Positions 1-63,237 of a stretch of DNA of 63,237 nt are shown in pieces. The notes under the pieces are model-generated. The model had not been told where the DNA came from. It worked only from the letters and a program-made list of their open reading frames with translations, and searched no databases. The DNA is taken from assembly GCA_023248955.1 (NCBI GenBank), contig JAHFDP010000014.1, forward strand, positions 1 through 63,237, in the 5' to 3' direction. The position numbers and the translations under genes are program-made. This stretch comes from Deltaproteobacteria bacterium (GTDB lineage Bacteria > Myxococcota > Myxococcia > Myxococcales > JAHFDP01). Position 1 is the stretch's first letter; each line of letters begins with the position of its first letter.

Positions 1-57
1 AGTCACAAAAGGGGAGCGCCGTTTTCTTGACGACCGCCCTACTCAAGCTCACTCTTC

Positions 58-768
58 TTGATCGTGGACCAACGCCCGACCCGCCAACTCGCGCTAAGCT
101 TTGACGACACTGACGTTCCCGCGCGGCCGTTCGCTGGCCAGCTCGACAACGCCGCGCTCGAGCTACCCGCGGATCCGAACTGGACCGACGGCCCCATCGC
201 ACCGGCGACACCCGACGCGCATCCCGTCTGGGCCGACGACACGGAGCCCGATACCGATCCCGAGCTCGCACCAATTCACGCCACGCCTCGTCCCGCTGCG
301 GTCGGCGGCTATGCCGTCGCTCCGCTTCGCGCGCGCGCCTTCGCCGGCGCCATCGATGGTGCCCTCACGCTCGGCATCGTGACCGTCAACGCCGTCCTCG
401 CGGCCTGGTCCTTCGGTTTCGCGCGCCTTCAGCCGGCCGCCAGTCACGGCGTCGACTTCATCGCCGATTCCCTCCTTCCCAACCGCTGGTTCGTATTCGG
501 TGCGCTGCTCGCCACAACAGCACTGCTCTTCGCTTACCAATGGCTCTGTGTTGCATTCGCGGGGCGCACCGCCGGGCAGAGGTTGTACGAACTGCGGACC
601 GTGGATCGCGCCGGCAAACCGCTGACTCCGCTCGCCTCCGCCACCCGCGCGCTCGCGCTTTCCGTTTCTATCGGCACGCTGGGTCTCGGCCTGGTGCTGA
701 TGCTCATCGATCGCCGACGGCAAGCGCTGCACGATCTCATCGCCGGTTCGTTCGTTGTGACGGACTGA
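58..768 (+). CDS. RDD family membrane protein
   Basis: The predicted 236-residue protein has an acidic, Pro-rich cytoplasmic N-terminus (about residues 1-85) and then an RDD domain. An Arg-rich entry (RARAFAGAIDGA) leads into a first membrane helix near 95-118. A second helix lies near 145-165, and the chain ends with the helix preceding DRRRQALHDLIAG, a typical RDD ending. RDD proteins are inner-membrane proteins of uncertain role, some implicated in transport. An in-frame stop at 28-30 limits the start to TTG at 58 or GTG at 64; neither has a convincing ribosome site. It is the first of three same-strand genes for envelope proteins. Confidence 0.7.
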   Translation: MIVDQRPTRQLALSFDDTDVPARPFAGQLDNAALELPADPNWTDGPIAPATPDAHPVWADDTEPDTDPELAPIHATPRPAAVGGYAVAPLRARAFAGAIDGALTLGIVTVNAVLAAWSFGFARLQPAASHGVDFIADSLLPNRWFVFGALLATTALLFAYQWLCVAFAGRTAGQRLYELRTVDRAGKPLTPLASATRALALSVSIGTLGLGLVLMLIDRRRQALHDLIAGSFVVTD

Positions 769-826
769 ACAAGCGCCCGCCCGCACCTTGCAAGCCGCAA
801 GCATCGCGCGCTAGAGCTGTGCAGCT

Positions 827-1159
827 ATGGCTTACGACGACGTCAACGAATCGCTGGCCGTTCTGCCGGCGGTCACCAAGCGCGGCGCGGCCATGTTCCT
901 CACCGCCAACGTTTTGGCGTTCGCGCTCTGCGGCGTTGTCTTCGCCTTTTTTTGGTACGGCGATTTCTTGAATGCGATCTTCGCGCCGGCGTGGCGCTGG
1001 CTCGACAGCCACTCTTCCTACACCTCGGCTGCGGCCATCTCGCCGATCCCCGCGGCAGCATTGGTCGGTTACGGCTACATGCGCCGCGCCATGAAGCGAC
1101 GTCAGCGCGAAAAAGAGGAAGCCATGCTCGCCGTGCAGGAGCCCGCCGCGGACGCGTGA
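827..1159 (+). CDS. Small two-helix membrane protein, unknown function
   Basis: The 110-residue product has two hydrophobic segments (about residues 20-42 and 65-82) and a highly charged tail (RRAMKRRQREKEEA) likely to be cytoplasmic. No family is recognised. Its TGA stop overlaps the GTG start of the next gene by 4 bp, which indicates translational coupling and supports it as a real gene. Confidence 0.6.
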   Translation: MAYDDVNESLAVLPAVTKRGAAMFLTANVLAFALCGVVFAFFWYGDFLNAIFAPAWRWLDSHSSYTSAAAISPIPAAALVGYGYMRRAMKRRQREKEEAMLAVQEPAADA

Positions 1160-2232
1160 TCGCCGCGATCGCCGTCGCGCTTCTGTCGATTCCAGCGGCA
1201 GCCTCGCCCGCACAACAAGTGCCGGCCAATGCCGATGGTGCATTGCTGGCGCCCAAGCTGGGCGCGGCCGTGCGCGATCTGCGCGCCATTCTGCTGAGCC
1301 TCGGACCACGCTTGCCGGGCCTCGCACCTACCCCGGTAGGTCACGATTTGGCGCAGCGATTCGGGGCTGATCTGCTCGATGACGCGGAGCTCTCCGCGGC
1401 AGGCATTGATCTCGACGGTGCGGCGGCTGCGTATGGATTCGAGGGCGCCGTGATCGTGACGTTGCCGCTCGACAACCCGAAAGCCGCGGCGGCGCACTGG
1501 TCGGCGTGGAAGCGCGTCGACCCGAAAAAACACTTTTTCGTAATCGTCAAAAATCGTCTGCTGGTTGGTGGCAACAAAATGGCGTCTCTGCGTTCCGCGA
1601 CCACCACGCTCGAAAAAGATCGCCGCTACCATGCAGCGAGCGCGGGTGCGGGAGACGCATCGCTTTTTTTCTTCGCACCTACCGCGCGATCGTCGCCGGT
1701 CAGCGCGATCTTCGCGGCGCTTCATCCGTCGGAGCACGGCCTTCATGCCGAAGGTCGATTCGTTGCGGCCAATACACGCGAACCACTATTCGCGAACGCG
1801 CAGGCTCCGTCTTGGAAGCCGCCGGCGCAGAGTCTCGCCACGCTGCAAGCCGCACTGGGCGTGGGCGGCGCACGGATCTTGAATCAACTTTTGGCGCGGC
1901 AATTTCTCTTCGACGTTCCGCCACTCAAAGGTGGTGACGTTGCGCTGTCGGTCGGCGGCCTGCGTGGAAAAGTCGTTCAAGCACCCGCCGCGGATCTGAA
2001 AACCAGCGACACCGGACCGGCTTTGTCGCTTCGTCTAGATCCCGCGAAGGTCCTCGGTGCGCTCGATCCGCTCTCTCCGCTCGATGCCTTTCGAGACGAT
2101 CGCGCAGCCGCGCTGGTGGCGTTCAAGCTGGCCGCGTCGCCGCTTTTGCGCGCGATGGGACCGATCACGCTCACGAGCGAGCGCGACGCCGCGAACGCCA
2201 CTTTCGTGTTGGATATTCCACTCGCCCCATAG
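1156..2232 (+). CDS. Exported protein, unknown (DUF3352-like character)
   Basis: The start is placed at GTG 1156, inside a GTGA overlap with the preceding stop. This gives 358 residues opening with a signal peptide (MIAAIAVALLSIPAAASPA, then QQVP). The mature part alternates hydrophobic strands and amphipathic segments, and reads like the periplasmic DUF3352-type proteins of myxobacteria (phrases such as VIVTLPLDNPKAAAAHW and LSLRLDPAKVLGAL). That resemblance is an impression from memory, not a search result. No catalytic motif was seen. It probably acts in the periplasm, co-expressed with the small membrane protein upstream. Confidence 0.6.
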   Translation: MIAAIAVALLSIPAAASPAQQVPANADGALLAPKLGAAVRDLRAILLSLGPRLPGLAPTPVGHDLAQRFGADLLDDAELSAAGIDLDGAAAAYGFEGAVIVTLPLDNPKAAAAHWSAWKRVDPKKHFFVIVKNRLLVGGNKMASLRSATTTLEKDRRYHAASAGAGDASLFFFAPTARSSPVSAIFAALHPSEHGLHAEGRFVAANTREPLFANAQAPSWKPPAQSLATLQAALGVGGARILNQLLARQFLFDVPPLKGGDVALSVGGLRGKVVQAPAADLKTSDTGPALSLRLDPAKVLGALDPLSPLDAFRDDRAAALVAFKLAASPLLRAMGPITLTSERDAANATFVLDIPLAP

Positions 2233-2344
2233 AGGGCATGGAGCATCGAGGCGTGATTGGTACGTGTGTGCTCCTACTTCCAATAAAAAGTGACGTTCTT
2301 TCGCGGACCCGATCCTGGCATGCGTCCTGCTTATTTCGGGGCGC

Positions 2345-2986
2345 ATGAAACTCCTCTGCGCAACGCTCATCGCTTTCGCCGCTTGTGGTGGTGCTGTTTC
2401 GAACAGCGAGTCATCGGCAATGGATGCTCAGAAATCGCTGACAGGCGTTCCTTTCTCAACATTTGATTGGCGGGCAAGCACAAAAACCGCGTTTCACAAG
2501 GCGGTACGATTTGGCGAAGCACCCGAGCTCCTCCTCATCATCGGAAATCGAGATTCCACCACGCGCTCTCCGAACACTTATCGCTGGTATTGGGAGTTCC
2601 GTGTTCACAACGAATTTGGCGTCACCGTCGCCGTCCAGGTACGCGAAACCCGCAATGGCTTTTCCGCGCGAAGCCGCGTGCCCAGCGACAACGACCCCAA
2701 CTCGGCATGGCTCAGAGAAGCACTCGGAATCGACGCGACCACTTTTGAAGCGGGGTCTTTTCCCTGGAGCAATGAACAAACCGATCCGGTTGATCAGGAC
2801 GAGGAGTCGAGGAGCGAAACCGCACAATCCTATGACCTCTATTACAACGCTCCGGACGAAGCCTGGCATTGGGGCAAAGCCAACATCGAAAATCCGTGCG
2901 TCCATTCTTTTTGGAATGGCCCGGGCGAAATCGATCAGGGAATCCAGTTGAATGTTTACGCGGCGACCAAGGCCGCCTGCGACTAA
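2345..2986 (+). CDS. Predicted lipoprotein, unknown function
   Basis: The 213-residue product begins MKLLCATLIAFAACGG, a short signal peptide with a lipobox-like FAAC, so Cys14 should be lipidated. The rest is soluble and acidic, with one Trp-rich central strand region (YRWYWEFRVHNEFG) and a Cys pair near the C-terminus (NPCVHSF and AACD). No family is recognised. It stands alone, with about 110 bp upstream and 39 bp before the carboxylase operon. Confidence 0.55.
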   Translation: MKLLCATLIAFAACGGAVSNSESSAMDAQKSLTGVPFSTFDWRASTKTAFHKAVRFGEAPELLLIIGNRDSTTRSPNTYRWYWEFRVHNEFGVTVAVQVRETRNGFSARSRVPSDNDPNSAWLREALGIDATTFEAGSFPWSNEQTDPVDQDEESRSETAQSYDLYYNAPDEAWHWGKANIENPCVHSFWNGPGEIDQGIQLNVYAATKAACD

Positions 2987-3025
2987 CGTTCCTCTGGGCT
3001 CGTAACTGCGCTAAAAAAGCGCACC

Positions 3026-4612
3026 ATGCCCGACGAAAAACGTTCCGACGCCGACCCGCGGCGCGCTCGGCTCGATACACTCAATACACGCGCACTGGAG
3101 GGCGGCGGCGCCGTGCGCATCGCCAAGCAGCACGAAGCAGGCAAGCTCACGGCGCGTGAGCGCATCGATCTCTTGCTCGATCCCGGATCCTTCCTCGAGT
3201 TGGATCGCTTCAAGACGCACCGCTGCACCGACTTCGACATGGCCGACAAGAAGACGCTCGGCGACGGCGTGGTGACTGGGCACGGGCTCGTCGACGGGCG
3301 GCAGGTTTTCGTGTTCGCCCAAGACTTCACCGTCTTCGGCGGATCGCTCTCCGGCGCCTACTCCGAAAAAATTTGCAAGGTGATGGATCTCGCACTCGAG
3401 ACGGGCTGCCCGGTGATCGGCCTCAACGACTCCGGCGGCGCCCGCATTCAAGAGGGCGTGCAGAGTCTCGCTGGGTACGCGGATATTTTTCTGCGCAACA
3501 CGTTGGCGTCCGGCGTGGTGCCGCAGATTTCCGCCATCCTTGGCCCCTGCGCGGGCGGCGCGGTCTACTCGCCGGCCATCACGGATTTCATCGTGATGGC
3601 CAAAGACACCAGCTACATGTTCATCACCGGGCCCGACGTGATTCGCACGGTAACGCACGAAGAGGTCACTAAAGAAGATCTCGGCGGCGCGCTTTCGCAC
3701 AACTCGAAATCGGGCGTGGCGCACTTTGCGGCCGAAGACGAAGCGGGCGCGATTCATCTGGTGCGTGAACTGCTGAGCTTTCTGCCGTCGAACAACCTCG
3801 AAGATCCACCGCTGGCGCCGACGCACGACGATTCCGCGCGACAGGATCCCGCGCTCAAAACGATCGTCCCCGATTCGCCGAACAAGCCGTACGACATCAA
3901 AGGTGTCATTCGCGCGGTGGTGGATGACGGCCATTTTCTCGAGGTGCACGAACACTTCGCGAAGAACATCGTCATCGGCTTCGCGCGACTCGGCGGGCGA
4001 TCGGTGGGAATCGTGGCCAACCAACCCGCGGTGCTGGCTGGCTGTCTTGACATTAACGCAAGTGTGAAAGCCGCGCGTTTTGTGCGTGCTTGCGACTGTT
4101 TCAACGTGCCGCTCATTACGTTCGTGGACGTGCCGGGATTTTTGCCGGGCACCGCGCAGGAGTGGGGCGGCATCATCACGCATGGCGCGAAGCTGCTCTA
4201 TGCGTTCGCGGAAGCGACCGTGCCGAAGGTCACCGTGATCACGCGCAAAGCGTACGGCGGTGCGTACGACGTGATGGCCTCCAAGCACATTCGCGCGGAT
4301 CTGAATTACGCTTGGCCCACGGCGGAGATTGCGGTGATGGGGCCCGAGGGCGCGGTCAACATCGTGTTTCGCAAAGAGCTTGATGAACGCGTGAAGGCGG
4401 GCGGGCCAGGGAGTGAGGCGGCGGCGCGCGCGGAGTTGGTGGAGCGGTACCGCGAGACGTTTGCGAATCCCTACAAGGCAGCGGAGCTTGGGTACATCGA
4501 CGAGGTGATCAAGCCGGAGGAGACGCGGCCGCGGCTGATTCGATCGCTCGAGGTGCTGAAGAATAAGCGGCAGAAGAATCCGGCAAGAAAGCACGGGAAC
4601 ATTCCGCTGTGA
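3026..4612 (+). CDS. pccB: Acyl-CoA (propionyl-CoA) carboxylase, carboxyltransferase subunit
   Basis: The 528-residue protein has the family's usual length and both crotonase-fold halves. SGGARIQEG (residues 137-144) and [12 protein letters not shown] (173-184) form the N-terminal oxyanion region; [22 protein letters not shown] (370-391) and [13 protein letters not shown] (409-421) form the C-terminal one. It transfers the carboxyl group from carboxybiotin to the acyl-CoA. Asp415 in GGAYDVM corresponds to the position (Asp422 in Streptomyces PccB) associated with short-chain, propionyl-type substrates, so propionyl- or acetyl-CoA is the likely substrate. The stop overlaps the biotin carboxylase GTG start by 4 bp. 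In myxobacteria this chemistry supplies methylmalonyl-CoA or malonyl-CoA. Confidence 0.93.
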
Positions 4613-6111
4613 AAAAAATTCTTATCGCCAACCGTGGCGAAATCGCGGTTCGTGTCATGCGCACATGTCGCGAAATGGGCATTGCCACCGTCGCGGTCTA
4701 TTCCGATGCCGATCGCGCGGCGCTGCATGTGCGCTACGCCGACGAGGCCGTGCGGCTCGGACCGGCGCCGTCACGTGAGAGCTACCTCGTCATCGAGCGC
4801 GTGATCGATGCGGCCCAACAATGCGGCGCCGATGCGATTCATCCTGGATACGGTTTCCTCTCGGAGAAGGCGGAATTCGCGCGCGCGTGCGCCGACGCGA
4901 AGATCACGTTCATCGGTCCGCCGGCTTCCGCCATGGAAGAGATGGGCGAAAAGACCCGGGCACGGCGCGCCATGCAGGGCGCGGGTGTACCGGTTGTACC
5001 CGGAACACTGGAGCCGATCGCCGATCCCGATGCCGCCGCGGCGAAGGCCAAGGAGATCGGCTATCCGGTGATGCTCAAAGCCGCAGCGGGCGGCGGCGGA
5101 AAGGGAATGCGGCTCGTCACGCGCGCGGAGGATTTCGCGGCGGCGTTTCGCGGCGCAACCGGTGAAGCCACCAGCGCGTTTGGCGATGGCCGCGTCTACC
5201 TCGAGCGAGCTGTATTGCAACCGCGCCACATTGAAATACAGGTCTTCGCCGACCAGCATGGGCGCTGCATTCACCTCGGTGAACGCGAGTGCAGCGTGCA
5301 GCGGCGGCACCAGAAAGTGATTGAGGAGACGCCCTCTCCGATCGTCGACGCGGCCATGCGCGCGGCCATGGGTGCGGTCGCGGTAAAGGGCGCGCTGGCG
5401 GTTGGTTACGTCGGTGCGGGGACGTTCGAATTTCTGGTCGATGCGCAACGCAACTTTTATTTCCTGGAGATGAACACACGTTTGCAGGTCGAACATCCGG
5501 TGACAGAGTGGGTGACAGGTCTCGATCTCGTGGCTTGGCAAATTTGCGTGGCCCGTGGCGAGCCGCTTCCGCTCGCACAGAATCAAGTCGCCGCACGCGG
5601 CCACGCCATCGAGGCGCGGCTCTACGCGGAAAATCCCGCCAAAAATTTCATGCCGTCGCCGGGTCGCGTCGAGGATCTCCGCTTGGCAAGCGGCCCCGGC
5701 GTGCGCAACGACTTCGGCGTCTACGCGGGCGCTGAAGTGCCCGTCTACTACGATCCGATGATCGGGAAACTTTCGGTGTGGGCCCAAACGCGGCAGCAAG
5801 CGATCGCGCGGCTGCAACGCGCGCTGCGCGAAACGCTGGTGCGCGGCATCACCACCAACGCGCGTTACCTTCACACGGTGCTTCGTCTGCAAGAATTCAC
5901 CGAGGGCAATTACGACACGAGCCTCCTTATCCACGCGGCCGATCGCTTGAAGGAAACGCAGTCCGACGATCTGCGCGAAGTGGCGCTGCTGGCGGCCGCA
6001 GTGCATCAACATCAACGCGATGAAACGCGCGCCGCCGAGATGACCGCGGGTCAAAGCGCAGCGCAAAGTGGCGGCGTTTCACCTTGGCGCCAAGCCGCGA
6101 GGCCGCAATGA
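4609..6111 (+). CDS. Biotin carboxylase subunit of acyl-CoA carboxylase
   Basis: The 500-residue ATP-grasp enzyme carboxylates biotin using ATP and bicarbonate. It opens with the conserved [14 protein letters not shown]. The Gly-rich ATP loop GGGGKGMR lies at 161-168, [15 protein letters not shown] at 226-240 and the catalytic [14 protein letters not shown] at 287-300, followed by the C-terminal domain. It lacks a fused biotinyl domain, which is encoded by the next gene. It starts at GTG in a GTGA overlap with the carboxyltransferase stop and ends in an ATGA overlap with the carrier gene, so the three proteins are made together. Confidence 0.93.
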
Positions 6112-6626
6112 CACGCTCCTACGTCACAACGCTCGATGGAAAAGAACGCACCGTCGAGGTGGAGCAGCTCGACGGCGATCGCTACCGCGTGACGGTCGAC
6201 GGTGTGTCTACCGAGGTAGACGCGCTCGCTGTCGAACCGGCCACGCTCTCGTTGCGCGAAAAAACGCGCGTGCGCGAAGTGGAAATCGAACGCATCAACA
6301 ATTCCGCAGCGGTTCGCGTGATGGTAGGCGGCGAAGTTTTCACGCTCGATCTCCTCGACGAACGACGTCGTCGTCTGGCCGCCGCGCGCGGCACGTTCAA
6401 AACGTCGGGGCCGCAGACGGTACTGGCGCCGATGCCCGGAAAGATCGTGCGCGTGTTGGTCAAAGCCGGAACGGCGGTCACCGAAGGCCAGGGGCTCATC
6501 GTGGTGGAGGCGATGAAGATGGAAAACGAATTGCGCGCCGCGCACGCCGGAAAGGTGAAGGAGATCTTCGTCAAAGAAGGTCAAGCCATCGAGGGCGGCG
6601 CGAAGCTGATGCTCGTGGAAAGCTGA
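6108..6626 (+). CDS. Biotin carrier protein of acyl-CoA carboxylase
   Basis: The start chosen is ATG 6108 (MTRSYVTTL), inside the ATGA overlap, giving 172 residues. The C-terminal half is a biotinyl-lipoyl domain with VVEAMKMEN, where Lys137 should carry biotin. The N-terminal 90 residues form the beta-rich scaffold seen in propionyl-CoA carboxylase alpha chains, where it contacts the partner subunits. A separate carrier next to PccB and biotin carboxylase is a known arrangement in delta-proteobacterial lineages. Confidence 0.9.
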   Translation: MTRSYVTTLDGKERTVEVEQLDGDRYRVTVDGVSTEVDALAVEPATLSLREKTRVREVEIERINNSAAVRVMVGGEVFTLDLLDERRRRLAAARGTFKTSGPQTVLAPMPGKIVRVLVKAGTAVTEGQGLIVVEAMKMENELRAAHAGKVKEIFVKEGQAIEGGAKLMLVES

Positions 6627-6629
6627 TCC

Positions 6630-7748
6630 TCACACCAGCGTTTCGAGTAGGCGCAGCACGGGCGCGACGCGGATTCCTTCGGGCGTCTGGTAGTCCTGTT
6701 TACCCATCATGCAAACTTGCCACGCCGCCGTTTTCGGAAATCGCGCGTAGAGATACCGGAGGTTCTTGTCGACCTGCGTCTCGGCCCACTTCGCTTCCAC
6801 CAACATGATCGGTCGTCGATTCTCCGTGATGACGAAATCAACCTCGCGTCCGTCCGTGTCGCGAAAATAAGCCAGATCCACATCGCGACCGTGCGCATCC
6901 TGTTCGAAATGAACCCACTTGAGTAGGTGGCTCGCCACCATGTTTTCGAAGCGTTGCGCCTCGCTCGGAACGAGGCTCCAATCAAAATGGTAGTGCTTCT
7001 GTTCCTTTTTCACCGCGCGCAAACGTGAAGCGCCGATCGGCGGAAGACGAAAAATGGCGTAGAGCCGCTCGTAGATCCGGAGCCAATTCGCTACCGTTTT
7101 GTGGCTGACTTGAAGATCCTCTCGAAGAGCATTGATCGAAAGTGGCGAGCCGACCAATTCGGGTAACCGAAGCATGAGCAGTTCTAGATTGCCCAAATCC
7201 TGGACCTGCTCAACGCTGGTCACCTCTTCGCGCACGAGTCGGTTCCGATATTCACGTGACCAGCGCCGCGCCTCGGTTTCCGAACCTCCGAAGAACGGCT
7301 CCGGAAATCCGCCCAGGGTGAGCAACGCGCGCAGATCCGCCGCCGTTTTTACGCCCAGCTCTGCAGCGGAGAGTGGGTGTAGGCGCAGCAGGTGATAGCG
7401 ACCCTGCAAGGAGTCTCCGCCAAACCGATAGAAATCGAGCCTCGCGCTTCCGGTGACCAGGATGCGTTGATTCGCCCGGCGCCCGTCGTAGAGACCTTTG
7501 AGACAATTTCGCCAGCTCCGGTACTTGTGGATCTCATCGAAAACCCAGAGACTCCCCGCAGGAAGTTTTCGTTTCAGGATGCGCGCGCGGTCTTCGGCGA
7601 CATCCCAATTCAGATAGCCGCCGCTTCCACCGGGCAGCGCACGCGCCAGCGTCGTTTTTCCCACCTGACGCGCGCCACAGAGCAAGACCATCTTTCGCTC
7701 GAGATCTTGCAGGAGATGTGGCCGAAGGTATCGAGACTCCAAATCCAT
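6630..7748 (-). CDS. AAA ATPase with DUF4143 C-terminal domain
   Basis: The 372-residue protein has an N-terminal AAA_14 ATPase with Walker A GARQVGKTT near residue 26, a Walker B-like WVFDEIHKYRSW and sensor VTGSARLDFY. The C-terminal DUF4143 domain carries the nuclease-like signature DVDLAYFRDTDGREVDFVI...MLVEAKWA. Such ATPases are common accessory genes of unclear function, sometimes near toxin-antitoxin loci. TTG 7751 is also possible, but ATG 7748 is preferred. The upstream 90 bp is AT-richer than its surroundings. It converges on the carrier gene with a 3-bp gap. A fragment of a second family member lies at 57935-58198. Confidence 0.85.
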   Translation of the reverse strand: MDLESRYLRPHLLQDLERKMVLLCGARQVGKTTLARALPGGSGGYLNWDVAEDRARILKRKLPAGSLWVFDEIHKYRSWRNCLKGLYDGRRANQRILVTGSARLDFYRFGGDSLQGRYHLLRLHPLSAAELGVKTAADLRALLTLGGFPEPFFGGSETEARRWSREYRNRLVREEVTSVEQVQDLGNLELLMLRLPELVGSPLSINALREDLQVSHKTVANWLRIYERLYAIFRLPPIGASRLRAVKKEQKHYHFDWSLVPSEAQRFENMVASHLLKWVHFEQDAHGRDVDLAYFRDTDGREVDFVITENRRPIMLVEAKWAETQVDKNLRYLYARFPKTAAWQVCMMGKQDYQTPEGIRVAPVLRLLETLV

Positions 7749-7839
7749 CAAAGGACGGTATTTGTTTTTTTACCACCTGTCAAAAATACAAGTGAGTATT
7801 TTCGATAGGTGTCCAAAACACTAACAATCCAAATTTCCG

Positions 7840-9711
7840 CTACAGAATGTCCGCGCCGATACCTTCCGAAAGCTGATCCACGTCCAGCACAAACACCGGA
7901 CGGCCGCTGCCGAGAATGGTCACGCCCGCAAGCCCAGGAAGCCGATCCAGCAGCCGCGGCAACGGCCGCAGCAACGTCTCCTCGTAGCCACCCAAACGAT
8001 CGACGAGCAATGCCGCGCGGCGTTCTCCCGACTCCACCACCACCAAAAGCCGCGGACCGATCGCGGCGCGCCGCGGCCAGCCGAGCAGTTCGCCAAGCGA
8101 TGCCACCGGAACTCGCGCACCGGCCAGCGGCAAGAAGCGCGGCACAAATCCTTCACCACTGAGCGCCGAGAGATTTGCTTCCGTGGCAAACGCAACCGAC
8201 GACAGCGGTAAACCAAAAACTTCGTCGTTCACACCGACGAGCAAGAGACTGGTTACCGACACAGCAAGCGGCAATCTAAGCGACACGCTCGTCCCGCGGC
8301 GAGGCGTACTCGCAATTTCGATGGCGCCTCCGAGCGCCTCCGTTTGCGTGCGCACCGCGTCGAGACCAATCCCGCGCCCCGAGAGATCGTCCGCCGTCGT
8401 GCGAGTGGAGACTCCCGGCAAAAGACTCAGCCGCGCGGACTCTTCTTCGCTCATGGCTGCTGCACGATCGGTCGTCAACAGGCCGCGCTCCACGGCTTTG
8501 GCACGCAGCGCCGGAAGATCAAGGCCGCGGCCGTCGTCGGCCAGCGTCACCAGCATACGGCCACGTTCTCGTCTTACCTTAAGAGTAAGACGAGCAGGGT
8601 TGGATTTTCCGAGCGCCACACGCTCCTCGGCCGGCTCGATGCCATGATCGATGGCGTTGCGCACCAAATGGCCCAGCGGTTCCGCCAGCCGATCGAGCAG
8701 TGCGCGGTCCGCTTCCAGTTCGCCGCCTTCGATCACCAACTCGCAGGGACGATCGAGCCGCGCGGACAGATCACGCACCGCGCGCTCGAGCCGATCTACG
8801 ATAACCGCGAACGGCGTGAGCCGTGCCGTGAGCAGCGACCCGTGCGCCTGCCGCGCCAGCGCCGCCACGCGATCGAGCCCGCGATCGATCACGCCGTTGG
8901 GCGCCTCGCGCACCGCCTCGCGCAACCTCGCCACCTGCGCGAGTATCTCCGCCGTCACTTGTTGGACCGAATCGAGCGCGTCGGCGCGGACGTGCAGCGT
9001 TCGCTCCACCGCGGGCTGATTCGTTTCGACCGACGCGGTAACGTGTTCAATGTCAGCCACGCGAAAAATGGATTCGCGAATCTGCTCCGAAGGCGAAGCA
9101 GACCGCAGCACGGCGCGAATGCGTCCAACATTGTCGGGTCCGGAGAAGGAAACCAGGCTTCCGTGCGCGGCAAGTTTCTTCTTCACCAAGAGCCCGCGTG
9201 CTTGCGGATAGCGCGTACCGGCACGCAGCTCGATGGTGAGCGTGACTGCGCTAGCGTCGACTGGCACCGCGCCATTTCCCGCGGGATCCAGATCGAACGC
9301 TTCCGGCTGCGGCGGTCGATCTTCCGGCGCCTGCATGGGAGCGGCTGCACTCAACTTCGCGGCGAGAACACTCTGCAACGCCGGCGTTTCTCGGCGCGCC
9401 ACCGCGGCCACCAACTGCGCCAGCACGTCGCTCGCCTGCAGCAGCAAATCGGTCTGGTCCCTTTTGAGCACGCCACTTTTCTGCGCCGCGACGATGAGAA
9501 ATTCCGCCGCGTGCGCCAGCTCCACGATCGCTGAAAAACCCATCGCCGCCGCCGAAGACTTCACCGTGTGCACCGGCCGCATCAGCGCAAAGAACGCGTC
9601 CGACGACGGCGCCGCCACGCGCTCGAGATCCAGGATCGCTCGATGGAACGCGGCCAAGAGGCCGTTCGCTTCGTCGACAAACAGCGTCAGATAGCGATCC
9701 GCACGTTGCAT
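7840..9711 (-). CDS. cheA: CheA-type chemosensory histidine kinase
   Basis: The 623-residue kinase has an N-terminal Hpt domain with phospho-acceptor His48 in RPVHTVKSSAAAMGF, then a variable linker. A dimerisation region and HATPase domain follow (N box LVRNAIDHGIEPAEER, G1 DDGRGLD, G2 LSGRGIGLDAV), and the C-terminus is a CheW-like domain from about residue 490. No clear CheY-binding P2 domain was recognised in the linker. It is the last gene of the mcp-cheW-cheY-cheA operon, 10 bp after cheY. It should phosphorylate the CheY encoded next to it, with its activity controlled by the adjacent receptor through CheW. Confidence 0.9.
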   Translation of the reverse strand: MQRADRYLTLFVDEANGLLAAFHRAILDLERVAAPSSDAFFALMRPVHTVKSSAAAMGFSAIVELAHAAEFLIVAAQKSGVLKRDQTDLLLQASDVLAQLVAAVARRETPALQSVLAAKLSAAAPMQAPEDRPPQPEAFDLDPAGNGAVPVDASAVTLTIELRAGTRYPQARGLLVKKKLAAHGSLVSFSGPDNVGRIRAVLRSASPSEQIRESIFRVADIEHVTASVETNQPAVERTLHVRADALDSVQQVTAEILAQVARLREAVREAPNGVIDRGLDRVAALARQAHGSLLTARLTPFAVIVDRLERAVRDLSARLDRPCELVIEGGELEADRALLDRLAEPLGHLVRNAIDHGIEPAEERVALGKSNPARLTLKVRRERGRMLVTLADDGRGLDLPALRAKAVERGLLTTDRAAAMSEEESARLSLLPGVSTRTTADDLSGRGIGLDAVRTQTEALGGAIEIASTPRRGTSVSLRLPLAVSVTSLLLVGVNDEVFGLPLSSVAFATEANLSALSGEGFVPRFLPLAGARVPVASLGELLGWPRRAAIGPRLLVVVESGERRAALLVDRLGGYEETLLRPLPRLLDRLPGLAGVTILGSGRPVFVLDVDQLSEGIGADIL

Positions 9712-9721
9712 TACATTTGCG

Positions 9722-10120
9722 TTACTTTGTAATACCGAGCAAATTACGCGCGACCTTCAGCACTTCGTCCTGCCGAAATTGCTTGAAGTCCTTCACGATG
9801 AAATCCGTAGCCCCAGCTTCGATGGCCTCCATCGCCAACGTCTCCTGACCGAGGGCGGAGCACATCACCACGATCGCGTCGGGATGTTCGCGGCAGATGT
9901 CGCGCGTGGCCTCGATGCCGCTCTTCAATGGCATCACGATGTCCATGGTAACGAGGTCGGGCCGCAGCGCGCGAAACATCTCTACCGCTTCAACGCCGTT
10001 GGTGGCCTCGCCCACCACATCGAGGCCACCCGCGGTGAGAATATCGCGCAACTGCTGCCGCATGAAGATGGCGTCGTCGACGATCAAGACGCGTTTGCCC
10101 AAAGCACTTTCTCCCATCAT
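9722..10120 (-). CDS. cheY: CheY-like response regulator
   Basis: The 132-residue protein is a single receiver domain: acidic pair Asp15/Asp16 (VLIVDDAIF), phospho-acceptor Asp60 (VTMDIVMP), Ser88 (VMCSALGQ) and Lys110 (FIVKDFKQF). It has no output domain, so it acts by protein contact. The ATG start at 10120 overlaps the cheW stop by 4 bp; a second ATG lies directly after it at 10117. Confidence 0.9.
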   Translation of the reverse strand: MMGESALGKRVLIVDDAIFMRQQLRDILTAGGLDVVGEATNGVEAVEMFRALRPDLVTMDIVMPLKSGIEATRDICREHPDAIVVMCSALGQETLAMEAIEAGATDFIVKDFKQFRQDEVLKVARNLLGITK

Positions 10121-10479
10121 GGATTCGGAACCAGTGCCACCATCAACTCCTCCAGACGTTCCGGATCGAGGACGGTAACATCCGCGCTCCCCGGGAGCTC
10201 GCTCAATTCCACTTGCGCGCTCACGCACAGCGCCAGATCGCCCGCGCCGCGCGCCAACACGATCAGCTTGTCGCCAGCGCCTGCTGTGCGCGGGGCAGCA
10301 CCTACCAGCGGTCCGAGATCGACCACCGTCACGACGCGGCCATGCAGGTTGGTCACGCCATGAATGGCCGGCGGCGCGCGCGGGACGCGACAAAGCGTTT
10401 CGAAGTCGGCCACCTCGAGCACCGCGGACAACGGCAACGCGTAGGCCTTGTTGCAACTCGTCCAAAAGAGATGCGTCAT
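10117..10479 (-). CDS. cheW: CheW-like coupling protein
   Basis: The 120-residue CheW domain protein ([43 protein letters not shown]) links the receptor to CheA. It is slightly shorter than E. coli CheW (167 residues). Its start overlaps the receptor stop and its stop overlaps the cheY start, each by 4 bp. Confidence 0.87.
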
Positions 10480-11813
10480 GGCAATTTGAAACGGCTCACC
10501 ACGTCACGCAACTCGACCGCCAAACTGGCCAACTCCTGCACCGCGCTGGTCATGCGCGCCGTAGCAGCGTTCTGCTCGTCGATGGCGCGGCGCACGCCTT
10601 CACTGGAGCGTTCGTTGGCGTGCGCCACGGTGGAAATTTCACCGATGGCTTTCACCATCTCCTCCGAGCGGCGCAGTTTTTCCACAGCGGATTTGCGGAT
10701 GGCCTCCATGTGCGCTTCGCCAACTTGCGTCGCCCCAGAAATTTCCGCCAACGTCGAACCGAGCGACGCCAAATCCGCGCGGCCACCGCCGAGCGCTTCG
10801 GTGCCTTCGCGCATTGCCGCGACCGCCACTTCCGATCGTTCGTTGATGTCTTTGGCCAGCTTGCTGATCTGCTCTGCGCTGCGCCCCGCGACCTCGGCCA
10901 GCCGCCGCACCTCTTCCGCGACGACGCCAAATCCGCGGCCATATTCGCCCGCGCGCGCCGCTTCGATGGCTGCGTTAAGGGCGAGCAGATTCGTCTGCTG
11001 CGCGATGCCGGTAATCCCGACCACGATTTTAGAAATCTCGCGCGTCTTCTCGCCGAACGCGAACACGGTTTCGCTCGCTGCTTCGATGCGCGCGAAAACG
11101 TGCGAAAGTTTTTCCCGCGCCAACGTCGCAGCCTCGCCCGATTTTTGCGCGGCGCTGTTCGCACTGACCGCGGCCTTGGATGCCTCTTGCGCAATGGCCG
11201 CGGATGTCTCGATGGAGCGCGCAATCTCTCCGATCATTTTCTGCGCGCGATCGACGAGCTGCCGCTGATCGGCTGCGCCCGCGGTGATCGCGCGCACGTA
11301 GCTCTGGCCCGCCTCGGAGGCGATGTTGACGCTCTCGGTCTGCCCTTCAAGTGCCTTCGCACCTTCGCCCACGCTTCGCGCGGTACGCTGAATGTGGCCG
11401 GTGAGATCGCGCAAATTCTCCTGCATGTTGACGATGGCCACGTTCAGATCGTCGAGCTCGTCGCGGCCCAGCATCGACACGCGCGGCGACTCCACCGTCT
11501 GCGAAAGATCGCCGCGGCTGATTTCGCTGGCCGCCTCGCCGAGCATTTTCACGCGCGAGATCGTTCGCCACACCGCGACGGACACGAGCACCGTCCAAGC
11601 CGCGATCACCGTTGCGGCGAGTGCCCAATGCACGCCGAGCGGACCCCGTGTCACCAGCACCACGGATGAAAACGCCACCAACGCGCTGCAACCGAGCAGC
11701 ACTTTTCCAAAGAGCGTGAGCCGCCGCTCCGCCCTCGGAAAAGCGAGCTGCGCAGGCCGCAGCGGAATCGGTGGAGGAGGATCGAAATGCGGATCGGGCG
11801 CCGGAAGCGACAT
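10476..11813 (-). CDS. Methyl-accepting chemotaxis protein without a periplasmic sensor domain
   Basis: ATG 11813 (MSLPAPDP) is preferred over TTG 11822, giving 445 residues. Two membrane helices (about 35-55 and 65-85) are separated by only some ten residues, so there is no room for a periplasmic ligand domain. A HAMP region follows ([19 protein letters not shown]) and then a long coiled-coil signalling domain. Its hairpin tip is the conserved [42 protein letters not shown], written here as landmarks around [20 protein letters not shown]. It should sense membrane state or an intracellular cue and drive CheA. A perfect TATAAT lies just upstream of the start. Confidence 0.88.
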
Positions 11814-11821
11814 CGATTCCA

Positions 11822-11827
11822 ATTATA
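11822..11827 (-). promoter_or_regulatory. Perfect -10 box upstream of the chemoreceptor gene
   Basis: The minus strand reads TATAAT with only 8 nt before ATG 11813. Transcription would start within 1-2 nt of the start codon, leaving almost no leader. No good -35 hexamer was found 16-18 bp upstream. Confidence 0.4.
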
Positions 11828-11978
11828 CGCCCCTTTGGACGCGCGCGATTTTTACTGGAACTCACTCGCGTTGACCGGGATTAAGCGCTGAGAAGTTGTC
11901 GATAGAAAGTCACCACGGCGGTTGGCATAAAATCGGCGTGCTTGTTTCGCTCTCGAGCCACCGCTACCCTCTTCCTTG

Positions 11979-13031
11979 ATGCGCGATCCGGCCGACAACC
12001 CGCTCGACGAACGCGGCCAACGCGTCCTTAACGCCATCATTGCGAGCTACATCGGCGGATCTGGTGAACCGGTGGGCAGCGCGGCTGTGGCGCGGCGAGC
12101 CGATCTCGACGTCTCGCCCGCGACGGTGCGTGCCGTGATGGCCGACCTCGAAATGCTCGGTTACCTCGAAAAACCGCACACCTCCGCGGGTCGTGTACCG
12201 ACCGATCGCGGATTTCGACTCTTCGTCGACAGCGTGGTGTTGGCGCGGCCTGGCGAGCCGCGGGCCAGCGATGCGCGCGAAATCGAGCGGCGGCTCGCGG
12301 AAGCGCCCAACGCCATGCCCGAGCTGCTTGCGGAGACCACGCGGCTTTTGCACGGCTTGTCGCACCACGCCGGAATTGTGTTGGCGCCGCGCGCCGCGCA
12401 GGAGGTTTTGCGACGCATCGAGCTCGTTCCGCTGCGTGAAAACCGCGTGCTGGCCGTCATGATCACTACGGCGGGCAGTGTGTTGAACAAGCTGTTGCAA
12501 CTCGATACCCCGTTCGGTCCAAGTGAGCTGGAGCGCATGGCGGCCCTGCTCAACGAACGGATCGTTGATCGATCACTGGCCGAAGTGCGCGAACGCTTGA
12601 GCGCCGAATTGCTGGCTGAGCGCACCGCGTACGATTCTCTTTTGAAGCGCGCGTTGCTGCTTGCGCAAGAGGCGCTCACGCCAGGGCAAGAGTCGCTCCA
12701 CATCGACGGACAGGCCAGTTTTCTCAACGAACCCGGCTACCGCGACGTCGACAAACTACGGGCGCTTTTTTCTGCCATCGAGGAGAAATCGCGCCTTCTG
12801 GCGCTGCTCGAGCGCGCCGCGACCGCGCGGGAGCTGACGATTTTCATCGGCGCGGAGAGCGGCCTCGGAAGTCTACCCGACGTGGCGATCATTGCGGCGC
12901 CTTACGAAGTCGACGGAAAGATCGTCGGTGCGGTGGGCGTCCTGGGACCGTCGCGGCTCGACTATGCCCGCGTGGTGCCAGTTGTCGAATACACCGCACG
13001 CGCCGTATCCCGTGCCCTCGGCGGCGGGTAA
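11979..13031 (+). CDS. hrcA: Heat-inducible transcription repressor HrcA
   Basis: The 350-residue protein has an N-terminal winged helix (RGQRVLNAIIASYIGGSGEPVGS...VSPATVRAVMADLEMLGYLEKPHTSAGRVPTDRGFR, with SPATVRAVMADLE as recognition helix) followed by the HrcA core (SLHIDGQASFLNEP, YEVDGKIVGAVGVLGPSRLDYARVV). It represses chaperone genes at normal temperature by binding CIRCE elements and is released when GroEL is titrated. ATG 11979 is used rather than the TTG directly before it. It lies upstream of grpE and dnaK in the order typical of HrcA-controlled loci. No CIRCE consensus (TTAGCACTC and its complement) was found near hrcA or grpE. Confidence 0.92.
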   Translation: MRDPADNPLDERGQRVLNAIIASYIGGSGEPVGSAAVARRADLDVSPATVRAVMADLEMLGYLEKPHTSAGRVPTDRGFRLFVDSVVLARPGEPRASDAREIERRLAEAPNAMPELLAETTRLLHGLSHHAGIVLAPRAAQEVLRRIELVPLRENRVLAVMITTAGSVLNKLLQLDTPFGPSELERMAALLNERIVDRSLAEVRERLSAELLAERTAYDSLLKRALLLAQEALTPGQESLHIDGQASFLNEPGYRDVDKLRALFSAIEEKSRLLALLERAATARELTIFIGAESGLGSLPDVAIIAAPYEVDGKIVGAVGVLGPSRLDYARVVPVVEYTARAVSRALGGG

Positions 13032-13049
13032 GTGTGTAGGATCGCTCTT

Positions 13050-13105
13050 GGGGGAGACTGAAGGGTAAGCGGGCTCCCCTTCAAGATGGCGTCACTTTTG
13101 ATGCC
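13050..13105 (+). promoter_or_regulatory. Stem-loops in the hrcA-grpE gap
   Basis: Two inverted repeats occupy the 122-bp gap. GGGGAG (13051-13056) pairs with CTCCCC (13074-13079). GGCGTCA (13088-13094) pairs with TGATGCC (13099-13105) around a CTTT loop with one G-U pair. They could be a weak hrcA terminator or a folded grpE leader. The grpE ribosome site GGGAG is at 13143-13147. Confidence 0.3.
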
Positions 13106-13153
13106 GGAGCCTTCGGAGCTGGGCCTAGGAATAACTCAGTTAGGGAGTACGCC

Positions 13154-13816
13154 GTGACGGAAACGACACCACCCGAGCAGACGGAAGCTGAAAACCAAGA
13201 CTCGCCAAGCGGGGCAGGTGCGGAGGCCCAACTTGTTGGGCGTAGCGCCGTGGGGCAGAGCCCCAGTCCCCCCCTTTCAAGGGGGGCGGAGGGGGGTACT
13301 TCAACTGACCTGACGCAACTTCAAGCCGCGCTCGAGGAATCGCAGGCGCGCGCGCGTGTCACCAATGAACGTCTCAGCGAAACCCATGATCGCTTGCTGC
13401 GGCTCGCTGCCGACTTCGAAAATTTCAAAAAGCGTGCGGCGCGCGAACGCGACGAGACACGAAAGTATGGAATCGAAAACGTGTTGCGCGATTTTCTCTC
13501 CGTCGCCGACGGCATGCGCCGCGCGCTGGAACATGCCGCGTCGGATCCAGCCGCGCTCCTGGAAGGCGTGCGCCTGGTGCAAAAGCAGCTCAACGATGCG
13601 CTGACCAAAAACGGCGTAAGGTCGTTCGATTCCCTCGGGCAGCCCTTCGATCCCGCGCGGCACGAAGCGTTGATGCAGCAGGAATCGGACGAACCGCCGA
13701 ACACAGTGATCAACGAAATCGCGCGTGGCTATACACTGCACGATCGACTGGTGCGGCCCGCGGTGGTGGTGGTTTCCAAAGCGCGCGCCGAAGAGGAGCC
13801 TCAAGCGAAAGCGTAA
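13154..13816 (+). CDS. grpE: Nucleotide exchange factor GrpE
   Basis: The 220-residue GrpE has a long coiled coil ([39 protein letters not shown]) and the conserved beta-rich head ([35 protein letters not shown]). It releases ADP from DnaK. It starts at GTG 13154, with GGGAG six bases upstream. Its TAA stop shares one base with the dnaK ATG (TAATG). The poorly conserved N-terminus carries an insertion of about 25 residues ([20 protein letters not shown] and following) encoded by three consecutive DNA palindromes, listed separately. Confidence 0.93.
13227..13297 (+). repeat. Triple-palindrome insertion inside grpE
   Basis: Three perfect inverted repeats follow one another within coding sequence: CCCAAC-TT-GTTGGG (13227-13240), TGGGGC-AGA-GCCCCA (13251-13265) and CCCCCCTT-TC-AAGGGGGG (13269-13286). 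A G-rich tail ends in GGGGGGTAC. The stretch is read in frame in the variable GrpE N-terminus. The third palindrome resembles hairpins at 27954, 42895 and 61469. Confidence 0.75.
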
Positions 13817-15666
13817 TGGGAAAAATCATCGGCATCGATTTGGGCACCACAAACTCCTGCGTCGCCGTGATGGAGAGCGGCGAGCCGGTGGTGGTTCCCA
13901 ATTCCGAAGGCAGCCGAACCACGCCCTCCATGGTCGCCTTCACCGAGGGCGGCGAGCGGCTCGTTGGACAGATCGCCAAGCGACAAGCGGTGACGAATCC
14001 GGAAGCCACCGTCTACTCAATGAAGCGGCTCATCGGCCGGCGCTTCGATTCGCCCGAGGTCAAGCGCAGCGGCGAGTTGGCGTCGTTCAAAATCGTCGCC
14101 GCGCAAAATGGCGACGCCTGGGCGCACGTGCGCGGAAAAGATTTTTCGCCGGCGGAAATTAGCGCCATGGTGCTGATGAAAATGAAGCAGACCGCTGAGG
14201 ACTATCTCGGCGAAGCGGTGACCGAAGCCGTCATCACGGTGCCGGCCTACTTCAACGACTCGCAGCGCCAGGCCACGAAAGACGCGGGCCGCATCGCGGG
14301 GCTCAATGTGCTGCGCATCATCAACGAACCCACCGCGGCCGCGCTGGCGTACGGACAGGACAAGGACGCGCCGAAGGAAAACGCCCCGGCCACCGAGCGG
14401 ATTGCGGTTTACGATCTCGGGGGTGGGACGTTCGACATCTCGGTTTTGGAATTGAACGCCGGCGTTTTTGAAGTACGCGCGACGAACGGTGACACCTTTC
14501 TCGGAGGCGAAGATTTCGACCAGCGGCTCATCGATTGGCTGGCCGACCGTTTCAAGAAAACGCATTCGATCGATCTCAAAAAAGATCGCATGGCGCTGCA
14601 GCGCTTGAAAGAGGCGGCCGAGCGTTGCAAACATGAGCTGTCGAGCGCCACGGAGGCCGAGGTGAATCTGCCATTCATCACCGCGGACGCGTCGGGCCCC
14701 AAGCACCTCGCAGAAACGCTGACTCGCGCGGACTTCGAAAAGCTCGTCGAGGACCTGGTGCAAAAAACGATCGAGCCGACGAAAACGGCGCTCAAGGACG
14801 CCGGGCTCACGGCGCAGCAAATCGATCGCGTGGTGCTGGTGGGCGGGATGACGCGCATGCCGCGCGTGCAACAGGTCGTGAAGCAGTTCTTCGGCAAAGA
14901 GGGCCACAAGGGCGTCAACCCAGACGAGGTTGTAGCGGTGGGTGCGGCCATTCAGGGTGCGGTGCTCAAGGGTGAAGTGAAGGATGTGCTGCTGCTCGAC
15001 GTGACGCCGTTGTCACTCGGCGTGGAAACGGCCGGCGGAATTTTCACGCGCATCATTCCCAAAAACACGACAATCCCGTGCCGCAAGGCGGAGGTCTTTT
15101 CGACGGCGGCGGACAATCAGCCCATCGTCAACGTGCACGTCCTGCAAGGCGAGCGCGAGATGGCCGATGATAACAAAACGCTAGCACGCTTTGAGTTGGT
15201 GGGAATTCCACCCGCGCCGCGCGGTGCGCCGCAGATCGAAGTGGCTTTCGACATCGACGCCAACGGCATCGTGAACGTGCACGCCAAAGACCTCGGCACC
15301 GGACGCGAGCAGCAGATTCGCATCGCCTCGTCGAGCGGGCTCACGGAAGCGGAGCTGCAGCGGATGACAGCGGAGGCCGCGTCGAACAAGTCGGATGACG
15401 CGGCGAAGAAGGATCTCGCCGAGCAAAAAAATGCGGCAGATGGGCTGCTCTACACGACGCAGAAGGCGCTCGAGGAGTACGGCGCGAAACTTGGCGAGAA
15501 AGAAAAGGCGGACATCGCGCGCGACACGGAAGCGCTGAAAGCGGCGCTGGGCAGCAGCGAGATTTCGAAGATCAAGGGCGCGATTCAGCGCCTGTCGACG
15601 AGCGCGTACAAGATTTCGGAAGCGATTTTGGCGAGCGCGGAAAAAGAGAAGAATCCGGCGAGGTGA
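13816..15666 (+). CDS. dnaK: Molecular chaperone DnaK (Hsp70)
   Basis: The 616-residue protein has a complete actin-like ATPase domain: GIDLGTTNS near the N-terminus, [46 protein letters not shown] and [14 protein letters not shown]. The interdomain linker [13 protein letters not shown], a substrate-binding beta domain and a helical lid follow. It ends EKEKNPAR, shorter than and unlike the acidic EEVK/EEVD-type tails of many DnaKs. It works with GrpE, to which its start is coupled. No dnaJ follows; a toxin-antitoxin pair occupies that place. Confidence 0.96.
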
Positions 15667-15691
15667 CATACTGACGCCCCTGCGTTATGTT
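15663..15691 (+). promoter_or_regulatory. Predicted promoter of the vapB gene at 15699
   Basis: GTGACA (15663-15668) matches five of six bases of a -35 box. It is followed after 17 bp by TATGTT (15686-15691), four of six for a -10 box. The expected transcription start is at about 15698, next to ATG 15699. It begins within the last codons of dnaK. Confidence 0.45.
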
Positions 15692-15698
15692 TTGCCAT

Positions 15699-15950
15699 AT
15701 GAAGCGAACCACCATCCGATTGAACGATCGGCTCTCGTCCGAGGTCAAGCAGCTGGCTGCGCGAAGCGGGCGCACGTTTACCGCAGTCGTCGAGGACGCC
15801 TTGCGCGAGACGGTGGCGCGCGAGCGGCAACCGACCAAGCGCAAGCGGATTGTGTTGCCTACATCCAAGGGTGGGTGGGTACGTCCGGGGATCAACATCG
15901 ACGATTCCGCAGCACTTCTTGATCTAATGGAAGCGAATGCAGACTCCTGA
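15699..15950 (+). CDS. vapB: VapB-type ribbon-helix-helix antitoxin
   Basis: The 83-residue protein (from ATG 15699; an upstream ATG at 15687 falls in the -10 box) begins MKRTTIRLNDRLSSEVKQLA, a ribbon-helix-helix DNA-binding strand and helix. A basic linker (RQPTKRKRIVLP) and a toxin-binding tail (GINIDDSAALLDLMEA) follow. It should neutralise the PIN toxin downstream and repress the operon. The two genes overlap by 14 bp. Confidence 0.8.
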   Translation: MKRTTIRLNDRLSSEVKQLAARSGRTFTAVVEDALRETVARERQPTKRKRIVLPTSKGGWVRPGINIDDSAALLDLMEANADS

Positions 15951-16365
15951 CGTCAACATTTTGATCTACGCATTCCGAGAAGCCGCCCCCGATCACCTTC
16001 GGTATCGGCGCTGGCTCGAAGAGCTCGTCAACGGATCGCAAGCCTACGCACTTTCCGATCTCGTGCTCTCTGGGTTTCTACGAATCGTCACCAACCCGCG
16101 TGTCTTTCCCGTACCGAGTGGGCTCGACAAGTCGCTGGCGTTCGCTGCTTACCTTAAAGCAGGAGTTGGATACGTTTCTCTCCAGCCCGGCCCCCGCCAT
16201 TGGAAGATCTTTACCGATCTCTGCGCGTCCGTCGGCGTTCGGGGGAACCTCGTCCCCGATGCGTATTTTGCGGCCCTAGCAATTGAATCGGGCTGCGAAT
16301 GGATCACCCGCGACACGCATTTCAGTCGCTTTCCCGGACTGCGTTGGCGCCATCCACTCGGGTAA
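15937..16365 (+). CDS. vapC: VapC-type PIN-domain toxin
   Basis: The 142-residue PIN ribonuclease has the first catalytic Asp5 in TPDVNILIYAF. The C-terminal acidic cluster lies in LVPDAYFAALAIESGCEWITRDTHFSRFPGLRW (Asp in PDAYFAALA and in TRDTHF). VapC toxins cut RNA, often initiator tRNA or rRNA, when not bound by VapB. The size and the closing RFPGLRWRHPLG fit the family well. It ends one base before the stop of the convergent helicase gene. Confidence 0.85.
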   Translation: MQTPDVNILIYAFREAAPDHLRYRRWLEELVNGSQAYALSDLVLSGFLRIVTNPRVFPVPSGLDKSLAFAAYLKAGVGYVSLQPGPRHWKIFTDLCASVGVRGNLVPDAYFAALAIESGCEWITRDTHFSRFPGLRWRHPLG

Positions 16366-18660
16366 TTATCCGGGCGCAACAAACCGCGCCAGCACCGTCT
16401 TCACGCCGACACTGTCGAAACGCACCGTGAGCTTGTCGCCACTCGCGCCTTCCACACGGCCGCTGCCGAACTGTGCATGGCGCACGCGCGTCCCATGCGG
16501 GGGTAAACCGACCGCAGGTGGAGCGCGCAGGGGCTGCGGTTTTCGCGCGGTATAACCGTCGTCATACTCGACACGTTCGCCGCGCGGCGCTGCGTAGCTC
16601 GGCTGCGGACGCGACCAGCTCGGTGCGCGTTCGCTGAGCGCTTCCACGCCTTCGAGTAGCTCCGGCGGAACGTCGCGCAAAAAACGGGACGGTGGATTGA
16701 ACTTCAACTCGCCGAACAGACTTCGCGATCGCGCCAGCGTCAACACCAGCCGACGCCGCGCGCGCGTGAGCCCGACGTAACAGAGCCGGCGCTCCTCGGC
16801 GATGGCTTGCAGATCCTCGCCGCTCTCGTCTTGGCTGAGCGAACGGGCGTGCGGAAAAACGCGCTCTTCCATGCCGCACAGAAAAACCTGATCGAATTCC
16901 AAACCCTTCGCAGCGTGCAGCGTCATCAGTGAAACGCGATCGCCGCCGGTCTCGCCATCGGCGTCGCTAGCCAGCGCCAGCAGCTCGAGAAAACCAGCCA
17001 GCGGCAAGAGCGCGGGCGCATTCGGCAAGGCTGCGTTGTCCGCGCGATCGAGCTGCGCATTGGCGATGGCCGCCGCCAGCGCGGGCCTCACTGCGCCTTG
17101 TGAAGTACCGCTCCAAGCGGCATCGAACTCTTTCGCGGCATTGAGCAACTCACCCAAGTTCTCGAGACGATCTTCGCCGTCGTCGTCCTCGGCGAGCTTC
17201 GCCGCGTAACCCGTCAACTTCATCACTGCTTCGACGGCGTCCGTCGCCGATGCCGTTGCGGCCACCGCCTGCAACTCCTCGATCAGCGCGCGAAACGCGG
17301 CCAACTTCGCACGTGCACCCGCGTTGGCATCGGGCACATCGCCCAGCGAATCCCACAACGCCACGCCACGTTCGCGCGCCGACGCAGCCAGCCGCTCTAC
17401 CGTGGTATCGCCGATGCCGCGCGCCGGCACATTGATGACGCGCGCCAAATCAGCGTCGGATCGCGGATTGAGCGCGAGGCGCAAATAGGCCGCGACGTTT
17501 TTCACTTCCGCGCGATCGTAAAAACTGCGCCCACGCACAATCTGATACGGCACGCCACGCGCGCGCAGCGCGTCTTCGAGCACGCGGCTCATGGCGTTGG
17601 TGCGGTAAAAAACCGCCGTATCGCCAAAGCGCGTTCCGCGATCGTGCGCCGCGTTGATCATCCGCGAAACCTGCTGCGCTTCGTCGCGCTCGTCGCTCGC
17701 CACCAGCAACCGAGGCCGCAGGCCGTCGCCCAGTGCGGTCCACAACTTCTTCTCGGCGCGTTCGGTATTACAAGCGATCACCGCATTGGCCGCCTTCAAG
17801 ATAAATCCCGTCGAGCGGTAGTTCTGCTCCAGCTTCACCACGCGCGCGCCCGGAAAATCCCGCTCGAAGGAGAGGATGTTTTTCACCTCGGCGCCGCGCC
17901 AACGGTAGATGGACTGATCGTCGTCACCCACCGCGCAAATCTCGGCGCCGCCCTTGGCCAGCTGCCGCACCAGCTCATATTGCACGCCGTTCGTATCCTG
18001 AAATTCGTCGACGAGGATTTGCTTGAACCGCTCCGCATAGCGCGCACCCGCCTCCGGCGCGCGTTGGAACAGCTCGAGCACACGCACAAGGAGCCCGCCG
18101 AAATCGATGGCGTTGGCCCGCCGCAGCGCCTGATCGTAGGCCGCATACGCGCGCTTGGCGATTTTGCCCGGGACATCCCAATCATTGATGCGCACGTCGT
18201 CGGGCGAAATACCGTCGTTCTGCCAGCGATCGATCCGAGAAAGCGAGCTCTTCGGATCGGCGGCGATATTCAGCTCGGCCAACACGCGCTTCATCAGCGC
18301 GAGCTGATCGCTCTCGTCATAAATCGCGAAATCGCGCGTCAGTCCCAGCGCCGGCACATTCAATGCCTCACGCCGTAAAAGCCGCGCCGACAGCGCGTGA
18401 AACGTCGACACCCAGCAGTATTTTGCCTCGGGCCCCAAGAGCTGTTCGAGCCGCGCGCGCATCTCGCCAGCGGCTTTGTTGGTGAACGTGACGGCCAAGA
18501 TTTCGCTGGCCCGCACGCCCTGGTTCAAAACCTGGTGCGCGATGCGGTGCACGATGACGCGCGTCTTGCCGCTGCCAGCGCCAGCGAAGACGAGCAACGG
18601 CCCGCCCGTATGGGTGGCGGCCGCGAGCTGTTCGGGGTTCAGGAGGGAGGCGAGGTCCAC
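16366..18660 (-). CDS. pcrA: UvrD/PcrA-type ATP-dependent DNA helicase
   Basis: GTG 18660 (MDLASLLNPEQLAAATH) is preferred to ATG 18726, which would add 22 unrelated residues overlapping an operator palindrome. The result is 764 residues. Superfamily 1 motifs: Walker A AGAGSGKTR at about 26-34, motif Ia AVTFTNKAAGEMRARL, motif II ILVDEFQDTN, motif III AVGDDDQSIYRWRGAE, motif IV LEQNYRST, motif V VSLMTLHAAKGLEFDQVFL and motif VI RRLCYVGLTRARRRL. The C-terminus has the Tudor-like segment (GTRVRHAQFGSGRVEG...LTVRFDSVGVKTVLARFV) that contacts RNA polymerase in PcrA. Roles are in DNA repair and removal of replication blocks. Confidence 0.93.
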   Translation of the reverse strand: MDLASLLNPEQLAAATHTGGPLLVFAGAGSGKTRVIVHRIAHQVLNQGVRASEILAVTFTNKAAGEMRARLEQLLGPEAKYCWVSTFHALSARLLRREALNVPALGLTRDFAIYDESDQLALMKRVLAELNIAADPKSSLSRIDRWQNDGISPDDVRINDWDVPGKIAKRAYAAYDQALRRANAIDFGGLLVRVLELFQRAPEAGARYAERFKQILVDEFQDTNGVQYELVRQLAKGGAEICAVGDDDQSIYRWRGAEVKNILSFERDFPGARVVKLEQNYRSTGFILKAANAVIACNTERAEKKLWTALGDGLRPRLLVASDERDEAQQVSRMINAAHDRGTRFGDTAVFYRTNAMSRVLEDALRARGVPYQIVRGRSFYDRAEVKNVAAYLRLALNPRSDADLARVINVPARGIGDTTVERLAASARERGVALWDSLGDVPDANAGARAKLAAFRALIEELQAVAATASATDAVEAVMKLTGYAAKLAEDDDGEDRLENLGELLNAAKEFDAAWSGTSQGAVRPALAAAIANAQLDRADNAALPNAPALLPLAGFLELLALASDADGETGGDRVSLMTLHAAKGLEFDQVFLCGMEERVFPHARSLSQDESGEDLQAIAEERRLCYVGLTRARRRLVLTLARSRSLFGELKFNPPSRFLRDVPPELLEGVEALSERAPSWSRPQPSYAAPRGERVEYDDGYTARKPQPLRAPPAVGLPPHGTRVRHAQFGSGRVEGASGDKLTVRFDSVGVKTVLARFVAPG

Positions 18661-18706
18661 CGTGGCGTTATAGCGGATCGGAATTGGCGACGGGTGGGCC
18701 GTCCTT

Positions 18707-18734
18707 TGTTCCCAATATGGGAACATGCTAAACT
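18707..18734 (+). promoter_or_regulatory. Operator palindrome and promoter of higBA
   Basis: TGTTCCCAATATGGGAACA (18707-18725) has perfect 8-bp arms around ATA. It lies between TTGTTC (18706-18711, weak -35) and TAAACT (18729-18734, -10 with four of six matches, 17-bp spacing). A bound repressor would block the promoter. The likely binder is the HigA helix-turn-helix protein encoded downstream. It also lies between divergent higB and pcrA. Confidence 0.6.
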
Positions 18735-18740
18735 TGTCTT

Positions 18741-19040
18741 GTGCGGATAATCGCGCGGAAAACGCTGAAGGAATTTTGGGAACGAAGCGGATGCCAGAGC
18801 GCCAAGCAGCCGCTCCTGACCTGGTTCAAGGAGACTCGAAAGTCGGTTTGGAAGTCTCCGGCGGATGTGAAGAGGCTCTACGGCTCGGCGGATTTCGTGG
18901 CGAACAATCGCATTATTTTCAATATCGGCGGCAATAAGTTCAGGTTGGTGATCGCCGTGAAGTACAGCGCGAAAATCGTTTTTGTTCGTTTTGTCGGCAC
19001 GCACCGTGAATACGATGAGATCGATCCCACAACGGTCTAG
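18741..19040 (+). CDS. higB: HigB-family mRNA interferase toxin
   Basis: The 99-residue basic protein (MRIIARKTLKEFWERSGCQSAK...WFKETRKSVWKSPADVKRLYGSADFV, ending VFVRFVGTHREYDEID) matches the HigB toxin family that cleaves mRNA on ribosomes. The GTG start at 18741 lies at about the predicted transcription start, so the message may be leaderless. As usual for hig loci, the toxin gene precedes the antitoxin gene, 26 bp apart. Confidence 0.85.
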   Translation: MRIIARKTLKEFWERSGCQSAKQPLLTWFKETRKSVWKSPADVKRLYGSADFVANNRIIFNIGGNKFRLVIAVKYSAKIVFVRFVGTHREYDEIDPTTV

Positions 19041-19066
19041 GCCAAGGGAAGGCGAGGAATACTACG

Positions 19067-19432
19067 ATGAAAAAAATCCATCTCAAACCGATCACGAACA
19101 CAAAGGATCACGCACAAGCGCTCAAGAACGTCGAGGCACTTTGGAATGCCGAACCAGGCACTGAAGCGCACGATGCCCTCGAGGTCCTGGCCATCCTGGT
19201 CGAACGCTACGAAGATCAGGCCGTCCCCTTCGACGATCCGGATCCCGTGGAAGCGATTCGTTTTCGCCTCGAGCAAACGGGGCGTGCGACAAAGGATTTG
19301 ACGGCAATCCTCGGCTCGCGATCGCGAGTGTCAGAAGTGATGAACCGAAAGCGACCGCTCAGCTTGCCAATGATTCGCCGGCTTCACGACGAGCTGAAGA
19401 TTCCGTTCGAGGCACTGATTCCGCTCGCGTAA
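19067..19432 (+). CDS. higA: HigA-family antitoxin with helix-turn-helix
   Basis: The 121-residue protein has a helical N-terminal part (ALKNVEALWNAEPGTEAHDALEVLAILVERYED) and a C-terminal XRE-type helix-turn-helix (TKDLTAILGSRSRVSEVMNRKRPLSLPMIRRLHDELKIP). It should bind HigB and repress from the palindrome at 18707-18725. Confidence 0.85.
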   Translation: MKKIHLKPITNTKDHAQALKNVEALWNAEPGTEAHDALEVLAILVERYEDQAVPFDDPDPVEAIRFRLEQTGRATKDLTAILGSRSRVSEVMNRKRPLSLPMIRRLHDELKIPFEALIPLA

Positions 19433-19472
19433 TCGGCGGGTCCGCTTGCTACCAAGTGCGCGCGCACTCCAG

Positions 19473-19904
19473 CTACGTGATTCGATCAGCGAGCAGCCGA
19501 ACGTGCCCGGTGCCCGCAGCCTTCCGCGCAAAACGTGCGTCAGCGGTCACGAAGTCGCAGCCAAGAGACTCGGCGAGCGCGAGAGTGCTCGCATCATAGA
19601 AAGACACCGCCAGCTCACGCGAGAGGTCGAACGCGCGCGCGGCCGGTGCATGACCCAGCGGCACAGTCACGAGTCCGAGCTTAAAGAACTGCGCTAGCGC
19701 TTGCCGCGCCACGTCTGGCTCGGGCCGCATACGACCGCACGCAAGGATGTTTCCCACTTCGAAAAAAAAGAGCGGCGGCACATGCAAGCGCCAACGATCG
19801 CCGTGGCCCGAAAGCAGCGCCTTGGCGGCTGGCACGTCGTTCTCGGCAGCGTCCGCCACCGTCCATTTGAAGCCGACCGACGCATCGACGATGAGCTTGA
19901 TCAG
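19473..19904 (-). CDS. vapC: VapC-type PIN toxin with apparent CTG start
   Basis: The reading frame contains a complete PIN domain of 143 residues only if translation begins at CTG 19904 (LIKLIVDASVGFKW). This includes the first catalytic Asp in IVDAS. The C-terminal acidic residues lie in VSFYDASTLALAESLGCDFVTADARFARKA. The first ordinary start, GTG 19859, would remove the catalytic Asp. The CTG sits in a CTGA overlap with the antitoxin stop, exactly where an ATGA overlap would be expected. Confidence 0.7.
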   Translation of the reverse strand: MIKLIVDASVGFKWTVADAAENDVPAAKALLSGHGDRWRLHVPPLFFFEVGNILACGRMRPEPDVARQALAQFFKLGLVTVPLGHAPAARAFDLSRELAVSFYDASTLALAESLGCDFVTADARFARKAAGTGHVRLLADRIT

Positions 19905-20128
19905 AAACGCCGGCCCTTGTCCCGTGCGGCAATCGCCTGTTTTGTGGTGATGGACGGCAACAGCTTGCTCAATCGGTTCAACTCGGAAATCGCCGCTGCG
20001 CTACCGTCCGCGCCAACCAGGCTCGCCTGACGAATGTAGGCGCTGCGGCTAAGACCCTTGTCCCGCGCGACGCGATCAATGCGGCGCAGGTCGGCGTCGG
20101 GAAGAGAAATGAGAACCCGTTTGGCCAT
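19901..20128 (-). CDS. vapB: Ribbon-helix-helix antitoxin (CopG/VapB type)
   Basis: The 75-residue protein opens MAKRVLISLPDADLRRIDRVARDKGLSRSAYIRQASL, a ribbon-helix-helix DNA-binding fold. It continues with a helical toxin-binding tail (AAISELNRLSKLLPSITTKQ). It is coupled to the PIN toxin by a 4-bp overlap. Confidence 0.8.
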   Translation of the reverse strand: MAKRVLISLPDADLRRIDRVARDKGLSRSAYIRQASLVGADGSAAAISELNRLSKLLPSITTKQAIAARDKGRRF

Positions 20129-20135
20129 GAACCAT

Positions 20136-20155
20136 CGTATATCAGTCGTATATAC
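20136..20155 (-). promoter_or_regulatory. Operator-like repeats upstream of the vapB at 20128
   Basis: Two copies of CGTATAT (20136-20142 and 20147-20153) are spaced 11 bp, one helical turn. GTATAT and ATATAC also form an inverted repeat. The site lies 8 bp from the start codon and overlaps the only AT-rich -10-like sequence. Confidence 0.45.
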
Positions 20156-20164
20156 TTATGCAAG

Positions 20165-20797
20165 CTACGGCAACTCGTTCACCGCCGCGCCCTTCGGCGT
20201 CACGAACTTGAATTCCTTGTCGGCAATACCAACGTTCGTTTTCATCTCGCGAAACAGCATCCGGTTCTCGTTGCCCATGGTGTCGAACACGATCGTCGCC
20301 GACACGCGGCCATCGCGTTCCACGGCGAAATAAATTTCTCGAAACTGCGCTGGACCGCGCGGCATCAGCTTCAGCGCGTCGGCGCCCTTCGGAAGATCGC
20401 CACGCTCCGCGACCGCCACGTCGAAATCCTTGGCCAGATTTCCGCGGCCCCACAAAAACGAAAGACCCGCGCCATACGTCTCCGGCGAAAAATGCTTCAT
20501 CACCGTGACCTGGTTGTCCTCGGGCGAATATTGAAACAGCCGCTCGCCCTCGATGACCAATTCCTTCTTCGTCGGTGCTTCGTAAACCCAGCGCATGCGG
20601 CCGGGCTTCTTCACCTGCAGCGTGCCGTGGCTCTGCATCTTCGAGCCCATTGCGGCGCTCGTATATTCCTGATCGAAGCGGCACGTGAAGTCGTTCGTGC
20701 GCTGATAAAACGCCTGCACGCGCTCGGCGATTTTTTGCGCAACATGCGGATCGGCGGCGGCAACGGCGGCACCGATGATTGCGGCGATCATGTTCAT
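20165..20797 (-). CDS. lolA: Outer-membrane lipoprotein carrier protein LolA
   Basis: The 210-residue exported protein has a short signal (MNMIAAIIGAAVAAADP) and the LolA fold: VQAFYQRTNDFTCRFDQEY, then GTLQVKKPGRMRWVYEAPTKKELVIEGERLFQYSPEDNQVTV. The C-terminal half is less conserved. It ferries lipoproteins across the periplasm, a busy task here given the many lipoprotein genes in the window. The start overlaps the trmH stop by 4 bp. Confidence 0.88.
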   Translation of the reverse strand: MNMIAAIIGAAVAAADPHVAQKIAERVQAFYQRTNDFTCRFDQEYTSAAMGSKMQSHGTLQVKKPGRMRWVYEAPTKKELVIEGERLFQYSPEDNQVTVMKHFSPETYGAGLSFLWGRGNLAKDFDVAVAERGDLPKGADALKLMPRGPAQFREIYFAVERDGRVSATIVFDTMGNENRMLFREMKTNVGIADKEFKFVTPKGAAVNELP

Positions 20798-21519
20798 TCG
20801 ACGCTCTTGCGGCGCGGCTTATTCTCCAACGCTTCACCGATGCGCTTACTCTGCGCGTTGGCTAGTCGGTAGTAGCGCCGCTGCATGGCGCGCCGGTTGG
20901 CGAGCGAAAGGTCGCCGGTCTTCCCCAAAAACGCACGCCGCGCGCGCACGGCATGGTCCAGCGCGATTCCAGCCGCCACGGAGACGTTGAGCGATTTGGT
21001 AAATCCGAGCATGTCGATGCGAAACGATCCGTCACAGGCGCCGAGCGCTTCGGGCGAAACGCCGCGGTGCTCGTTGCCGAAAATGAGCGCCAGCGGCTTG
21101 TCTCCTGGAATTTCGGCGACTTCGATCGCCGCCGGATCGAGCGTTCCCGCCAGCACGCGATAACCCGCATCCCGCAACGTTTCCGCGCAGGCCCTGAAAT
21201 CCGCGTGGGTCACCACCTCGAGCCACTTATGCGCATCCTGCGTAATTTTTCGGTGCGGTCGCCACGGCGAACCCGGCTCGGGAATGATGTGCATCGCGCA
21301 AAGCCCCAGCGCCTCCGCCGTGCGCGCCACCGCGGCCAGGTTGTGCGGATCGTGAACCTGCTCGAGCACCGCCGTTACGCTCGAGAGCCGCGCTTCAATC
21401 ACCCCGTTGATGCGCACCTTGCGCGCATCGGTGAGCAGACGGCCATAGAGCTCGTCGATGGACGCCTTGCCAGTGGTCGTTTTTTCGTTGGAGCGAGCGG
21501 ATTTTCGAGAGCGGGGCAT
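20794..21519 (-). CDS. trmH: tRNA (guanosine-2'-O-)-methyltransferase TrmH (SpoU family)
   Basis: The 241-residue knotted methyltransferase has the three SpoU motifs: motif 1 VHDPHNLAAVARTAEALG, motif 2 PLALIFGNEHRGVS and motif 3 LGFTKSLNVSVAAGIAL. The C-terminal RRYYRLANAQSKRIGEAL is typical of TrmH, which methylates G18 of tRNA. It lies 16 bp downstream of obgE and is coupled to lolA. Confidence 0.9.
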   Translation of the reverse strand: MPRSRKSARSNEKTTTGKASIDELYGRLLTDARKVRINGVIEARLSSVTAVLEQVHDPHNLAAVARTAEALGLCAMHIIPEPGSPWRPHRKITQDAHKWLEVVTHADFRACAETLRDAGYRVLAGTLDPAAIEVAEIPGDKPLALIFGNEHRGVSPEALGACDGSFRIDMLGFTKSLNVSVAAGIALDHAVRARRAFLGKTGDLSLANRRAMQRRYYRLANAQSKRIGEALENKPRRKSVE

Positions 21520-21535
21520 GCGTGAAACAGAAGTA

Positions 21536-22639
<1,104 letters not shown>

Positions 22640-22909
22640 TTACGCGGAAGTCCGCTCGTTGGGCAAAACGCTAACTTCGACGCGGTCGTTGCGGCGGCGC
22701 TGGTACGCGACCTTACCCTCGGCGATCGCAAAAATCGTGAAGTCTCGTCCCATGTCGACATTCTTTCCCGGGTGCACGCGCGTGCCGACCTGCCGCACGA
22801 GAATGTTTCCCGGCACCACGGCCTGCCCGGCGAAAACCTTGACGCCGCGGAATTGCGGATTGGAATCGCGACCGTTGCGGGACGAGCCCTGACCTTTTTT
22901 GTGCGCCAT
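22640..22909 (-). CDS. rpmA: 50S ribosomal protein L27
   Basis: The 89-residue protein starts [22 protein letters not shown] and contains [33 protein letters not shown], the hallmark L27 sequence. It binds near the peptidyl-transferase centre. It begins 3 bp after the rplU stop. Confidence 0.97.
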
Positions 22910-22912
22910 GGC

Positions 22913-23224
22913 TTACGCTCCCTTCACCGACGTAATCTTCACTTCCGTGTAGTGCTGGCGATGGCCACGGATGCGGTCCCAGCCCTCTTCCTGCGTGCGG
23001 AAGTAGTAAACCTTGGGGTGCTTGTCCTGACGAACGATCTCGCCAGCCACCACCGCTCCCGCGAGGGTGGGCTTGCCGACTTTGACCTCGGAGCCGCTGC
23101 CGACCATGAGCACATCGTCGAACGTGACGGACGAGCCGACTTCGCCCTCGAGCTTCGAGATTTTGAGAAGGTCGCCCTCTTTGACCCGGAACTGCTTGCC
23201 ACCCATTCGCATGACCGCGTACAT
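22913..23224 (-). CDS. rplU: 50S ribosomal protein L21
   Basis: The 103-residue protein ([45 protein letters not shown]) is a full-length L21 that binds 23S rRNA. It heads the rplU-rpmA-obgE-trmH-lolA gene string. Confidence 0.96.
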
Positions 23225-23303
23225 CGTCGACTCCTTGACACGCGCGGACCGGCCAAAAGGCGGAGAGCCGCGGAACTAAGCCCGGAGAATCGGGAATCCA
23301 GGG

Positions 23304-23333
23304 GTTTTAGTCGGCCACAGAGCGGGATGTCAA
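23304..23333 (-). promoter_or_regulatory. Predicted promoter of the rplU operon
   Basis: On the minus strand a perfect TTGACA (23328-23333) is followed after 18 bp by TAAAAC (23304-23309, four of six for -10). A GC-rich leader of about 70 nt precedes rplU. The -35 overlaps the stop codon of the upstream fibre gene. Confidence 0.5.
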
Positions 23334-26300
23334 TAGCGGATCAGGTAGTTGAGCGTGGTGAAGGGCATCATGGTGTTGTGGGCGGTGCCACCTCCGTTAG
23401 TGTTAACAGTTATCCCGGTGAAGTTCGAATTGGTATTTGTGCTTCCGCCTCCGCTAATAACCGCGTTAAACGAACCAGACCCATAGATGTTTAGCAGGGC
23501 CATTCCGTGAGAATGTCCCGGATCGGTAACGCCGTGGTTGTGGCTGGGCATTTCGCCGATGATTAGCGTGTGCGTCTCCTCGCCGCTCGTTGTCGCCAAA
23601 TTATGTTGGGTGTGGCCTGTCGCGGTACCATTTCCCGAACCGATCGCGGTGCGACCGCGTAGGTCTGGCAAGTTAAACGTCGTGCTGCCGTCGCCAGCGC
23701 CGTAGTTCGTCGAAATCACTGCGAAGAGCGCCGCGTACGTCCCCGTCCCCGCCCGCGCCACCGCTGAACCATCGCACACCAACCAGCCAGCCGGTGCCGT
23801 CGACCCGGCATACGTGATCACCGTTCCAACGGGCGTCGGGTCCGAGGCAAGCGCCCACTGCGTGCCGTCGTATCTCATGATTTGCCCGGCTGTCGTCGGC
23901 GTCGGTACGGCCTTTCCTTGAAGTTTCCCGACCGTGGTCGCGCCATAGGCGCCGGTGACGTCGCCTGCGGCGTTGGGAAGGTCTCCACTCAATATCGCCG
24001 AGCTGGTCCAAACCGCGCCGTCGCTGCGCAAGTATTTCCCCGCGCTTCCCGCGGACGATAATCCGGTCCCGCCCTTTCCAACCGGAACGAAAAGCGGCGT
24101 CGGCTCCCATCGCGTGGTCGTGCCGTTGTACTGAAGAACCTCCCCATCGACGGAGCCTGCGTTCGAAACGGGTTGTCCCTGGATGGCGGTGACGGTGAGC
24201 GTGCCATTACCGGCCAGGGAGGCATCGCCGGAAATGGTGCGCGGCTGGGGATCTCCACCTGTGTTGCCGATAAGAACGTCCCCCGAGCCCATTCCAAGCG
24301 AGGTGACAGGCCCGGTGCCTTCACCAATGAGAACACCATGCAGACCAAGTGACACCGCTCCAGTCCCGCCATTCGCGACCGGGACGATGCCCAGCGAGAC
24401 GGTCGGCGTTGTTCCAGCGCTCACGATGACCGGAGCGGTCCCGAAGACAGAAGTGACCGGCGGGGTGCCGTTTGAGGCTGCGGTAAGCCTCCCCTTGGCG
24501 TCGACTGTGATGCTTGAATTGGTGTAGCTCGCGGCCGTTACGCCGCTCGCGGCCAGTGTCAGCGCACCGGTTTTCGCAAGCGTCGCGTCGCCGCCCACGG
24601 TCTGCGGTAACGGATCTGCGCCTGTCGATCCGACGAGGAGCTGGCCGTCAGTCATGGCCCCGGCGGGCGCAATCGCGCTAGCACCTTCGCCGAACAGAAC
24701 TCTGTGCGCTGCGAGCGTGGTCGCGCCGGTTCCGCCGTTCGCCACCGGAACGCTCGTCACCCAAATCGGCGATCCCGCGCCGCCGCTAGTCAACACCTGT
24801 CCCGCGGTTCCCGCGGCGCTGAATGCATAAGCGGAACCCGTGCCATACGAGAGGCCGCCATTTGTTGGCGCGGCATTGGTGTTGGTTCCGCCGTTGGCGA
24901 TTGGGATCGTGCCCGACAACGAGACCGTCGGCGTCTGGCCAGCGGACACGCTAATCGGCGCACTTCCCGAGACGGCGGTCACCGGCGCCGTTCCGTTCGA
25001 CCCCGAAGTCACCCGCCCCTTCGCGTCCACCGTGACCGTCGCGTTGGTGTAGCTCGCCGCAACCACGCCGGACGCAGCCAACGTCAGCGTACCCGTCTTC
25101 GAGAGCGTCGCGTCGCCGCCCACGGTCTGCGGGGACGGATCGGCGCCCGTCGCGCCTACAAGGATCTGCCCATCCGTCAGTGCGGCCGTCGGAACGAGCG
25201 GATTGGTTCCTTCTCCGAGCAGAACTCCATGCGCCGTGAGCGTGCTCGCACCCGTCCCGCCATTCGCCACCGGCACCTTGCCGGTCACCGACACGATCGG
25301 ATTTTGACCGGGCGTGATGGAGATGTTCGCGCTGCCGCTCACCGTCTGGACCGCGCTGCTCGTCGGTTCCCAGTCGTGGTTGACGTCGTTGTAGGCCAGC
25401 ACCTGGCCATTTGTCGGCGCCGTGCTCGCGACACCGCTTCCCTGGAGCGCCACCACTTTCACGCTTCCATAACCGCCGGTCACATCGCCCGATATATTCG
25501 GTAGATCGCCGCTGGCGATGGCGCCCGCACTCCAACCGCTGCCAGCACCGTTGCCTCGTAAGAACTGCGTGCTGGTCGGCACGGTGGTGATGCCCGTGCC
25601 GCCGTTGGCGATGGGCACTGTTCCGGAGAGCGAAATCGACGGATTCTGGCCGCCGCTCGAGGTGAGAACGCCTGTGGCGAAGACCGAGAGCACGCCCGTG
25701 TTGTTCAGCGTCGCCGAACTTCCGAGCGCAATCGCACCGCCGCCGGTGAGGCCGGTTCCGGCGGTTACCGTGACACCGCTGTTGGCGAGCATGGCGTTGG
25801 TGACACCGCCATTCGCGATGCCGATCGTTCCGACTCCCGTGATGGTTCCGCCGGAGAGTCCGTTGTTGGCGGTGACGCTCGTGACTGTGCCGCCGGCGTT
25901 GTTGTCCGCGCCGGGCAGCCATTTTCCGCTCACCACATCAAACTTCAGCACTTGGCCATTGGTCGGCGCCGTCGAGGACACACCGGTTCCTTGAATCGCC
26001 ACCACCTTCGCCGCGCCATACGCGCCCGAGAGATCGCCACCTTCTGCGCCAACCGCGAGCGTCGTCGTTCCACCGAGCGAAACCGCGCCGCCGCCGGTGA
26101 GACCCGCACCCGCATTTACGGTCACACCGCTGTTCGCCAACATCGTGTTCGTGACACCGCCATTTGCGATGCCGATCGTTCCGATTCCCGTGATGGTTCC
26201 GCCAGAGAGGCCGTTGTTGGCGGTAACGCTGGTGACCGTGCCTCCGGCATTGTTGTCCGCGCCGGGCAGCCATTTTCCGCTCGCCGAATCGAATTTCAGC

Positions 26301-27907
26301 ACCTGGCCGTTGGTAGGCGCGGCAGCAGAAATCGGAATATTTTGAATAGCTACCACCTTCGCCGCGCCATACGCGCCCGAGAGATCGCCACCTTCTGCGC
26401 CAACCGCGAGCGTCGTCGTTCCACCGAGCGCGACCGGGCCGCCACCCGTGAGGCCTGCCCCCGCGATCACCGTAAGGCCGCTGTTCGCGAGCATCGCATT
26501 GGTCACCGCGCTCGGGACCCAGCTCGACGTAGCGGTATCAAAACGAAGCGACTGATCAGCGGTGGGCGCCGTTGCCGAGACGGGCATGCCTTGGATTCCA
26601 GAAACCGTCGACGCCGCGTACGTTCCCGTCACGTCGCCCAAGTGCGTCGGCAGATCGCTCCGCTGGATGGCCGCGCTGGTCCAGGCCGCGCCGTTGCTGC
26701 GCAGGACGTTCCCGGCGTTGCCGCTGGTGGTAATTCCGGTACCGCCGCTTCCGACAGGCACGGTGCCCGAGAGTGAAATCGACGGATTTTGGCCGCCGCT
26801 CGAGGTAAGAACGCCTGTTGCGCCGACCGTAAGCACGCCGGTGTTGCTGAGTGTCGTCGTCCCACCGAATGCAACTGCGCCGCCTCCCGTGAGTCCCGCT
26901 CCCGCATTCACGGTCACACCGCTGTTCGCGAGCATCGTGTTGGTGATGCTCCCTCCAGTGATGTTGTTGCTGACGCTGCTGGGCACCCACTCGCTGTGCG
27001 CGGCGTCGAACGCGAGCACCTGCCCCGCTCCGATGGGGCCGGCGGCGATCGGTTTTCCGAGGATTCCGCCCACGTTTGCCGCCGCGCCCGCGCCGCCGGT
27101 GACGTCACCGGTGAGTGGCGAAATGGAAAGGTGCAGCGTGCTGCCGAGCGTGGCGGTGGCGTCGCCGGAAAGTCCATTGCCGTAGGCCATGGTGAGTGAC
27201 GGATTGGCCAACAGATCGTTTGTAATACCGCCCGGCGCGACGGCAACCGTGCCGCTCCCGGTGATGGTGCCACCGGAAAGTCCCTTGCCCGCGGTGATGC
27301 TGGTGACCGTACCGCCCGACGTCAGATCGGCCGCGCAATTCCAAGCCGCGCCGTCCCATTTGAGGAGTTGTCCGGTGGTGCAGGTCGAGCGCAACGCTAT
27401 CGTTTGTTTGGAATCGATCTCGATGCCGCTGCCCGCCGTGTAGAGCGCGGTAATCGATTTGCCGCCGACGGTGATGCTGGTGGCATTGACCGTGCCGCCG
27501 ACCACGTTCACTGCTTCGCCAGCGCGCACCGCGTAGGGCACCGATCCGACGTGCTGCCTCGGGACCAGCGGAACGTCGCTGCCGATCTGCACTTCGAGGT
27601 AGCGCTCGCTCCCGTCGAGTACACCAGCCGCAATCGCCACGCCGCCCGGCGCGGACGCGTCGCCCAAAAACGTCTCGTAGAAGCCGTCCGTCAGGCCGAT
27701 GTTTTTGGTCTCGCTCCAGAGCTCTTTGCCGTTGGTTTCGGAATCGAAAAGTCGAAACGTGATCGGTTGCACGCCGACCACTGGCTTGCCGTCGGAGGTG
27801 AGCAGCCGCCCTTGGTAGCCAAGCTTTTGCGGCACTTGGGCACGCGCCACGGAAGCGGCCAGGAGCAAAACCAGCGCGTATTTCAAACGATCGTGTTTGC
27901 AATACAT
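23330..27907 (-). CDS. Giant exported fibre-like protein with C-terminal phage tail-collar domain
   Basis: The 1525-residue protein starts at ATG 27907 after a strong AAGGAG site. It has a signal peptide (LKYALVLLLAASVARAQ) and an N-terminal domain of about 110 residues (KLGYQGRLLTSDGKPVVGVQPITFRLFD). Beyond that lie some 1200 residues of Gly/Thr/Val-rich beta repeats with recurring phrases such as GLSGGTITG, NGGVTNTMLANSGVTV, GGDLSGAYGAAKVVAIQ and VPVANGGTGATTL. From about 1360 a tail-collar domain follows (PVGTVITYAGSTAPAGWLVCDG, TFNLPDLRGRTAIGSG, GEMPSHNHGVTDPGHSHG, ending MMPFTTLNYLIRY). The fold is that of a trimeric fibre, but no other phage genes are nearby. It is probably a cell-surface fibre. 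Confidence 0.8.
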   Translation of the reverse strand: MYCKHDRLKYALVLLLAASVARAQVPQKLGYQGRLLTSDGKPVVGVQPITFRLFDSETNGKELWSETKNIGLTDGFYETFLGDASAPGGVAIAAGVLDGSERYLEVQIGSDVPLVPRQHVGSVPYAVRAGEAVNVVGGTVNATSITVGGKSITALYTAGSGIEIDSKQTIALRSTCTTGQLLKWDGAAWNCAADLTSGGTVTSITAGKGLSGGTITGSGTVAVAPGGITNDLLANPSLTMAYGNGLSGDATATLGSTLHLSISPLTGDVTGGAGAAANVGGILGKPIAAGPIGAGQVLAFDAAHSEWVPSSVSNNITGGSITNTMLANSGVTVNAGAGLTGGGAVAFGGTTTLSNTGVLTVGATGVLTSSGGQNPSISLSGTVPVGSGGTGITTSGNAGNVLRSNGAAWTSAAIQRSDLPTHLGDVTGTYAASTVSGIQGMPVSATAPTADQSLRFDTATSSWVPSAVTNAMLANSGLTVIAGAGLTGGGPVALGGTTTLAVGAEGGDLSGAYGAAKVVAIQNIPISAAAPTNGQVLKFDSASGKWLPGADNNAGGTVTSVTANNGLSGGTITGIGTIGIANGGVTNTMLANSGVTVNAGAGLTGGGAVSLGGTTTLAVGAEGGDLSGAYGAAKVVAIQGTGVSSTAPTNGQVLKFDVVSGKWLPGADNNAGGTVTSVTANNGLSGGTITGVGTIGIANGGVTNAMLANSGVTVTAGTGLTGGGAIALGSSATLNNTGVLSVFATGVLTSSGGQNPSISLSGTVPIANGGTGITTVPTSTQFLRGNGAGSGWSAGAIASGDLPNISGDVTGGYGSVKVVALQGSGVASTAPTNGQVLAYNDVNHDWEPTSSAVQTVSGSANISITPGQNPIVSVTGKVPVANGGTGASTLTAHGVLLGEGTNPLVPTAALTDGQILVGATGADPSPQTVGGDATLSKTGTLTLAASGVVAASYTNATVTVDAKGRVTSGSNGTAPVTAVSGSAPISVSAGQTPTVSLSGTIPIANGGTNTNAAPTNGGLSYGTGSAYAFSAAGTAGQVLTSGGAGSPIWVTSVPVANGGTGATTLAAHRVLFGEGASAIAPAGAMTDGQLLVGSTGADPLPQTVGGDATLAKTGALTLAASGVTAASYTNSSITVDAKGRLTAASNGTPPVTSVFGTAPVIVSAGTTPTVSLGIVPVANGGTGAVSLGLHGVLIGEGTGPVTSLGMGSGDVLIGNTGGDPQPRTISGDASLAGNGTLTVTAIQGQPVSNAGSVDGEVLQYNGTTTRWEPTPLFVPVGKGGTGLSSAGSAGKYLRSDGAVWTSSAILSGDLPNAAGDVTGAYGATTVGKLQGKAVPTPTTAGQIMRYDGTQWALASDPTPVGTVITYAGSTAPAGWLVCDGSAVARAGTGTYAALFAVISTNYGAGDGSTTFNLPDLRGRTAIGSGNGTATGHTQHNLATTSGEETHTLIIGEMPSHNHGVTDPGHSHGMALLNIYGSGSFNAVISGGGSTNTNSNFTGITVNTNGGGTAHNTMMPFTTLNYLIRY
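25817..26518 (-). repeat. Tandem 351-bp module duplication within the fibre gene
   Basis: Two near-identical units, 25817-26167 and 26168-26518, are offset by exactly 351 bp (117 codons). Landmarks recurring at this spacing include ACCACCTTCG (26001 and 26352) and GATGCCGATCGTTCCGA (25817 and 26168). Both encode GGDLSGAYGAAKVVAIQ and NNGLSGGTITG modules, so the fibre shaft has lengthened by in-frame duplication. Confidence 0.8.
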
Positions 27908-27953
27908 ACGATCTCCTTATTCTTAAAGCCCCTCACGCGCACCCCCACCCTGA

Positions 27954-27976
27954 CCCTCCCCCCTCAAGGGGGAGGG
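27954..27976. repeat. G/C-rich palindrome (REP-like) between two surface-protein genes
   Basis: CCCTCCCCC (27954-27962) and GGGGGAGGG (27968-27976) form a perfect 9-bp stem around CTCAA. The upstream context CCCCCACCCTGA is shared with the copy in gatA at 42895. A short AT-rich tandem stretch (variants of AAATATTGGGG) follows, also as in the gatA copy. Confidence 0.75.
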
Positions 27977-28024
27977 AAGTATTGGGGAGCGAAATATTGG
28001 GGTTTGAAATATTCGGCTTTGTCA

Positions 28025-29380
28025 TCACGGTGGCCTCGTCGCGTTCAATCCGCCGATGTTTCGAAATCTGCCGTTCGTCTGCTCCGTGCCGCCATCCGCG
28101 TTGGGCGGCGTCGATTCGCCGAGCACACCGATGTTGGTGAAGACCGCGCTGGTCTGCACTTTGTCGCCGTAGGAGCTGCCGGCGGCCAGCGCGCGGAAGA
28201 CGTTGCCCTGCTCGGGCAAGAGCGGGTTGCCCACGGTCACCGCGCCACCGTGGCCGTCGGTGCAGAAGTAGCCGGTACAGGTCCAATCGCAACCGCTGCC
28301 CACGCCGCCGTCGAGATCGAAATGCGCCGGTGCGCACGGTCCGCGGCCGCATTGGCCGAGCTCGCAACGCGGGTTGGCGAAAGCGGGTCTGGGGCAGGCA
28401 TGGCCACAGGCCCCGCAATTGTCCGGATCGTTTTGCAAATCGGGCACGCCGCCGTCCGCGCTCTTACAGGCGTGGCAGAGACCGTTGACGCACGCGTCGC
28501 CACTGGGGCACTGCGCGTCGTTCGTGCAAGCCGAGCAGACACCGGCGAGGCAGATCTGACCGGGGTTGCATTGATCGGCCGTGGCGCATGGCGCGCAGGT
28601 GCCGTTCACGCAAGCCAGGCCAGCGGCGCAGTCGCTGTTGGTGCCGCAGTGTTTGCCACTACCGCAGCCGGGGCAGAGCGTACCGCCGCAGTCGACATCC
28701 GTCTCGCCTTGGTTTTGGGTCTTGTCGGAGCAACTCCAGGGAACGCAGCGGTTGCCGAAGCAGTCGTTGCCTGTGGCGCAGGTTCCGCAGTCGCGGGTGC
28801 CACCACAGCCGTCGGCGATCGAGCCGCACTGCGCGCCCGCCGCCGAGCAGGCGATGCGGATGCAAGCGCAGTGCGACTGATCGCACGATTCGCTGGAGGC
28901 GCATGTTCGTCCGCATGCACCGCAGTTGAGCGCGTCGGAATGCGTGTCGGTGCAGCGCCCACCGCAGTAGGTCTGCCCCGCGGCGCAGTTGGCGGAGCCG
29001 CGGCCAGAGAGCGAGACGCGCGCTTCAGGCGTGTTGTCGGCGTTGCTGACGATGGCGAGCGATGCGCCGTCCGCACCCTCGGTGACGGGCTTATAGGTGA
29101 TTAAGAGATGCACGCTGGCGCCGGCGGCGAGCGTCTTCGGAACGTTGCTGCTGTGAAAAACGCTGCGTGTGTCGCCGAGAATGTTGGCGTTGGAGATGAT
29201 CAGCGTCAGCCGGCCCTGGTTGGTTACGACGAGCTCGCTGTTGGTCACGCTGCCGAGCGCTTGCGTCCCGAAATCGACCGCCAAGGGAGAGAAGGCAATG
29301 ACCGCGTGGGCGGTGCGGGTCGAGGTGGTGTCGGGGCAACCGGTGGTTACGAAAAGGATAATGAGGAGAGTACGCCGCAC
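28025..29380 (-). CDS. Cys-rich surface lipoprotein with Ig-like N-terminal domain
   Basis: The 451-residue protein begins MRRTLLIILFVTTGCPD, a lipoprotein signal with Cys15 lipidated. Residues of about 25-130 form an Ig-like domain of the ASPM/SPD-2/Hydin or choice-of-anchor kind (FSPLAVDFGTQALGSVTNSELVVTNQG...LSGRG). The remainder is a string of Cys knots (CGGRCTDTHSDALNCGACGRTC, DCAAGLACVNGTCAPC, QCPSGDACVNGLC) typical of myxobacterial secreted proteins. It was probably made with the neighbouring fibre gene, 117 bp downstream. The ligand is unknown. Confidence 0.75.
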   Translation of the reverse strand: MRRTLLIILFVTTGCPDTTSTRTAHAVIAFSPLAVDFGTQALGSVTNSELVVTNQGRLTLIISNANILGDTRSVFHSSNVPKTLAAGASVHLLITYKPVTEGADGASLAIVSNADNTPEARVSLSGRGSANCAAGQTYCGGRCTDTHSDALNCGACGRTCASSESCDQSHCACIRIACSAAGAQCGSIADGCGGTRDCGTCATGNDCFGNRCVPWSCSDKTQNQGETDVDCGGTLCPGCGSGKHCGTNSDCAAGLACVNGTCAPCATADQCNPGQICLAGVCSACTNDAQCPSGDACVNGLCHACKSADGGVPDLQNDPDNCGACGHACPRPAFANPRCELGQCGRGPCAPAHFDLDGGVGSGCDWTCTGYFCTDGHGGAVTVGNPLLPEQGNVFRALAAGSSYGDKVQTSAVFTNIGVLGESTPPNADGGTEQTNGRFRNIGGLNATRPP

Positions 29381-29512
29381 TCGGCGATTGTACCGCCGGG
29401 TCGGCGAAGGCTGTTAGTTAAGTGGTTAACGATCTTGGTTTTCGGTGGTGATTAGGCTTGACGAATGAGGTGTTTCGTGATCCGAACTTGAATCAAGCCT
29501 CGACCAACTCCC

Positions 29513-31072
29513 TCACCCCAACATTCGCGCCGCGGCCACGTAACTCCACGCCATGATTGTCTCACTCGGATCCACCGACACCGCCGTCGGGAACGTGCTC
29601 GGATCGCACACAAAGAGCCCGCGCACCGCGTGGCACTCGCCGTGGTTGTTCACCACGCTTGTCGTCGGATCTCGGCCCATGCGGCACATGCCAGCCGGAT
29701 GCGGCGCGGGGAACATCATCGACCCGGGCCCAATGTCGATGGTGTCGATCTTGGCGATTTCCCGGTCGTCGCGCACGCGCGTACCGAGCGGGTCTTGCAA
29801 GATCACCTCGCGCGCGCCGGCGGCTAGCATGATTCGCGCCTGCGTCTTCATCGCATCACGAAGCATCATTTTATCAAGTTCGGCCAGCGCATAACTCCAT
29901 ACGGGTTGGCCCTCATCGTCGAGCTTCACCGCGCCCTTGCCGGCGTCGTCCGCCCAGGAGATGCAGCTGCCGATGCGGTGTGCCTGCTCCATCAACGCGC
30001 GGTGATCACGGCCAAAGCCGGGCAGCATCGCGGCCAGCGTCGCCGGCGGAAGCTGATTGGGATGCACGAGATAGCCGCCGCCAAAGTAACGGCCGGTTTT
30101 GTCGAATTCGGGAAGACGCTTCTCCATCACGCCGGTGCCGGCGGGGATATTGCGCCACATCACGATGTCTTCGTCGAAGAGCGCATAGGTTTGCGCGCAG
30201 GGATTGAGCTGGAGATTTTTGCCGAGCTGTCCCGACGGGTCCGGAATTTTCGAGCGCAGCAGCAGCGGCGCCGTGTTGAAACCGCCAGCCGCGGCAACCA
30301 CGATTTTCGCGCGCACGCGCAGTGCGTGGCCGCTCGGTTTGTTGGACCGCCGATCGAGAAACCGTCCGCGCACACCGATGGCGCGTCCGTTTTCCACCTC
30401 GATCGCCCACGCTTCGCAATCGGCGAAAATGCGCGCGCCCGCCGCAAGCGCGGCGGGGATGTGCGTCACGAGCTGGCTCTGCTTGGCATCGTAAGCGCAG
30501 CCCTGCATGCAGTAGCCCGAGCCGACGCAGTTCTTGCGCGCCTGTAAGACGCGCTCAGTCTGCAGTCCGAGCTTTCGCGCACCGGCGTTGAAGAGCTGAT
30601 TCATCCGATTGAGCCGTTCATCCTCCGCGGGATGGACGTTCAGATCACGCTCGATGCGCTCGAAGTAGGGAAGCAGCTCGTCGTACGAATGATTTTCGAC
30701 GCCATACTGCGACGCCCATTTTTCACAGCGATCTTTCGGCGTGCGCCAGGTGTCCGCCCAGTAGTGCACCGATGCGCCGCCAACGTTGTTGCCGTAGGTG
30801 AGCGCGATCTGTCCGTCGTCGGTGGCGTCGAGCCCGCGGCCGCCGTCGATGCGCGCGAACATGTCGTCTTCACGCTGGTCGAAATCGCCGCGATCCATTA
30901 AATAGAATCCGCCGCGCTCGAGCAGCAGTACGCTTTTCCCCGCGCGTGCCAACTCTTTGGCAACCACCGCGCCGCCGCAGCCAGTGCCGATGATCACCGC
31001 GTCCACGGTTTCCGAATAGTCGTGATCGACCTTGTCGTATTCGAGCACCTGCGATTGGAGTGCCTCGTCCAT
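29513..31072 (-). CDS. GMC-family FAD-dependent oxidoreductase
   Basis: The start is ATG 31072, sharing one base with the preceding stop (TAATG), and gives 519 residues. An FAD dinucleotide fold (VDAVIIGTGCGGAVVAKELARAGKSVLLLERG) lies at about 23-52. The Cys-containing GSGYCMQGCAYDAKQS is seen in gluconate-dehydrogenase-like and alcohol-oxidising GMC enzymes. The C-terminal signature is APHPAGMCRMG followed by LFVCDPSTFPTAVSVDPSETIMAWSYVAA, with the catalytic His in HPAG. It oxidises an alcohol or sugar, substrate unknown. The partner is the subunit-3-like protein encoded just upstream. Confidence 0.88.
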   Translation of the reverse strand: MDEALQSQVLEYDKVDHDYSETVDAVIIGTGCGGAVVAKELARAGKSVLLLERGGFYLMDRGDFDQREDDMFARIDGGRGLDATDDGQIALTYGNNVGGASVHYWADTWRTPKDRCEKWASQYGVENHSYDELLPYFERIERDLNVHPAEDERLNRMNQLFNAGARKLGLQTERVLQARKNCVGSGYCMQGCAYDAKQSQLVTHIPAALAAGARIFADCEAWAIEVENGRAIGVRGRFLDRRSNKPSGHALRVRAKIVVAAAGGFNTAPLLLRSKIPDPSGQLGKNLQLNPCAQTYALFDEDIVMWRNIPAGTGVMEKRLPEFDKTGRYFGGGYLVHPNQLPPATLAAMLPGFGRDHRALMEQAHRIGSCISWADDAGKGAVKLDDEGQPVWSYALAELDKMMLRDAMKTQARIMLAAGAREVILQDPLGTRVRDDREIAKIDTIDIGPGSMMFPAPHPAGMCRMGRDPTTSVVNNHGECHAVRGLFVCDPSTFPTAVSVDPSETIMAWSYVAAARMLG

Positions 31073-31674
31073 TATTTGGTCCACTCCAACTTGGTAATGA
31101 GCGCGCTGTCCGCCGGCGGCGGCGCCGGGATTTTGACGTGCGGTCCCTCGTAGTGAACCGAATCCCAGGTGCGATCGTCGCAGTAGTAGAAAAACACCGC
31201 GAGTAATTTCAGCCCCGAAAAGGCCTGCCGCTCGAGCGAACCGCCGGTGGACATGCGGCGCAAATAGGCATCTTGATCTTCCGAATCGCGCGCCGAAAAA
31301 CGCGTCGGCGACAGGTGCATCCAGCCGCCATACTCGAGCAGCCACAAGGCGTCTTTGACATCGGCTTGATATTTTGTGGAGTGAAAGAAGAGCTCTTTGT
31401 CGATGCGCTCAGCCAAGCGCGCGTCGCGCACGGTCAAGTGGCCTGACTCGTCGGGAAGAACCCGCGCCACGAACGCGGAGAGCACAGCCAGCTCTTTGGG
31501 CGTGAGCGTAAGCGGTGCCACGTTCGGCGGTAGGAGCCGCAAATAGTGCGCGCTGCAACCCGACATGAGGACCGACGAGCCCGCGGTCAGCGCGGCGCCG
31601 GTGGCCGCGGATATTTTGAGAAAACCACGGCGGCCGAAGGGGGAACCGGCACGCGGCAGATGGTCGAGACGCAT
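31072..31674 (-). CDS. Gluconate 2-dehydrogenase subunit 3-like protein, Tat signal
   Basis: The 200-residue protein opens with a twin-arginine signal (FGRRGFLKISAATGAALTAG) followed by a lipobox-like LMSGC. The mature domain (LTPKELAVLSAFVARVLPDE...) fits the gluconate 2-dehydrogenase subunit 3 family. In characterised complexes this subunit escorts the folded FAD subunit through the Tat system. The 1-bp overlap with the GMC gene supports a complex. Only 26 bp separate it from the divergent lipoprotein gene at 31701. Confidence 0.8.
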   Translation of the reverse strand: MRLDHLPRAGSPFGRRGFLKISAATGAALTAGSSVLMSGCSAHYLRLLPPNVAPLTLTPKELAVLSAFVARVLPDESGHLTVRDARLAERIDKELFFHSTKYQADVKDALWLLEYGGWMHLSPTRFSARDSEDQDAYLRRMSTGGSLERQAFSGLKLLAVFFYYCDDRTWDSVHYEGPHVKIPAPPPADSALITKLEWTK

Positions 31675-31700
31675 AAACGCATGCTAGCTATTTCGTTCCT

Positions 31701-34094
31701 ATGCGAAAGATTCTCCTCGCCAGCCTGTTCATTTTCGGGTGTCGTCACATCGACGACGTTCCCGACGCGACCACTTGTGACGTGACTTTTACCGATACCG
31801 GCAGCGTGCGACTTTTCGTGATCGGTCACCACCTGTCGCTCGATGACGCGGAGTCGTACGACGCGTTTCGCGTCTCGTTCCAAAGAGATCTCGCGCGTGT
31901 CGCGCCTTGTCGCTCGGCAACGCGGCCGAACCTCGTTGCCTTTCCCGAAGACGCAGGGCTCGCGGCTTGGTTCATTGGGCGGCGAGCGATGTTTGCGCGC
32001 GGCGCCCGAAGCGTGGGCTCGGCCATGAACGCGATGTATGCCGGCTACTATCGCGCCGTCGACGCCTACCGCGCGCGCTTTCCCGGCATCTCCGTTCCGC
32101 GAGGACTAACGCTGGCGCTCGGGGATACGGCGTGGCGCGCGATGGAATTCACTTTCGGCGCCCTGGCTAAGCGCTATGGCGTCTGGATCACCACCTCCGC
32201 GAATCTGCCCTACGCCACGCGCTCGCACGACGGCGACACGGTGGCACTGCTCGGCGATCCCGACGTCGACGCCAGCGAAGGCGCGTTCGTCGCGGACGGA
32301 CCAGACTGCTTCAACGCGGCGCTGCTCTATGATCCGACAGGCGCACTGGTGGCGCGCACGGACAAAGTTTTTCTCACCGACACCGAGGAGAAAACACTCG
32401 ATCTCTCCGCCGGCCGCCTCGACAATCTCGCACCGTGGGTCACCCCGTTTGGCAACGTTGGCGCGGCGATTTCACGCGACGCGTTTTACGCGCCCTACAT
32501 GCAGCGGCTCGAGGATCTCGGAACGGAGCTGGTCATTCAGCACGAAGCATCGCAGAGCTGGATCGGCGATGGCAACGAATGGCGGCCTGAGGTTTTCCTG
32601 GCGTCGGGCTGGAGTCACACACAGAAATACGGAGGACTTCGCTTCTCCGCCGCACCGATGCTAAACGGAAATCTCTTCGACGTGCTCTTCGACGGCCAGA
32701 TTTGGATTGCGCACAAAGCGGCACCGACCGACACGCTTGGCGGATTTATCGGCAACCCTCTGCTGCCCGGATTTCTCGCAGTGGGACCGTGGACGTTCGA
32801 GGATTCCGGCGCGGCACTTGCTCTTTCTGATCGCCGCGCAACGTTGCGATCGCTCGGGACGCGACTATCACCGGGAGGATCAGCGGCTGGCAGCCAGATC
32901 GCCAGCCACCTCGGCGCTGATCTAACGCTTACGGGTGAAACGCACGCGGCGGCCGCGAAACCGGTGATTGGATCTTTGGCACGGCCGCTTTCGCCGACAC
33001 CGCAAGGCAACCAGACCAACGTCGTGGCCGCGTATGACAATGTAGGTCGTTTGTATTCGGCATGGACGGACGCGCGCGCCGGGACGCCCCAAACGTTCTT
33101 CGCCTACTCGGACGACGATGGCCATAGCTGGAGCGCTGCGCGGGCCTTGGATGCCAGCAGCGCCGCGCAGCGAAGGCCTACCATCGCCGCGGGAAATGCG
33201 GGCGCGGTGATCGTGGCCTGGCAAGAGACTCATCAAGCGGAGGAGATTCGCGTCTTCGCTTCCCGCGACGGTGGCGTTCATTTCCTCTCGAGCCAGGTGG
33301 AACCGGTGGGCTCGGCACAGTGGGAGCCTTCCGTCGCGCTCTCCACGAACGGACTCGCGGCGATGGCCTGGACTGATTTTCGCGAGGGGCGAGCGCCCAA
33401 GATTCGCTTCTCCACCTCGAGCGACGGCGTGACTTGGTCAACTTCGCAGCGCCTCGACACATCGATTGGAGAGACCACCAAGTCCACGGGCATGCAGGTG
33501 CAACCCGCGCTGATTCGCACGCCGGCTGGATTCGCGGCGGCTTGGCTCGACTACCGCGCGCGCGATTGGCAAGTCTGGGCAGCCGTCGGAACTGGAAAGA
33601 CGTTTGGATCCGCCGAGAACATCACGCCACCCTCCGCGACCGAGATCTTGGCCAGCGATCCGCGCTTGGCCGTGTCCCCCGAGGGCGCGGTGATGGTGGC
33701 GTGGGACGATTTGCGCGCTCGGCGAGGACATCATGATGTGCGTGCCGCGGTGCACAGTCCAGCGGGTGGCTGGATCCCGGTCGCGCTGCTCGAGGGTGGC
33801 GCGGACGATGGCACGTTCGTGAGCCGCTTTCGGCCGGATGCCGCGTATTTGGGGGCGCGATTTCGGATGGTTTTTTCGGACCTCACGCCCGGGAAGAGCG
33901 CGATCTACGCGGCGACCGTGGTGCCTGGCGATCTTTCCAAGGTGACGATGACGCGGTTTGACGATACCGCCACTGCGGCGAACGTGATGACGCGGCCGCG
34001 CGTCGCGGTGCGTGCGGACTCGGCGCGCGGGGTGGTGGTGTTTGAGGATGATCGAGAGGGGTGGCGACGAATATATTCAATGGAGTTGCGCTAA
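31701..34094 (+). CDS. Lipoprotein fusing a nitrilase-fold domain to sialidase-like beta-propeller repeats
   Basis: The 797-residue product starts MRKILLASLFIFGCRH, a lipoprotein signal with Cys14 lipidated. Residues of about 35-300 follow the carbon-nitrogen hydrolase pattern: NLVAFPEDAG (Glu83), LVARTDKVFLTDTEE (Lys222) and VGAAISRDAFY. In the last motif the catalytic Cys is replaced by Ser258, so activity is doubtful or altered. Residues of about 420-797 carry Asp-box-like repeats of sialidase propellers (YSDDDGHSWS, ASRDGGVHF, STSSDGVTWS, WLDYRARDWQVW). It is probably anchored in the envelope, facing the periplasm or outside. The 3' end overlaps the convergent gene by 4 bp. Confidence 0.7.
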   Translation: MRKILLASLFIFGCRHIDDVPDATTCDVTFTDTGSVRLFVIGHHLSLDDAESYDAFRVSFQRDLARVAPCRSATRPNLVAFPEDAGLAAWFIGRRAMFARGARSVGSAMNAMYAGYYRAVDAYRARFPGISVPRGLTLALGDTAWRAMEFTFGALAKRYGVWITTSANLPYATRSHDGDTVALLGDPDVDASEGAFVADGPDCFNAALLYDPTGALVARTDKVFLTDTEEKTLDLSAGRLDNLAPWVTPFGNVGAAISRDAFYAPYMQRLEDLGTELVIQHEASQSWIGDGNEWRPEVFLASGWSHTQKYGGLRFSAAPMLNGNLFDVLFDGQIWIAHKAAPTDTLGGFIGNPLLPGFLAVGPWTFEDSGAALALSDRRATLRSLGTRLSPGGSAAGSQIASHLGADLTLTGETHAAAAKPVIGSLARPLSPTPQGNQTNVVAAYDNVGRLYSAWTDARAGTPQTFFAYSDDDGHSWSAARALDASSAAQRRPTIAAGNAGAVIVAWQETHQAEEIRVFASRDGGVHFLSSQVEPVGSAQWEPSVALSTNGLAAMAWTDFREGRAPKIRFSTSSDGVTWSTSQRLDTSIGETTKSTGMQVQPALIRTPAGFAAAWLDYRARDWQVWAAVGTGKTFGSAENITPPSATEILASDPRLAVSPEGAVMVAWDDLRARRGHHDVRAAVHSPAGGWIPVALLEGGADDGTFVSRFRPDAAYLGARFRMVFSDLTPGKSAIYAATVVPGDLSKVTMTRFDDTATAANVMTRPRVAVRADSARGVVVFEDDREGWRRIYSMELR

Positions 34095-34708
34095 CCCCCG
34101 AACCGATATCCAATCCCCAGCACCATCCCGAACGCCCCGCGCCCAGCACTTAGCCAATGCGGCGCTGAATTCGTCACATCGTACCCAGGATCAAACCAGC
34201 GCAATTCCGCCTGCGCGCTCCACCGCGTCCAAAGAATCTGCTCGCCGATCGCCGTTGCCCACGAAAATCGCCGGTCCAAAAAGTCTCGCTGCACCGTCAT
34301 CGTCGCGTAGGAAAGCCACCGCCCGAAGAGCCAACTCGCCGTCGCGGACAGATCCGCGTCGTTGGTCATCCCCGAGCGAAAATCCGTGAATGCATAAACG
34401 CGCGCACCCAGCGTCAGCGCGGGAATCCGCCCAATTTGCGGCAGCGCCAGCCAATCTGCATCGATATCGAATCCGGCGACTTTGTAATAGAGCGTGGTCA
34501 GGTGCGCGTGCGCGCCGACGTCCCAGCGCTCAGCGAAGCCGTAGCGCGCGCCCAGCGTGGAGAGCGGAAGTGGAACCGGCACCGAACCGAGAAGAACCGC
34601 GGGTCCGCCGACGGCCAGCTCCGCGGCGATGATGTGGTGCTCCACCGGACGCACCGCCGTCACGTGGCCGCAGGCGACGAAGAGCAGCGAAACGATCGCG
34701 AAACGCAT
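34091..34708 (-). CDS. Predicted outer-membrane beta-barrel lipoprotein
   Basis: From ATG 34708 (GTG 34714 is also possible) the 205-residue protein has a lipoprotein-like signal (MRFAIVSLLFVACGH). The mature part is made of alternating amphipathic strands (LGARYGFAERWDVGAHAHLTTLYYKVAGF...LGARVYAFTDF) and ends with GIGYRFGG, as barrel proteins often do. No specific family is recognised. It stands alone next to a relict insertion element. Confidence 0.55.
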   Translation of the reverse strand: MRFAIVSLLFVACGHVTAVRPVEHHIIAAELAVGGPAVLLGSVPVPLPLSTLGARYGFAERWDVGAHAHLTTLYYKVAGFDIDADWLALPQIGRIPALTLGARVYAFTDFRSGMTNDADLSATASWLFGRWLSYATMTVQRDFLDRRFSWATAIGEQILWTRWSAQAELRWFDPGYDVTNSAPHWLSAGRGAFGMVLGIGYRFGG

Positions 34709-34753
34709 CCGCACGACGGTAGCGCAAATCCGCCACCGCAGTTAGCGCCTTAG

Positions 34754-34898
34754 TGCAGGCCCGCTGCTTGCCAAGATCGAGCGCGAGCTCGAAGCGGTTC
34801 GGCGGTTTCGAACGACCTGTGACAGGTTACTCGACGTTAGGGAAGCGACTATCGACCGCGATTCACTCGGTGCTCCTCACAATCCTGTCGTGCGCCCG
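34754..34898 (+). mobile_element. Internally deleted relict of the ISKra4-type element
   Basis: Bases 34754-34843 match 40447-40536 (inside the DUF6788 gene of the element downstream) with about nine mismatches by eye. Bases 34862-34898 match 41296-41332 (the element's 3' part) with one. The sequence between those parts in the longer copy is absent here, so this is a deletion derivative or MITE-like remnant. The other parts of the 212-bp gap 34709-34920 show nothing recognisable. Confidence 0.75.
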
Positions 34899-34920
34899 CC
34901 CCAGGCTGCCAACGGGCGCG

Positions 34921-37900
34921 CTACTTCAGCATGAACTCCACCCGCCGGTTGCGCGAGCGTCCCTCTTCGGTCGTGTTGCTGTTGATGGGTCGCTCGGAAC
35001 CAAATCCCTTCGCCGTCAGCCGCGCGGCGACAACACCACGGCTGACCAGATAGTCACCCACCGCCTCGGCGCGCTCATGCGAGAGCTTTCTGTTGCGCCG
35101 GGGGTTGCCGACATTGTCGGTATGTCCCTCGATGCTCACCTGCAGTTTGGGATTCTGCTGGAGCACCTGCGCCACTTGGTCCAGGAGCTCGAACGAGTCA
35201 GCCAGAATGCGCGCGCGCGCCGCGGCAAAATGGATGGGGTGCCGCAGGTCGATCGATTTCTGTGTCAACATGACGATGGGCGGTGGCGGCACGGTTGGCG
35301 CGACCGTGACGGGACGAAGCTGGAAATCGTGGACCAGGGTCTCTCCCGCCTGCAGCGCGATGTCGCTCTCGCGCGTGATGTAGCCAGTGGCCGCGACCCG
35401 CACAGCGTAGCGCCCCGGCACCAGACGTACGTCGAATTCCGGATTGGCGGAGAGCTCTCGCGGCGGAAGCTCGCTTCCGGATAGTCGGAGCTCGGCCTTC
35501 ACGGGATGGTCATCGAGATCGGTGACGTGACCGCGGAATCCGCCGTCGATGGGAGCGACCGGCGGCGAGACCGCAGGGCATTGGTTCGCCGCCGCTGGTT
35601 CGAGCCTCTTCACGGGTGGCGTGGGCAGGGGCGCTTCCATCTTTGGCAAGGGCATCGTCGCGGGTTCACCTTTGACGGATGCGCTTCTCGAAGGGGCGCT
35701 CGTGAGCGCGCCTAACCGGATCTGATAGCCGGCCAGAACGAGCGCCGCGCCGCTGCGGTAGCCGCTCGGTGCTTCGAACCCCGCTGCGAAAAACATGAGC
35801 TCGAGTCGCCCTCCGGGCACCGAGACACGAACGCCGCCGCCACCGCCACCGCCGGCCACGCGGTGGTTATCCACGTTGTGGACGAGCCCCCGAAGCTCGA
35901 CGAAGGGCCGAAAATCGCCGGGGAACAGCTCGTAGGAGGCAAACATCATCCCTCCGGGGTGGCGACCCAAATCAGTTCCCACTCCAAGATCGAAAAACGC
36001 AAGGGGCGCGTAGGTGGCGGCGAGCTCGACACCCCAACGGCTGCCCAACACCTCGTCGAAGAGACCCGTGCCAACGTGAAGCTGATCGAGCGTGCTCGCT
36101 TGCGCAGACGCGGGTCGCAACACGATCGCCGCCACCAGCGCGGCGACGATCGCATAGATGCGTCGCCGCCTCCATCGCCTCAGATTCAGAAGTAGGAGCA
36201 CCAGGAGCGAGGCGCCATACTCGGAGGCTGGGGCGCTCGAGCAGGACCAGCCAAGGATGCCGGCCGGCGGCGGTGCTGGCACCACACAGGCTGCGCCCAT
36301 GCATTGGCCGGCGTCGCATTCGCTGTCCGCGCAACAACCGGTTTGTGGCACACAGAACGTGGCGCCTGGACACACTTTGTGCGCGTCGTCGCAGGTGCAG
36401 GTGCCGCCGCCGCAGAGACCGCCCACGCCACAGTCCCCATCGGTGCAGCAGGCGCTCGAGAGAACGCAAGCATTCTGCGCTGCGCACCACTTGTGGCTCT
36501 TGTCGCAAACGCAGGCGCCGCTCGTGCAGACCTGGTTCGCACCGCATTCGCTGTCAGCACAGCAGGCGCTCAGTGCCACGCAACCTGCCGAGCCTGGACA
36601 CTGCTTGTGCGCGCCGTCGCAAGTGCAGGTGCCGCCGCCGCAGAGACCGCCAATCCCGCAGTCGCTATCGGTACAGCAGAGATTTTTCGGGATGCAACCG
36701 TTTTGCGTTGCACAGAATTTGTGGCCGGCGTCGCAGACACAGCTGTTCGCCGAGCAGATCTGTCCAGCACCGCACTCGTTGTCGTCACAACAGCCGCCAA
36801 GCGCCACGCAGGTCGATGATCCCGGGCAACTCTTGTGCGCGTTATCGCACGCGCAGGCGCCACCCGTGCACACCGCGCCCTCGCCGCAGTCGCCATCGAC
36901 GCAGCACTGGTTGTTCGGGATGCAGGCGCCCTCTCTCGCGCAGAGCTTGTGCGTGCTGTCGCACACGCAAGCGTTGTTGGTGCAGACCTGGTTGGCACCG
37001 CAATCGGCGTCGACGCAGCAGGCGCTTTTGGCCACACAGACCTGCATGGCGGCGCACTGTTTGTGGTCGGCATCGCAGACGCAGATGGCTGCCCTGCAGA
37101 CGCCACCTGCGCCGCAATCGGTATCCGCGCAGCAAGCGACCGAGGGGACGCACCTAGTTTGTGCTCCGCACCATTTGCGGGCGCCGTCGCAGCTGCAGGC
37201 ACCGCCGACGCAGGTGCCGCCGGGGCAATCCGCATCAATGCAGCAGCCGTTCGAGTCAACGCAGCTGTTTGGGCCGGCGCAGAGTTTGTGGGAGTTGTCG
37301 CAGCTACAGGCGCCGGTGCTGCACGTTCCGCCGGCTCCGCAGTCGCCGTCGCTGCAGCACCTCGCGCTCGAGATGCAGTCGCCGCGGCACGCTCTGGTGC
37401 CTGACACGCAGGTGCATGCACCTCCCACGCAAGTCGCCTTCGCTCCGCACTCTGCATCGTCGCAGCAGCCGTTCTGCGGTGCGCACACCGCTGAGTTCGG
37501 GCAGGCCTTATGCGTGGCGTCGCAGAGGCAGGCGCCGCTGACGCAGATTTTGCTGGGGCCACAATCGCTGTCTACACAGCAGGCGCTCGCGTTGATGCAG
37601 ACATTTGCGCACTGCCGGAAGGCCGCGCCACAAGCTGCCGGCACGCGGATCGGCTGCGCGCTGGAAAAGGCGCCGCCCACGCCGATGCGCAACCAGTGCC
37701 ACCCCGGGTTGAGCGAACCCGGCACCGTGACGGTAGCCGTGGTCGGCGTCCAACTTGAAACGGGCGCCACCGTCAGCTGGCGGTTGTCGCCGCGCTCGAA
37801 GAGGGCCTCGGGCACGTTGGCAACACAGGCCTGCTGGTTGCCGCTGGCACCCTCCGAGAGGCCGCCAAAAAGCGACCCAGTCAGATTGAGGGCAGTTCCA

Positions 37901-40068
37901 CGCGCCGCGGTGGGCAACGGACCGTCGAGCGTGGGCGTCCGCACCAGGGCGGTGCCGAGGCCTTCGTCCCAAAGCTCCGTGTAGACAGCGGGAACGAATT
38001 TGCAGCTCCTGGTGTCGCTTCCCGAGCAGGAGAGAAAAGCGTCACCTCCGGCGGAGAGAATGAGGTTGTTGGGCAAAAGCAGGGCAGTGTGGAAGGCCGT
38101 CTGGTAGATGCCGCTGCCGCCGGGAAGGGTCGTCGTCGAAACGGGATCGTAGAGCACGCCCGACGATTGGGCGACCGGATAGCCAGCGACCGGCGAATTT
38201 ACGAGACCACCCGCCACCAGCACCTCACCACTCGGCCAGAGCGTCGTCGACTGGCCGGGGAGCTCGCTGATGCCGCTGGGGCTCCAGCTGTTCGCCGCCG
38301 GGTCGAAGAGGTTGGCGCCGAAGAGGACTTTTCCACTCGGAAGGAGGAGCGGCGGTGCCGAGATCTTCGCGCTCGCTTGCAATGTCCAGCTGCCGAAAAC
38401 CGGATCCCAGATCTCCGCGGGCACCGGCTGCTCGGTCGCGGAGGAGCCCGCCACCAGCACCTTGCCATTGGTGAGCAGCACGGCGCCATGCCCCCATCGC
38501 GCCTGAGTGAGCGAGCCGCTGGCCGACCAGGTTCCGCTCGCGGGGTCATAAATTTCGCAGCGGTCGAAGCTGCTGGAGGGCGTTACAGCGTCGCGCCCGC
38601 CCGAGGCCAAAACGCGCCCGTCGCCAAGGAGCGTCGCCGCGTAGCCTTGTCGCGGCGTGCCCATGGAGCCGGTCGCTGTCCAACTGTTCGTCGCGGGATC
38701 GTAGAGCGAAGCCTGACCGCCGCCGGTGACGAGCACTTTTCCAGTGAGGAGCAGCGTGGCCGTGGCGGCGACCGGGCTGCGGCCCGCTGGCGATACACTC
38801 AATAGAATCGGATCGTAGAGGTCAGCGACGTAGGGCGGCCCGGTGAAAACCCTGGTTGCCCAGTCGAAATCGCCACCCACGAGCAGCACCTTGCCGCTCG
38901 GCAAGAGGGTCGCCGTCGGATGTTCGCGCGCGACGTTCATCACGCCGAACGTTGCCTGCGAGGCGCTGGCGGGCGAATTTGGGAAAAAAATTTCGGTAGA
39001 GGCCGATGGTGCGCCGAAAAAGGTGCCGCCCGCGATCAGGACTTCGCCGGAAGCGAGCAGGGTGGCCGTGTGGTGCGACCGAACGGAGGAGAGCGAGGCT
39101 CCGGGAAACCAGAGGCCGCTCACCGGATCGTAGAGCTCGGTATCGCCGAGATCGCCACCGTTGGTGCCGCCCGCGACGAGCAGCTGACCATTGGGGAGCA
39201 GGGTCCCCGAGTGTGCGGCGCGACCGTTGGTCATGGGGAAGGCCGGGACCCAGCCGCGACGCGGGTCGTAGATCTCCGCGCTCGCCAGCGCGCCGCTCGA
39301 ACCCTGTCCGCCAGCGACCAATACGCGCTGATCTTCGAGGAGGGTAGCCGTGTGCTGTACGCGCGCCATGGCCAGGCTACCCGCGCGGCTGAACGTGAGG
39401 CTCTTGGCGTTCCAAAGCTCCGAGGTGGCGAGCGGTAGGCCCCCATTCGTGCCACCGGCGACGAGCACGCCACCATCCGCAAAGAGCGTCGCCGTGTGAA
39501 AGGCGCGTGGCGTCGCCATCGTTCCAGCGCTCGTCCATTTTCCGGTGGCGGGCGTGTAGATTTCAGCAGTGGCGACGCCCCCGCCCACAACGAGCAGACG
39601 CCCATCGGTCAGAAGCGTGGCAGTGTGGCCGGCGCGCGCCGATTGCATGGCCGCGGCCGACGACCAGCGCCGCGTCGCCGGGTCATAGAGCTCAGAGCGA
39701 GCCATGCTGGCGCCGCTGGTGCCGCCGACGCTGAGCACTTGTCCCGTCATCAGGAGAGTGGCGGTCTGCTCTGCGCGGCCGTCCGCCATGCTGCCAACCG
39801 AGGTGAACTGTCCGGTGGCGGGGGAGAAGAGCTCCGCGGAGGCGAGAAAGGGGCCGCCGCTGCAACTGCCCGAGGCGTTGGCGCAGCCGCCGGCCAGTAG
39901 GACGGTTCCATCCAGCAGCGTTGTTGCGGTTTGCTCGAGTCGCGCGGCTGCCATCGTGGCGCCGCTTTGCCACTGCAGCGCCGCCGCACGTGAGGAGAGT
40001 CGCGCGGGAAGAGGAGGCACCGAGTTGGTGCAGGCCCAGACGAGCAGCACCCAGGCGATCTGTCGCAT
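34921..40068 (-). CDS. Giant kelch / Cys-rich / MYXO-CTERM / OmpA fusion lipoprotein
   Basis: ATG 40068 (MRQIAWVLLVWACTNS) gives 1715 residues with a lipoprotein signal. Residues of about 40-720 are kelch or galactose-oxidase-like blades (TATLLDGTVLLAGG, ATGQFTSVGSMADGRAEQTATLL) plus an IPT-like segment. About 830-1260 are many 6-Cys units (CCVDSDCGPSKICVSGACLCD). At about 1270-1305 there is a MYXO-CTERM-like tail: SCSSAP, a Leu-rich helix and RRWRRRR. A second signal-peptide-like segment (IYAIVAALVAAIVLRPASAQA), a barrel-like region, a carboxypeptidase-regulatory-like domain (GGFRGHVTDLDDHPVKAEL) and a C-terminal OmpA peptidoglycan-binding domain (VSIEGHTDNVGNPRRNRKLSHERAEAV) follow in frame. 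It is probably a surface protein; the fusion is unusual. Confidence 0.8.
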   Translation of the reverse strand: MRQIAWVLLVWACTNSVPPLPARLSSRAAALQWQSGATMAAARLEQTATTLLDGTVLLAGGCANASGSCSGGPFLASAELFSPATGQFTSVGSMADGRAEQTATLLMTGQVLSVGGTSGASMARSELYDPATRRWSSAAAMQSARAGHTATLLTDGRLLVVGGGVATAEIYTPATGKWTSAGTMATPRAFHTATLFADGGVLVAGGTNGGLPLATSELWNAKSLTFSRAGSLAMARVQHTATLLEDQRVLVAGGQGSSGALASAEIYDPRRGWVPAFPMTNGRAAHSGTLLPNGQLLVAGGTNGGDLGDTELYDPVSGLWFPGASLSSVRSHHTATLLASGEVLIAGGTFFGAPSASTEIFFPNSPASASQATFGVMNVAREHPTATLLPSGKVLLVGGDFDWATRVFTGPPYVADLYDPILLSVSPAGRSPVAATATLLLTGKVLVTGGGQASLYDPATNSWTATGSMGTPRQGYAATLLGDGRVLASGGRDAVTPSSSFDRCEIYDPASGTWSASGSLTQARWGHGAVLLTNGKVLVAGSSATEQPVPAEIWDPVFGSWTLQASAKISAPPLLLPSGKVLFGANLFDPAANSWSPSGISELPGQSTTLWPSGEVLVAGGLVNSPVAGYPVAQSSGVLYDPVSTTTLPGGSGIYQTAFHTALLLPNNLILSAGGDAFLSCSGSDTRSCKFVPAVYTELWDEGLGTALVRTPTLDGPLPTAARGTALNLTGSLFGGLSEGASGNQQACVANVPEALFERGDNRQLTVAPVSSWTPTTATVTVPGSLNPGWHWLRIGVGGAFSSAQPIRVPAACGAAFRQCANVCINASACCVDSDCGPSKICVSGACLCDATHKACPNSAVCAPQNGCCDDAECGAKATCVGGACTCVSGTRACRGDCISSARCCSDGDCGAGGTCSTGACSCDNSHKLCAGPNSCVDSNGCCIDADCPGGTCVGGACSCDGARKWCGAQTRCVPSVACCADTDCGAGGVCRAAICVCDADHKQCAAMQVCVAKSACCVDADCGANQVCTNNACVCDSTHKLCAREGACIPNNQCCVDGDCGEGAVCTGGACACDNAHKSCPGSSTCVALGGCCDDNECGAGQICSANSCVCDAGHKFCATQNGCIPKNLCCTDSDCGIGGLCGGGTCTCDGAHKQCPGSAGCVALSACCADSECGANQVCTSGACVCDKSHKWCAAQNACVLSSACCTDGDCGVGGLCGGGTCTCDDAHKVCPGATFCVPQTGCCADSECDAGQCMGAACVVPAPPPAGILGWSCSSAPASEYGASLLVLLLLNLRRWRRRRIYAIVAALVAAIVLRPASAQASTLDQLHVGTGLFDEVLGSRWGVELAATYAPLAFFDLGVGTDLGRHPGGMMFASYELFPGDFRPFVELRGLVHNVDNHRVAGGGGGGGVRVSVPGGRLELMFFAAGFEAPSGYRSGAALVLAGYQIRLGALTSAPSRSASVKGEPATMPLPKMEAPLPTPPVKRLEPAAANQCPAVSPPVAPIDGGFRGHVTDLDDHPVKAELRLSGSELPPRELSANPEFDVRLVPGRYAVRVAATGYITRESDIALQAGETLVHDFQLRPVTVAPTVPPPPIVMLTQKSIDLRHPIHFAAARARILADSFELLDQVAQVLQQNPKLQVSIEGHTDNVGNPRRNRKLSHERAEAVGDYLVSRGVVAARLTAKGFGSERPINSNTTEEGRSRNRRVEFMLK

Positions 40069-40203
40069 GGCTAACAATCCTAGCGCGAAGGGGGCTCGCG
40101 CGCAGATTTCCGGCTGCAGTTCGACATCGCGCGAGCGGCAAGCCGTCCGTCGCAAGCGGGTGCACGTCACGAAAGTGAGGCAGTTTTTTTGCTATCCAGT
40201 TCT

Positions 40204-40221
40204 GATAGTATGTATACTATC
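40204..40221. promoter_or_regulatory. Perfect 18-bp palindrome upstream of the DUF6788 gene
   Basis: GATAGTAT (40204-40211) and ATACTATC (40214-40221) flank GT. The right half contains TATACT (40213-40218, five of six for a -10 box). An AGGAGG ribosome site (40227-40232) and ATG 40237 follow. It is likely the operator-promoter of the element's first gene, or part of its left end. Confidence 0.5.
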
Positions 40222-40236
40222 GGTACAGGAGGCCTA

Positions 40237-40665
40237 ATGAACGTCGAGAAAATGGAATTCGATCGCGCTGCGTTATTGGAGGAACTCCGTGGGACCGACG
40301 ACATGCGTCGCGGCTCGATCACGGAGGTGTACCGGCGTTGTGGCAAAGAAACCTGCCGATGCGCCGATGATTCCGATGCGTGGCATGGTCCTTACTACGC
40401 CTACACTCGAAAGGTCGGAGGTAAGACCAAGACCTTGCAACTGCGTGCCGGCCCGCTGCTTTCCAAGATCGAGCGCGAGGTCGAAGCGGGTCGGCGATTT
40501 CGCACGACCTGTGACAGGTTGTTCGACGTTAGCGAAGCGCTCTGCGAACACAGACCCGTCGAGGCCAATGCGGAAACGCCCCAGGCGGTCTCGGAAGAGG
40601 CGGCCAAAAAAAGGGGCTCAAAAACGTTCTCCAGAAAGAAGTCGCCCTCGAGATCGAAGCGCTGA
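40237..40665 (+). CDS. DUF6788-family protein associated with an ISKra4-type transposase
   Basis: ATG 40237 follows a near-perfect AGGAGG and gives 142 residues (MNVEKMEFDRAALLEELRG). The core RRGSITEVYRRCGKETCRCADDSDAWHGPYYAYTRKVGGKTKTLQL contains the paired Cys motif CGKETCRC, typical of the small protein that accompanies ISKra4-like transposases. The tail is basic. A run of seven A then four G (40606-40616) near its end would, with a -1 shift, continue into the transposase frame, so the two may once have been made as a fusion. The last part of the frame overlaps the transposase coding region. Confidence 0.7.
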   Translation: MNVEKMEFDRAALLEELRGTDDMRRGSITEVYRRCGKETCRCADDSDAWHGPYYAYTRKVGGKTKTLQLRAGPLLSKIEREVEAGRRFRTTCDRLFDVSEALCEHRPVEANAETPQAVSEEAAKKRGSKTFSRKKSPSRSKR

Positions 40666-41332
40666 TCGGCGGTGGTGCTGTCGATGGACTCGATCTGGAA
40701 TCCATCGAGACCGCAGCGCGCCGCGAGGCGCTCAAGCTGGCCGCGCGAGCCGTTGAGCAGCGAATCAACGCTGATCACGGTGACCACGTCGGTCCCACTT
40801 TGCGGTGCGATTGCGGAAAAGATGCCCGCTACGCAGGCCGTCGGCCGAAGACGTTTACCAGCGCGCTGAGGCAGCTCACGCTTTCGCGTGCCTATTATCA
40901 CTGCGCATCGTGCGAGATGGGCTTTACTCCGCGCGACCGCGCGTTGGGGATTGCCGGCGCGTCGTTGTGAGCTCTGCACGATCTGGAGCGCCGAGGGAAA
41001 AGATGAGAAAGGAACGCCCGTCCGTGACGAGGGCTCGGTGAGCACTACGGCGGCCATCGAGAGCGCCGCGCAACATGACATGGACGAAACACCGAGCGAC
41101 TTTGCAGCACGCACGATGCGGGAAGCCGAACGGCGTGGTTTTTAGGAAAGCCAAGAGAGGCGTCGCGATCGGCGACGGTGCGGCGTGGATCTGGAACATC
41201 GTCAGCCAATACTTTCCCGACGCGATTCAGATCGTCGATCTGATTTCACGTGAAGCAGCACTTGAGCGATGTGGCGAAATCGATCTTCGGAGTCGTTCAC
41301 TCGGTGCTCCTCACAATCCTGTCGTACGCCCG
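40623..41332 (+). pseudogene. Decayed ISKra4-family transposase
   Basis: In the -1 frame the sequence reads NVLQKEVALEIEALIGGG, then a zinc-finger region (LRCDCGKDARYAG...YYHCASCEMGFTPRDRALGIAG) and a stop at 40968-40970. Later frames give TTAAIESAAQHDMDETPSDF, then VAIGDGAAWIWNIVSQYFPDAIQIVDL (the conserved DGAAWIWN core). After a 1-base shift FHVKQHLSDVAKSIFGV follows. The catalytic middle and the whole C-terminus are missing, so the gene cannot make active transposase. It sits between the giant fusion gene and gatB. Confidence 0.75.
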
Positions 41333-41389
41333 CGGGCGTGAGGAACACCGCCCGTCTTACCGACGTCGGCCTACCCTCGGGAGGAATCA

Positions 41390-42811
41390 CTACCCGCCGA
41401 GCTTTTCGCGCATGACCTGATTCACGATCTGCGGATTCCCGCGACCAGCAAGCTCTTTCATGACCTGGCCGACGAGGAAGCCGATCACGCCCTTTTTGCC
41501 ACCGCGGTATTTTTCAACTTCAGCGGGATTGGCGGCGATGGCCTTGTCGCAGGCGACTTCGATCGGTCCGCGATCGGAAACCTGCGTGAGCCCACGCGCG
41601 GAAATGATTGCCTCAGGCGCGGTTCCGGTCTTGGCCATTTCCCCGAACACTTCCTTCGCCGCGCCGAGTGAAATTGCGCCGCCATCGACCGCGCCCTGCA
41701 AGGCCGCGAGCTGGGCTGGCGTGAACTTGAGCGCCTCCACGTCGGCCTCGCCCGCGTTCACCATGCGTGCGAGCTCGCCGGCCAGCCAGTTGGCAATTTT
41801 TTTCGCCGACTTTCCGCTGGAGGCGACCACGGCAGCATCGAAGAGATCGGCCAGGCGCCGACTTTGCGTGAGTTGCGACGCATCGTACGCCGACAACGCA
41901 TGTTCCTTTTCGTACCGCGCCGCGCGCGCACCCGGCAGCTCCGGCAACGTCGCGCGAACTCGCTCAATCCACTCAGTATCGATCAGCACCGGCGGTAGAT
42001 CCGGCTCCGGAAAATAGCGATAGTCGTGCGCTTCTTCTTTGCTGCGCATCGGCTTGGTCTGTCCGGTGGCCGCATCAAACTGCCGCGTCTGTTGGACGAT
42101 ACGCTCGCCCGCCTCGAGCAGCGCCGTCTGCCGGACGATCTCGCTCTCGATGGCCAGCCGCACGTTGCGAAACGAGTTGATGTTTTTCAGTTCGCAACGC
42201 GTGCCAAATTTTTCGGTGCCCGCCGGCCGCAGTGAAACGTTGGCGTCGCAGCGAAGACTTCCCTCTTCCATGTTGCCATCGGTGATGCCGAGCCACACCA
42301 GCACGCCGCGCAGTGCGCGCAGATAGTTCGCGGCCTCTTCCGCACTCCGCAGATCCGGCTCGCCGACGATCTCGAGCAGCGGCACACCAGCGCGGTTGAG
42401 ATCCACCAGGGACGCCGCGCCACCGTGAATATTTTTGCCGGCGTCCTCTTCCATGTGAATGCGCGTAAGCGCGATCGACTTGGCGCCCACAGGCACCGCG
42501 CCGCCGAGGCAGATCGGCTGATCGTATTGCGAAATCTGGTAGCCCTTGGGGAGGTCGGGATAAAAATAATTTTTCCGCGACCAGACGCTTCTGGGATTGA
42601 TTTTGCATCCGAGCGCGAGGCCCGCGCGCAACGCGAACTCCACGACTTTTTCGTTGAGCACCGGCAACGCACCAGGCAAGCCGAGACACACGGGGCAGGT
42701 CTGCGCATTGGGCGCGGCGCCGAAAGCGGTCGAGCAGCCGCAAAAAATCTTGCTCACCGTCGAGACCTGACAGTGCACTTCAAGTCCGATGACCGGTTCG
42801 TAGATGGCCAT
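41390..42811 (-). CDS. gatB: Asp/Glu-tRNA amidotransferase subunit B
   Basis: The 473-residue GatB has VIGLEVHCQVSTVSKIFCGC with the zinc-binding Cys residues, NAQTCPVCLGLPGALPVLN, YFYPDLPKGYQISQYD and the C-terminal YqeY-like tail that holds tRNA. With GatA and GatC it amidates Glu-tRNA(Gln) or Asp-tRNA(Asn). Its ATG shares one base with the gatA stop. Confidence 0.96.
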   Translation of the reverse strand: MAIYEPVIGLEVHCQVSTVSKIFCGCSTAFGAAPNAQTCPVCLGLPGALPVLNEKVVEFALRAGLALGCKINPRSVWSRKNYFYPDLPKGYQISQYDQPICLGGAVPVGAKSIALTRIHMEEDAGKNIHGGAASLVDLNRAGVPLLEIVGEPDLRSAEEAANYLRALRGVLVWLGITDGNMEEGSLRCDANVSLRPAGTEKFGTRCELKNINSFRNVRLAIESEIVRQTALLEAGERIVQQTRQFDAATGQTKPMRSKEEAHDYRYFPEPDLPPVLIDTEWIERVRATLPELPGARAARYEKEHALSAYDASQLTQSRRLADLFDAAVVASSGKSAKKIANWLAGELARMVNAGEADVEALKFTPAQLAALQGAVDGGAISLGAAKEVFGEMAKTGTAPEAIISARGLTQVSDRGPIEVACDKAIAANPAEVEKYRGGKKGVIGFLVGQVMKELAGRGNPQIVNQVMREKLGG

Positions 42812-44373
42812 TAGTTCACCCCGCCCGTTCCATCTCCCCCAGATCCATCTCCCCCAAATCCAATTTTCCCAGATCCAACTCCCCCAAAAAGATTCCCTCC
42901 CCCTTCACGGGGGAGGGTCAGGGTGGGGGTGCGCGAACCCCACTCAAACTCCCGCTCGTACCCGCGCGCGACCCGCAGCACCGTCGTCTCATCAAACGGC
43001 CGCCCGAGAATCTGCAAACCGATCGGCAGTCCGCTCTTCGTAAACCCGCACGGCAACGAGAGCCCGGGTAGCCCAGCCAAATTGCACGGCAACGTGAAGA
43101 CATCGGAAAGGTACATCGTGAGTGGATCATCCAACTTCTCGCCGAGCTTGAAAGCCGCAGTGGGCGTGGTCGGCGTAAGAATCGCGTCAACCTCCGCGAA
43201 CGTCTTTTCAAAATCGTTGCGAATCAACGTGCGAACTTTTTGCGCGGTGCCGTAATACGCATCGTAATACCCGGCCGACAGCGCGTAGGTACCGAGCATG
43301 ATGCGCCGCTTCACCTCGTCGCCGAATCCCTTGCCACGCGTGGCGCGGTACTGGGCGACGAGATTTTCCGCGGGCTCGCGCAAACCAAAACGGACGCCGT
43401 CGAAACGCGCCAAATTGCTCGACGCTTCCGCTGTAGCTACAAGGTAATACACGTCGATGCCGTAGCCCGTGTGCGGCAGCGAGACTTCGCGCACCGTGGC
43501 CCCGAGCCGCTGGCAAGCGTCGATGGCCTCGCGCACCGCGCGCTCCACCTCGGGATCCATGCCGGCCACGAAATATTCTTTCGGCACGCCGAGCCGCAGT
43601 CCGGAGAGACCGCGCTCGAGATCGGCGGTGAAATCGGGCACCGGCAAGTCGGAGCTGGTGGCGTCGTGCGCATCGTGTCCGGCGATCGCACCGAGCAGGA
43701 GCGCGGCACCGCGAACGTCGGTGGCGAAGGGTCCGATCTGATCGAGCGAAGAAGCGAACGCCACCACACCGTAGCGCGACACGCGGCCGTAGGTGGGCTT
43801 CATTCCAACGACACCACAGAGCGCCGCGGGCTGCCGAATCGATCCACCGGTGTCGGTGCCGAGCGATCCGGTCACTTGCCGCGCCGCCACCGACGCCGCA
43901 CTGCCGCCCGAGGATCCACCCGGCGTGCGCGACAAGTCCCACGGATTTTTCGTCGGTCCGTACGCGGAATGTTCCGTCGACGATCCCATGGCGAATTCAT
44001 CGAGATTCGTTTTGCCGACCAGCACCGCGCCGGCCGCCTTGAGCTTGGCAACCGCAGTGCCGTCGTACGGCGGAATCCACCCCTCGAGAATACGCGACGC
44101 GGCGGTGGTCTCCACGCCTTCGGTAATGAGTAGATCCTTGAGCGCCAGAGGCACGCCATCGAGCGGCGACAACGCCCTTTTCTGCGCGCGACGCTCATCG
44201 GAAGCCCGTGCGGCATGCCGTGCGGCATCGGCGGTGACGCGCAAAAACGCATGCACGTTGCCGTCGGTTTTTTCGATGCGCGAAAGCGAAGCGTCGGTGA
44301 TCTCGCGCGAGGAAACTTCGCCACGCGAAAGCGCGTCCGAGAGCGCGGAGAGTGAAAGTTGGGTGACGTCCAT
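42811..44373 (-). CDS. gatA: Asp/Glu-tRNA amidotransferase subunit A with repeat-encoded C-terminal tail
   Basis: ATG 44373 is used (TTG 44376 is possible), with AAGGA upstream, giving 520 residues. The amidase signature is complete: [12 protein letters not shown] (catalytic Lys), [39 protein letters not shown] and [15 protein letters not shown] (Ser-Ser-Lys triad). GatA proteins normally end shortly after YEREFEW. Here about 40 extra residues ([14 protein letters not shown], then Gly/Asp-rich repeats ending GGDGTGGVN) are encoded by a G/C palindrome and short tandem repeats. The gatB start still overlaps its stop, so coupling is kept. Confidence 0.95.
42830..42930. repeat. REP-like palindrome plus short tandem repeats in the 3' end of gatA
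   Basis: CCCTCCCCC (42895-42903) and GGGGGAGGG (42909-42917) form the same 9-bp stem as at 27954, with loop TTCAC. On its gatB side lie three or four degenerate copies of a 14-15-bp unit around GATCCA(A/T)CTCCCCC. The whole stretch is translated as the GatA tail. Confidence 0.8.
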
Positions 44374-44384
44374 CAAATGTTCCT

Positions 44385-44401
44385 TCTCCCCTCCGGGGAG
44401 A
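44385..44401. repeat. Small palindrome in the gatC-gatA gap
   Basis: TCTCCCC and GGGGAGA are separated by TCC in the 46-bp gap, directly beside the gatA ribosome site. In the transcript this stem could limit access to AAGGA. It resembles the larger palindromes of the window. Confidence 0.5.
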
Positions 44402-44419
44402 GGGAGTCAAAAACGAGTA

Positions 44420-44719
44420 TTAGCTCTCACCAAGAATTCTCGGCACCACGAATGCCGTCCCGCTCTTCTGCGGCGCGGCCGCCACCGCCTTCGCCGCCGG
44501 TAACGACGGTTGCACCACATCCGCGCGCATCGATGTTTCGCGCGCCGCCGTTGGATGCGTGGTGGGCGCGACGCCGTCTAGCTTCAGCTCCGCCATTTGC
44601 TTGACGTGATCCAGCACCGCCGAAAGCTGGGCGCCGAAACGCTGCTCTTCGCTCGGCGTCAAATCGAGCCGCGCCAGCAGCGCAATTTTCCTCACGTCCG
44701 TCTCGGAAAGCGCGGCCAC
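44420..44719 (-). CDS. gatC: Asp/Glu-tRNA amidotransferase subunit C
   Basis: The 99-residue protein (ETDVRKIALLARLDLTPSEEQRFGAQLSAVLDHVKQMAELKLDGVAPTTHP...MRADVV) is a full GatC, the small subunit wrapping GatA and GatB. It starts at GTG 44719, one base after the preceding stop. The order gatC-gatA-gatB is common. Confidence 0.94.
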   Translation of the reverse strand: MAALSETDVRKIALLARLDLTPSEEQRFGAQLSAVLDHVKQMAELKLDGVAPTTHPTAARETSMRADVVQPSLPAAKAVAAAPQKSGTAFVVPRILGES

Positions 44720-44720
44720 A

Positions 44721-45047
44721 TCAACTCCGCGCGGCCGGCTTGAACCAATTGAGAATGGCGCTCATCACCGCGCCACTCTTGGGCTCGCTCACGATCTTGG
44801 CGAGCGTGGCTTCGTCGAGAAACATACCCTGGCAATTGAAGCAGCGCTCCACCGCCACGTTGCTGCGCTTCACGGTGTGCAATTCCATCCCGCAGCGCGG
44901 ACAGCGCTGGTGATGCAACGCTCGCAACCGCTCACGCTCCGCCGTGTCGAGCGCGGAGTGGTGCTCAACGGCCAGCTTGCGTTTTTTCTCGGCGTCTTCG
45001 CGGGCAAAATAGTCATCTTCATTGGAAGATGGTCTCGATATGGTCAC
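44721..45047 (-). CDS. TFIIB-type zinc-ribbon protein
   Basis: The 108-residue protein starts at GTG 45047. A charged helical N-terminus precedes a zinc ribbon: CPRCGMELHTVKRSNVAVERCFNCQGMFLDEATL, two CxxC pairs spaced as in the zf-TFIIB family. The function of these small bacterial proteins is not established. It is co-transcribed with gatCAB, one base upstream of gatC. Confidence 0.75.
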   Translation of the reverse strand: MTISRPSSNEDDYFAREDAEKKRKLAVEHHSALDTAERERLRALHHQRCPRCGMELHTVKRSNVAVERCFNCQGMFLDEATLAKIVSEPKSGAVMSAILNWFKPAARS

Positions 45048-45065
45048 GTTCTAGTCACCTTCTGG

Positions 45066-47159
45066 TCATCTCAGCGAATCAATGGCGTTGCGCGCGACCA
45101 CGGCCTCGGGCCCGTTGGGCAGCAGCTCCAGGTATTTCTGGTAGCTCGCGATGGCGCGCGCGGTGTCGTTGTTGAACTTGTACGCGTCACCGAGTCCGAT
45201 GATGGCGTCGCCGTAGTGAGCATTTTTCTTCAGCGCATCCTGAAACGACTCGATGGCCTTTCCGTACTTGCCCAAATCGACGTAGCAAAGGCCCGCACCA
45301 GCCAGCAGCTCCGCCGCCTGCGGATGCTTCTTGACGCCTTTCTCATAGAGCGCAAGCGCCGCGCGAACTTTTCCTTTTTCACGAAGGCTCGCCGCTTCGA
45401 CCAGAATTTTCTTCAGGCCACCTTCCAGTTCCGGCGCGGCCTTTTCCTCGATGGGCTTCTTCGTCTCCGCGGGCTTGGCGCTGGGCTTCACCTCCAGCTT
45501 GGCATTCTTGGCGTCCTTTGAATCTTTCGCGGGAGCGGATGCGGGAGGCGTGAGGGGCGGCGGCGCGGCCACCACCGCAGGCGGCGATGCCGGTGGAGGC
45601 GTGGCGGGCTCAGCCATCAGCGCCTTGGCACGCTCATGTGCGGGCGAAATAGCCAGCGTCTCCTGCACCCATTTTTTGGCTACGTCCGGGTGCTTGAGCT
45701 GCAATTCGGTGACCGCCAACCGATACCGTGGCCGCGCCGATTTTGGATCGCCGCGTGCCGCTTTTTCCAACTCCATCACGGCCTGCGGCTGTGTGGCCGC
45801 CGCCGCCCCGAGAATCTCGCCGCGAATGAGATGCGGGCGCGGATCCTCGGGGGCCAGCTCCGCGGACTTGGTCAACATCGTCTCCGCTTCCACCTTTTCG
45901 CCCTTGAGCCGCGCGGCATCCGCCAGCGCGAGAGTGACGTCCAACTCGTCAGGCGCCTCGTCGAACGCCTGCTTGGCCGTGTCGTAGGCCGTGTCGCGCC
46001 GCTGCGTGATTTCCCGCTCGGCGGTCTGCGCTATCTCACGCGCCTTGATCGCGCCCTGCGTGTCGCCCGCCTTGGTGGCCATGAGCACTTTCTCGCCATT
46101 CAAGCGAACCTGGTCCGCCAAATAGACGGCCCACGTGGCCTCGAGCTGCGCGCGTGCGGCATAAAGCTCAGCGGGAATGTTATCGCCCATCGGCGCGATG
46201 GTCTCCGAAAGCTTGGCCGACGCCGCCTTGAACGCTGCTTCCGTATCTTGACGAAGCGCCTCTTGAACCTGGGCGATCACGGGCTTCGCGGATTCGGGCA
46301 ACGTGATGCGCATGCCGAAGAGTCCGTAAAATTTCTTGGGCGCCTCGAGGTAAAGCACGCCCAGTCCGAGCCCGAGAACCGCGGTCACACCAAGAATGGA
46401 GAGCGCGATTTTTTTGGGGCTGCGACGCATGCCGGCGAGGCGTCGAATTTCATCGTCATCGTCGTCGATGGAGCTAGTGGAGATGGCGTCCAATTCGTCC
46501 GTCGCTACGTCCGGTGCGACCACGACTTTCGCTTCCGCGGAAACCGGCGTCGTCGCGGGCGTGACCAGCGAGGGCGCGCGAGGGACCGGAGACGGCGTCG
46601 GCATACGCTCTGCCGGCGGGGTGTCGATAACCATCGCGGCCGGCATGGGCGAGCTCGCTTGCGGTGGCGTAATCAACGTCGGCGCGCGAACGGGCGAGCT
46701 GAAGGCGATCGTCGCATGCGACTGCACGGAAGGCGTGACAACCGGAGCGACCACCGGCGGCGCCGAGGCGGGAATCGCCGCGGCCAACTCAGGAACCAGC
46801 GCCAACCGCGTGTAGGCCCCCCCCGCCTGAGAAAGCTCGTCGGAGACACCGACGCGGCGCTCCGCAATCCAGCGCTTGACGGTGGCCAAATCGCGCACGG
46901 GAAGAACTTCGCCCGAGCGGGCCAGACGCACGCGAAGCGGTGCCATCGAAACGTTGGACGTGGCGACGGGTCTTACGACGGGATCGGTTCTGACAACCGG
47001 CGCGATGACCGGAGCCGGCGCGATCGCCGGTGGGGGCGCGGACTTATGGACGCGAAACACCAAGCCACAGGTCACACACTTAACGGGCGTGCCCTGGTCG
47101 GAAATCTGGGCGTCGTCCAACTCGTATTCGGTCTTGCAGCGCTCGCAGCTAACGTCCAT
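45066..47159 (-). CDS. MJ0042 zinc-ribbon / TPR membrane protein
   Basis: The 697-residue protein begins with an MJ0042-type ribbon (MDVSCERCKTEYELDDAQIS...VKCVTCGLVFRV). A GYF-like segment follows (LARSGEVLPVRDLATVKRWIAERRVGVSDELSQAGG), then a long Pro/Ala/Val linker and one membrane helix near 250-270 (KKIALSILGVTAVLGLGLGVLYLE). The C-terminal region is helical and TPR-like (YEKGVKKHPQAAELLAGAGLCYVDLGKYGKAIESFQDALKK). This layout is frequent in myxobacteria and probably serves protein interactions. It lies between a protease gene and the zinc-ribbon/gatCAB string. Confidence 0.78.
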   Translation of the reverse strand: MDVSCERCKTEYELDDAQISDQGTPVKCVTCGLVFRVHKSAPPPAIAPAPVIAPVVRTDPVVRPVATSNVSMAPLRVRLARSGEVLPVRDLATVKRWIAERRVGVSDELSQAGGAYTRLALVPELAAAIPASAPPVVAPVVTPSVQSHATIAFSSPVRAPTLITPPQASSPMPAAMVIDTPPAERMPTPSPVPRAPSLVTPATTPVSAEAKVVVAPDVATDELDAISTSSIDDDDDEIRRLAGMRRSPKKIALSILGVTAVLGLGLGVLYLEAPKKFYGLFGMRITLPESAKPVIAQVQEALRQDTEAAFKAASAKLSETIAPMGDNIPAELYAARAQLEATWAVYLADQVRLNGEKVLMATKAGDTQGAIKAREIAQTAEREITQRRDTAYDTAKQAFDEAPDELDVTLALADAARLKGEKVEAETMLTKSAELAPEDPRPHLIRGEILGAAAATQPQAVMELEKAARGDPKSARPRYRLAVTELQLKHPDVAKKWVQETLAISPAHERAKALMAEPATPPPASPPAVVAAPPPLTPPASAPAKDSKDAKNAKLEVKPSAKPAETKKPIEEKAAPELEGGLKKILVEAASLREKGKVRAALALYEKGVKKHPQAAELLAGAGLCYVDLGKYGKAIESFQDALKKNAHYGDAIIGLGDAYKFNNDTARAIASYQKYLELLPNGPEAVVARNAIDSLR

Positions 47160-47211
47160 GGGAGCACGAATATCGCCCCTGCGGGCGGTTGGTGCAAGCG
47201 CGTGGCTTTAC

Positions 47212-48117
47212 TTACGTCGGCGGCTGATCGACGCAATCCGGAAGATCGGTTTCGATTCCCGTGCAAACCGCGACCGTATTACCTTCACTATCGGTTGTAT
47301 TACCGTCGTCGGCGAGCGCGGTGTCGCTGCTATCTACTTCGGCGAGCGCGTCGTCGCTTACAACAGCCATCGAACCGCGGATGAAGTCGAGATAAGCGTC
47401 GACGCGCATCGCATACCCGCGGCCATTCAGCTCGGTCGACATGATGCCGGCAATCGCGCCATTGGTCAGAAACAGAGGTCCACCAGAGTCGCCGTCGCCA
47501 ATTCCCGACGCATCGCCAGGCGGGTTGTCGTAACGCAAGAGCGTCGCGTCGTAGGCTTTGACATTGTGCTTTTGAAGCTGCCGGCGCGTTTCTGCGTCAT
47601 CGGCGTTCGCACCCGTCACGCCAAAGCCGACCAACGTCATTGTTCGCCCAAACTTTTTCGCGTTGTTCACGGCGATCGGCACGGCGTGCAATTTCACTGG
47701 GTCGCCGTTGTCGAGCGTGTCCGAATCAAAGTGGACGAGACCGACATCGTTGCGAACAATCTCGTGGCCATCACCATCTTGCGTGCGGACGGCGTTCGAC
47801 GCGATTTCCCACGTCGTAGCCGTCACCGTGTGGCGAAGTGCTTTGGCGTCGCTCGCCTTGGTTCCAAAGACCAAGACAACCGACTCCGCCTCCTCGAGAC
47901 AGTGCGCCGCCGTAAGAACCGTTTTTTTCCCGATGAGCGTTCCGGTGCAGACATCGCTTCCGTGATCGAGGTCAAGCTCAACAACAGCCGTGTCCCAGGA
48001 GTCCCAGCCGCCGCCGACGATGGGTTGCGATGAAGACTTCGGCGCGGGTTTACCGCACACCGGAGCGATCGCCGTCAGTGCAATGATCGCCGTCCATCGC
48101 GCAAAGACCTGCTTCAC
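47212..48117 (-). CDS. Secreted trypsin-like serine protease
   Basis: The 301-residue protein starts at GTG 48117 with a signal peptide (FARWTAIIALTAIAPVCG). The chymotrypsin fold shows the activation-site-like IVGGG, His in VLTAAHCLEE, Asp in RNDVGLVHF and Ser in GIGDGDSGGPLFL, so the triad is complete. An acidic, Asp/Ser-rich C-terminal tail follows (SDDALAEVDSSDTALADDGN), ending with a Cys pair. It is probably periplasmic or secreted, a class of enzymes common in predatory bacteria. The substrate is unknown. Confidence 0.87.
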   Translation of the reverse strand: MKQVFARWTAIIALTAIAPVCGKPAPKSSSQPIVGGGWDSWDTAVVELDLDHGSDVCTGTLIGKKTVLTAAHCLEEAESVVLVFGTKASDAKALRHTVTATTWEIASNAVRTQDGDGHEIVRNDVGLVHFDSDTLDNGDPVKLHAVPIAVNNAKKFGRTMTLVGFGVTGANADDAETRRQLQKHNVKAYDATLLRYDNPPGDASGIGDGDSGGPLFLTNGAIAGIMSTELNGRGYAMRVDAYLDFIRGSMAVVSDDALAEVDSSDTALADDGNTTDSEGNTVAVCTGIETDLPDCVDQPPT

Positions 48118-48191
48118 GGCGTCATTCTACCGCGGAACACGTTGGCCGAAAAATTGACCTCCCAGCGCGCTGGCCTACCGTGAAGGGGCCC

Positions 48192-50513
48192 ATGGCCAAG
48201 CCGCAAAGGCGCGACAATAGCGCTCCGCAGAAATCCGGCGCTCGACGAATCGTGATCCTCCGCGCACTCTTCGCCATCGCGCTTTTCGCGTTGGGTGTGA
48301 GCGGATTTTTGGCGTTGGCGAGTTACGCGCCTCCGTCGCCGGGACAAAACCTCATCGGCCCGTGGGGACACGGCCTGGCGCGGCTACTCTTCGCCGGGTT
48401 CGGCGTGCTGGCCTATCCCTTCGCGGTGCTCGCCTGCGCCATGTCGTTTTCACTCGCCATCGGACGACCGCGGCCCAGTTGGCGCTGGTTGGCTTGGACG
48501 CTCTCGGCGGCGTCGTTTGGCGCACTTTTACATCTCGCGTTCGGCCGCAGCGGCGGTGGTGCGGTCGGAGCACTGGTCGGCGAAGCCACGCGCGATGCGC
48601 TCTCGACCACGGGCGGCGCGCTCGCGCTCTGCGCCCTGATTTCGTGTGGCCTCGTTGTCGCTACAGATATGGCGGCAGCGAAGTGGGCGGCCATTGCCGC
48701 GCGGTGGGCGCTGGAAATGTCGCGCGTGGCGGCTTCGATTGTCGGCGAAGCGCTGCGTTCGCCAGAGGCGAATACGAACGTTCCCGCCGCTGCATTGCCG
48801 GTGGTCGTCGCGCCGCCCGCGCTGCCGCTCGAGCGAAAAGTCGCGGAGAAAAAGGCGACGGTGGAAGCGGGAGAAGACGCGCGGCTGCCGACGCCGGAAG
48901 CCGCGCCGCCGTTGCCGAAGGTCGTGATGCCGCCTCCACCTCCACCCCGTTCTCTGGCGCCCAAACCACCTCTGGAAATCGCAAAACCAAAGCGTTCGGA
49001 TTTTGCGGCAACCTCCGAGGACAAAATCTCCGCGCCGGAAATCATCGAGCCAAAAACGCCGCCGAAGCCGACCGGGCCCTTCCAGATGAAAGACGGCCGC
49101 ACCGACTTCACGCTGCCGCCCTCGTCGCTCTTGGAAGTTTCCGATCAGCCGGCCATCATCGCCATCGATCGTCCGGGGCTCACGGCGACCGCGGAGAAGC
49201 TGCGCAAGAAGTTGCAGCACTTCGGCATCGAGGGACAGGTCACCGAAATTCGTCCTGGTCCCGTGGTGACCATGTTCGAATTTTTGCCCGCGCCAGGCGT
49301 GAAGATCAGCCGCATCGCTTCGCTCTCCGATGACTTGGCGATGGCCATGGAAGCGCTCCGCGTGCGCATCGTGGCGCCAATTCCCGGCAAAGGCGTCGTC
49401 GGTATCGAGGTGCCAAACAGAGATCGCCAGACCGTTTATTTGAAGGAGCTCGTCGAGCAGGAGTCGTTTCAAAACGCTTCCAGCAAGCTCACCATGTGCG
49501 TCGGCAAAGACATCGAAGGCATGCCCTACATTTGCGATCTTGCGAAAATGCCGCACCTCTTGATCGCCGGCACCACGGGGTCGGGCAAGAGCGTCGGCGT
49601 GAACGCGATGATCGTATCGATGCTGCTCCGCGCGTCACCGCAGGACGTGCGCTTCATCATGGTCGATCCGAAAATGCTGGAGCTCTCGGTGTACGAGGGC
49701 ATTCCGCATCTGTTGCTGCCGGTGGTGACCGATTCGAAAAAAGCCGCGCTGGCGCTGCGCTGGGCCGTCGACGAGATGGAGCGGCGCTACGCGATTCTCT
49801 CGGCGGACGGCGTGCGCAGCATCGTCGGGTACAACAAAAAGAATCAGGAGCAGGACAAGCACCTTCCCTACATCGTCATCATCATCGACGAGCTCGCGGA
49901 CCTGATGATGGTGGCGTCGAAGGAAGTCGAAACGTACATCGCGCGCCTGGCACAGATGGCGCGCGCGGCGGGAATTCATCTGATGGTGGCCACACAGCGG
50001 CCGTCGACCGACGTGGTGACCGGCGTCATCAAGGCCAACTTTCCGGCGCGCATCAGCTTCCAGGTGGCCAGCCGTCACGACTCCACGACGATCATCAATT
50101 CGCCGGGCGCGGAAAATCTGCTCGGCATGGGCGACATGCTGATCATTCCGCCGGGCACGAGCTACCAGACGCGCGTGCACGGCGCGCTGGTCACCGAGAC
50201 AGAAGTGGGACGCGTGGTGGATGCGTGGAAAGCGCAAGGCGCGCCGATTTACGACGATTCGATTTTACGCGCGCGGCCCGAGGATGAAGCGGAGGCGGAC
50301 GGTGACGAGGAAGCGCCGGACGAGCTGTACGACCAGGCGCTAGCGGCGATCGCGGACATGCGCCAGATCTCGATTTCGCTGCTCCAGCGCAAGCTGCGCG
50401 TTGGCTACAACCGCTCGGCGCGGATGATCGAGCGGATGGAGCGTGACGGAGTGGTGGGACCGGCGGATGGAGCGAAGCCGCGTGATGTGTTGATGCGGTC
50501 TAATCTAGATTGA
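48192..50513 (+). CDS. ftsK: DNA translocase FtsK
   Basis: ATG 48192 is preferred (GTG 48180 is possible), giving 773 residues. Four membrane helices occupy the first 170 residues, followed by a Pro/Glu-rich linker. The alpha-beta motor has Walker A GTTGSGKSVGVNAM and VDPKMLELSVYEGIPHLLLPVVTD, Walker B VIIIDELADLMM and QRPSTDVVTGVIKANFPARI. The C-terminal gamma winged helix (DELYDQALAAIADMRQISISLLQRKLRVGYNRSARMIERME) reads polar KOPS-like sequences. It pumps DNA at the septum. It is divergent from the protease gene. Confidence 0.95.
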   Translation: MAKPQRRDNSAPQKSGARRIVILRALFAIALFALGVSGFLALASYAPPSPGQNLIGPWGHGLARLLFAGFGVLAYPFAVLACAMSFSLAIGRPRPSWRWLAWTLSAASFGALLHLAFGRSGGGAVGALVGEATRDALSTTGGALALCALISCGLVVATDMAAAKWAAIAARWALEMSRVAASIVGEALRSPEANTNVPAAALPVVVAPPALPLERKVAEKKATVEAGEDARLPTPEAAPPLPKVVMPPPPPPRSLAPKPPLEIAKPKRSDFAATSEDKISAPEIIEPKTPPKPTGPFQMKDGRTDFTLPPSSLLEVSDQPAIIAIDRPGLTATAEKLRKKLQHFGIEGQVTEIRPGPVVTMFEFLPAPGVKISRIASLSDDLAMAMEALRVRIVAPIPGKGVVGIEVPNRDRQTVYLKELVEQESFQNASSKLTMCVGKDIEGMPYICDLAKMPHLLIAGTTGSGKSVGVNAMIVSMLLRASPQDVRFIMVDPKMLELSVYEGIPHLLLPVVTDSKKAALALRWAVDEMERRYAILSADGVRSIVGYNKKNQEQDKHLPYIVIIIDELADLMMVASKEVETYIARLAQMARAAGIHLMVATQRPSTDVVTGVIKANFPARISFQVASRHDSTTIINSPGAENLLGMGDMLIIPPGTSYQTRVHGALVTETEVGRVVDAWKAQGAPIYDDSILRARPEDEAEADGDEEAPDELYDQALAAIADMRQISISLLQRKLRVGYNRSARMIERMERDGVVGPADGAKPRDVLMRSNLD

Positions 50514-50556
50514 GCGAATCAGCGATCTTGGAAAGTAGAGACACCCGCGCTCCACT

Positions 50557-50574
50557 TGGAGTGCAAACACTCCA
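50557..50574. terminator. Hairpin between ftsK and the lipase gene
   Basis: TGGAGTG (50557-50563) and CACTCCA (50568-50574) form a perfect 7-bp stem with a CAAA loop, 43 bp after the ftsK stop. There is no T-run, so it is a weak terminator at best, or a leader hairpin of the lipase gene. Confidence 0.3.
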
Positions 50575-50633
50575 CCGTGCGGCACTATCCGCCCGGTTTT
50601 CTTCACGCCACCGCCTGGCACGAGGCGTGCTCA

Positions 50634-51686
50634 ATGCGAGGCATGGTTTCCTCACTCCGACCGCTCGCCCTGTGCTTCCTCGTCGCCTGCGGTGGTTCGG
50701 CGCCACTGCGTTCGCGCGGCAGCCAACTCGGCGGCGCGAACGACATGAACCGCGATCCCGATCTCCGCGACGAGAAACTGAACGGCCGGCATACTCAATA
50801 TCCCATCGTCCTCCACCACGGATTCAACGCCTCGCCGGACAACGAGTGGGGTTTCTACAAAGTGAAAGAAGCGCTCGAAGCGGACGGGCATGTTGTCTAC
50901 GTTTCGTGGGTTCGTCCCTTTGGCTCGGTGGCCGACCGCACGACGGATCTTGCGGAGATCGTCTATGACGCACTCGTAGATCAGTGGCACCCGTGGGACG
51001 ATCCAGCGCCGCTAGATTTGAAGGTCAACATCATCGCCCACTCGATGGGCGGGCTCGATTCCCGCGAGCTCATCAGCGTTCTCGGCTACGGCGACGCCGT
51101 GGCCTCCCTAACAACGATCTCAACGCCGCACCACGGCAGCGCAGTAGCCGATTTCGCGCTCTCCGTTTTGCCGGACCATGCCGACAAAGCGCTCAACGCG
51201 CTGGGGAAGGCCTTCGCGACAACCTTTACTCGAGCGGATCTCGCCGCCGACTCCGACGTGCGCGCGGCGCTAACCTCTCTCGCGGAGTCGAGTGCCGCAG
51301 ACTTCAACGCCACGCATCCCGACGACCCGCGCGTCTTCTATCAATCGTGGGCGGGCATTAGCAGCGTCGGCGGAATCACCATTCCCGGCATGTACGACGC
51401 GTGCGGCGGCACGGCGCCCTCGGCCTCTGCCGACAAGATGAACGCGCAACTCGTTCCGATGGCGGCGTTCGTTTCTCACTTTGCCGACCGGGGTGAGCTG
51501 CTCGCGAATGACGGAATGGCCACGGTGGAGAGTGCGAAGTGGGGCACCTTCCGCGGGTGCATTCCAGCGGATCACCTCGACGAGGTTGGTCAGATCAAAT
51601 ACAATGGCACGGATCCGCGGACTGGCTTCGATCACATTCGTTTTTATCGAAACATGGCGTTCGATCTTGCCGCGGCTGGATATTGA
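50634..51686 (+). CDS. Lipase/esterase lipoprotein (alpha/beta hydrolase, bacterial lipase family I-like)
   Basis: ATG 50634 (or 50643) gives about 350 residues with a lipoprotein signal (SLRPLALCFLVACGG). The hydrolase core resembles Pseudomonas-type triacylglycerol lipases: oxyanion YPIVLHHGFNAS, nucleophile elbow NIIAHSMGGLDSR with Ser in HSMGG, ISTPHHGSAVAD, NDGMATVESAKWG in the usual acid/calcium region, and PADHLDEVGQ with the catalytic His. It hydrolyses lipids or esters at the cell envelope. It lies 14 bp upstream of the candidate selenoprotein gene. Confidence 0.82.
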   Translation: MRGMVSSLRPLALCFLVACGGSAPLRSRGSQLGGANDMNRDPDLRDEKLNGRHTQYPIVLHHGFNASPDNEWGFYKVKEALEADGHVVYVSWVRPFGSVADRTTDLAEIVYDALVDQWHPWDDPAPLDLKVNIIAHSMGGLDSRELISVLGYGDAVASLTTISTPHHGSAVADFALSVLPDHADKALNALGKAFATTFTRADLAADSDVRAALTSLAESSAADFNATHPDDPRVFYQSWAGISSVGGITIPGMYDACGGTAPSASADKMNAQLVPMAAFVSHFADRGELLANDGMATVESAKWGTFRGCIPADHLDEVGQIKYNGTDPRTGFDHIRFYRNMAFDLAAAGY

Positions 51687-51700
51687 ACTACCGTCCACGC

Positions 51701-53083
51701 ATGCGTCTGCCGCTTCTTCCACTTCTCATCCTCCTCTTGCCGCCGCCGTCGTTTGCCGGCGCCTGAGCGGGTTGAAGCAATCCCACGCTTCCGGTCGGAG
51801 GCGCTCAGTCCAGCACGGTTGACCCGAACCATCTGCGCGTCGATTTCGCGATCGATGGCAGCCGCGCCCTTGCGGCGCACGAAGCCGACTGCCCAGACAT
51901 CGGCCCCATCTGCCAAGCGCGCGCAGAGCCGCCTCAAATTCACCACACGACGCTGTGGCTTTGGGAAGCACGCGTGCTGGCCGAATATGGTTTGGCGCCC
52001 AACCTCGCGGTGCAGGCCGTGCTGCCGTTGCGGCTTTTGCAAACCCGCACGACCTATTCCGATCTCGCGGGCGATCCCATCACGCTCGACTATCCGAACA
52101 TTCACCACCGCAACGAAACGCTGGTTGGATTTGCCGATGCGCAGCTTTTTCTGCACAGCGGCGGGCGGCTGCTCGGACTCGACGTTTCCGGACGCGCTGG
52201 CGTGAGTTTGCCGCTCGGAAAAATCGAATCCAATCCGTTCGCGCTCGAGGATTTAGGACTGCCGCATGAGCACATTCAATTTGGAACGGGGACATTCGAT
52301 CCACTGATCGGTCTCGACGTTGCCAAGAATTTCGGCGGCTGGTCGCTGGCCGGATTCGCGCAGGCGCAGACGTCGCTCTACGCCAATCGATTCGGCTACC
52401 AGGCTGGTGCTCGCACGCTGGGCGGCGCGGTGGGGAGCACAACGCTTCTGGAGATTCCACTTCGCGTCGGCGCCACGTTCGTTCACGAATTTCCCGAGCG
52501 CTGGAATGGCCGCGTCCCGAGCGAAGATGGCAACCTCGGCCGCAGCGATCTTTTTCTCGGACCGGGCGCGACGCTTCCGTTCGGCAGCGACTACTCGCTC
52601 AGCATCGATGTGCGCGCACGCGTGTGGGGCGCGGTGGCCGGTGCGCAATTCGACATGCCCGTCGTCGTCTCGCTGAGCGTGGGACGGCTCTTTCATCTCG
52701 AAAATATCCGCAGCGAAAAGGAAGAAGCGGAATCCGCGAACGAGCGTGGCGACGTCGAAGTTCTCGTTCGCGAAGGCGAGGCGGCACCACTCGAACCTGT
52801 TCCAGAAAAATGGACGCTCTTCGATTTCTGGGCGCCGTGGTGTGAAGCGTGCAAACAGCTTGGCGCACAGTTGGAAGATCTAGCGGCCGAAAACGATTCG
52901 ATCGCCGTACGGAAAATCAACATCGTCGATTTCGATTCCGCAATTGCGAAACGGGAGCTCCCGGGCGTGGAGCTTCTTCCGCATGTTCGACTTTTGGCGC
53001 CCGACAGAAGCGTTTTTTTCGAGAGCAGCGGAACGCCCACGGAGCTGATGGCGCGAATTCGGGACGCGACGACGAAACGTTAG
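51701..53083 (+). CDS. Candidate double-selenocysteine (UxxU) barrel-thioredoxin protein, in-frame UGA at codons 22 and 25
   Basis: ATG 51701 encodes a signal peptide (MRLPLLPLLILLLPPPSFAG-A). Then come TGA (51764-51766), Ala, Gly, TGA (51773-51775) and an open frame to TAG 53081. If both UGA are selenocysteine, the 460-residue protein has Sec22-Ala-Gly-Sec25 at its mature N-terminus. After that come SNPTLPVGGA, the Cys pair CPDIGPIC, a strand-rich barrel-like region (about 90-330) and a thioredoxin domain with FWAPWCEACKQL (Cys381, Cys384). The first ATG/GTG/TTG after the stops is GTG 51974, which would remove the signal and 66 conserved-looking codons. A SECIS-like hairpin follows. The alternative is a pseudogene with two nonsense codons. 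Confidence 0.6.
51786..51803 (+). promoter_or_regulatory. SECIS-like hairpin downstream of the in-frame UGA codons
   Basis: CGCTTCC (51786-51792) and GGAGGCG (51797-51803) form a 7-bp stem with one U-G pair around a GGTC loop. Seventeen bases separate the second UGA from the loop and 26 separate the first. Bacterial SelB recognises an apical loop with G and U about 16-37 nt after the UGA; E. coli fdhF uses a GGUC loop at 18 nt. The bulged U of fdhF is not obvious here. Confidence 0.5.
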
Positions 53084-53262
53084 GAGGCTGTCGGAAAAAT
53101 GCCCACGCAACGAGGCGAGCGAGCGTGGTGCAGCTCCGAGGCGGACCGAGGACCGCCCGCAGGCGCACTTTTCGGTGCGTCGAGGACGGACCGGAAGGTC
53201 CAAGGAAGGAGATGTGCCGCGCTCGCTCGCCGCAGTCTGGGCATTTTTCCGACAGCCTCCTA
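53081..53262. mobile_element. MITE-like element with 25-bp perfect terminal inverted repeats
   Basis: TAGGAGGCTGTCGGAAAAAT followed by GCCCA (53081-53105) is the exact reverse complement of 53238-53262. The ends read TA...TA, consistent with the TA target of IS630/mariner-type transposases. The inner 132 bp continues as an imperfect inverted repeat (GGCGAGCGAGCG and its complement) and encodes nothing. Its outermost bases form the TAG stops of both convergent flanking genes. The AAAAA/TTTTT stem could also terminate transcription in both directions. Confidence 0.85.
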
Positions 53263-54882
53263 GCTGCGCAAGCCCGGCGCTTCGTGCCCAGTTCGCGCAA
53301 CATACTCAGTGTATCCACCGCCGTAACGGTGCACACCTTGCGGCGTCAGCTCCAGCACGCGGTTGGAAAGCTCCGCCAAGAAGTGGCGATCGTGCGAGAC
53401 GAAAAGCATCGTGCCTTCGAATTTTCGCAGCGCGGAGATGAGCATCTCCTTCGTCGCGAGATCGAGGTGGTTGGTCGGCTCGTCGAGCACCAGAAAGTTG
53501 GGCGGATCGAAAAGCATCATCGCCAAAACGAGCCGCGCCTTCTCGCCGCCCGAGAGGACGCGCACGCGCTTGTCGATTTCGTCCCCTGAAAATCCAAACG
53601 CGCCGGCGAGCGATCGCAATGAACCAACCGACGACGTCGGAAACGCACCGACCAGCGTCTCCCACACCGTCTGTTCAGGCGCCAGAATCTCCATGGCGTG
53701 CTGCGCGAAGTAGCCGAGCTTCACGCTGGCGCCGAGCGTGACGTCCCCGCTGTCCGGCTGCGATTCGCCGGCCACGAGCCGCAGTAGCGTTGATTTGCCC
53801 GCGCCGTTGATGCCCATCACGCACCAGCGCTCGCCGCGCCGAACCAGAAATTCGAAGCCGTTGTAGATGACCCGCTCGCCATACTTTTTTCCAACCTCCG
53901 AGAGCCGCGCCACGTCTTCGCCCGACCGCGACGGCGCGCGAAAGTCGAATTCGATGGTCTGCCGCTTTTTGGGCATCTCCACTTTTTCGATCTTGTCGAG
54001 CTTCTTGATGCGCGACTGCACCTGCGCCGCCTTGGCCGCCTGGGCCTTGAAGCGATCGATGAACTCCATCTCTTTGCGCAACATCGCCTGCTGCTTCGCG
54101 TACTGCGCCTCGGCTTGTTTTTCGTTGAGCGCGCGCTGCGTGAGGTAAAAATCGTAATTGCCGGAGTAGGTGGTCAGCTCGCCGCCGTCGATTTCGATGA
54201 TCTTGGAAACGATGCGGTTCATGAATTCGCGATCGTGCGACGTCATTAAAATCGCGCCCGGAAACGATTTCAGAAATTGCTCGAGCCAAATCATCGATTC
54301 GAGATCGAGGTGGTTGGACGGCTCGTCGAGCAAGAGCGCGTCGGGCCGCATCAAGAGCAGCCGCGCCAAGGCCACGCGCATTTTCCAACCGCCGGAGAGC
54401 GCGCCGACGTCGCCGTTTTGCATCTCGTCGGAGAATCCGAGACCGGCCAGAATTTCGCGCGCGCGGCCCTCGAGCATGTAGCCGCCGAGCTCATCGTAAC
54501 GCGCTTGCACTTCGCCAAAGCGCTCGACCAATTTATCCATTTCGTCGGCGCGCGCGGGATCGGCCAGCGCGTGTTCCAGCTCGGAAAGCTCGGCGGCCAC
54601 GACGGAAACGGGGCCGGCGCCGTTCATCGTTTCCATCACCACCGAGCGGCCACTCATCTCGCCGACGTCTTGGCTGAAGTAGCCGACGGACACGCCGCGA
54701 TCGATGGAGACTTGCCCTTCGTCGGGCGTCTCTTCCTTGGTGATGAGTCGAAAAATGGTCGACTTCCCGGCGCCGTTGGGACCGACCAGACCGACCTTTT
54801 CTCCTCGGTGGACAACCGCCGAAGCGTCGACGAAGAGCAGCTGCTTGCCGTGCTGCAGCGAGATGGCGTCGAGACGAATCAC
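53260..54882 (-). CDS. ABC-F family ATPase
   Basis: The 540-residue protein has two ABC domains and no membrane part. Domain 1 has Walker A GPNGAGKST, signature LSGGWKMRVALA and LLDEPSNHLDLESM. The linker (P-site tRNA interaction motif) is rich in charged helices (KQAEAQYAKQQAMLRKEMEF). Domain 2 has GINGAGKST, LSGGEKARLVLA and VLDEPTNHLDLATK. ABC-F proteins act on the ribosomal E site, in translation regulation or antibiotic resistance; which one cannot be told here. Its stop lies in the MITE arm. The start overlaps the upstream membrane-protein stop by 4 bp. Confidence 0.92.
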   Translation of the reverse strand: MIRLDAISLQHGKQLLFVDASAVVHRGEKVGLVGPNGAGKSTIFRLITKEETPDEGQVSIDRGVSVGYFSQDVGEMSGRSVVMETMNGAGPVSVVAAELSELEHALADPARADEMDKLVERFGEVQARYDELGGYMLEGRAREILAGLGFSDEMQNGDVGALSGGWKMRVALARLLLMRPDALLLDEPSNHLDLESMIWLEQFLKSFPGAILMTSHDREFMNRIVSKIIEIDGGELTTYSGNYDFYLTQRALNEKQAEAQYAKQQAMLRKEMEFIDRFKAQAAKAAQVQSRIKKLDKIEKVEMPKKRQTIEFDFRAPSRSGEDVARLSEVGKKYGERVIYNGFEFLVRRGERWCVMGINGAGKSTLLRLVAGESQPDSGDVTLGASVKLGYFAQHAMEILAPEQTVWETLVGAFPTSSVGSLRSLAGAFGFSGDEIDKRVRVLSGGEKARLVLAMMLFDPPNFLVLDEPTNHLDLATKEMLISALRKFEGTMLFVSHDRHFLAELSNRVLELTPQGVHRYGGGYTEYVARTGHEAPGLRS

Positions 54883-55271
54883 GCGGATTTTTTGGTCAGC
54901 TTGGTGGCGATGATCGCGATGAGTCCAAGCACGCAGCCCGAGACGAGCCCGACCACCGGCCCCGTGAGAAGCATCATGACGCGTCCGGGAAACGGCATGC
55001 TGGTCATCATCGCGGCTTCTTGCGCGTGGCGAGCAACGTAGTCGTCGAAGAAGAGTACGTGCGCGCTAGTGATCCAGACGCTGTTGACGAGGCTCGTGCA
55101 GAGACCGTGCAGGAACGGTTTCCCTGGTGCTTTGCGCGCGATGATGACCGCGCACGCGAGAAAAATCGCCAGCCAGAAAAGCGGCTCGATGTTGGAAGGA
55201 ATCACGAACACGGTCGCGATTCCCATCGCTAGTCCGAAGAGTGAAAGCAGAAAGATGAGTTTGAAATTCAA
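54879..55271 (-). CDS. Four-helix membrane protein, unknown
   Basis: The 130-residue protein has hydrophobic segments at about 5-25, 29-46, 58-76 and 98-122 (MNFKLIFLLSLFGLAMGIAT, LFWLAIFLACAVIIA, GPVVGLVSGCVLGLIAIIAT). No family is recognised. Its stop overlaps the ABC-F start by 4 bp, so the two are likely co-expressed. Confidence 0.6.
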   Translation of the reverse strand: MNFKLIFLLSLFGLAMGIATVFVIPSNIEPLFWLAIFLACAVIIARKAPGKPFLHGLCTSLVNSVWITSAHVLFFDDYVARHAQEAAMMTSMPFPGRVMMLLTGPVVGLVSGCVLGLIAIIATKLTKKSA

Positions 55272-55333
55272 GAGCGGCCCCCGCGTGAGAAGCCGCTCTT
55301 GTAGCCGTCCGCCCCGCGGCCAGCAAACCTTGG

Positions 55334-55957
55334 CTAGCTCTGACTTCCGCTCGGTGGCGGCGCATGCCGCTCGGGCGGAATGTAGGGCTGGTGCGACCCC
55401 GCGCCGATCGGCCGACGTGTAAACTCCTCGCGCAGCGGCTTGCCAAGCAACCGATCGCGCGCCGCGATCGCGCCACTCAAGCTGGCGAGCAGGCTCAGCA
55501 CCAGCGCGCCGGCGCCGACACCAGCCACAGTGCCAGCCGCACGTGCGGTCGTCCGCATCGCCGTACCGGCGTTGGCGCTCATGGCCATGCTGCTCATCAT
55601 GCTGCTCGCCGAGAGCGCGCTAGCGAAGAAGGATCCAACGACGATGGCGAAGGCCCAAAAAACCGCGCCCTGCAAGAGGGAAACGTCGCGCCGCGTCTCA
55701 CCGCCAATGCGCACCACGAAGTAGGCGCCCAAGAATCCAGCGATGACATTGGCGATCACGCTCCAAACGCCGACGCCAGCGCCGATATTTTCGAGCGGAT
55801 AAAATCCATATCCGCCGCCTTGCACCAGACCGACGGCGACGCCGATCAGCGTGAGCACCACTTGGCAGCTCCAAGCAAGCGCGAGGCCGCCAACCAGCGC
55901 GCCCCAGTGAATGGTCCAGCCGCGCTCAGCGCGTTGCTGCGTTGTGACGTAGGCCAT
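55334..55957 (-). CDS. Integral membrane protein, unknown
   Basis: The 207-residue protein has four hydrophobic segments (TIHWGALVGGLALAWSCQVV, VIANVIAGFLGAYFVV, GAVFWAFAIVVGSFFASAL, GTVAGVGAGALVLSLLASL). A short Ser/Met-rich loop (SASSMMSSMAMSANAGTAM) lies between the third and fourth, and the tail is Pro-rich and cytoplasmic. It resembles small Gly/Ala-rich membrane proteins of unknown function in many genomes. A good GGAG site precedes the start. Confidence 0.6.
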   Translation of the reverse strand: MAYVTTQQRAERGWTIHWGALVGGLALAWSCQVVLTLIGVAVGLVQGGGYGFYPLENIGAGVGVWSVIANVIAGFLGAYFVVRIGGETRRDVSLLQGAVFWAFAIVVGSFFASALSASSMMSSMAMSANAGTAMRTTARAAGTVAGVGAGALVLSLLASLSGAIAARDRLLGKPLREEFTRRPIGAGSHQPYIPPERHAPPPSGSQS

Positions 55958-56014
55958 GGTGAACTCCTTCTCGGATGCGATGCGCGATGCACGACTATCC
56001 GGTTGTCAATTTCG

Positions 56015-56395
56015 TCATGCCGGACGGGTGGTGCAAGCAACGAAAGCCCACGAGAGGAGAGTAGCGATCGATACTGCCAACGGCAGTAAAGCGACCATGC
56101 GATCGCGTGGCCGCACACCGAAAAGAGCGAGCGGCGGCCAGGCGAAGCAGGTGAGCGCGAGCAGCGCGCCGAGTGGGCTGGCGTGGAAGGCGCCGGGAAA
56201 ATCGAAACGCGTAACGTGAATGAACGCCGTGGTCATGCCGCAGGTGAGGCAGGGCCAGCCAGTCAACGCGCGAATGGGGCAGGGTGGCGGTGAGACGAGG
56301 CCAGCATCGATCGCGCGTGCGGCGGCGAGGAGTGCGATCGCAACGAGCGCTGTCGCGGCGCGGTGAGAGCCAGTCGGCTGGATCTGCATGCACAT
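56015..56395 (-). CDS. DUF2752 membrane protein
   Basis: ATG 56395 (or 56389) gives 126 residues. The DUF2752 signature is clear: PCPIRALTGWPCLTCGMTTAFIHV, with Cys pairs in CPIRALTGWPCLTCG, followed by SPLGALLALTCFAWPPLALFG and a last helix. The function of this domain is unknown. Its start lies 18 bp from the divergent antitoxin gene, so the two promoters share the spacer. Confidence 0.8.
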   Translation of the reverse strand: MCMQIQPTGSHRAATALVAIALLAAARAIDAGLVSPPPCPIRALTGWPCLTCGMTTAFIHVTRFDFPGAFHASPLGALLALTCFAWPPLALFGVRPRDRMVALLPLAVSIATLLSWAFVACTTRPA

Positions 56396-56414
56396 GGAGT
56401 ATACAATGCATGCA
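56385..56414 (+). promoter_or_regulatory. Twin TGCATGCA operator of the vapBC at 56414
   Basis: The self-complementary octamer TGCATGCA occurs at 56385-56392 and 56407-56414, 22 bp apart (two helical turns). The second copy covers the first base of the start codon. TATACA (56400-56405) between them can serve as -10, giving a start at about 56412. The arrangement suits cooperative binding by an RHH antitoxin. Confidence 0.5.
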
Positions 56415-56668
56415 TGAAGCGAAGGCAGACCTCGGTCCAGCTCACCATCCGCGACGTTCCGGAACGAACGAAGGAGATCTTTCGCCGTCGCGCAGCAGCA
56501 GAGCAGAAAAGCCTCAACACGGTCGTTGTGGAAGCGCTTAACGAAATCGCCGGCGGCGATCGGCGTTACCACGACCTCGATGATTTGGCTGGCCGATGGG
56601 TTGAGGATCCCGCCTTCGACGCGACCATCCGCGCGCAACACCGAATCGATAAATCACTCTGGAAATGA
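56414..56668 (+). CDS. vapB: Ribbon-helix-helix antitoxin (FitA/VapB-like)
   Basis: The 84-residue protein from ATG 56414 begins MKRRQTSVQLTIRDVPERTKEIFRRRAAAEQKSLNTVVVEALNE, a FitA-type ribbon-helix-helix. Its tail (LDDLAGRWVEDPAFDATIRAQHRIDKSLW) is the usual toxin-wrapping segment ending in a conserved Trp. It overlaps the toxin gene by 4 bp. Confidence 0.85.
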   Translation: MKRRQTSVQLTIRDVPERTKEIFRRRAAAEQKSLNTVVVEALNEIAGGDRRYHDLDDLAGRWVEDPAFDATIRAQHRIDKSLWK

Positions 56669-57048
56669 GAATCGCGCTCGACACCAATCGTTACACCGAC
56701 TTCGGGCGCGGCGAGACGAAAGCCGTCGACGTTCTTGAGCGTGCGGACACGATCTATGTGCCATTTGTCGTGCTGGCCGAGCTACGCGCAGGTTTCTTGT
56801 GCGGCTCGAAAAATCTCGAAAACGAGCGCAGCTTGGTCCGGTTCTTAAATTCGCCGCGCGTTATCGTGGCCTACGCGGACGACGACACCACGCATCAGTA
56901 CGCACGCCTCTTCGCGCAACTTAGGAGACAGGGCACGCCGATTCCAACAAACGACCTTTGGATCGCCGCACTCGTCGTTCAGCACGACCTCATGCTCTTC
57001 GCCCGCGATCGGCACTTCGATAACCTGCCGCAAATCGCGCGCGTGTGA
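56665..57048 (+). CDS. vapC: VapC-type PIN-domain toxin
   Basis: The 127-residue PIN ribonuclease has all four acidic positions: Asp6 in IALDTNRYTDF, Glu39 in VVLAELRAGF, Asp97 in PTNDLWIAAL and an Asp in FARDRHFDNLP. With its VapB it forms a complete type II module. Its stop lies 5 bp from the end of the convergent YIP1 gene. Confidence 0.88.
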   Translation: MRIALDTNRYTDFGRGETKAVDVLERADTIYVPFVVLAELRAGFLCGSKNLENERSLVRFLNSPRVIVAYADDDTTHQYARLFAQLRRQGTPIPTNDLWIAALVVQHDLMLFARDRHFDNLPQIARV

Positions 57049-57053
57049 TCGCT

Positions 57054-57896
57054 CTACATACCCGCCAGCGAAAACACGCCCAGCAGCGCAGCCGCGGCCA
57101 TTGCGGCGCAAGCGCAGCCGCACAACAGCACGTACGGCGCCAGCACCGCCCACACACCGGCGCCGCGCGACACACCGTGCACCGCAGCAAGCGCGAGCGA
57201 CATCAGCACGATGAGCCAAACCAGCGCCGGCAAGCCGCCGAGCGGGATCGCCGCGATCACCCACGGCGCGAAGGCGTAACAAGTGGCGCGAAACGTAGCT
57301 TGAAAACCGCGCGGCGCTTTTTTCGAGAGCACGAGAAAGAAGTGGCTGAGCAACGCGCTGCCGTAGACGGTCACCAGCGCGATCACCGGCATCGCGAAAA
57401 GCGACCAAGCGATCACCGTTGGCCACGGCTGTGGTTTGAGCATTTTCAAGAACGGTTGCATCTGCTGCTCGAATTGCGCGGCATTGGAGCCGAGCGCATC
57501 GTGCAGCGCCTGCATCGCCTTCTCGACGCTCTCGGGACTGCTAAACGCGCGACCGAGAATTTGGCTGAGGCCGGAACCGATCCAGATCGTCACGATGGCA
57601 AACGTCAGCGGCGGGCCGGATGGGCCTTGCGGCGGCAGCGCGGAAAAAAAACGACGCGGCTGGAGAAGCACGTCGTGCAGCGTTTGCAAATAGGCGTTGG
57701 CGAATCCGGAATGCGGCGTGCGCTCGAGTGGCGGCGGCTCAGCGGTCGGTGCCGATTCAGTCACTAACTCCGCTTGCGCGAGCGGCGGCGCGGCAGCGCC
57801 GGGCACGAGCACGCGCTGACCGCAGTGGTGACACGCCTGCTCTCCCGGCGCTTCGGCGGTGAAGACCTGCCGGCAATGCGGGCAACGGGCGAGCAT
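57054..57896 (-). CDS. Zinc-ribbon YIP1-family membrane protein
   Basis: The 280-residue protein begins with a zinc ribbon (MLARCPHCRQVFTAEAPGEQACHHCGQRV). A linker leads to a YIP1-type domain with about five helices (LLQPRRFFSAL, FAIVTIWIGSGLSQIL, VIAWSLFAMPVIALVTVYGS, FRATCYAFAPWVIAAIPLGG, VLAPYVLLCGCACAAMAAAA). YIP1 homologues in bacteria are of unknown role. Confidence 0.75.
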   Translation of the reverse strand: MLARCPHCRQVFTAEAPGEQACHHCGQRVLVPGAAAPPLAQAELVTESAPTAEPPPLERTPHSGFANAYLQTLHDVLLQPRRFFSALPPQGPSGPPLTFAIVTIWIGSGLSQILGRAFSSPESVEKAMQALHDALGSNAAQFEQQMQPFLKMLKPQPWPTVIAWSLFAMPVIALVTVYGSALLSHFFLVLSKKAPRGFQATFRATCYAFAPWVIAAIPLGGLPALVWLIVLMSLALAAVHGVSRGAGVWAVLAPYVLLCGCACAAMAAAALLGVFSLAGM

Positions 57897-57934
57897 AGCG
57901 ATGGTCTACCATGGCATCACAATGGCGGGGCCGC

Positions 57935-58198
57935 TCACAGCGGTTCCACGTCTCGCAACACCCGTCGCAGCGCGACCGCCCGTATCCTCCTCCCGAGCGA
58001 AAAAGTCTCTTTTCCCCCGTGGATCACTTCGAGCGAATCGAGCTGCAAATCGGCCATCGCCACGCGCATCGACGGCGTGACCGCCGGCGTGTCCGTCAAC
58101 TTCATCTCGAAGCCACGCCGTTTGCGGCCGCGAACCACGAGGAGGTCCAGCTCCGCGCCGCCGTGTGCCATGAAAACCAAGAGATAGCCTTCGAATTT
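57935..58198 (-). pseudogene. C-terminal remnant of a DUF4143 ATPase
   Basis: The frame reads KFEGYLLVFMAHGGAELDLL, then VVRGRKRRGFEMKLTDTP and a terminal helix ending RDVEPL. This is the nuclease-like end of an AAA/DUF4143 ATPase. A stop at 58199-58201 precedes it and there is no ATPase domain, so it is a truncated relic. A complete, different member is at 6630-7748. Confidence 0.65.
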
Positions 58199-58243
58199 TC
58201 ATGGTGCGTTTGGCGGGACGACGAGGAGAGCCGCACCTTCCGG

Positions 58244-59227
58244 CTAACGACGAGGTGACGACAACGCGCGACGAATCGCGCGACGTACAAAAATCGGGAT
58301 CATCTCGCGGCGCCACTCGGGATCGATGTTGATGTTCGTGAGCGGATGGCACTGCTTGAAGGCGTGACGCGCGGCTTCGGCGGTAGCCTCGTCCACGGTG
58401 CGACCCGCAAGATCGTCGCAACGCACCATTTGCGGTCGCGCGGCAAGGCCCGTCACGGCAAGACGAATCGTTTCCAGGAGGCCCTGCGCATCGAGCGACA
58501 ACGTCACCGCGACGCCGAGCGCCGGAAAATCGATCGCTTCGCGTTGACGCAATTTTTCGTAGGCCATGCACAAACCCGTACGCGGCGCAGGAATCCGCGC
58601 TTCGACGAGAATTTCGTCGTCGCCGATCACCGTATTCCTGATCCCGTCCGAGACGTAAAATTCGGTCAAAGGCACGCGTCTTACATTGTGCTTCGATTGC
58701 AATACAACGCTCGCGCCCAGCGTCATCAGCACCGGTGCCGTATCGTTGGAAGCCGCGGCCACGCAGCGTTTGCCGGACTTCACCACGTGGCAAACGGTAC
58801 CGTCCTTCTTGAGGCAAAAGCCGAGCGCGCGCCGCCAGAAATGCGTCTGGTTGATGTAGACGCAACGCGTGTCGAGACAGAGATTTCCGCCGAGCGTTCC
58901 CATGCGGCGCAGCTGCGGACCGGCAATCTGCGCCGCGGCTTCAGCCAGTGCGGGAAGCCTTTTTTTCACCAGCGCATCGTCGGCGAGTGTCTGAATCAGC
59001 GTCGTGGCGCCGAGAAGAATCTCGCCGTTCTCCTCGCGGGTGTACGCCAGCGACGACAATCCACGCAGCGAGACGAGATGCGCCGGCGAACGCAACCCGT
59101 GCTTCATGTTCGGCACCAGATCGGTGCCACCGGCAATGAGCAGCGCGTCTTTGTGCTGCGCCAGCAGCGCCAGCGCTTCGTCCACGCTGGTCGGCGCGTG
59201 GTGCGTGAAGGGCGGCAGCGTCAACAT
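58244..59227 (-). CDS. hcrB: FAD subunit of a molybdenum hydroxylase, 4-hydroxybenzoyl-CoA reductase beta type
   Basis: The 327-residue protein has the FAD motif LLIAGGTDLVPNM and IAGPQLRRMGTLGGNLCLDTRC. Between the FAD and C-terminal parts is an inserted loop with four Cys: NLCLDTRC, GFCLKKDGTVC and GKRCVAA. Such a loop holds an extra 4Fe-4S cluster in 4-hydroxybenzoyl-CoA reductase and sets it apart from xanthine dehydrogenase. That enzyme reductively removes the phenolic hydroxyl in anaerobic aromatic breakdown. It is the last gene of the operon, overlapping the large subunit by 7 bp. Confidence 0.8.
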   Translation of the reverse strand: MLTLPPFTHHAPTSVDEALALLAQHKDALLIAGGTDLVPNMKHGLRSPAHLVSLRGLSSLAYTREENGEILLGATTLIQTLADDALVKKRLPALAEAAAQIAGPQLRRMGTLGGNLCLDTRCVYINQTHFWRRALGFCLKKDGTVCHVVKSGKRCVAAASNDTAPVLMTLGASVVLQSKHNVRRVPLTEFYVSDGIRNTVIGDDEILVEARIPAPRTGLCMAYEKLRQREAIDFPALGVAVTLSLDAQGLLETIRLAVTGLAARPQMVRCDDLAGRTVDEATAEAARHAFKQCHPLTNINIDPEWRREMIPIFVRRAIRRALSSPRR

Positions 59228-61464
59228 TTGCGTTCTCGAAGCGCTCGCAAAATATCGCCCGGCGAAAAGGGCAACCGCGTCAGCCGCACGCCCACCGCGT
59301 CGTGTATTGCATTCGCTATCGCAGGTATTGCAGGGTGCAGCGGCCCTTCGCCGGCCTCTTTGGCGCCATACGGCCCACTGGGATCATTCGACTCCACGAT
59401 CAGCGAATCGATCTCCGGCGTGTCGAGCGAAGTGGGAATCCGGTAGTCGAGCAGATTCGGCGCGCGCAACAGCCCATTCTCCGGATAGACCGTGTGCGCT
59501 TCCATCTGCGCTTCGCCCGCGCCCATGTAAACGCTGCCTTCGATCTGCCCTTCGACGAGCGTGGGATTGAGCGCCTTGCCGCAATCGTGCGCGGCCCAGA
59601 TGCGCTCCACTTTCCAGAGGCCCGTCTCCGCGTCGACGCTCACTTGGGCCACATGCGCCGAAAAACTGTACGCGGGCGACGCACCGATGGTACCGCCGCG
59701 GTAATCGGCGCCAAGTTTTTGCGTGCGGTACGCGCCACTCGAAACCAACGTCGTCCCAGCCTTCGCTTCGGCCTTCTCCACGCGCAGCGCGAATGGGTCC
59801 GTCGCTTCACTCACCTCGTCGAGCTGCGCGCGCAATTTTCGGCACGCTTCGATCGCCGCGAGCCCGCACATGTAAGTCACGCGTGAGCTGTAGGCGCCGA
59901 GATCCACGGGCGTGAGATCGGTGTCCGCCGCGACGACCGAAACGTCTTCGGGATCGCAGCCCAACTCCTCCGCGGGAATTTGGGCCAGCAGCGTGTTGAT
60001 GCCCTGCCCGATATCGCTCGCGCCGCAGTAGACGGTCACGCGCCCCGAGCGGTCCAGCTTCACCACCACGCCCGATTGCGGCATCTGGTTCGGATAGACC
60101 GGATAGGCGGTACCGCTGATGTACATCGATCCCGCCACGCCCAAGCCACGCCCGAAGCCGAGCTTGCCGCGCCGCTCGCGCCAACCGCTGGCCCGCTCCA
60201 CGCTCTCGAGGCATTGCATAAATCCATTCGATGTAATCCACTGACCATTGACCGTCTCGGTGTTCTCGCCGACGAAATTGCGGCGTCGCACTTCGATCGG
60301 ATCGATCCCCAACTTTTCCGCGGCCATGTCGAGCGCGCACTCGAAGGCGAAGCGCGGCTGCACGCTGCCGTGGCCGCGCTTGGGCCCGCACGGCGGCTTG
60401 TTGGTGTAGACGCGCGCAGCGTCGAATCGGTAGGTCCCGAAGCGATAAGGCCCGGTGAGCAGCTGGCCCGCGTAGTAGGCGGTAACCAACCCGAACGACG
60501 CATAGGCGCCGCCGTCGATCACAATTTTGGAATCGACCGCTTCGATGGCGCCCTCTTTCGAGAGCCCCACGCGGTAGCGCATCTTCATTGGATGTCGTCC
60601 GCGGTGCGCGTAGAAAACCTCCTCGCGCGTGTAGAGCATCTTCACCGGCCGGCCCGTTTTCATGGCCAACTTGGCCACGCAAAATTCGAGTGAAAACGGA
60701 TCCGATTTTCCGCCGAACGCGCCGCCCACCACGGGCTGAATCACGCGCACGCGCGCCGCCGAGAGCCCCAACACTTTCGAAAGCGCGCGATGGACGTAGT
60801 GCGGAATTTGCGTCGAGCTCCACACCGTGAGCGTCACACCATCCCATTGCGCCAACGCGCAGTGCGGCTCGATGGGCGCGTGCGTGGAGCCTTCATAAAA
60901 AAAATCCGCCTCCGCGATGGACGCGCTCTGCGCAAGCTTTTCGTCGACCGGACCGAAAGCGAGCTGCACGCGCTTGGTCAGATTGTCCTGGTGATTGGCA
61001 CCGCGCTCGTCGTGAATCAGCACGTCGGTCCGCGCCAACGCTTCGTCGGGATCCATCAGCGCCGGCAACTTTTCATACTCGACGCGCACCAGCGCGCAGG
61101 CCTCTTCGGCGGTCCGCTCGTCGAGCGCAGCAACCGCCGCCACCGGATCGCCGACGAAGCGCACTTTGTCGACGCACAGCGCCTGCTCGTCTTGCGTCCA
61201 GGGAATGACGCCATACCGCTCAGGCAATTCGTGCCCCGCCAGCGTTTCGATCACCCCAGGCAGTTTTTTCGCCTCCGAAAAATCGATGCGCACGATTCGC
61301 GCATGCGGCTCGGTCGACCGCACCGTCTTCGCGAAGAGCATCCGCGGCAACCGCAGATCGTCGGCATACATCGCGGCACCGGTCGCCTTGAGACGCCCCT
61401 CATTTTTCCGCTGACGCCTGCCGATGCTCACTCCCCGCCGACCATCCTTCCCTTCTTCCGTCAT
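59221..61464 (-). CDS. hcrA: Molybdopterin-binding large subunit, 4-hydroxybenzoyl-CoA reductase alpha type
   Basis: ATG 61464, in an ATGA overlap with the 2Fe-2S subunit stop, gives 747 residues. Family landmarks: TGAAMYADDLRLPRMLFAKTVRS, AHAPIEPHCALAQW-like STHAPIEPHCALAQWDG, VQPVVGGAFGGKSDPF (written in the protein as IQPVVGGAFGGK), PKRGHGSVQPRFAFE, ASDIGQGINTLLAQIPAEE and the C-terminal GPYGAKEAGEGPLHPAIPA with the active-site Glu. It binds the Mo cofactor and the substrate. The assignment to aromatic CoA thioesters rests mainly on the beta subunit. Confidence 0.8.
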   Translation of the reverse strand: MTEEGKDGRRGVSIGRRQRKNEGRLKATGAAMYADDLRLPRMLFAKTVRSTEPHARIVRIDFSEAKKLPGVIETLAGHELPERYGVIPWTQDEQALCVDKVRFVGDPVAAVAALDERTAEEACALVRVEYEKLPALMDPDEALARTDVLIHDERGANHQDNLTKRVQLAFGPVDEKLAQSASIAEADFFYEGSTHAPIEPHCALAQWDGVTLTVWSSTQIPHYVHRALSKVLGLSAARVRVIQPVVGGAFGGKSDPFSLEFCVAKLAMKTGRPVKMLYTREEVFYAHRGRHPMKMRYRVGLSKEGAIEAVDSKIVIDGGAYASFGLVTAYYAGQLLTGPYRFGTYRFDAARVYTNKPPCGPKRGHGSVQPRFAFECALDMAAEKLGIDPIEVRRRNFVGENTETVNGQWITSNGFMQCLESVERASGWRERRGKLGFGRGLGVAGSMYISGTAYPVYPNQMPQSGVVVKLDRSGRVTVYCGASDIGQGINTLLAQIPAEELGCDPEDVSVVAADTDLTPVDLGAYSSRVTYMCGLAAIEACRKLRAQLDEVSEATDPFALRVEKAEAKAGTTLVSSGAYRTQKLGADYRGGTIGASPAYSFSAHVAQVSVDAETGLWKVERIWAAHDCGKALNPTLVEGQIEGSVYMGAGEAQMEAHTVYPENGLLRAPNLLDYRIPTSLDTPEIDSLIVESNDPSGPYGAKEAGEGPLHPAIPAIANAIHDAVGVRLTRLPFSPGDILRALRERKC

Positions 61465-61982
61465 TCCCCTCCCCCCTTGCGGGGGAGCGCTAGCGTGGGA
61501 GGACCGGTCAACCGCGGCTTCCGCTGACCCGCCGCCACCTGCACGGCTTCGAAAATTTTCGTGTACCCCGTGCACCGACAAAGATTCCCCGAGAGCGCGT
61601 GCTTGATTTCCACGAGCGACGGATCTGAATTTACATTCAGTAGCGCACGTGCGCTCACCATCATTCCGCTCTGGCAAAAGCCGCATTGAAGCGCGCCGCA
61701 AACATCAAACGCCTCCTGCACCGCGTCCAATCCTTGCGGACTCGCCAAACCTTCGATCGTCGTAATGCGTCGCCCCACCGCATCGGCGGCGAGCGTGATG
61801 CACGAAAGAATCGGCGCACCATCGGCCAGCACCGTGCACGCCCCGCAATCGCCCTTGTCGCAACCCTGCTTCGAGCCGGTCAGACTCAAACCGTAACGAA
61901 GCGCCTCCAGCAACGTTGCCTGCGGCGACATCGCCACTTGCACTCGCTCGTTGTTCACGGTGAGTTCAAAAAGAGTTGCCAA
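61461..61982 (-). CDS. hcrC: 2Fe-2S subunit of the molybdenum hydroxylase, with repeat-encoded tail
   Basis: TTG 61982, eight bases after GGAGA, gives 173 residues. The plant-type cluster is GSKQGCDKGDCGACTVLADG with a further Cys in ILSC. The second cluster is LQCGFCQSGMMVSARALL and GNLCRCTGYTKIFEAV. The usual family length is about 155-165. The last residues, LTGPPTLALPRKGGGE, are encoded by a G/C palindrome, whose G-run also provides the ribosome site for the large-subunit gene. Confidence 0.88.
   Translation of the reverse strand: MATLFELTVNNERVQVAMSPQATLLEALRYGLSLTGSKQGCDKGDCGACTVLADGAPILSCITLAADAVGRRITTIEGLASPQGLDAVQEAFDVCGALQCGFCQSGMMVSARALLNVNSDPSLVEIKHALSGNLCRCTGYTKIFEAVQVAAGQRKPRLTGPPTLALPRKGGGE
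61469..61487. repeat. G/C palindrome at the hcrC-hcrA junction
   Basis: CTCCCCC (61469-61475) and GGGGGAG (61481-61487) form a 7-bp stem around CTTGC. It codes for the end of the 2Fe-2S subunit. On the transcript the GGGGGGAGGGG stretch lies just upstream of ATG 61464. Confidence 0.7.
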
Positions 61983-62057
61983 ATCAATTCTCCGAGCCCT
62001 AAATTATCAACCGATTTTTCATTCACCAAATCAATTCAATTCGATTTCTGGAGCACC

Positions 62058-62477
62058 ATGGCCGCCTTCCGCACCCCACCCACCGATGATTTGAACCAGT
62101 GGCTTGTCGATTTTGGCCACGCGCTTGGCCGCGCCCTTGGCGCCAGCGTTGCGGCCGGTTTTCGAGAGGCGTTGGGGAGCCATCTTCCCGCTGGCGTGGC
62201 GCGCGCGCGAGCTGGCGCGGGAGTCAGCACCTTGACCCCGACTGGGCACGGCGGCCGGCGGCGAACGCAACCCGAACTCTGCACCATTCCCGGTTGCGAC
62301 GGAAAATCGCGCGCCAAGGGACTTTGCGGCAAGCACTATCAGGCTTCGCGTCAGACGGCGAAGGTCAATGAAATTCACGCCGTTCCAGAGGCGGTGCCAC
62401 CACGCATTCGCAAGCGTAACGAGAAGCCGCTCGAGGCCGTCAATGGCTTCGAGGGTGTGAACGGAAATCTCCTTTAG
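62058..62477 (+). CDS. Small Cys/His protein, myxobacterial vegetative-protein-like
   Basis: ATG 62058, with GGAG upstream, gives 139 residues. A helical N-terminus (DDLNQWLVDFGHALGRALGASVAAGFREAL) leads to a Cys/His motif CTIPGCDGKSRAKGLCGKHY (C-x4-C, then C-x2-H), which suggests a small zinc site. A basic tail follows. Similar CxxxGC...GLCxxHY proteins occur in myxobacteria without known function. The 75-bp spacer to the divergent hydroxylase operon is AT-rich and probably holds both promoters. Confidence 0.6.
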   Translation: MAAFRTPPTDDLNQWLVDFGHALGRALGASVAAGFREALGSHLPAGVARARAGAGVSTLTPTGHGGRRRTQPELCTIPGCDGKSRAKGLCGKHYQASRQTAKVNEIHAVPEAVPPRIRKRNEKPLEAVNGFEGVNGNLL

Positions 62478-62485
62478 ATTTTTCC

Positions 62486-63237
62486 TCAACGCGAAATAGC
62501 CAGAAGCGCATGGCGCTCGATTTCAGGAAGCGCCGTTGAAACGCCTGAACGCGAGGGCGTCAGCGTCAATTTTTCCTGTTCCCGATCGGGGACAAAAAGT
62601 GTTCCCGTCCGTGTGCTGCCAACGATGGCTCCCGAGAGGTGCAGCTTGGCACCGCGAAGGGGCGTGTCGCCACGGTTGACGATGTGCAGGTCCAGCTTGC
62701 GCTCGGGATCCAAAAATGCCTTCACGCAAACGCGATTCGCCCCCGTGAGAACAATCGCGCGACGCCGGTTTCCCAACGCGGCCACAACCAGTGACGCGAC
62801 CGCGGCATCCTCCGGAAAGAGGACCGTCCGACCTTCGCCATAACGCGTCTCCTCTCCCACTTTGACCGAGTCGAAAGGAGGCTCGTCCGTCAGTCCCTGG
62901 GCGTCCACTGTGGTCGGTGTTCCGAGGCAAACCGCGGTTCCGCCGCCGAAAACGTGCTGCGCGAGCGCGTGCGCTTGGTCGGGCAAAAGTGCCATCGCTC
63001 CCGCAACGAGGACCGGCTCGCGGCCACGCGGTTCACCCATCGAGATCGTGTACTGAACCTGCTCGTCGGTGAGCGCCTCGGCGAGCTGCGCCGTAGCCGT
63101 AAAGTGCGCGCCGCGCGTCCAGTGATCACAGTGGGGCGAATAGAGAAGTTGCACTTCGCCGAGCGGCGCGGTTGGGCGGAAGCGGCGGCGAAGCTCTTGG
63201 CGAAACGCGCGCTGGGCGTCCACCACCGAACGGGCCT
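62486..63237 (-). CDS. Partial exported or surface protein, unknown (5' end outside the window)
   Basis: The frame continues past the right edge, so only the C-terminal 250 residues are seen. The first part reads like a class I glutamine-amidotransferase-like or beta-galactosidase trimerisation domain (VLVAGAMALLPDQAHALAQHVFGGGTAVCLG, LPDQAHALAQHVFGGG). The last 80 residues form a beta sandwich (LDLHIVNRGDTPLRGAKLHLSG). It may belong to a glycoside hydrolase. It ends 8 bp from the convergent small gene. Confidence 0.45.
   Translation of the reverse strand, partial: ARSVVDAQRAFRQELRRRFRPTAPLGEVQLLYSPHCDHWTRGAHFTATAQLAEALTDEQVQYTISMGEPRGREPVLVAGAMALLPDQAHALAQHVFGGGTAVCLGTPTTVDAQGLTDEPPFDSVKVGEETRYGEGRTVLFPEDAAVASLVVAALGNRRRAIVLTGANRVCVKAFLDPERKLDLHIVNRGDTPLRGAKLHLSGAIVGSTRTGTLFVPDREQEKLTLTPSRSGVSTALPEIERHALLAISR

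Follow-up and report, generated by a model that had tools for sequence, protein, structure and literature searches.

The window analyzed here, a stretch of 63,237 nucleotides, is one contig of a 3.83-Mb draft genome from the order Myxococcales, and it carries a gene for a 797-residue protein in which a lipoprotein-like signal is followed by a nitrilase-type domain, a linker, and a seven-repeat beta-propeller (Table 1). This fused gene is met at its 3' end by a convergent gene for a smaller, barrel-like protein, and on its other side lie two oxidoreductase-related genes.

Table 1. Coordinates of the fused gene, its site residues, and its neighbors in the window.
Feature	Position	Strand	Basis or occurrence
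Fused ORF, 797 aa, ATG start	31701..34094	+	lipoprotein-like signal, nitrilase-type domain, linker, seven-repeat propeller
Signal peptide with lipobox-like IFGC (Cys14 at 31740-31742)	31701..31742	+	read by eye
Cys26-Cys70 stretch	31776..31910	+	only invariant cysteines after lipobox, 10/10 fused proteins
Nitrilase-type domain, residues ~35-345	31803..32735	+	profile matches; 53-62% identity, window protein vs 9 orthologues
Glu83 (FPED), catalytic Glu position	31947..31949	+	10/10 fused proteins
Lys222 (TDKVFL), catalytic Lys position	32364..32366	+	10/10 fused proteins
Glu230, second Glu position (Lys + 8)	32388..32390	+	10/10 fused proteins
Ser258 (TCA; AAISRDAF), Cys nucleophile position	32472..32474	+	aligned with Cys of Nit2 and ordinary nitrilases
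Seven-repeat beta-propeller, residues 426-797	32976..34091	+	AlphaFold2 model, structure matches, repeats by eye
Asp-box motifs of repeats 1-3, residues 470-477, 521-528, 573-579	33108..33437	+	motif reading
Convergent neighbor, 207 aa, lipobox-like Cys15-Gly16, barrel-like C-terminus (YRFGG), no Pfam family	34091..34714	-	beside fused gene
GMC oxidoreductase, likely start ATG at 31072	29513..31072	-	Pfam
Gluconate-2-dehydrogenase-subunit-3-like, Tat-type signal, meets GMC start at base 31072	31072..31674	-	Pfam, TIGR01409

The lipoprotein signal proposed in the preliminary description finds some support in a lipoprotein-like N-terminus, as read by eye and with the proviso that IFGC is not a textbook lipobox. 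A Cys likewise closes the hydrophobic N-terminus of the other fused copies (also by eye), several of which have atypical boxes, such as TLAC in Corallococcus. The two invariant cysteines that follow, Cys26 and Cys70, may possibly form a disulfide. Export of a nitrilase-type domain had been called unusual, which now seems less so, as two genomes from other classes of the phylum encode nitrilase-type proteins, three in all, that are lipoprotein-like and lack a propeller. Lnt and the vanins are also known exported members of the nitrilase superfamily. Vanin/pantetheinase, an exported Cys enzyme of animals that is not known to have a propeller, is matched weakly by the profile of the fused nitrilase half (E about 0.5).

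Among the 145 genomes searched from the order, 11 carry the fused gene, and searches of the class (147 genomes) and the phylum (195 genomes) returned the same 11. Two of the 11 copies sit at the end of a contig, one of them stopping upstream of the Ser site, so the site counts below refer to 10 proteins; L012, L015, and L044 were dropped as propeller-only matches. Beyond the phylum, coverage consisted of a peptide-pattern scan together with plasmid, viral-contig, and PDB searches. Two narrow peptide patterns run against genome contigs placed relatives in 4 of 89 stretches (three from named Corallococcus species, the fourth from a Myxococcaceae MAG), a scan that is no census. The contigs of these named homologues coincide with those of genomes assigned to the window's order, on which ground we take that order to be Myxococcales. 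Possible vectors of spread were sought among plasmids, with no match, and in PHROGs, with none at E 0.01; viral contigs held no relative, a single 18-residue match being left unused, and a sequence search of the whole protein against solved structures gave one chance-level match. No earlier report of a nitrilase-propeller fusion was found in the open-licence literature, which misses most subscription papers. A superfamily member with Ser for Cys is already in print (BCG_2279c, in the portion of PMC3850990 available).

Against Pfam, the window protein matches CN_hydrolase at 0.0015 and BNR_2 at 5.8e-6, both short of the curated cut-offs. When the fused nitrilase halves are aligned, each of the 10 sequences is matched by CN_hydrolase (PF00795; E up to 1, best 2.4e-5), and a profile built from this half finds Nit2 (2w1v) at 3.7e-5, with 'aisrda' opposite 'GICYDM'. 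When compared using hhalign, in which each E-value is that of a single comparison, the fused family aligns with 21 ordinary nitrilases of the order at a probability of 97.3 and E 1.9e-11, with Ser258 on their Cys, and with its single-domain relatives at 99.6 and E 1.5e-24 over 295 columns; two of these relatives were checked against Pfam and both are above cut-off. The proposal of a nitrilase-type domain is upheld by these alignments, on which the domain is kin to the nitrilase (carbon-nitrogen hydrolase) superfamily. Its fold is one that we infer, because AlphaFold2 gave no confident model of residues 1-425, all under pLDDT 50 in the full-length prediction. For the nitrilase half alone, 381 of 400 residues were under pLDDT 50 (mean 30.9), from an alignment of five rows, which is too few.

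Glu83, Lys222, and Ser258 are all where the preliminary description had placed them, and Glu230 is present as well. The eleventh, partial fused copy covers only Glu83 among the site residues and has it. The spacing from Lys222 to Glu230 equals that of K335 and E343 in E. coli Lnt, as given in the part of PMC3850990 consulted. Ser258 is kept in 10/10 fused copies that reach the site, encoded by TCA, TCG, or TCC, and is followed directly by an invariant Arg259-Asp260. We rejected a sequencing error as the explanation, since the same residue recurs in nine further genomes and is encoded by three different codons overall. Takeover of the nucleophile role by another cysteine is unlikely, as beyond the lipobox the sole invariant cysteines are Cys26 and Cys70, both of which lie away from the Lys and Ser motifs in the sequence. 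Because Ser replaces the catalytic Cys in every one of these 10 copies, we do not file the fused protein as a nitrilase enzyme.

To place this residue among its relatives, the site was read in 62 places with one row each: 11 fused, 49 single-domain, and 2 lipoprotein-like (L094 and L095, both G158). L009 and L010, which gave no tblastn match, are both included in the 62. The single-domain proteins of the order (e.g. L005 and L013) are alignable with the fused protein over nearly the whole nitrilase-type domain and keep Glu-Lys-Glu, but they have no signal peptide in those read, no propeller, and an insert of 10 residues following the nucleophile motif. At the nucleophile site, 31 of the 49 have Cys and 18 have Gly, and all 18 Gly proteins retain Glu-Lys-Glu. 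Therefore, retained Glu-Lys-Glu is no proof of catalysis, and we rejected the argument that its conservation proves an active enzyme. Homologues with Cys at this position had been named in advance as evidence against the proposed reading; there are none within the fused family, whereas Cys is indeed found in the next relatives, both in the single-domain proteins and in L103.

In the tree, which omits L026 (it stops before the Lys) and L049 (it starts after Glu83), the Ser proteins form one clade (support 100/99; all 200 bootstrap trees), although its attachment point is uncertain, the tree program having flagged that long branches come together at that place. The 18 Gly-for-Cys proteins with Glu-Lys-Glu intact belong to genus group g24 (L009-L011, L075-L079, L081-L090). 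Two Cys proteins (L072 and L080) are set among them, with support of 93/76 at the deciding fork, and so Cys was either lost twice or regained once there. By parsimony, the Gly state at this site would reflect at least two losses of Cys within the phylum. The three lipoprotein-like proteins (L094:801-2060, minus strand; L095:683-1876, plus strand; L103, minus strand) resemble the fused protein in their lipobox-like N-terminus, nitrilase-type domain, and lack of an insert after the motif, but differ in having no propeller and in carrying Gly, Gly, and Cys, respectively, at the site. In L094 and L095, parts of Glu-Lys-Glu are gone as well.

For the propeller half, the model has block-mean pLDDT values of 41-91, starting at residue 431 and for the most part >65. 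The Asp-box repeats noted earlier in this half are present as two strict motifs (470-477 and 521-528) and one looser motif (573-579), and shuffling the propeller half 2000 times never gave two strict motifs. The label 'sialidase-like' holds only in part: the Asp-boxes and the sialidases found, along with arabinanases, among the Foldseek matches to the propeller model are in its favor, whereas seven repeats are counted by eye and, among solved structures, CylK is matched most clearly. Sialidases have six blades, and their catalytic residues are an Arg triad, a Tyr/Glu pair, and an Asp. In the VIA comparison, the best match was the CylK C-terminal domain (7fh7; Z 35.8, rmsd 3.0 over 346), followed by a group of glycoside hydrolases at Z 28-29 (BACINT_00347, BACCELL_00856, and BT3686, GH145; 5mum Z 29.3, rmsd 3.3 over 345; with 4irt, titled putative neuraminidase, in the same group), a rhamnose-glucuronate lyase (Z 27.5), and the Photorhabdus PLL/PHL lectins (Z ~25-27; PLL4 8q82 Z 26.7, rmsd 3.0 over 303). 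Integrin and WD40 propellers scored Z ~25, only 1-2 Z beneath the lectins, so that at most CylK and the hydrolases stand clear of them, CylK the most plainly. The 50 VIA matches listed include no classical sialidase, an absence that excludes nothing. The CylK, glycoside hydrolase, and lectin propellers superpose on the model, yet share only ~9-15% identity with it, and none is joined to a nitrilase-type domain, judged by their titles. A shared propeller fold shows no function.

The convergent neighbor adjoins the fused gene in all nine loci examined, the window included, and in the seven neighbors compared Cys15 and Gly16 are invariant and no Pfam family is matched. Since the two genes are convergent, they are not one operon. 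The neighbor's family is wider than that of the fused gene (25 of 145 genomes) and therefore also occurs without it. The nine top scores of a neighbor profile (334-382 bits) come from the nine genomes whose fused gene is complete, with the next at 251 bits, a gap that is partly by construction because the profile was built from 7 of those 9 neighbors. Of the 16 Corallococcus-group (g21) genomes with any match in the search of the order, five carry the fused gene, and the neighbor is found in those same five. A sixth g21 genome, G081, has only the first 96 positions of the neighbor and is missing the fused gene; at its junction (L170, ~7070-7078), the middle of the neighbor is joined to a point ~10 bases before the fused-gene start as placed in G045. 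The simplest account is a single deletion that took out the fused gene together with the neighbor's second half. From the five shared genomes and this junction, we can conclude that the pair comes and goes together in g21.

On the other side, the GMC and subunit-3-like genes are beside the pair in two of the nine loci (the window and G140 = L053), within the flanks examined. TIGR01409 is above cut-off for the gene with the Tat signal, and its two Pfam matches are just short of theirs. In L053, the GMC protein is 66% identical to that of the window and a barrel-like gene is directly downstream, while in L165 and L166, which are without the fused gene, a distant GMC gene (28%) lies ~2.5 kb from a barrel-like homologue. 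Elsewhere in the window, a 1749-residue ORF (34921-40170, minus strand) runs from kelch repeats through Cys-rich repeats to a Cys-hydrophobic-Arg stretch that resembles a cell-surface sorting tail (by eye), and continues with a second signal-like stretch and with CarboxypepD_reg and OmpA domains; this ORF may be a genuine fusion or two genes that have become merged. A 1525-residue protein (23330-27907, minus strand) has a weak match, short of cut-off, to Bdello_MAT_N (1.4e-6), the N-terminus of a mosaic adhesive trimer fibre protein family.

The reading that we favor, to which we give a probability of roughly one half, is that the fused protein is a ligand-binding pseudoenzyme lipoprotein of the envelope that works with its barrel-like neighbor. 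It would be anchored in the cell envelope, probably at the outer membrane, with the nitrilase-type domain keeping its pocket and Glu-Lys-Glu framework while the thiol nucleophile is swapped for Ser. This domain would then bind an amide-, ester-, or nitrile-like ligand without useful turnover, the seven-bladed propeller that follows would probably serve as a further binding module, and the adjacent barrel-like protein would be the partner. A site kept without its nucleophile does exist in this family, as the 18 single-domain Gly proteins demonstrate. In favor of this reading are also the Ser held in 10/10 copies of one clade, the invariant residues clustered about the site, the lower dN of the nitrilase half, the Lnt C387S and BCG_2279c precedents, and the gene pairing with its joint loss in G081. 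On the other side stand the low-confidence model of the nitrilase half, the invariant Ser that a serine enzyme would show too, the pairs with higher omega in that half, and a neighbor family that also occurs without the fused gene.

What a serine does at this position is known in part from Lnt. In the E. coli enzyme, the C387S variant formed the acyl-enzyme, whereas Lnt activity was undetectable (PMC3850990, as excerpted), and in a structural study the Ser variant is described as 'low activity' and its Ala counterpart as inactive (PMC10313180, likewise in excerpt). The one natural precedent that we found in the literature searched, BCG_2279c (Rv2262c-Rv2261c), is like the fused protein a nitrilase-superfamily member with Ser for the catalytic Cys, but it is a homologue of Lnt, whose family are integral-membrane acyltransferases, and no propeller is described for it in the accessible text (PMC3850990). 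According to the same text, BCG_2279c did not substitute for Lnt in M. bovis BCG with the four lipoproteins that were examined, and its authors left other roles possible (PMC3850990). Taken together, these accounts, as far as the excerpts go, indicate that Ser there can attack but turns over poorly, and for this reason we rank the binding pseudoenzyme first and a working serine enzyme second. In the latter, which we consider possible though the less probable, Glu83 and Lys222 would activate Ser258 and the resulting O-acyl-enzyme would be hydrolyzed or transferred in the envelope, as by an amidase, esterase, or transacylase. The four site residues and Arg259 and Asp260 are invariant in 10/10 copies, although these share only 47-56% of their residues with the window protein, and the residue retained is Ser rather than Ala or Thr, which preserves a hydroxyl nucleophile as a working enzyme would. 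The acylation of Lnt C387S and the 'low activity' ascribed to the Ser variant of Lnt (PMC10313180) are also in its favor; the lack of detectable overall activity in Lnt C387S counts against it, as does the equal retention of Glu-Lys-Glu in the nucleophile-less Gly relatives. More doubtful is the proposal of a serine-nucleophile lineage at the cell surface, in which Ser258-Arg259 with Glu83, Lys222, and Glu230 would form an O-acyl-enzyme, with the seven-bladed propeller aiming it and an outer-membrane barrel lipoprotein as its partner.

The missing catalytic Cys and the lack of a confident model for the pocket (pLDDT <50) would also suit a nitrilase-type half that is a mere structural spacer, carrying the propeller and having a ligand-free pocket. 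We regard this as unlikely, given that the nitrilase half is the more conserved and that its invariant residues are enriched near the site residues. Identity of the window protein to nine orthologues (one partial) is 53-62% in the nitrilase half vs 37-50% in the propeller. When five Corallococcus-group copies are compared pairwise, all 10 pairs have a smaller dN for the nitrilase half than for the propeller, dS is also lower there, and omega in the nitrilase half is 0.11-0.23, below that of the propeller in 8 pairs and above it in 2. Across 10 proteins, 119 positions of the 395-residue nitrilase half are invariant. Within five residues of the four site residues, 22 of 44 places (a count that takes three places twice) are invariant vs a mean of 13.3 over circular shifts, and 7 of the 395 shifts, including the unshifted one, reach 22. 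Judged by these patterns, the region around the Ser258 site is under selection. Finally, a domain that lacks the nitrilase fold altogether and owes its motif likeness to chance is very improbable, for although the window protein alone is short of the Pfam cut-off and there is no confident model, the hhalign alignments to both ordinary nitrilases and single-domain relatives, the Pfam matches of two of the latter, and the recovery of Nit2 by the family profile all argue against it.

Enzyme families often leave members that bind but do not cut. Within one phylum, a single position has three outcomes, namely Cys in enzyme-like proteins, Ser in the fused protein, and Gly. Cys, Ser, and Gly at this position are a natural series with which to ask whether serine can do the work of a nitrilase or marks a step to a binding protein.
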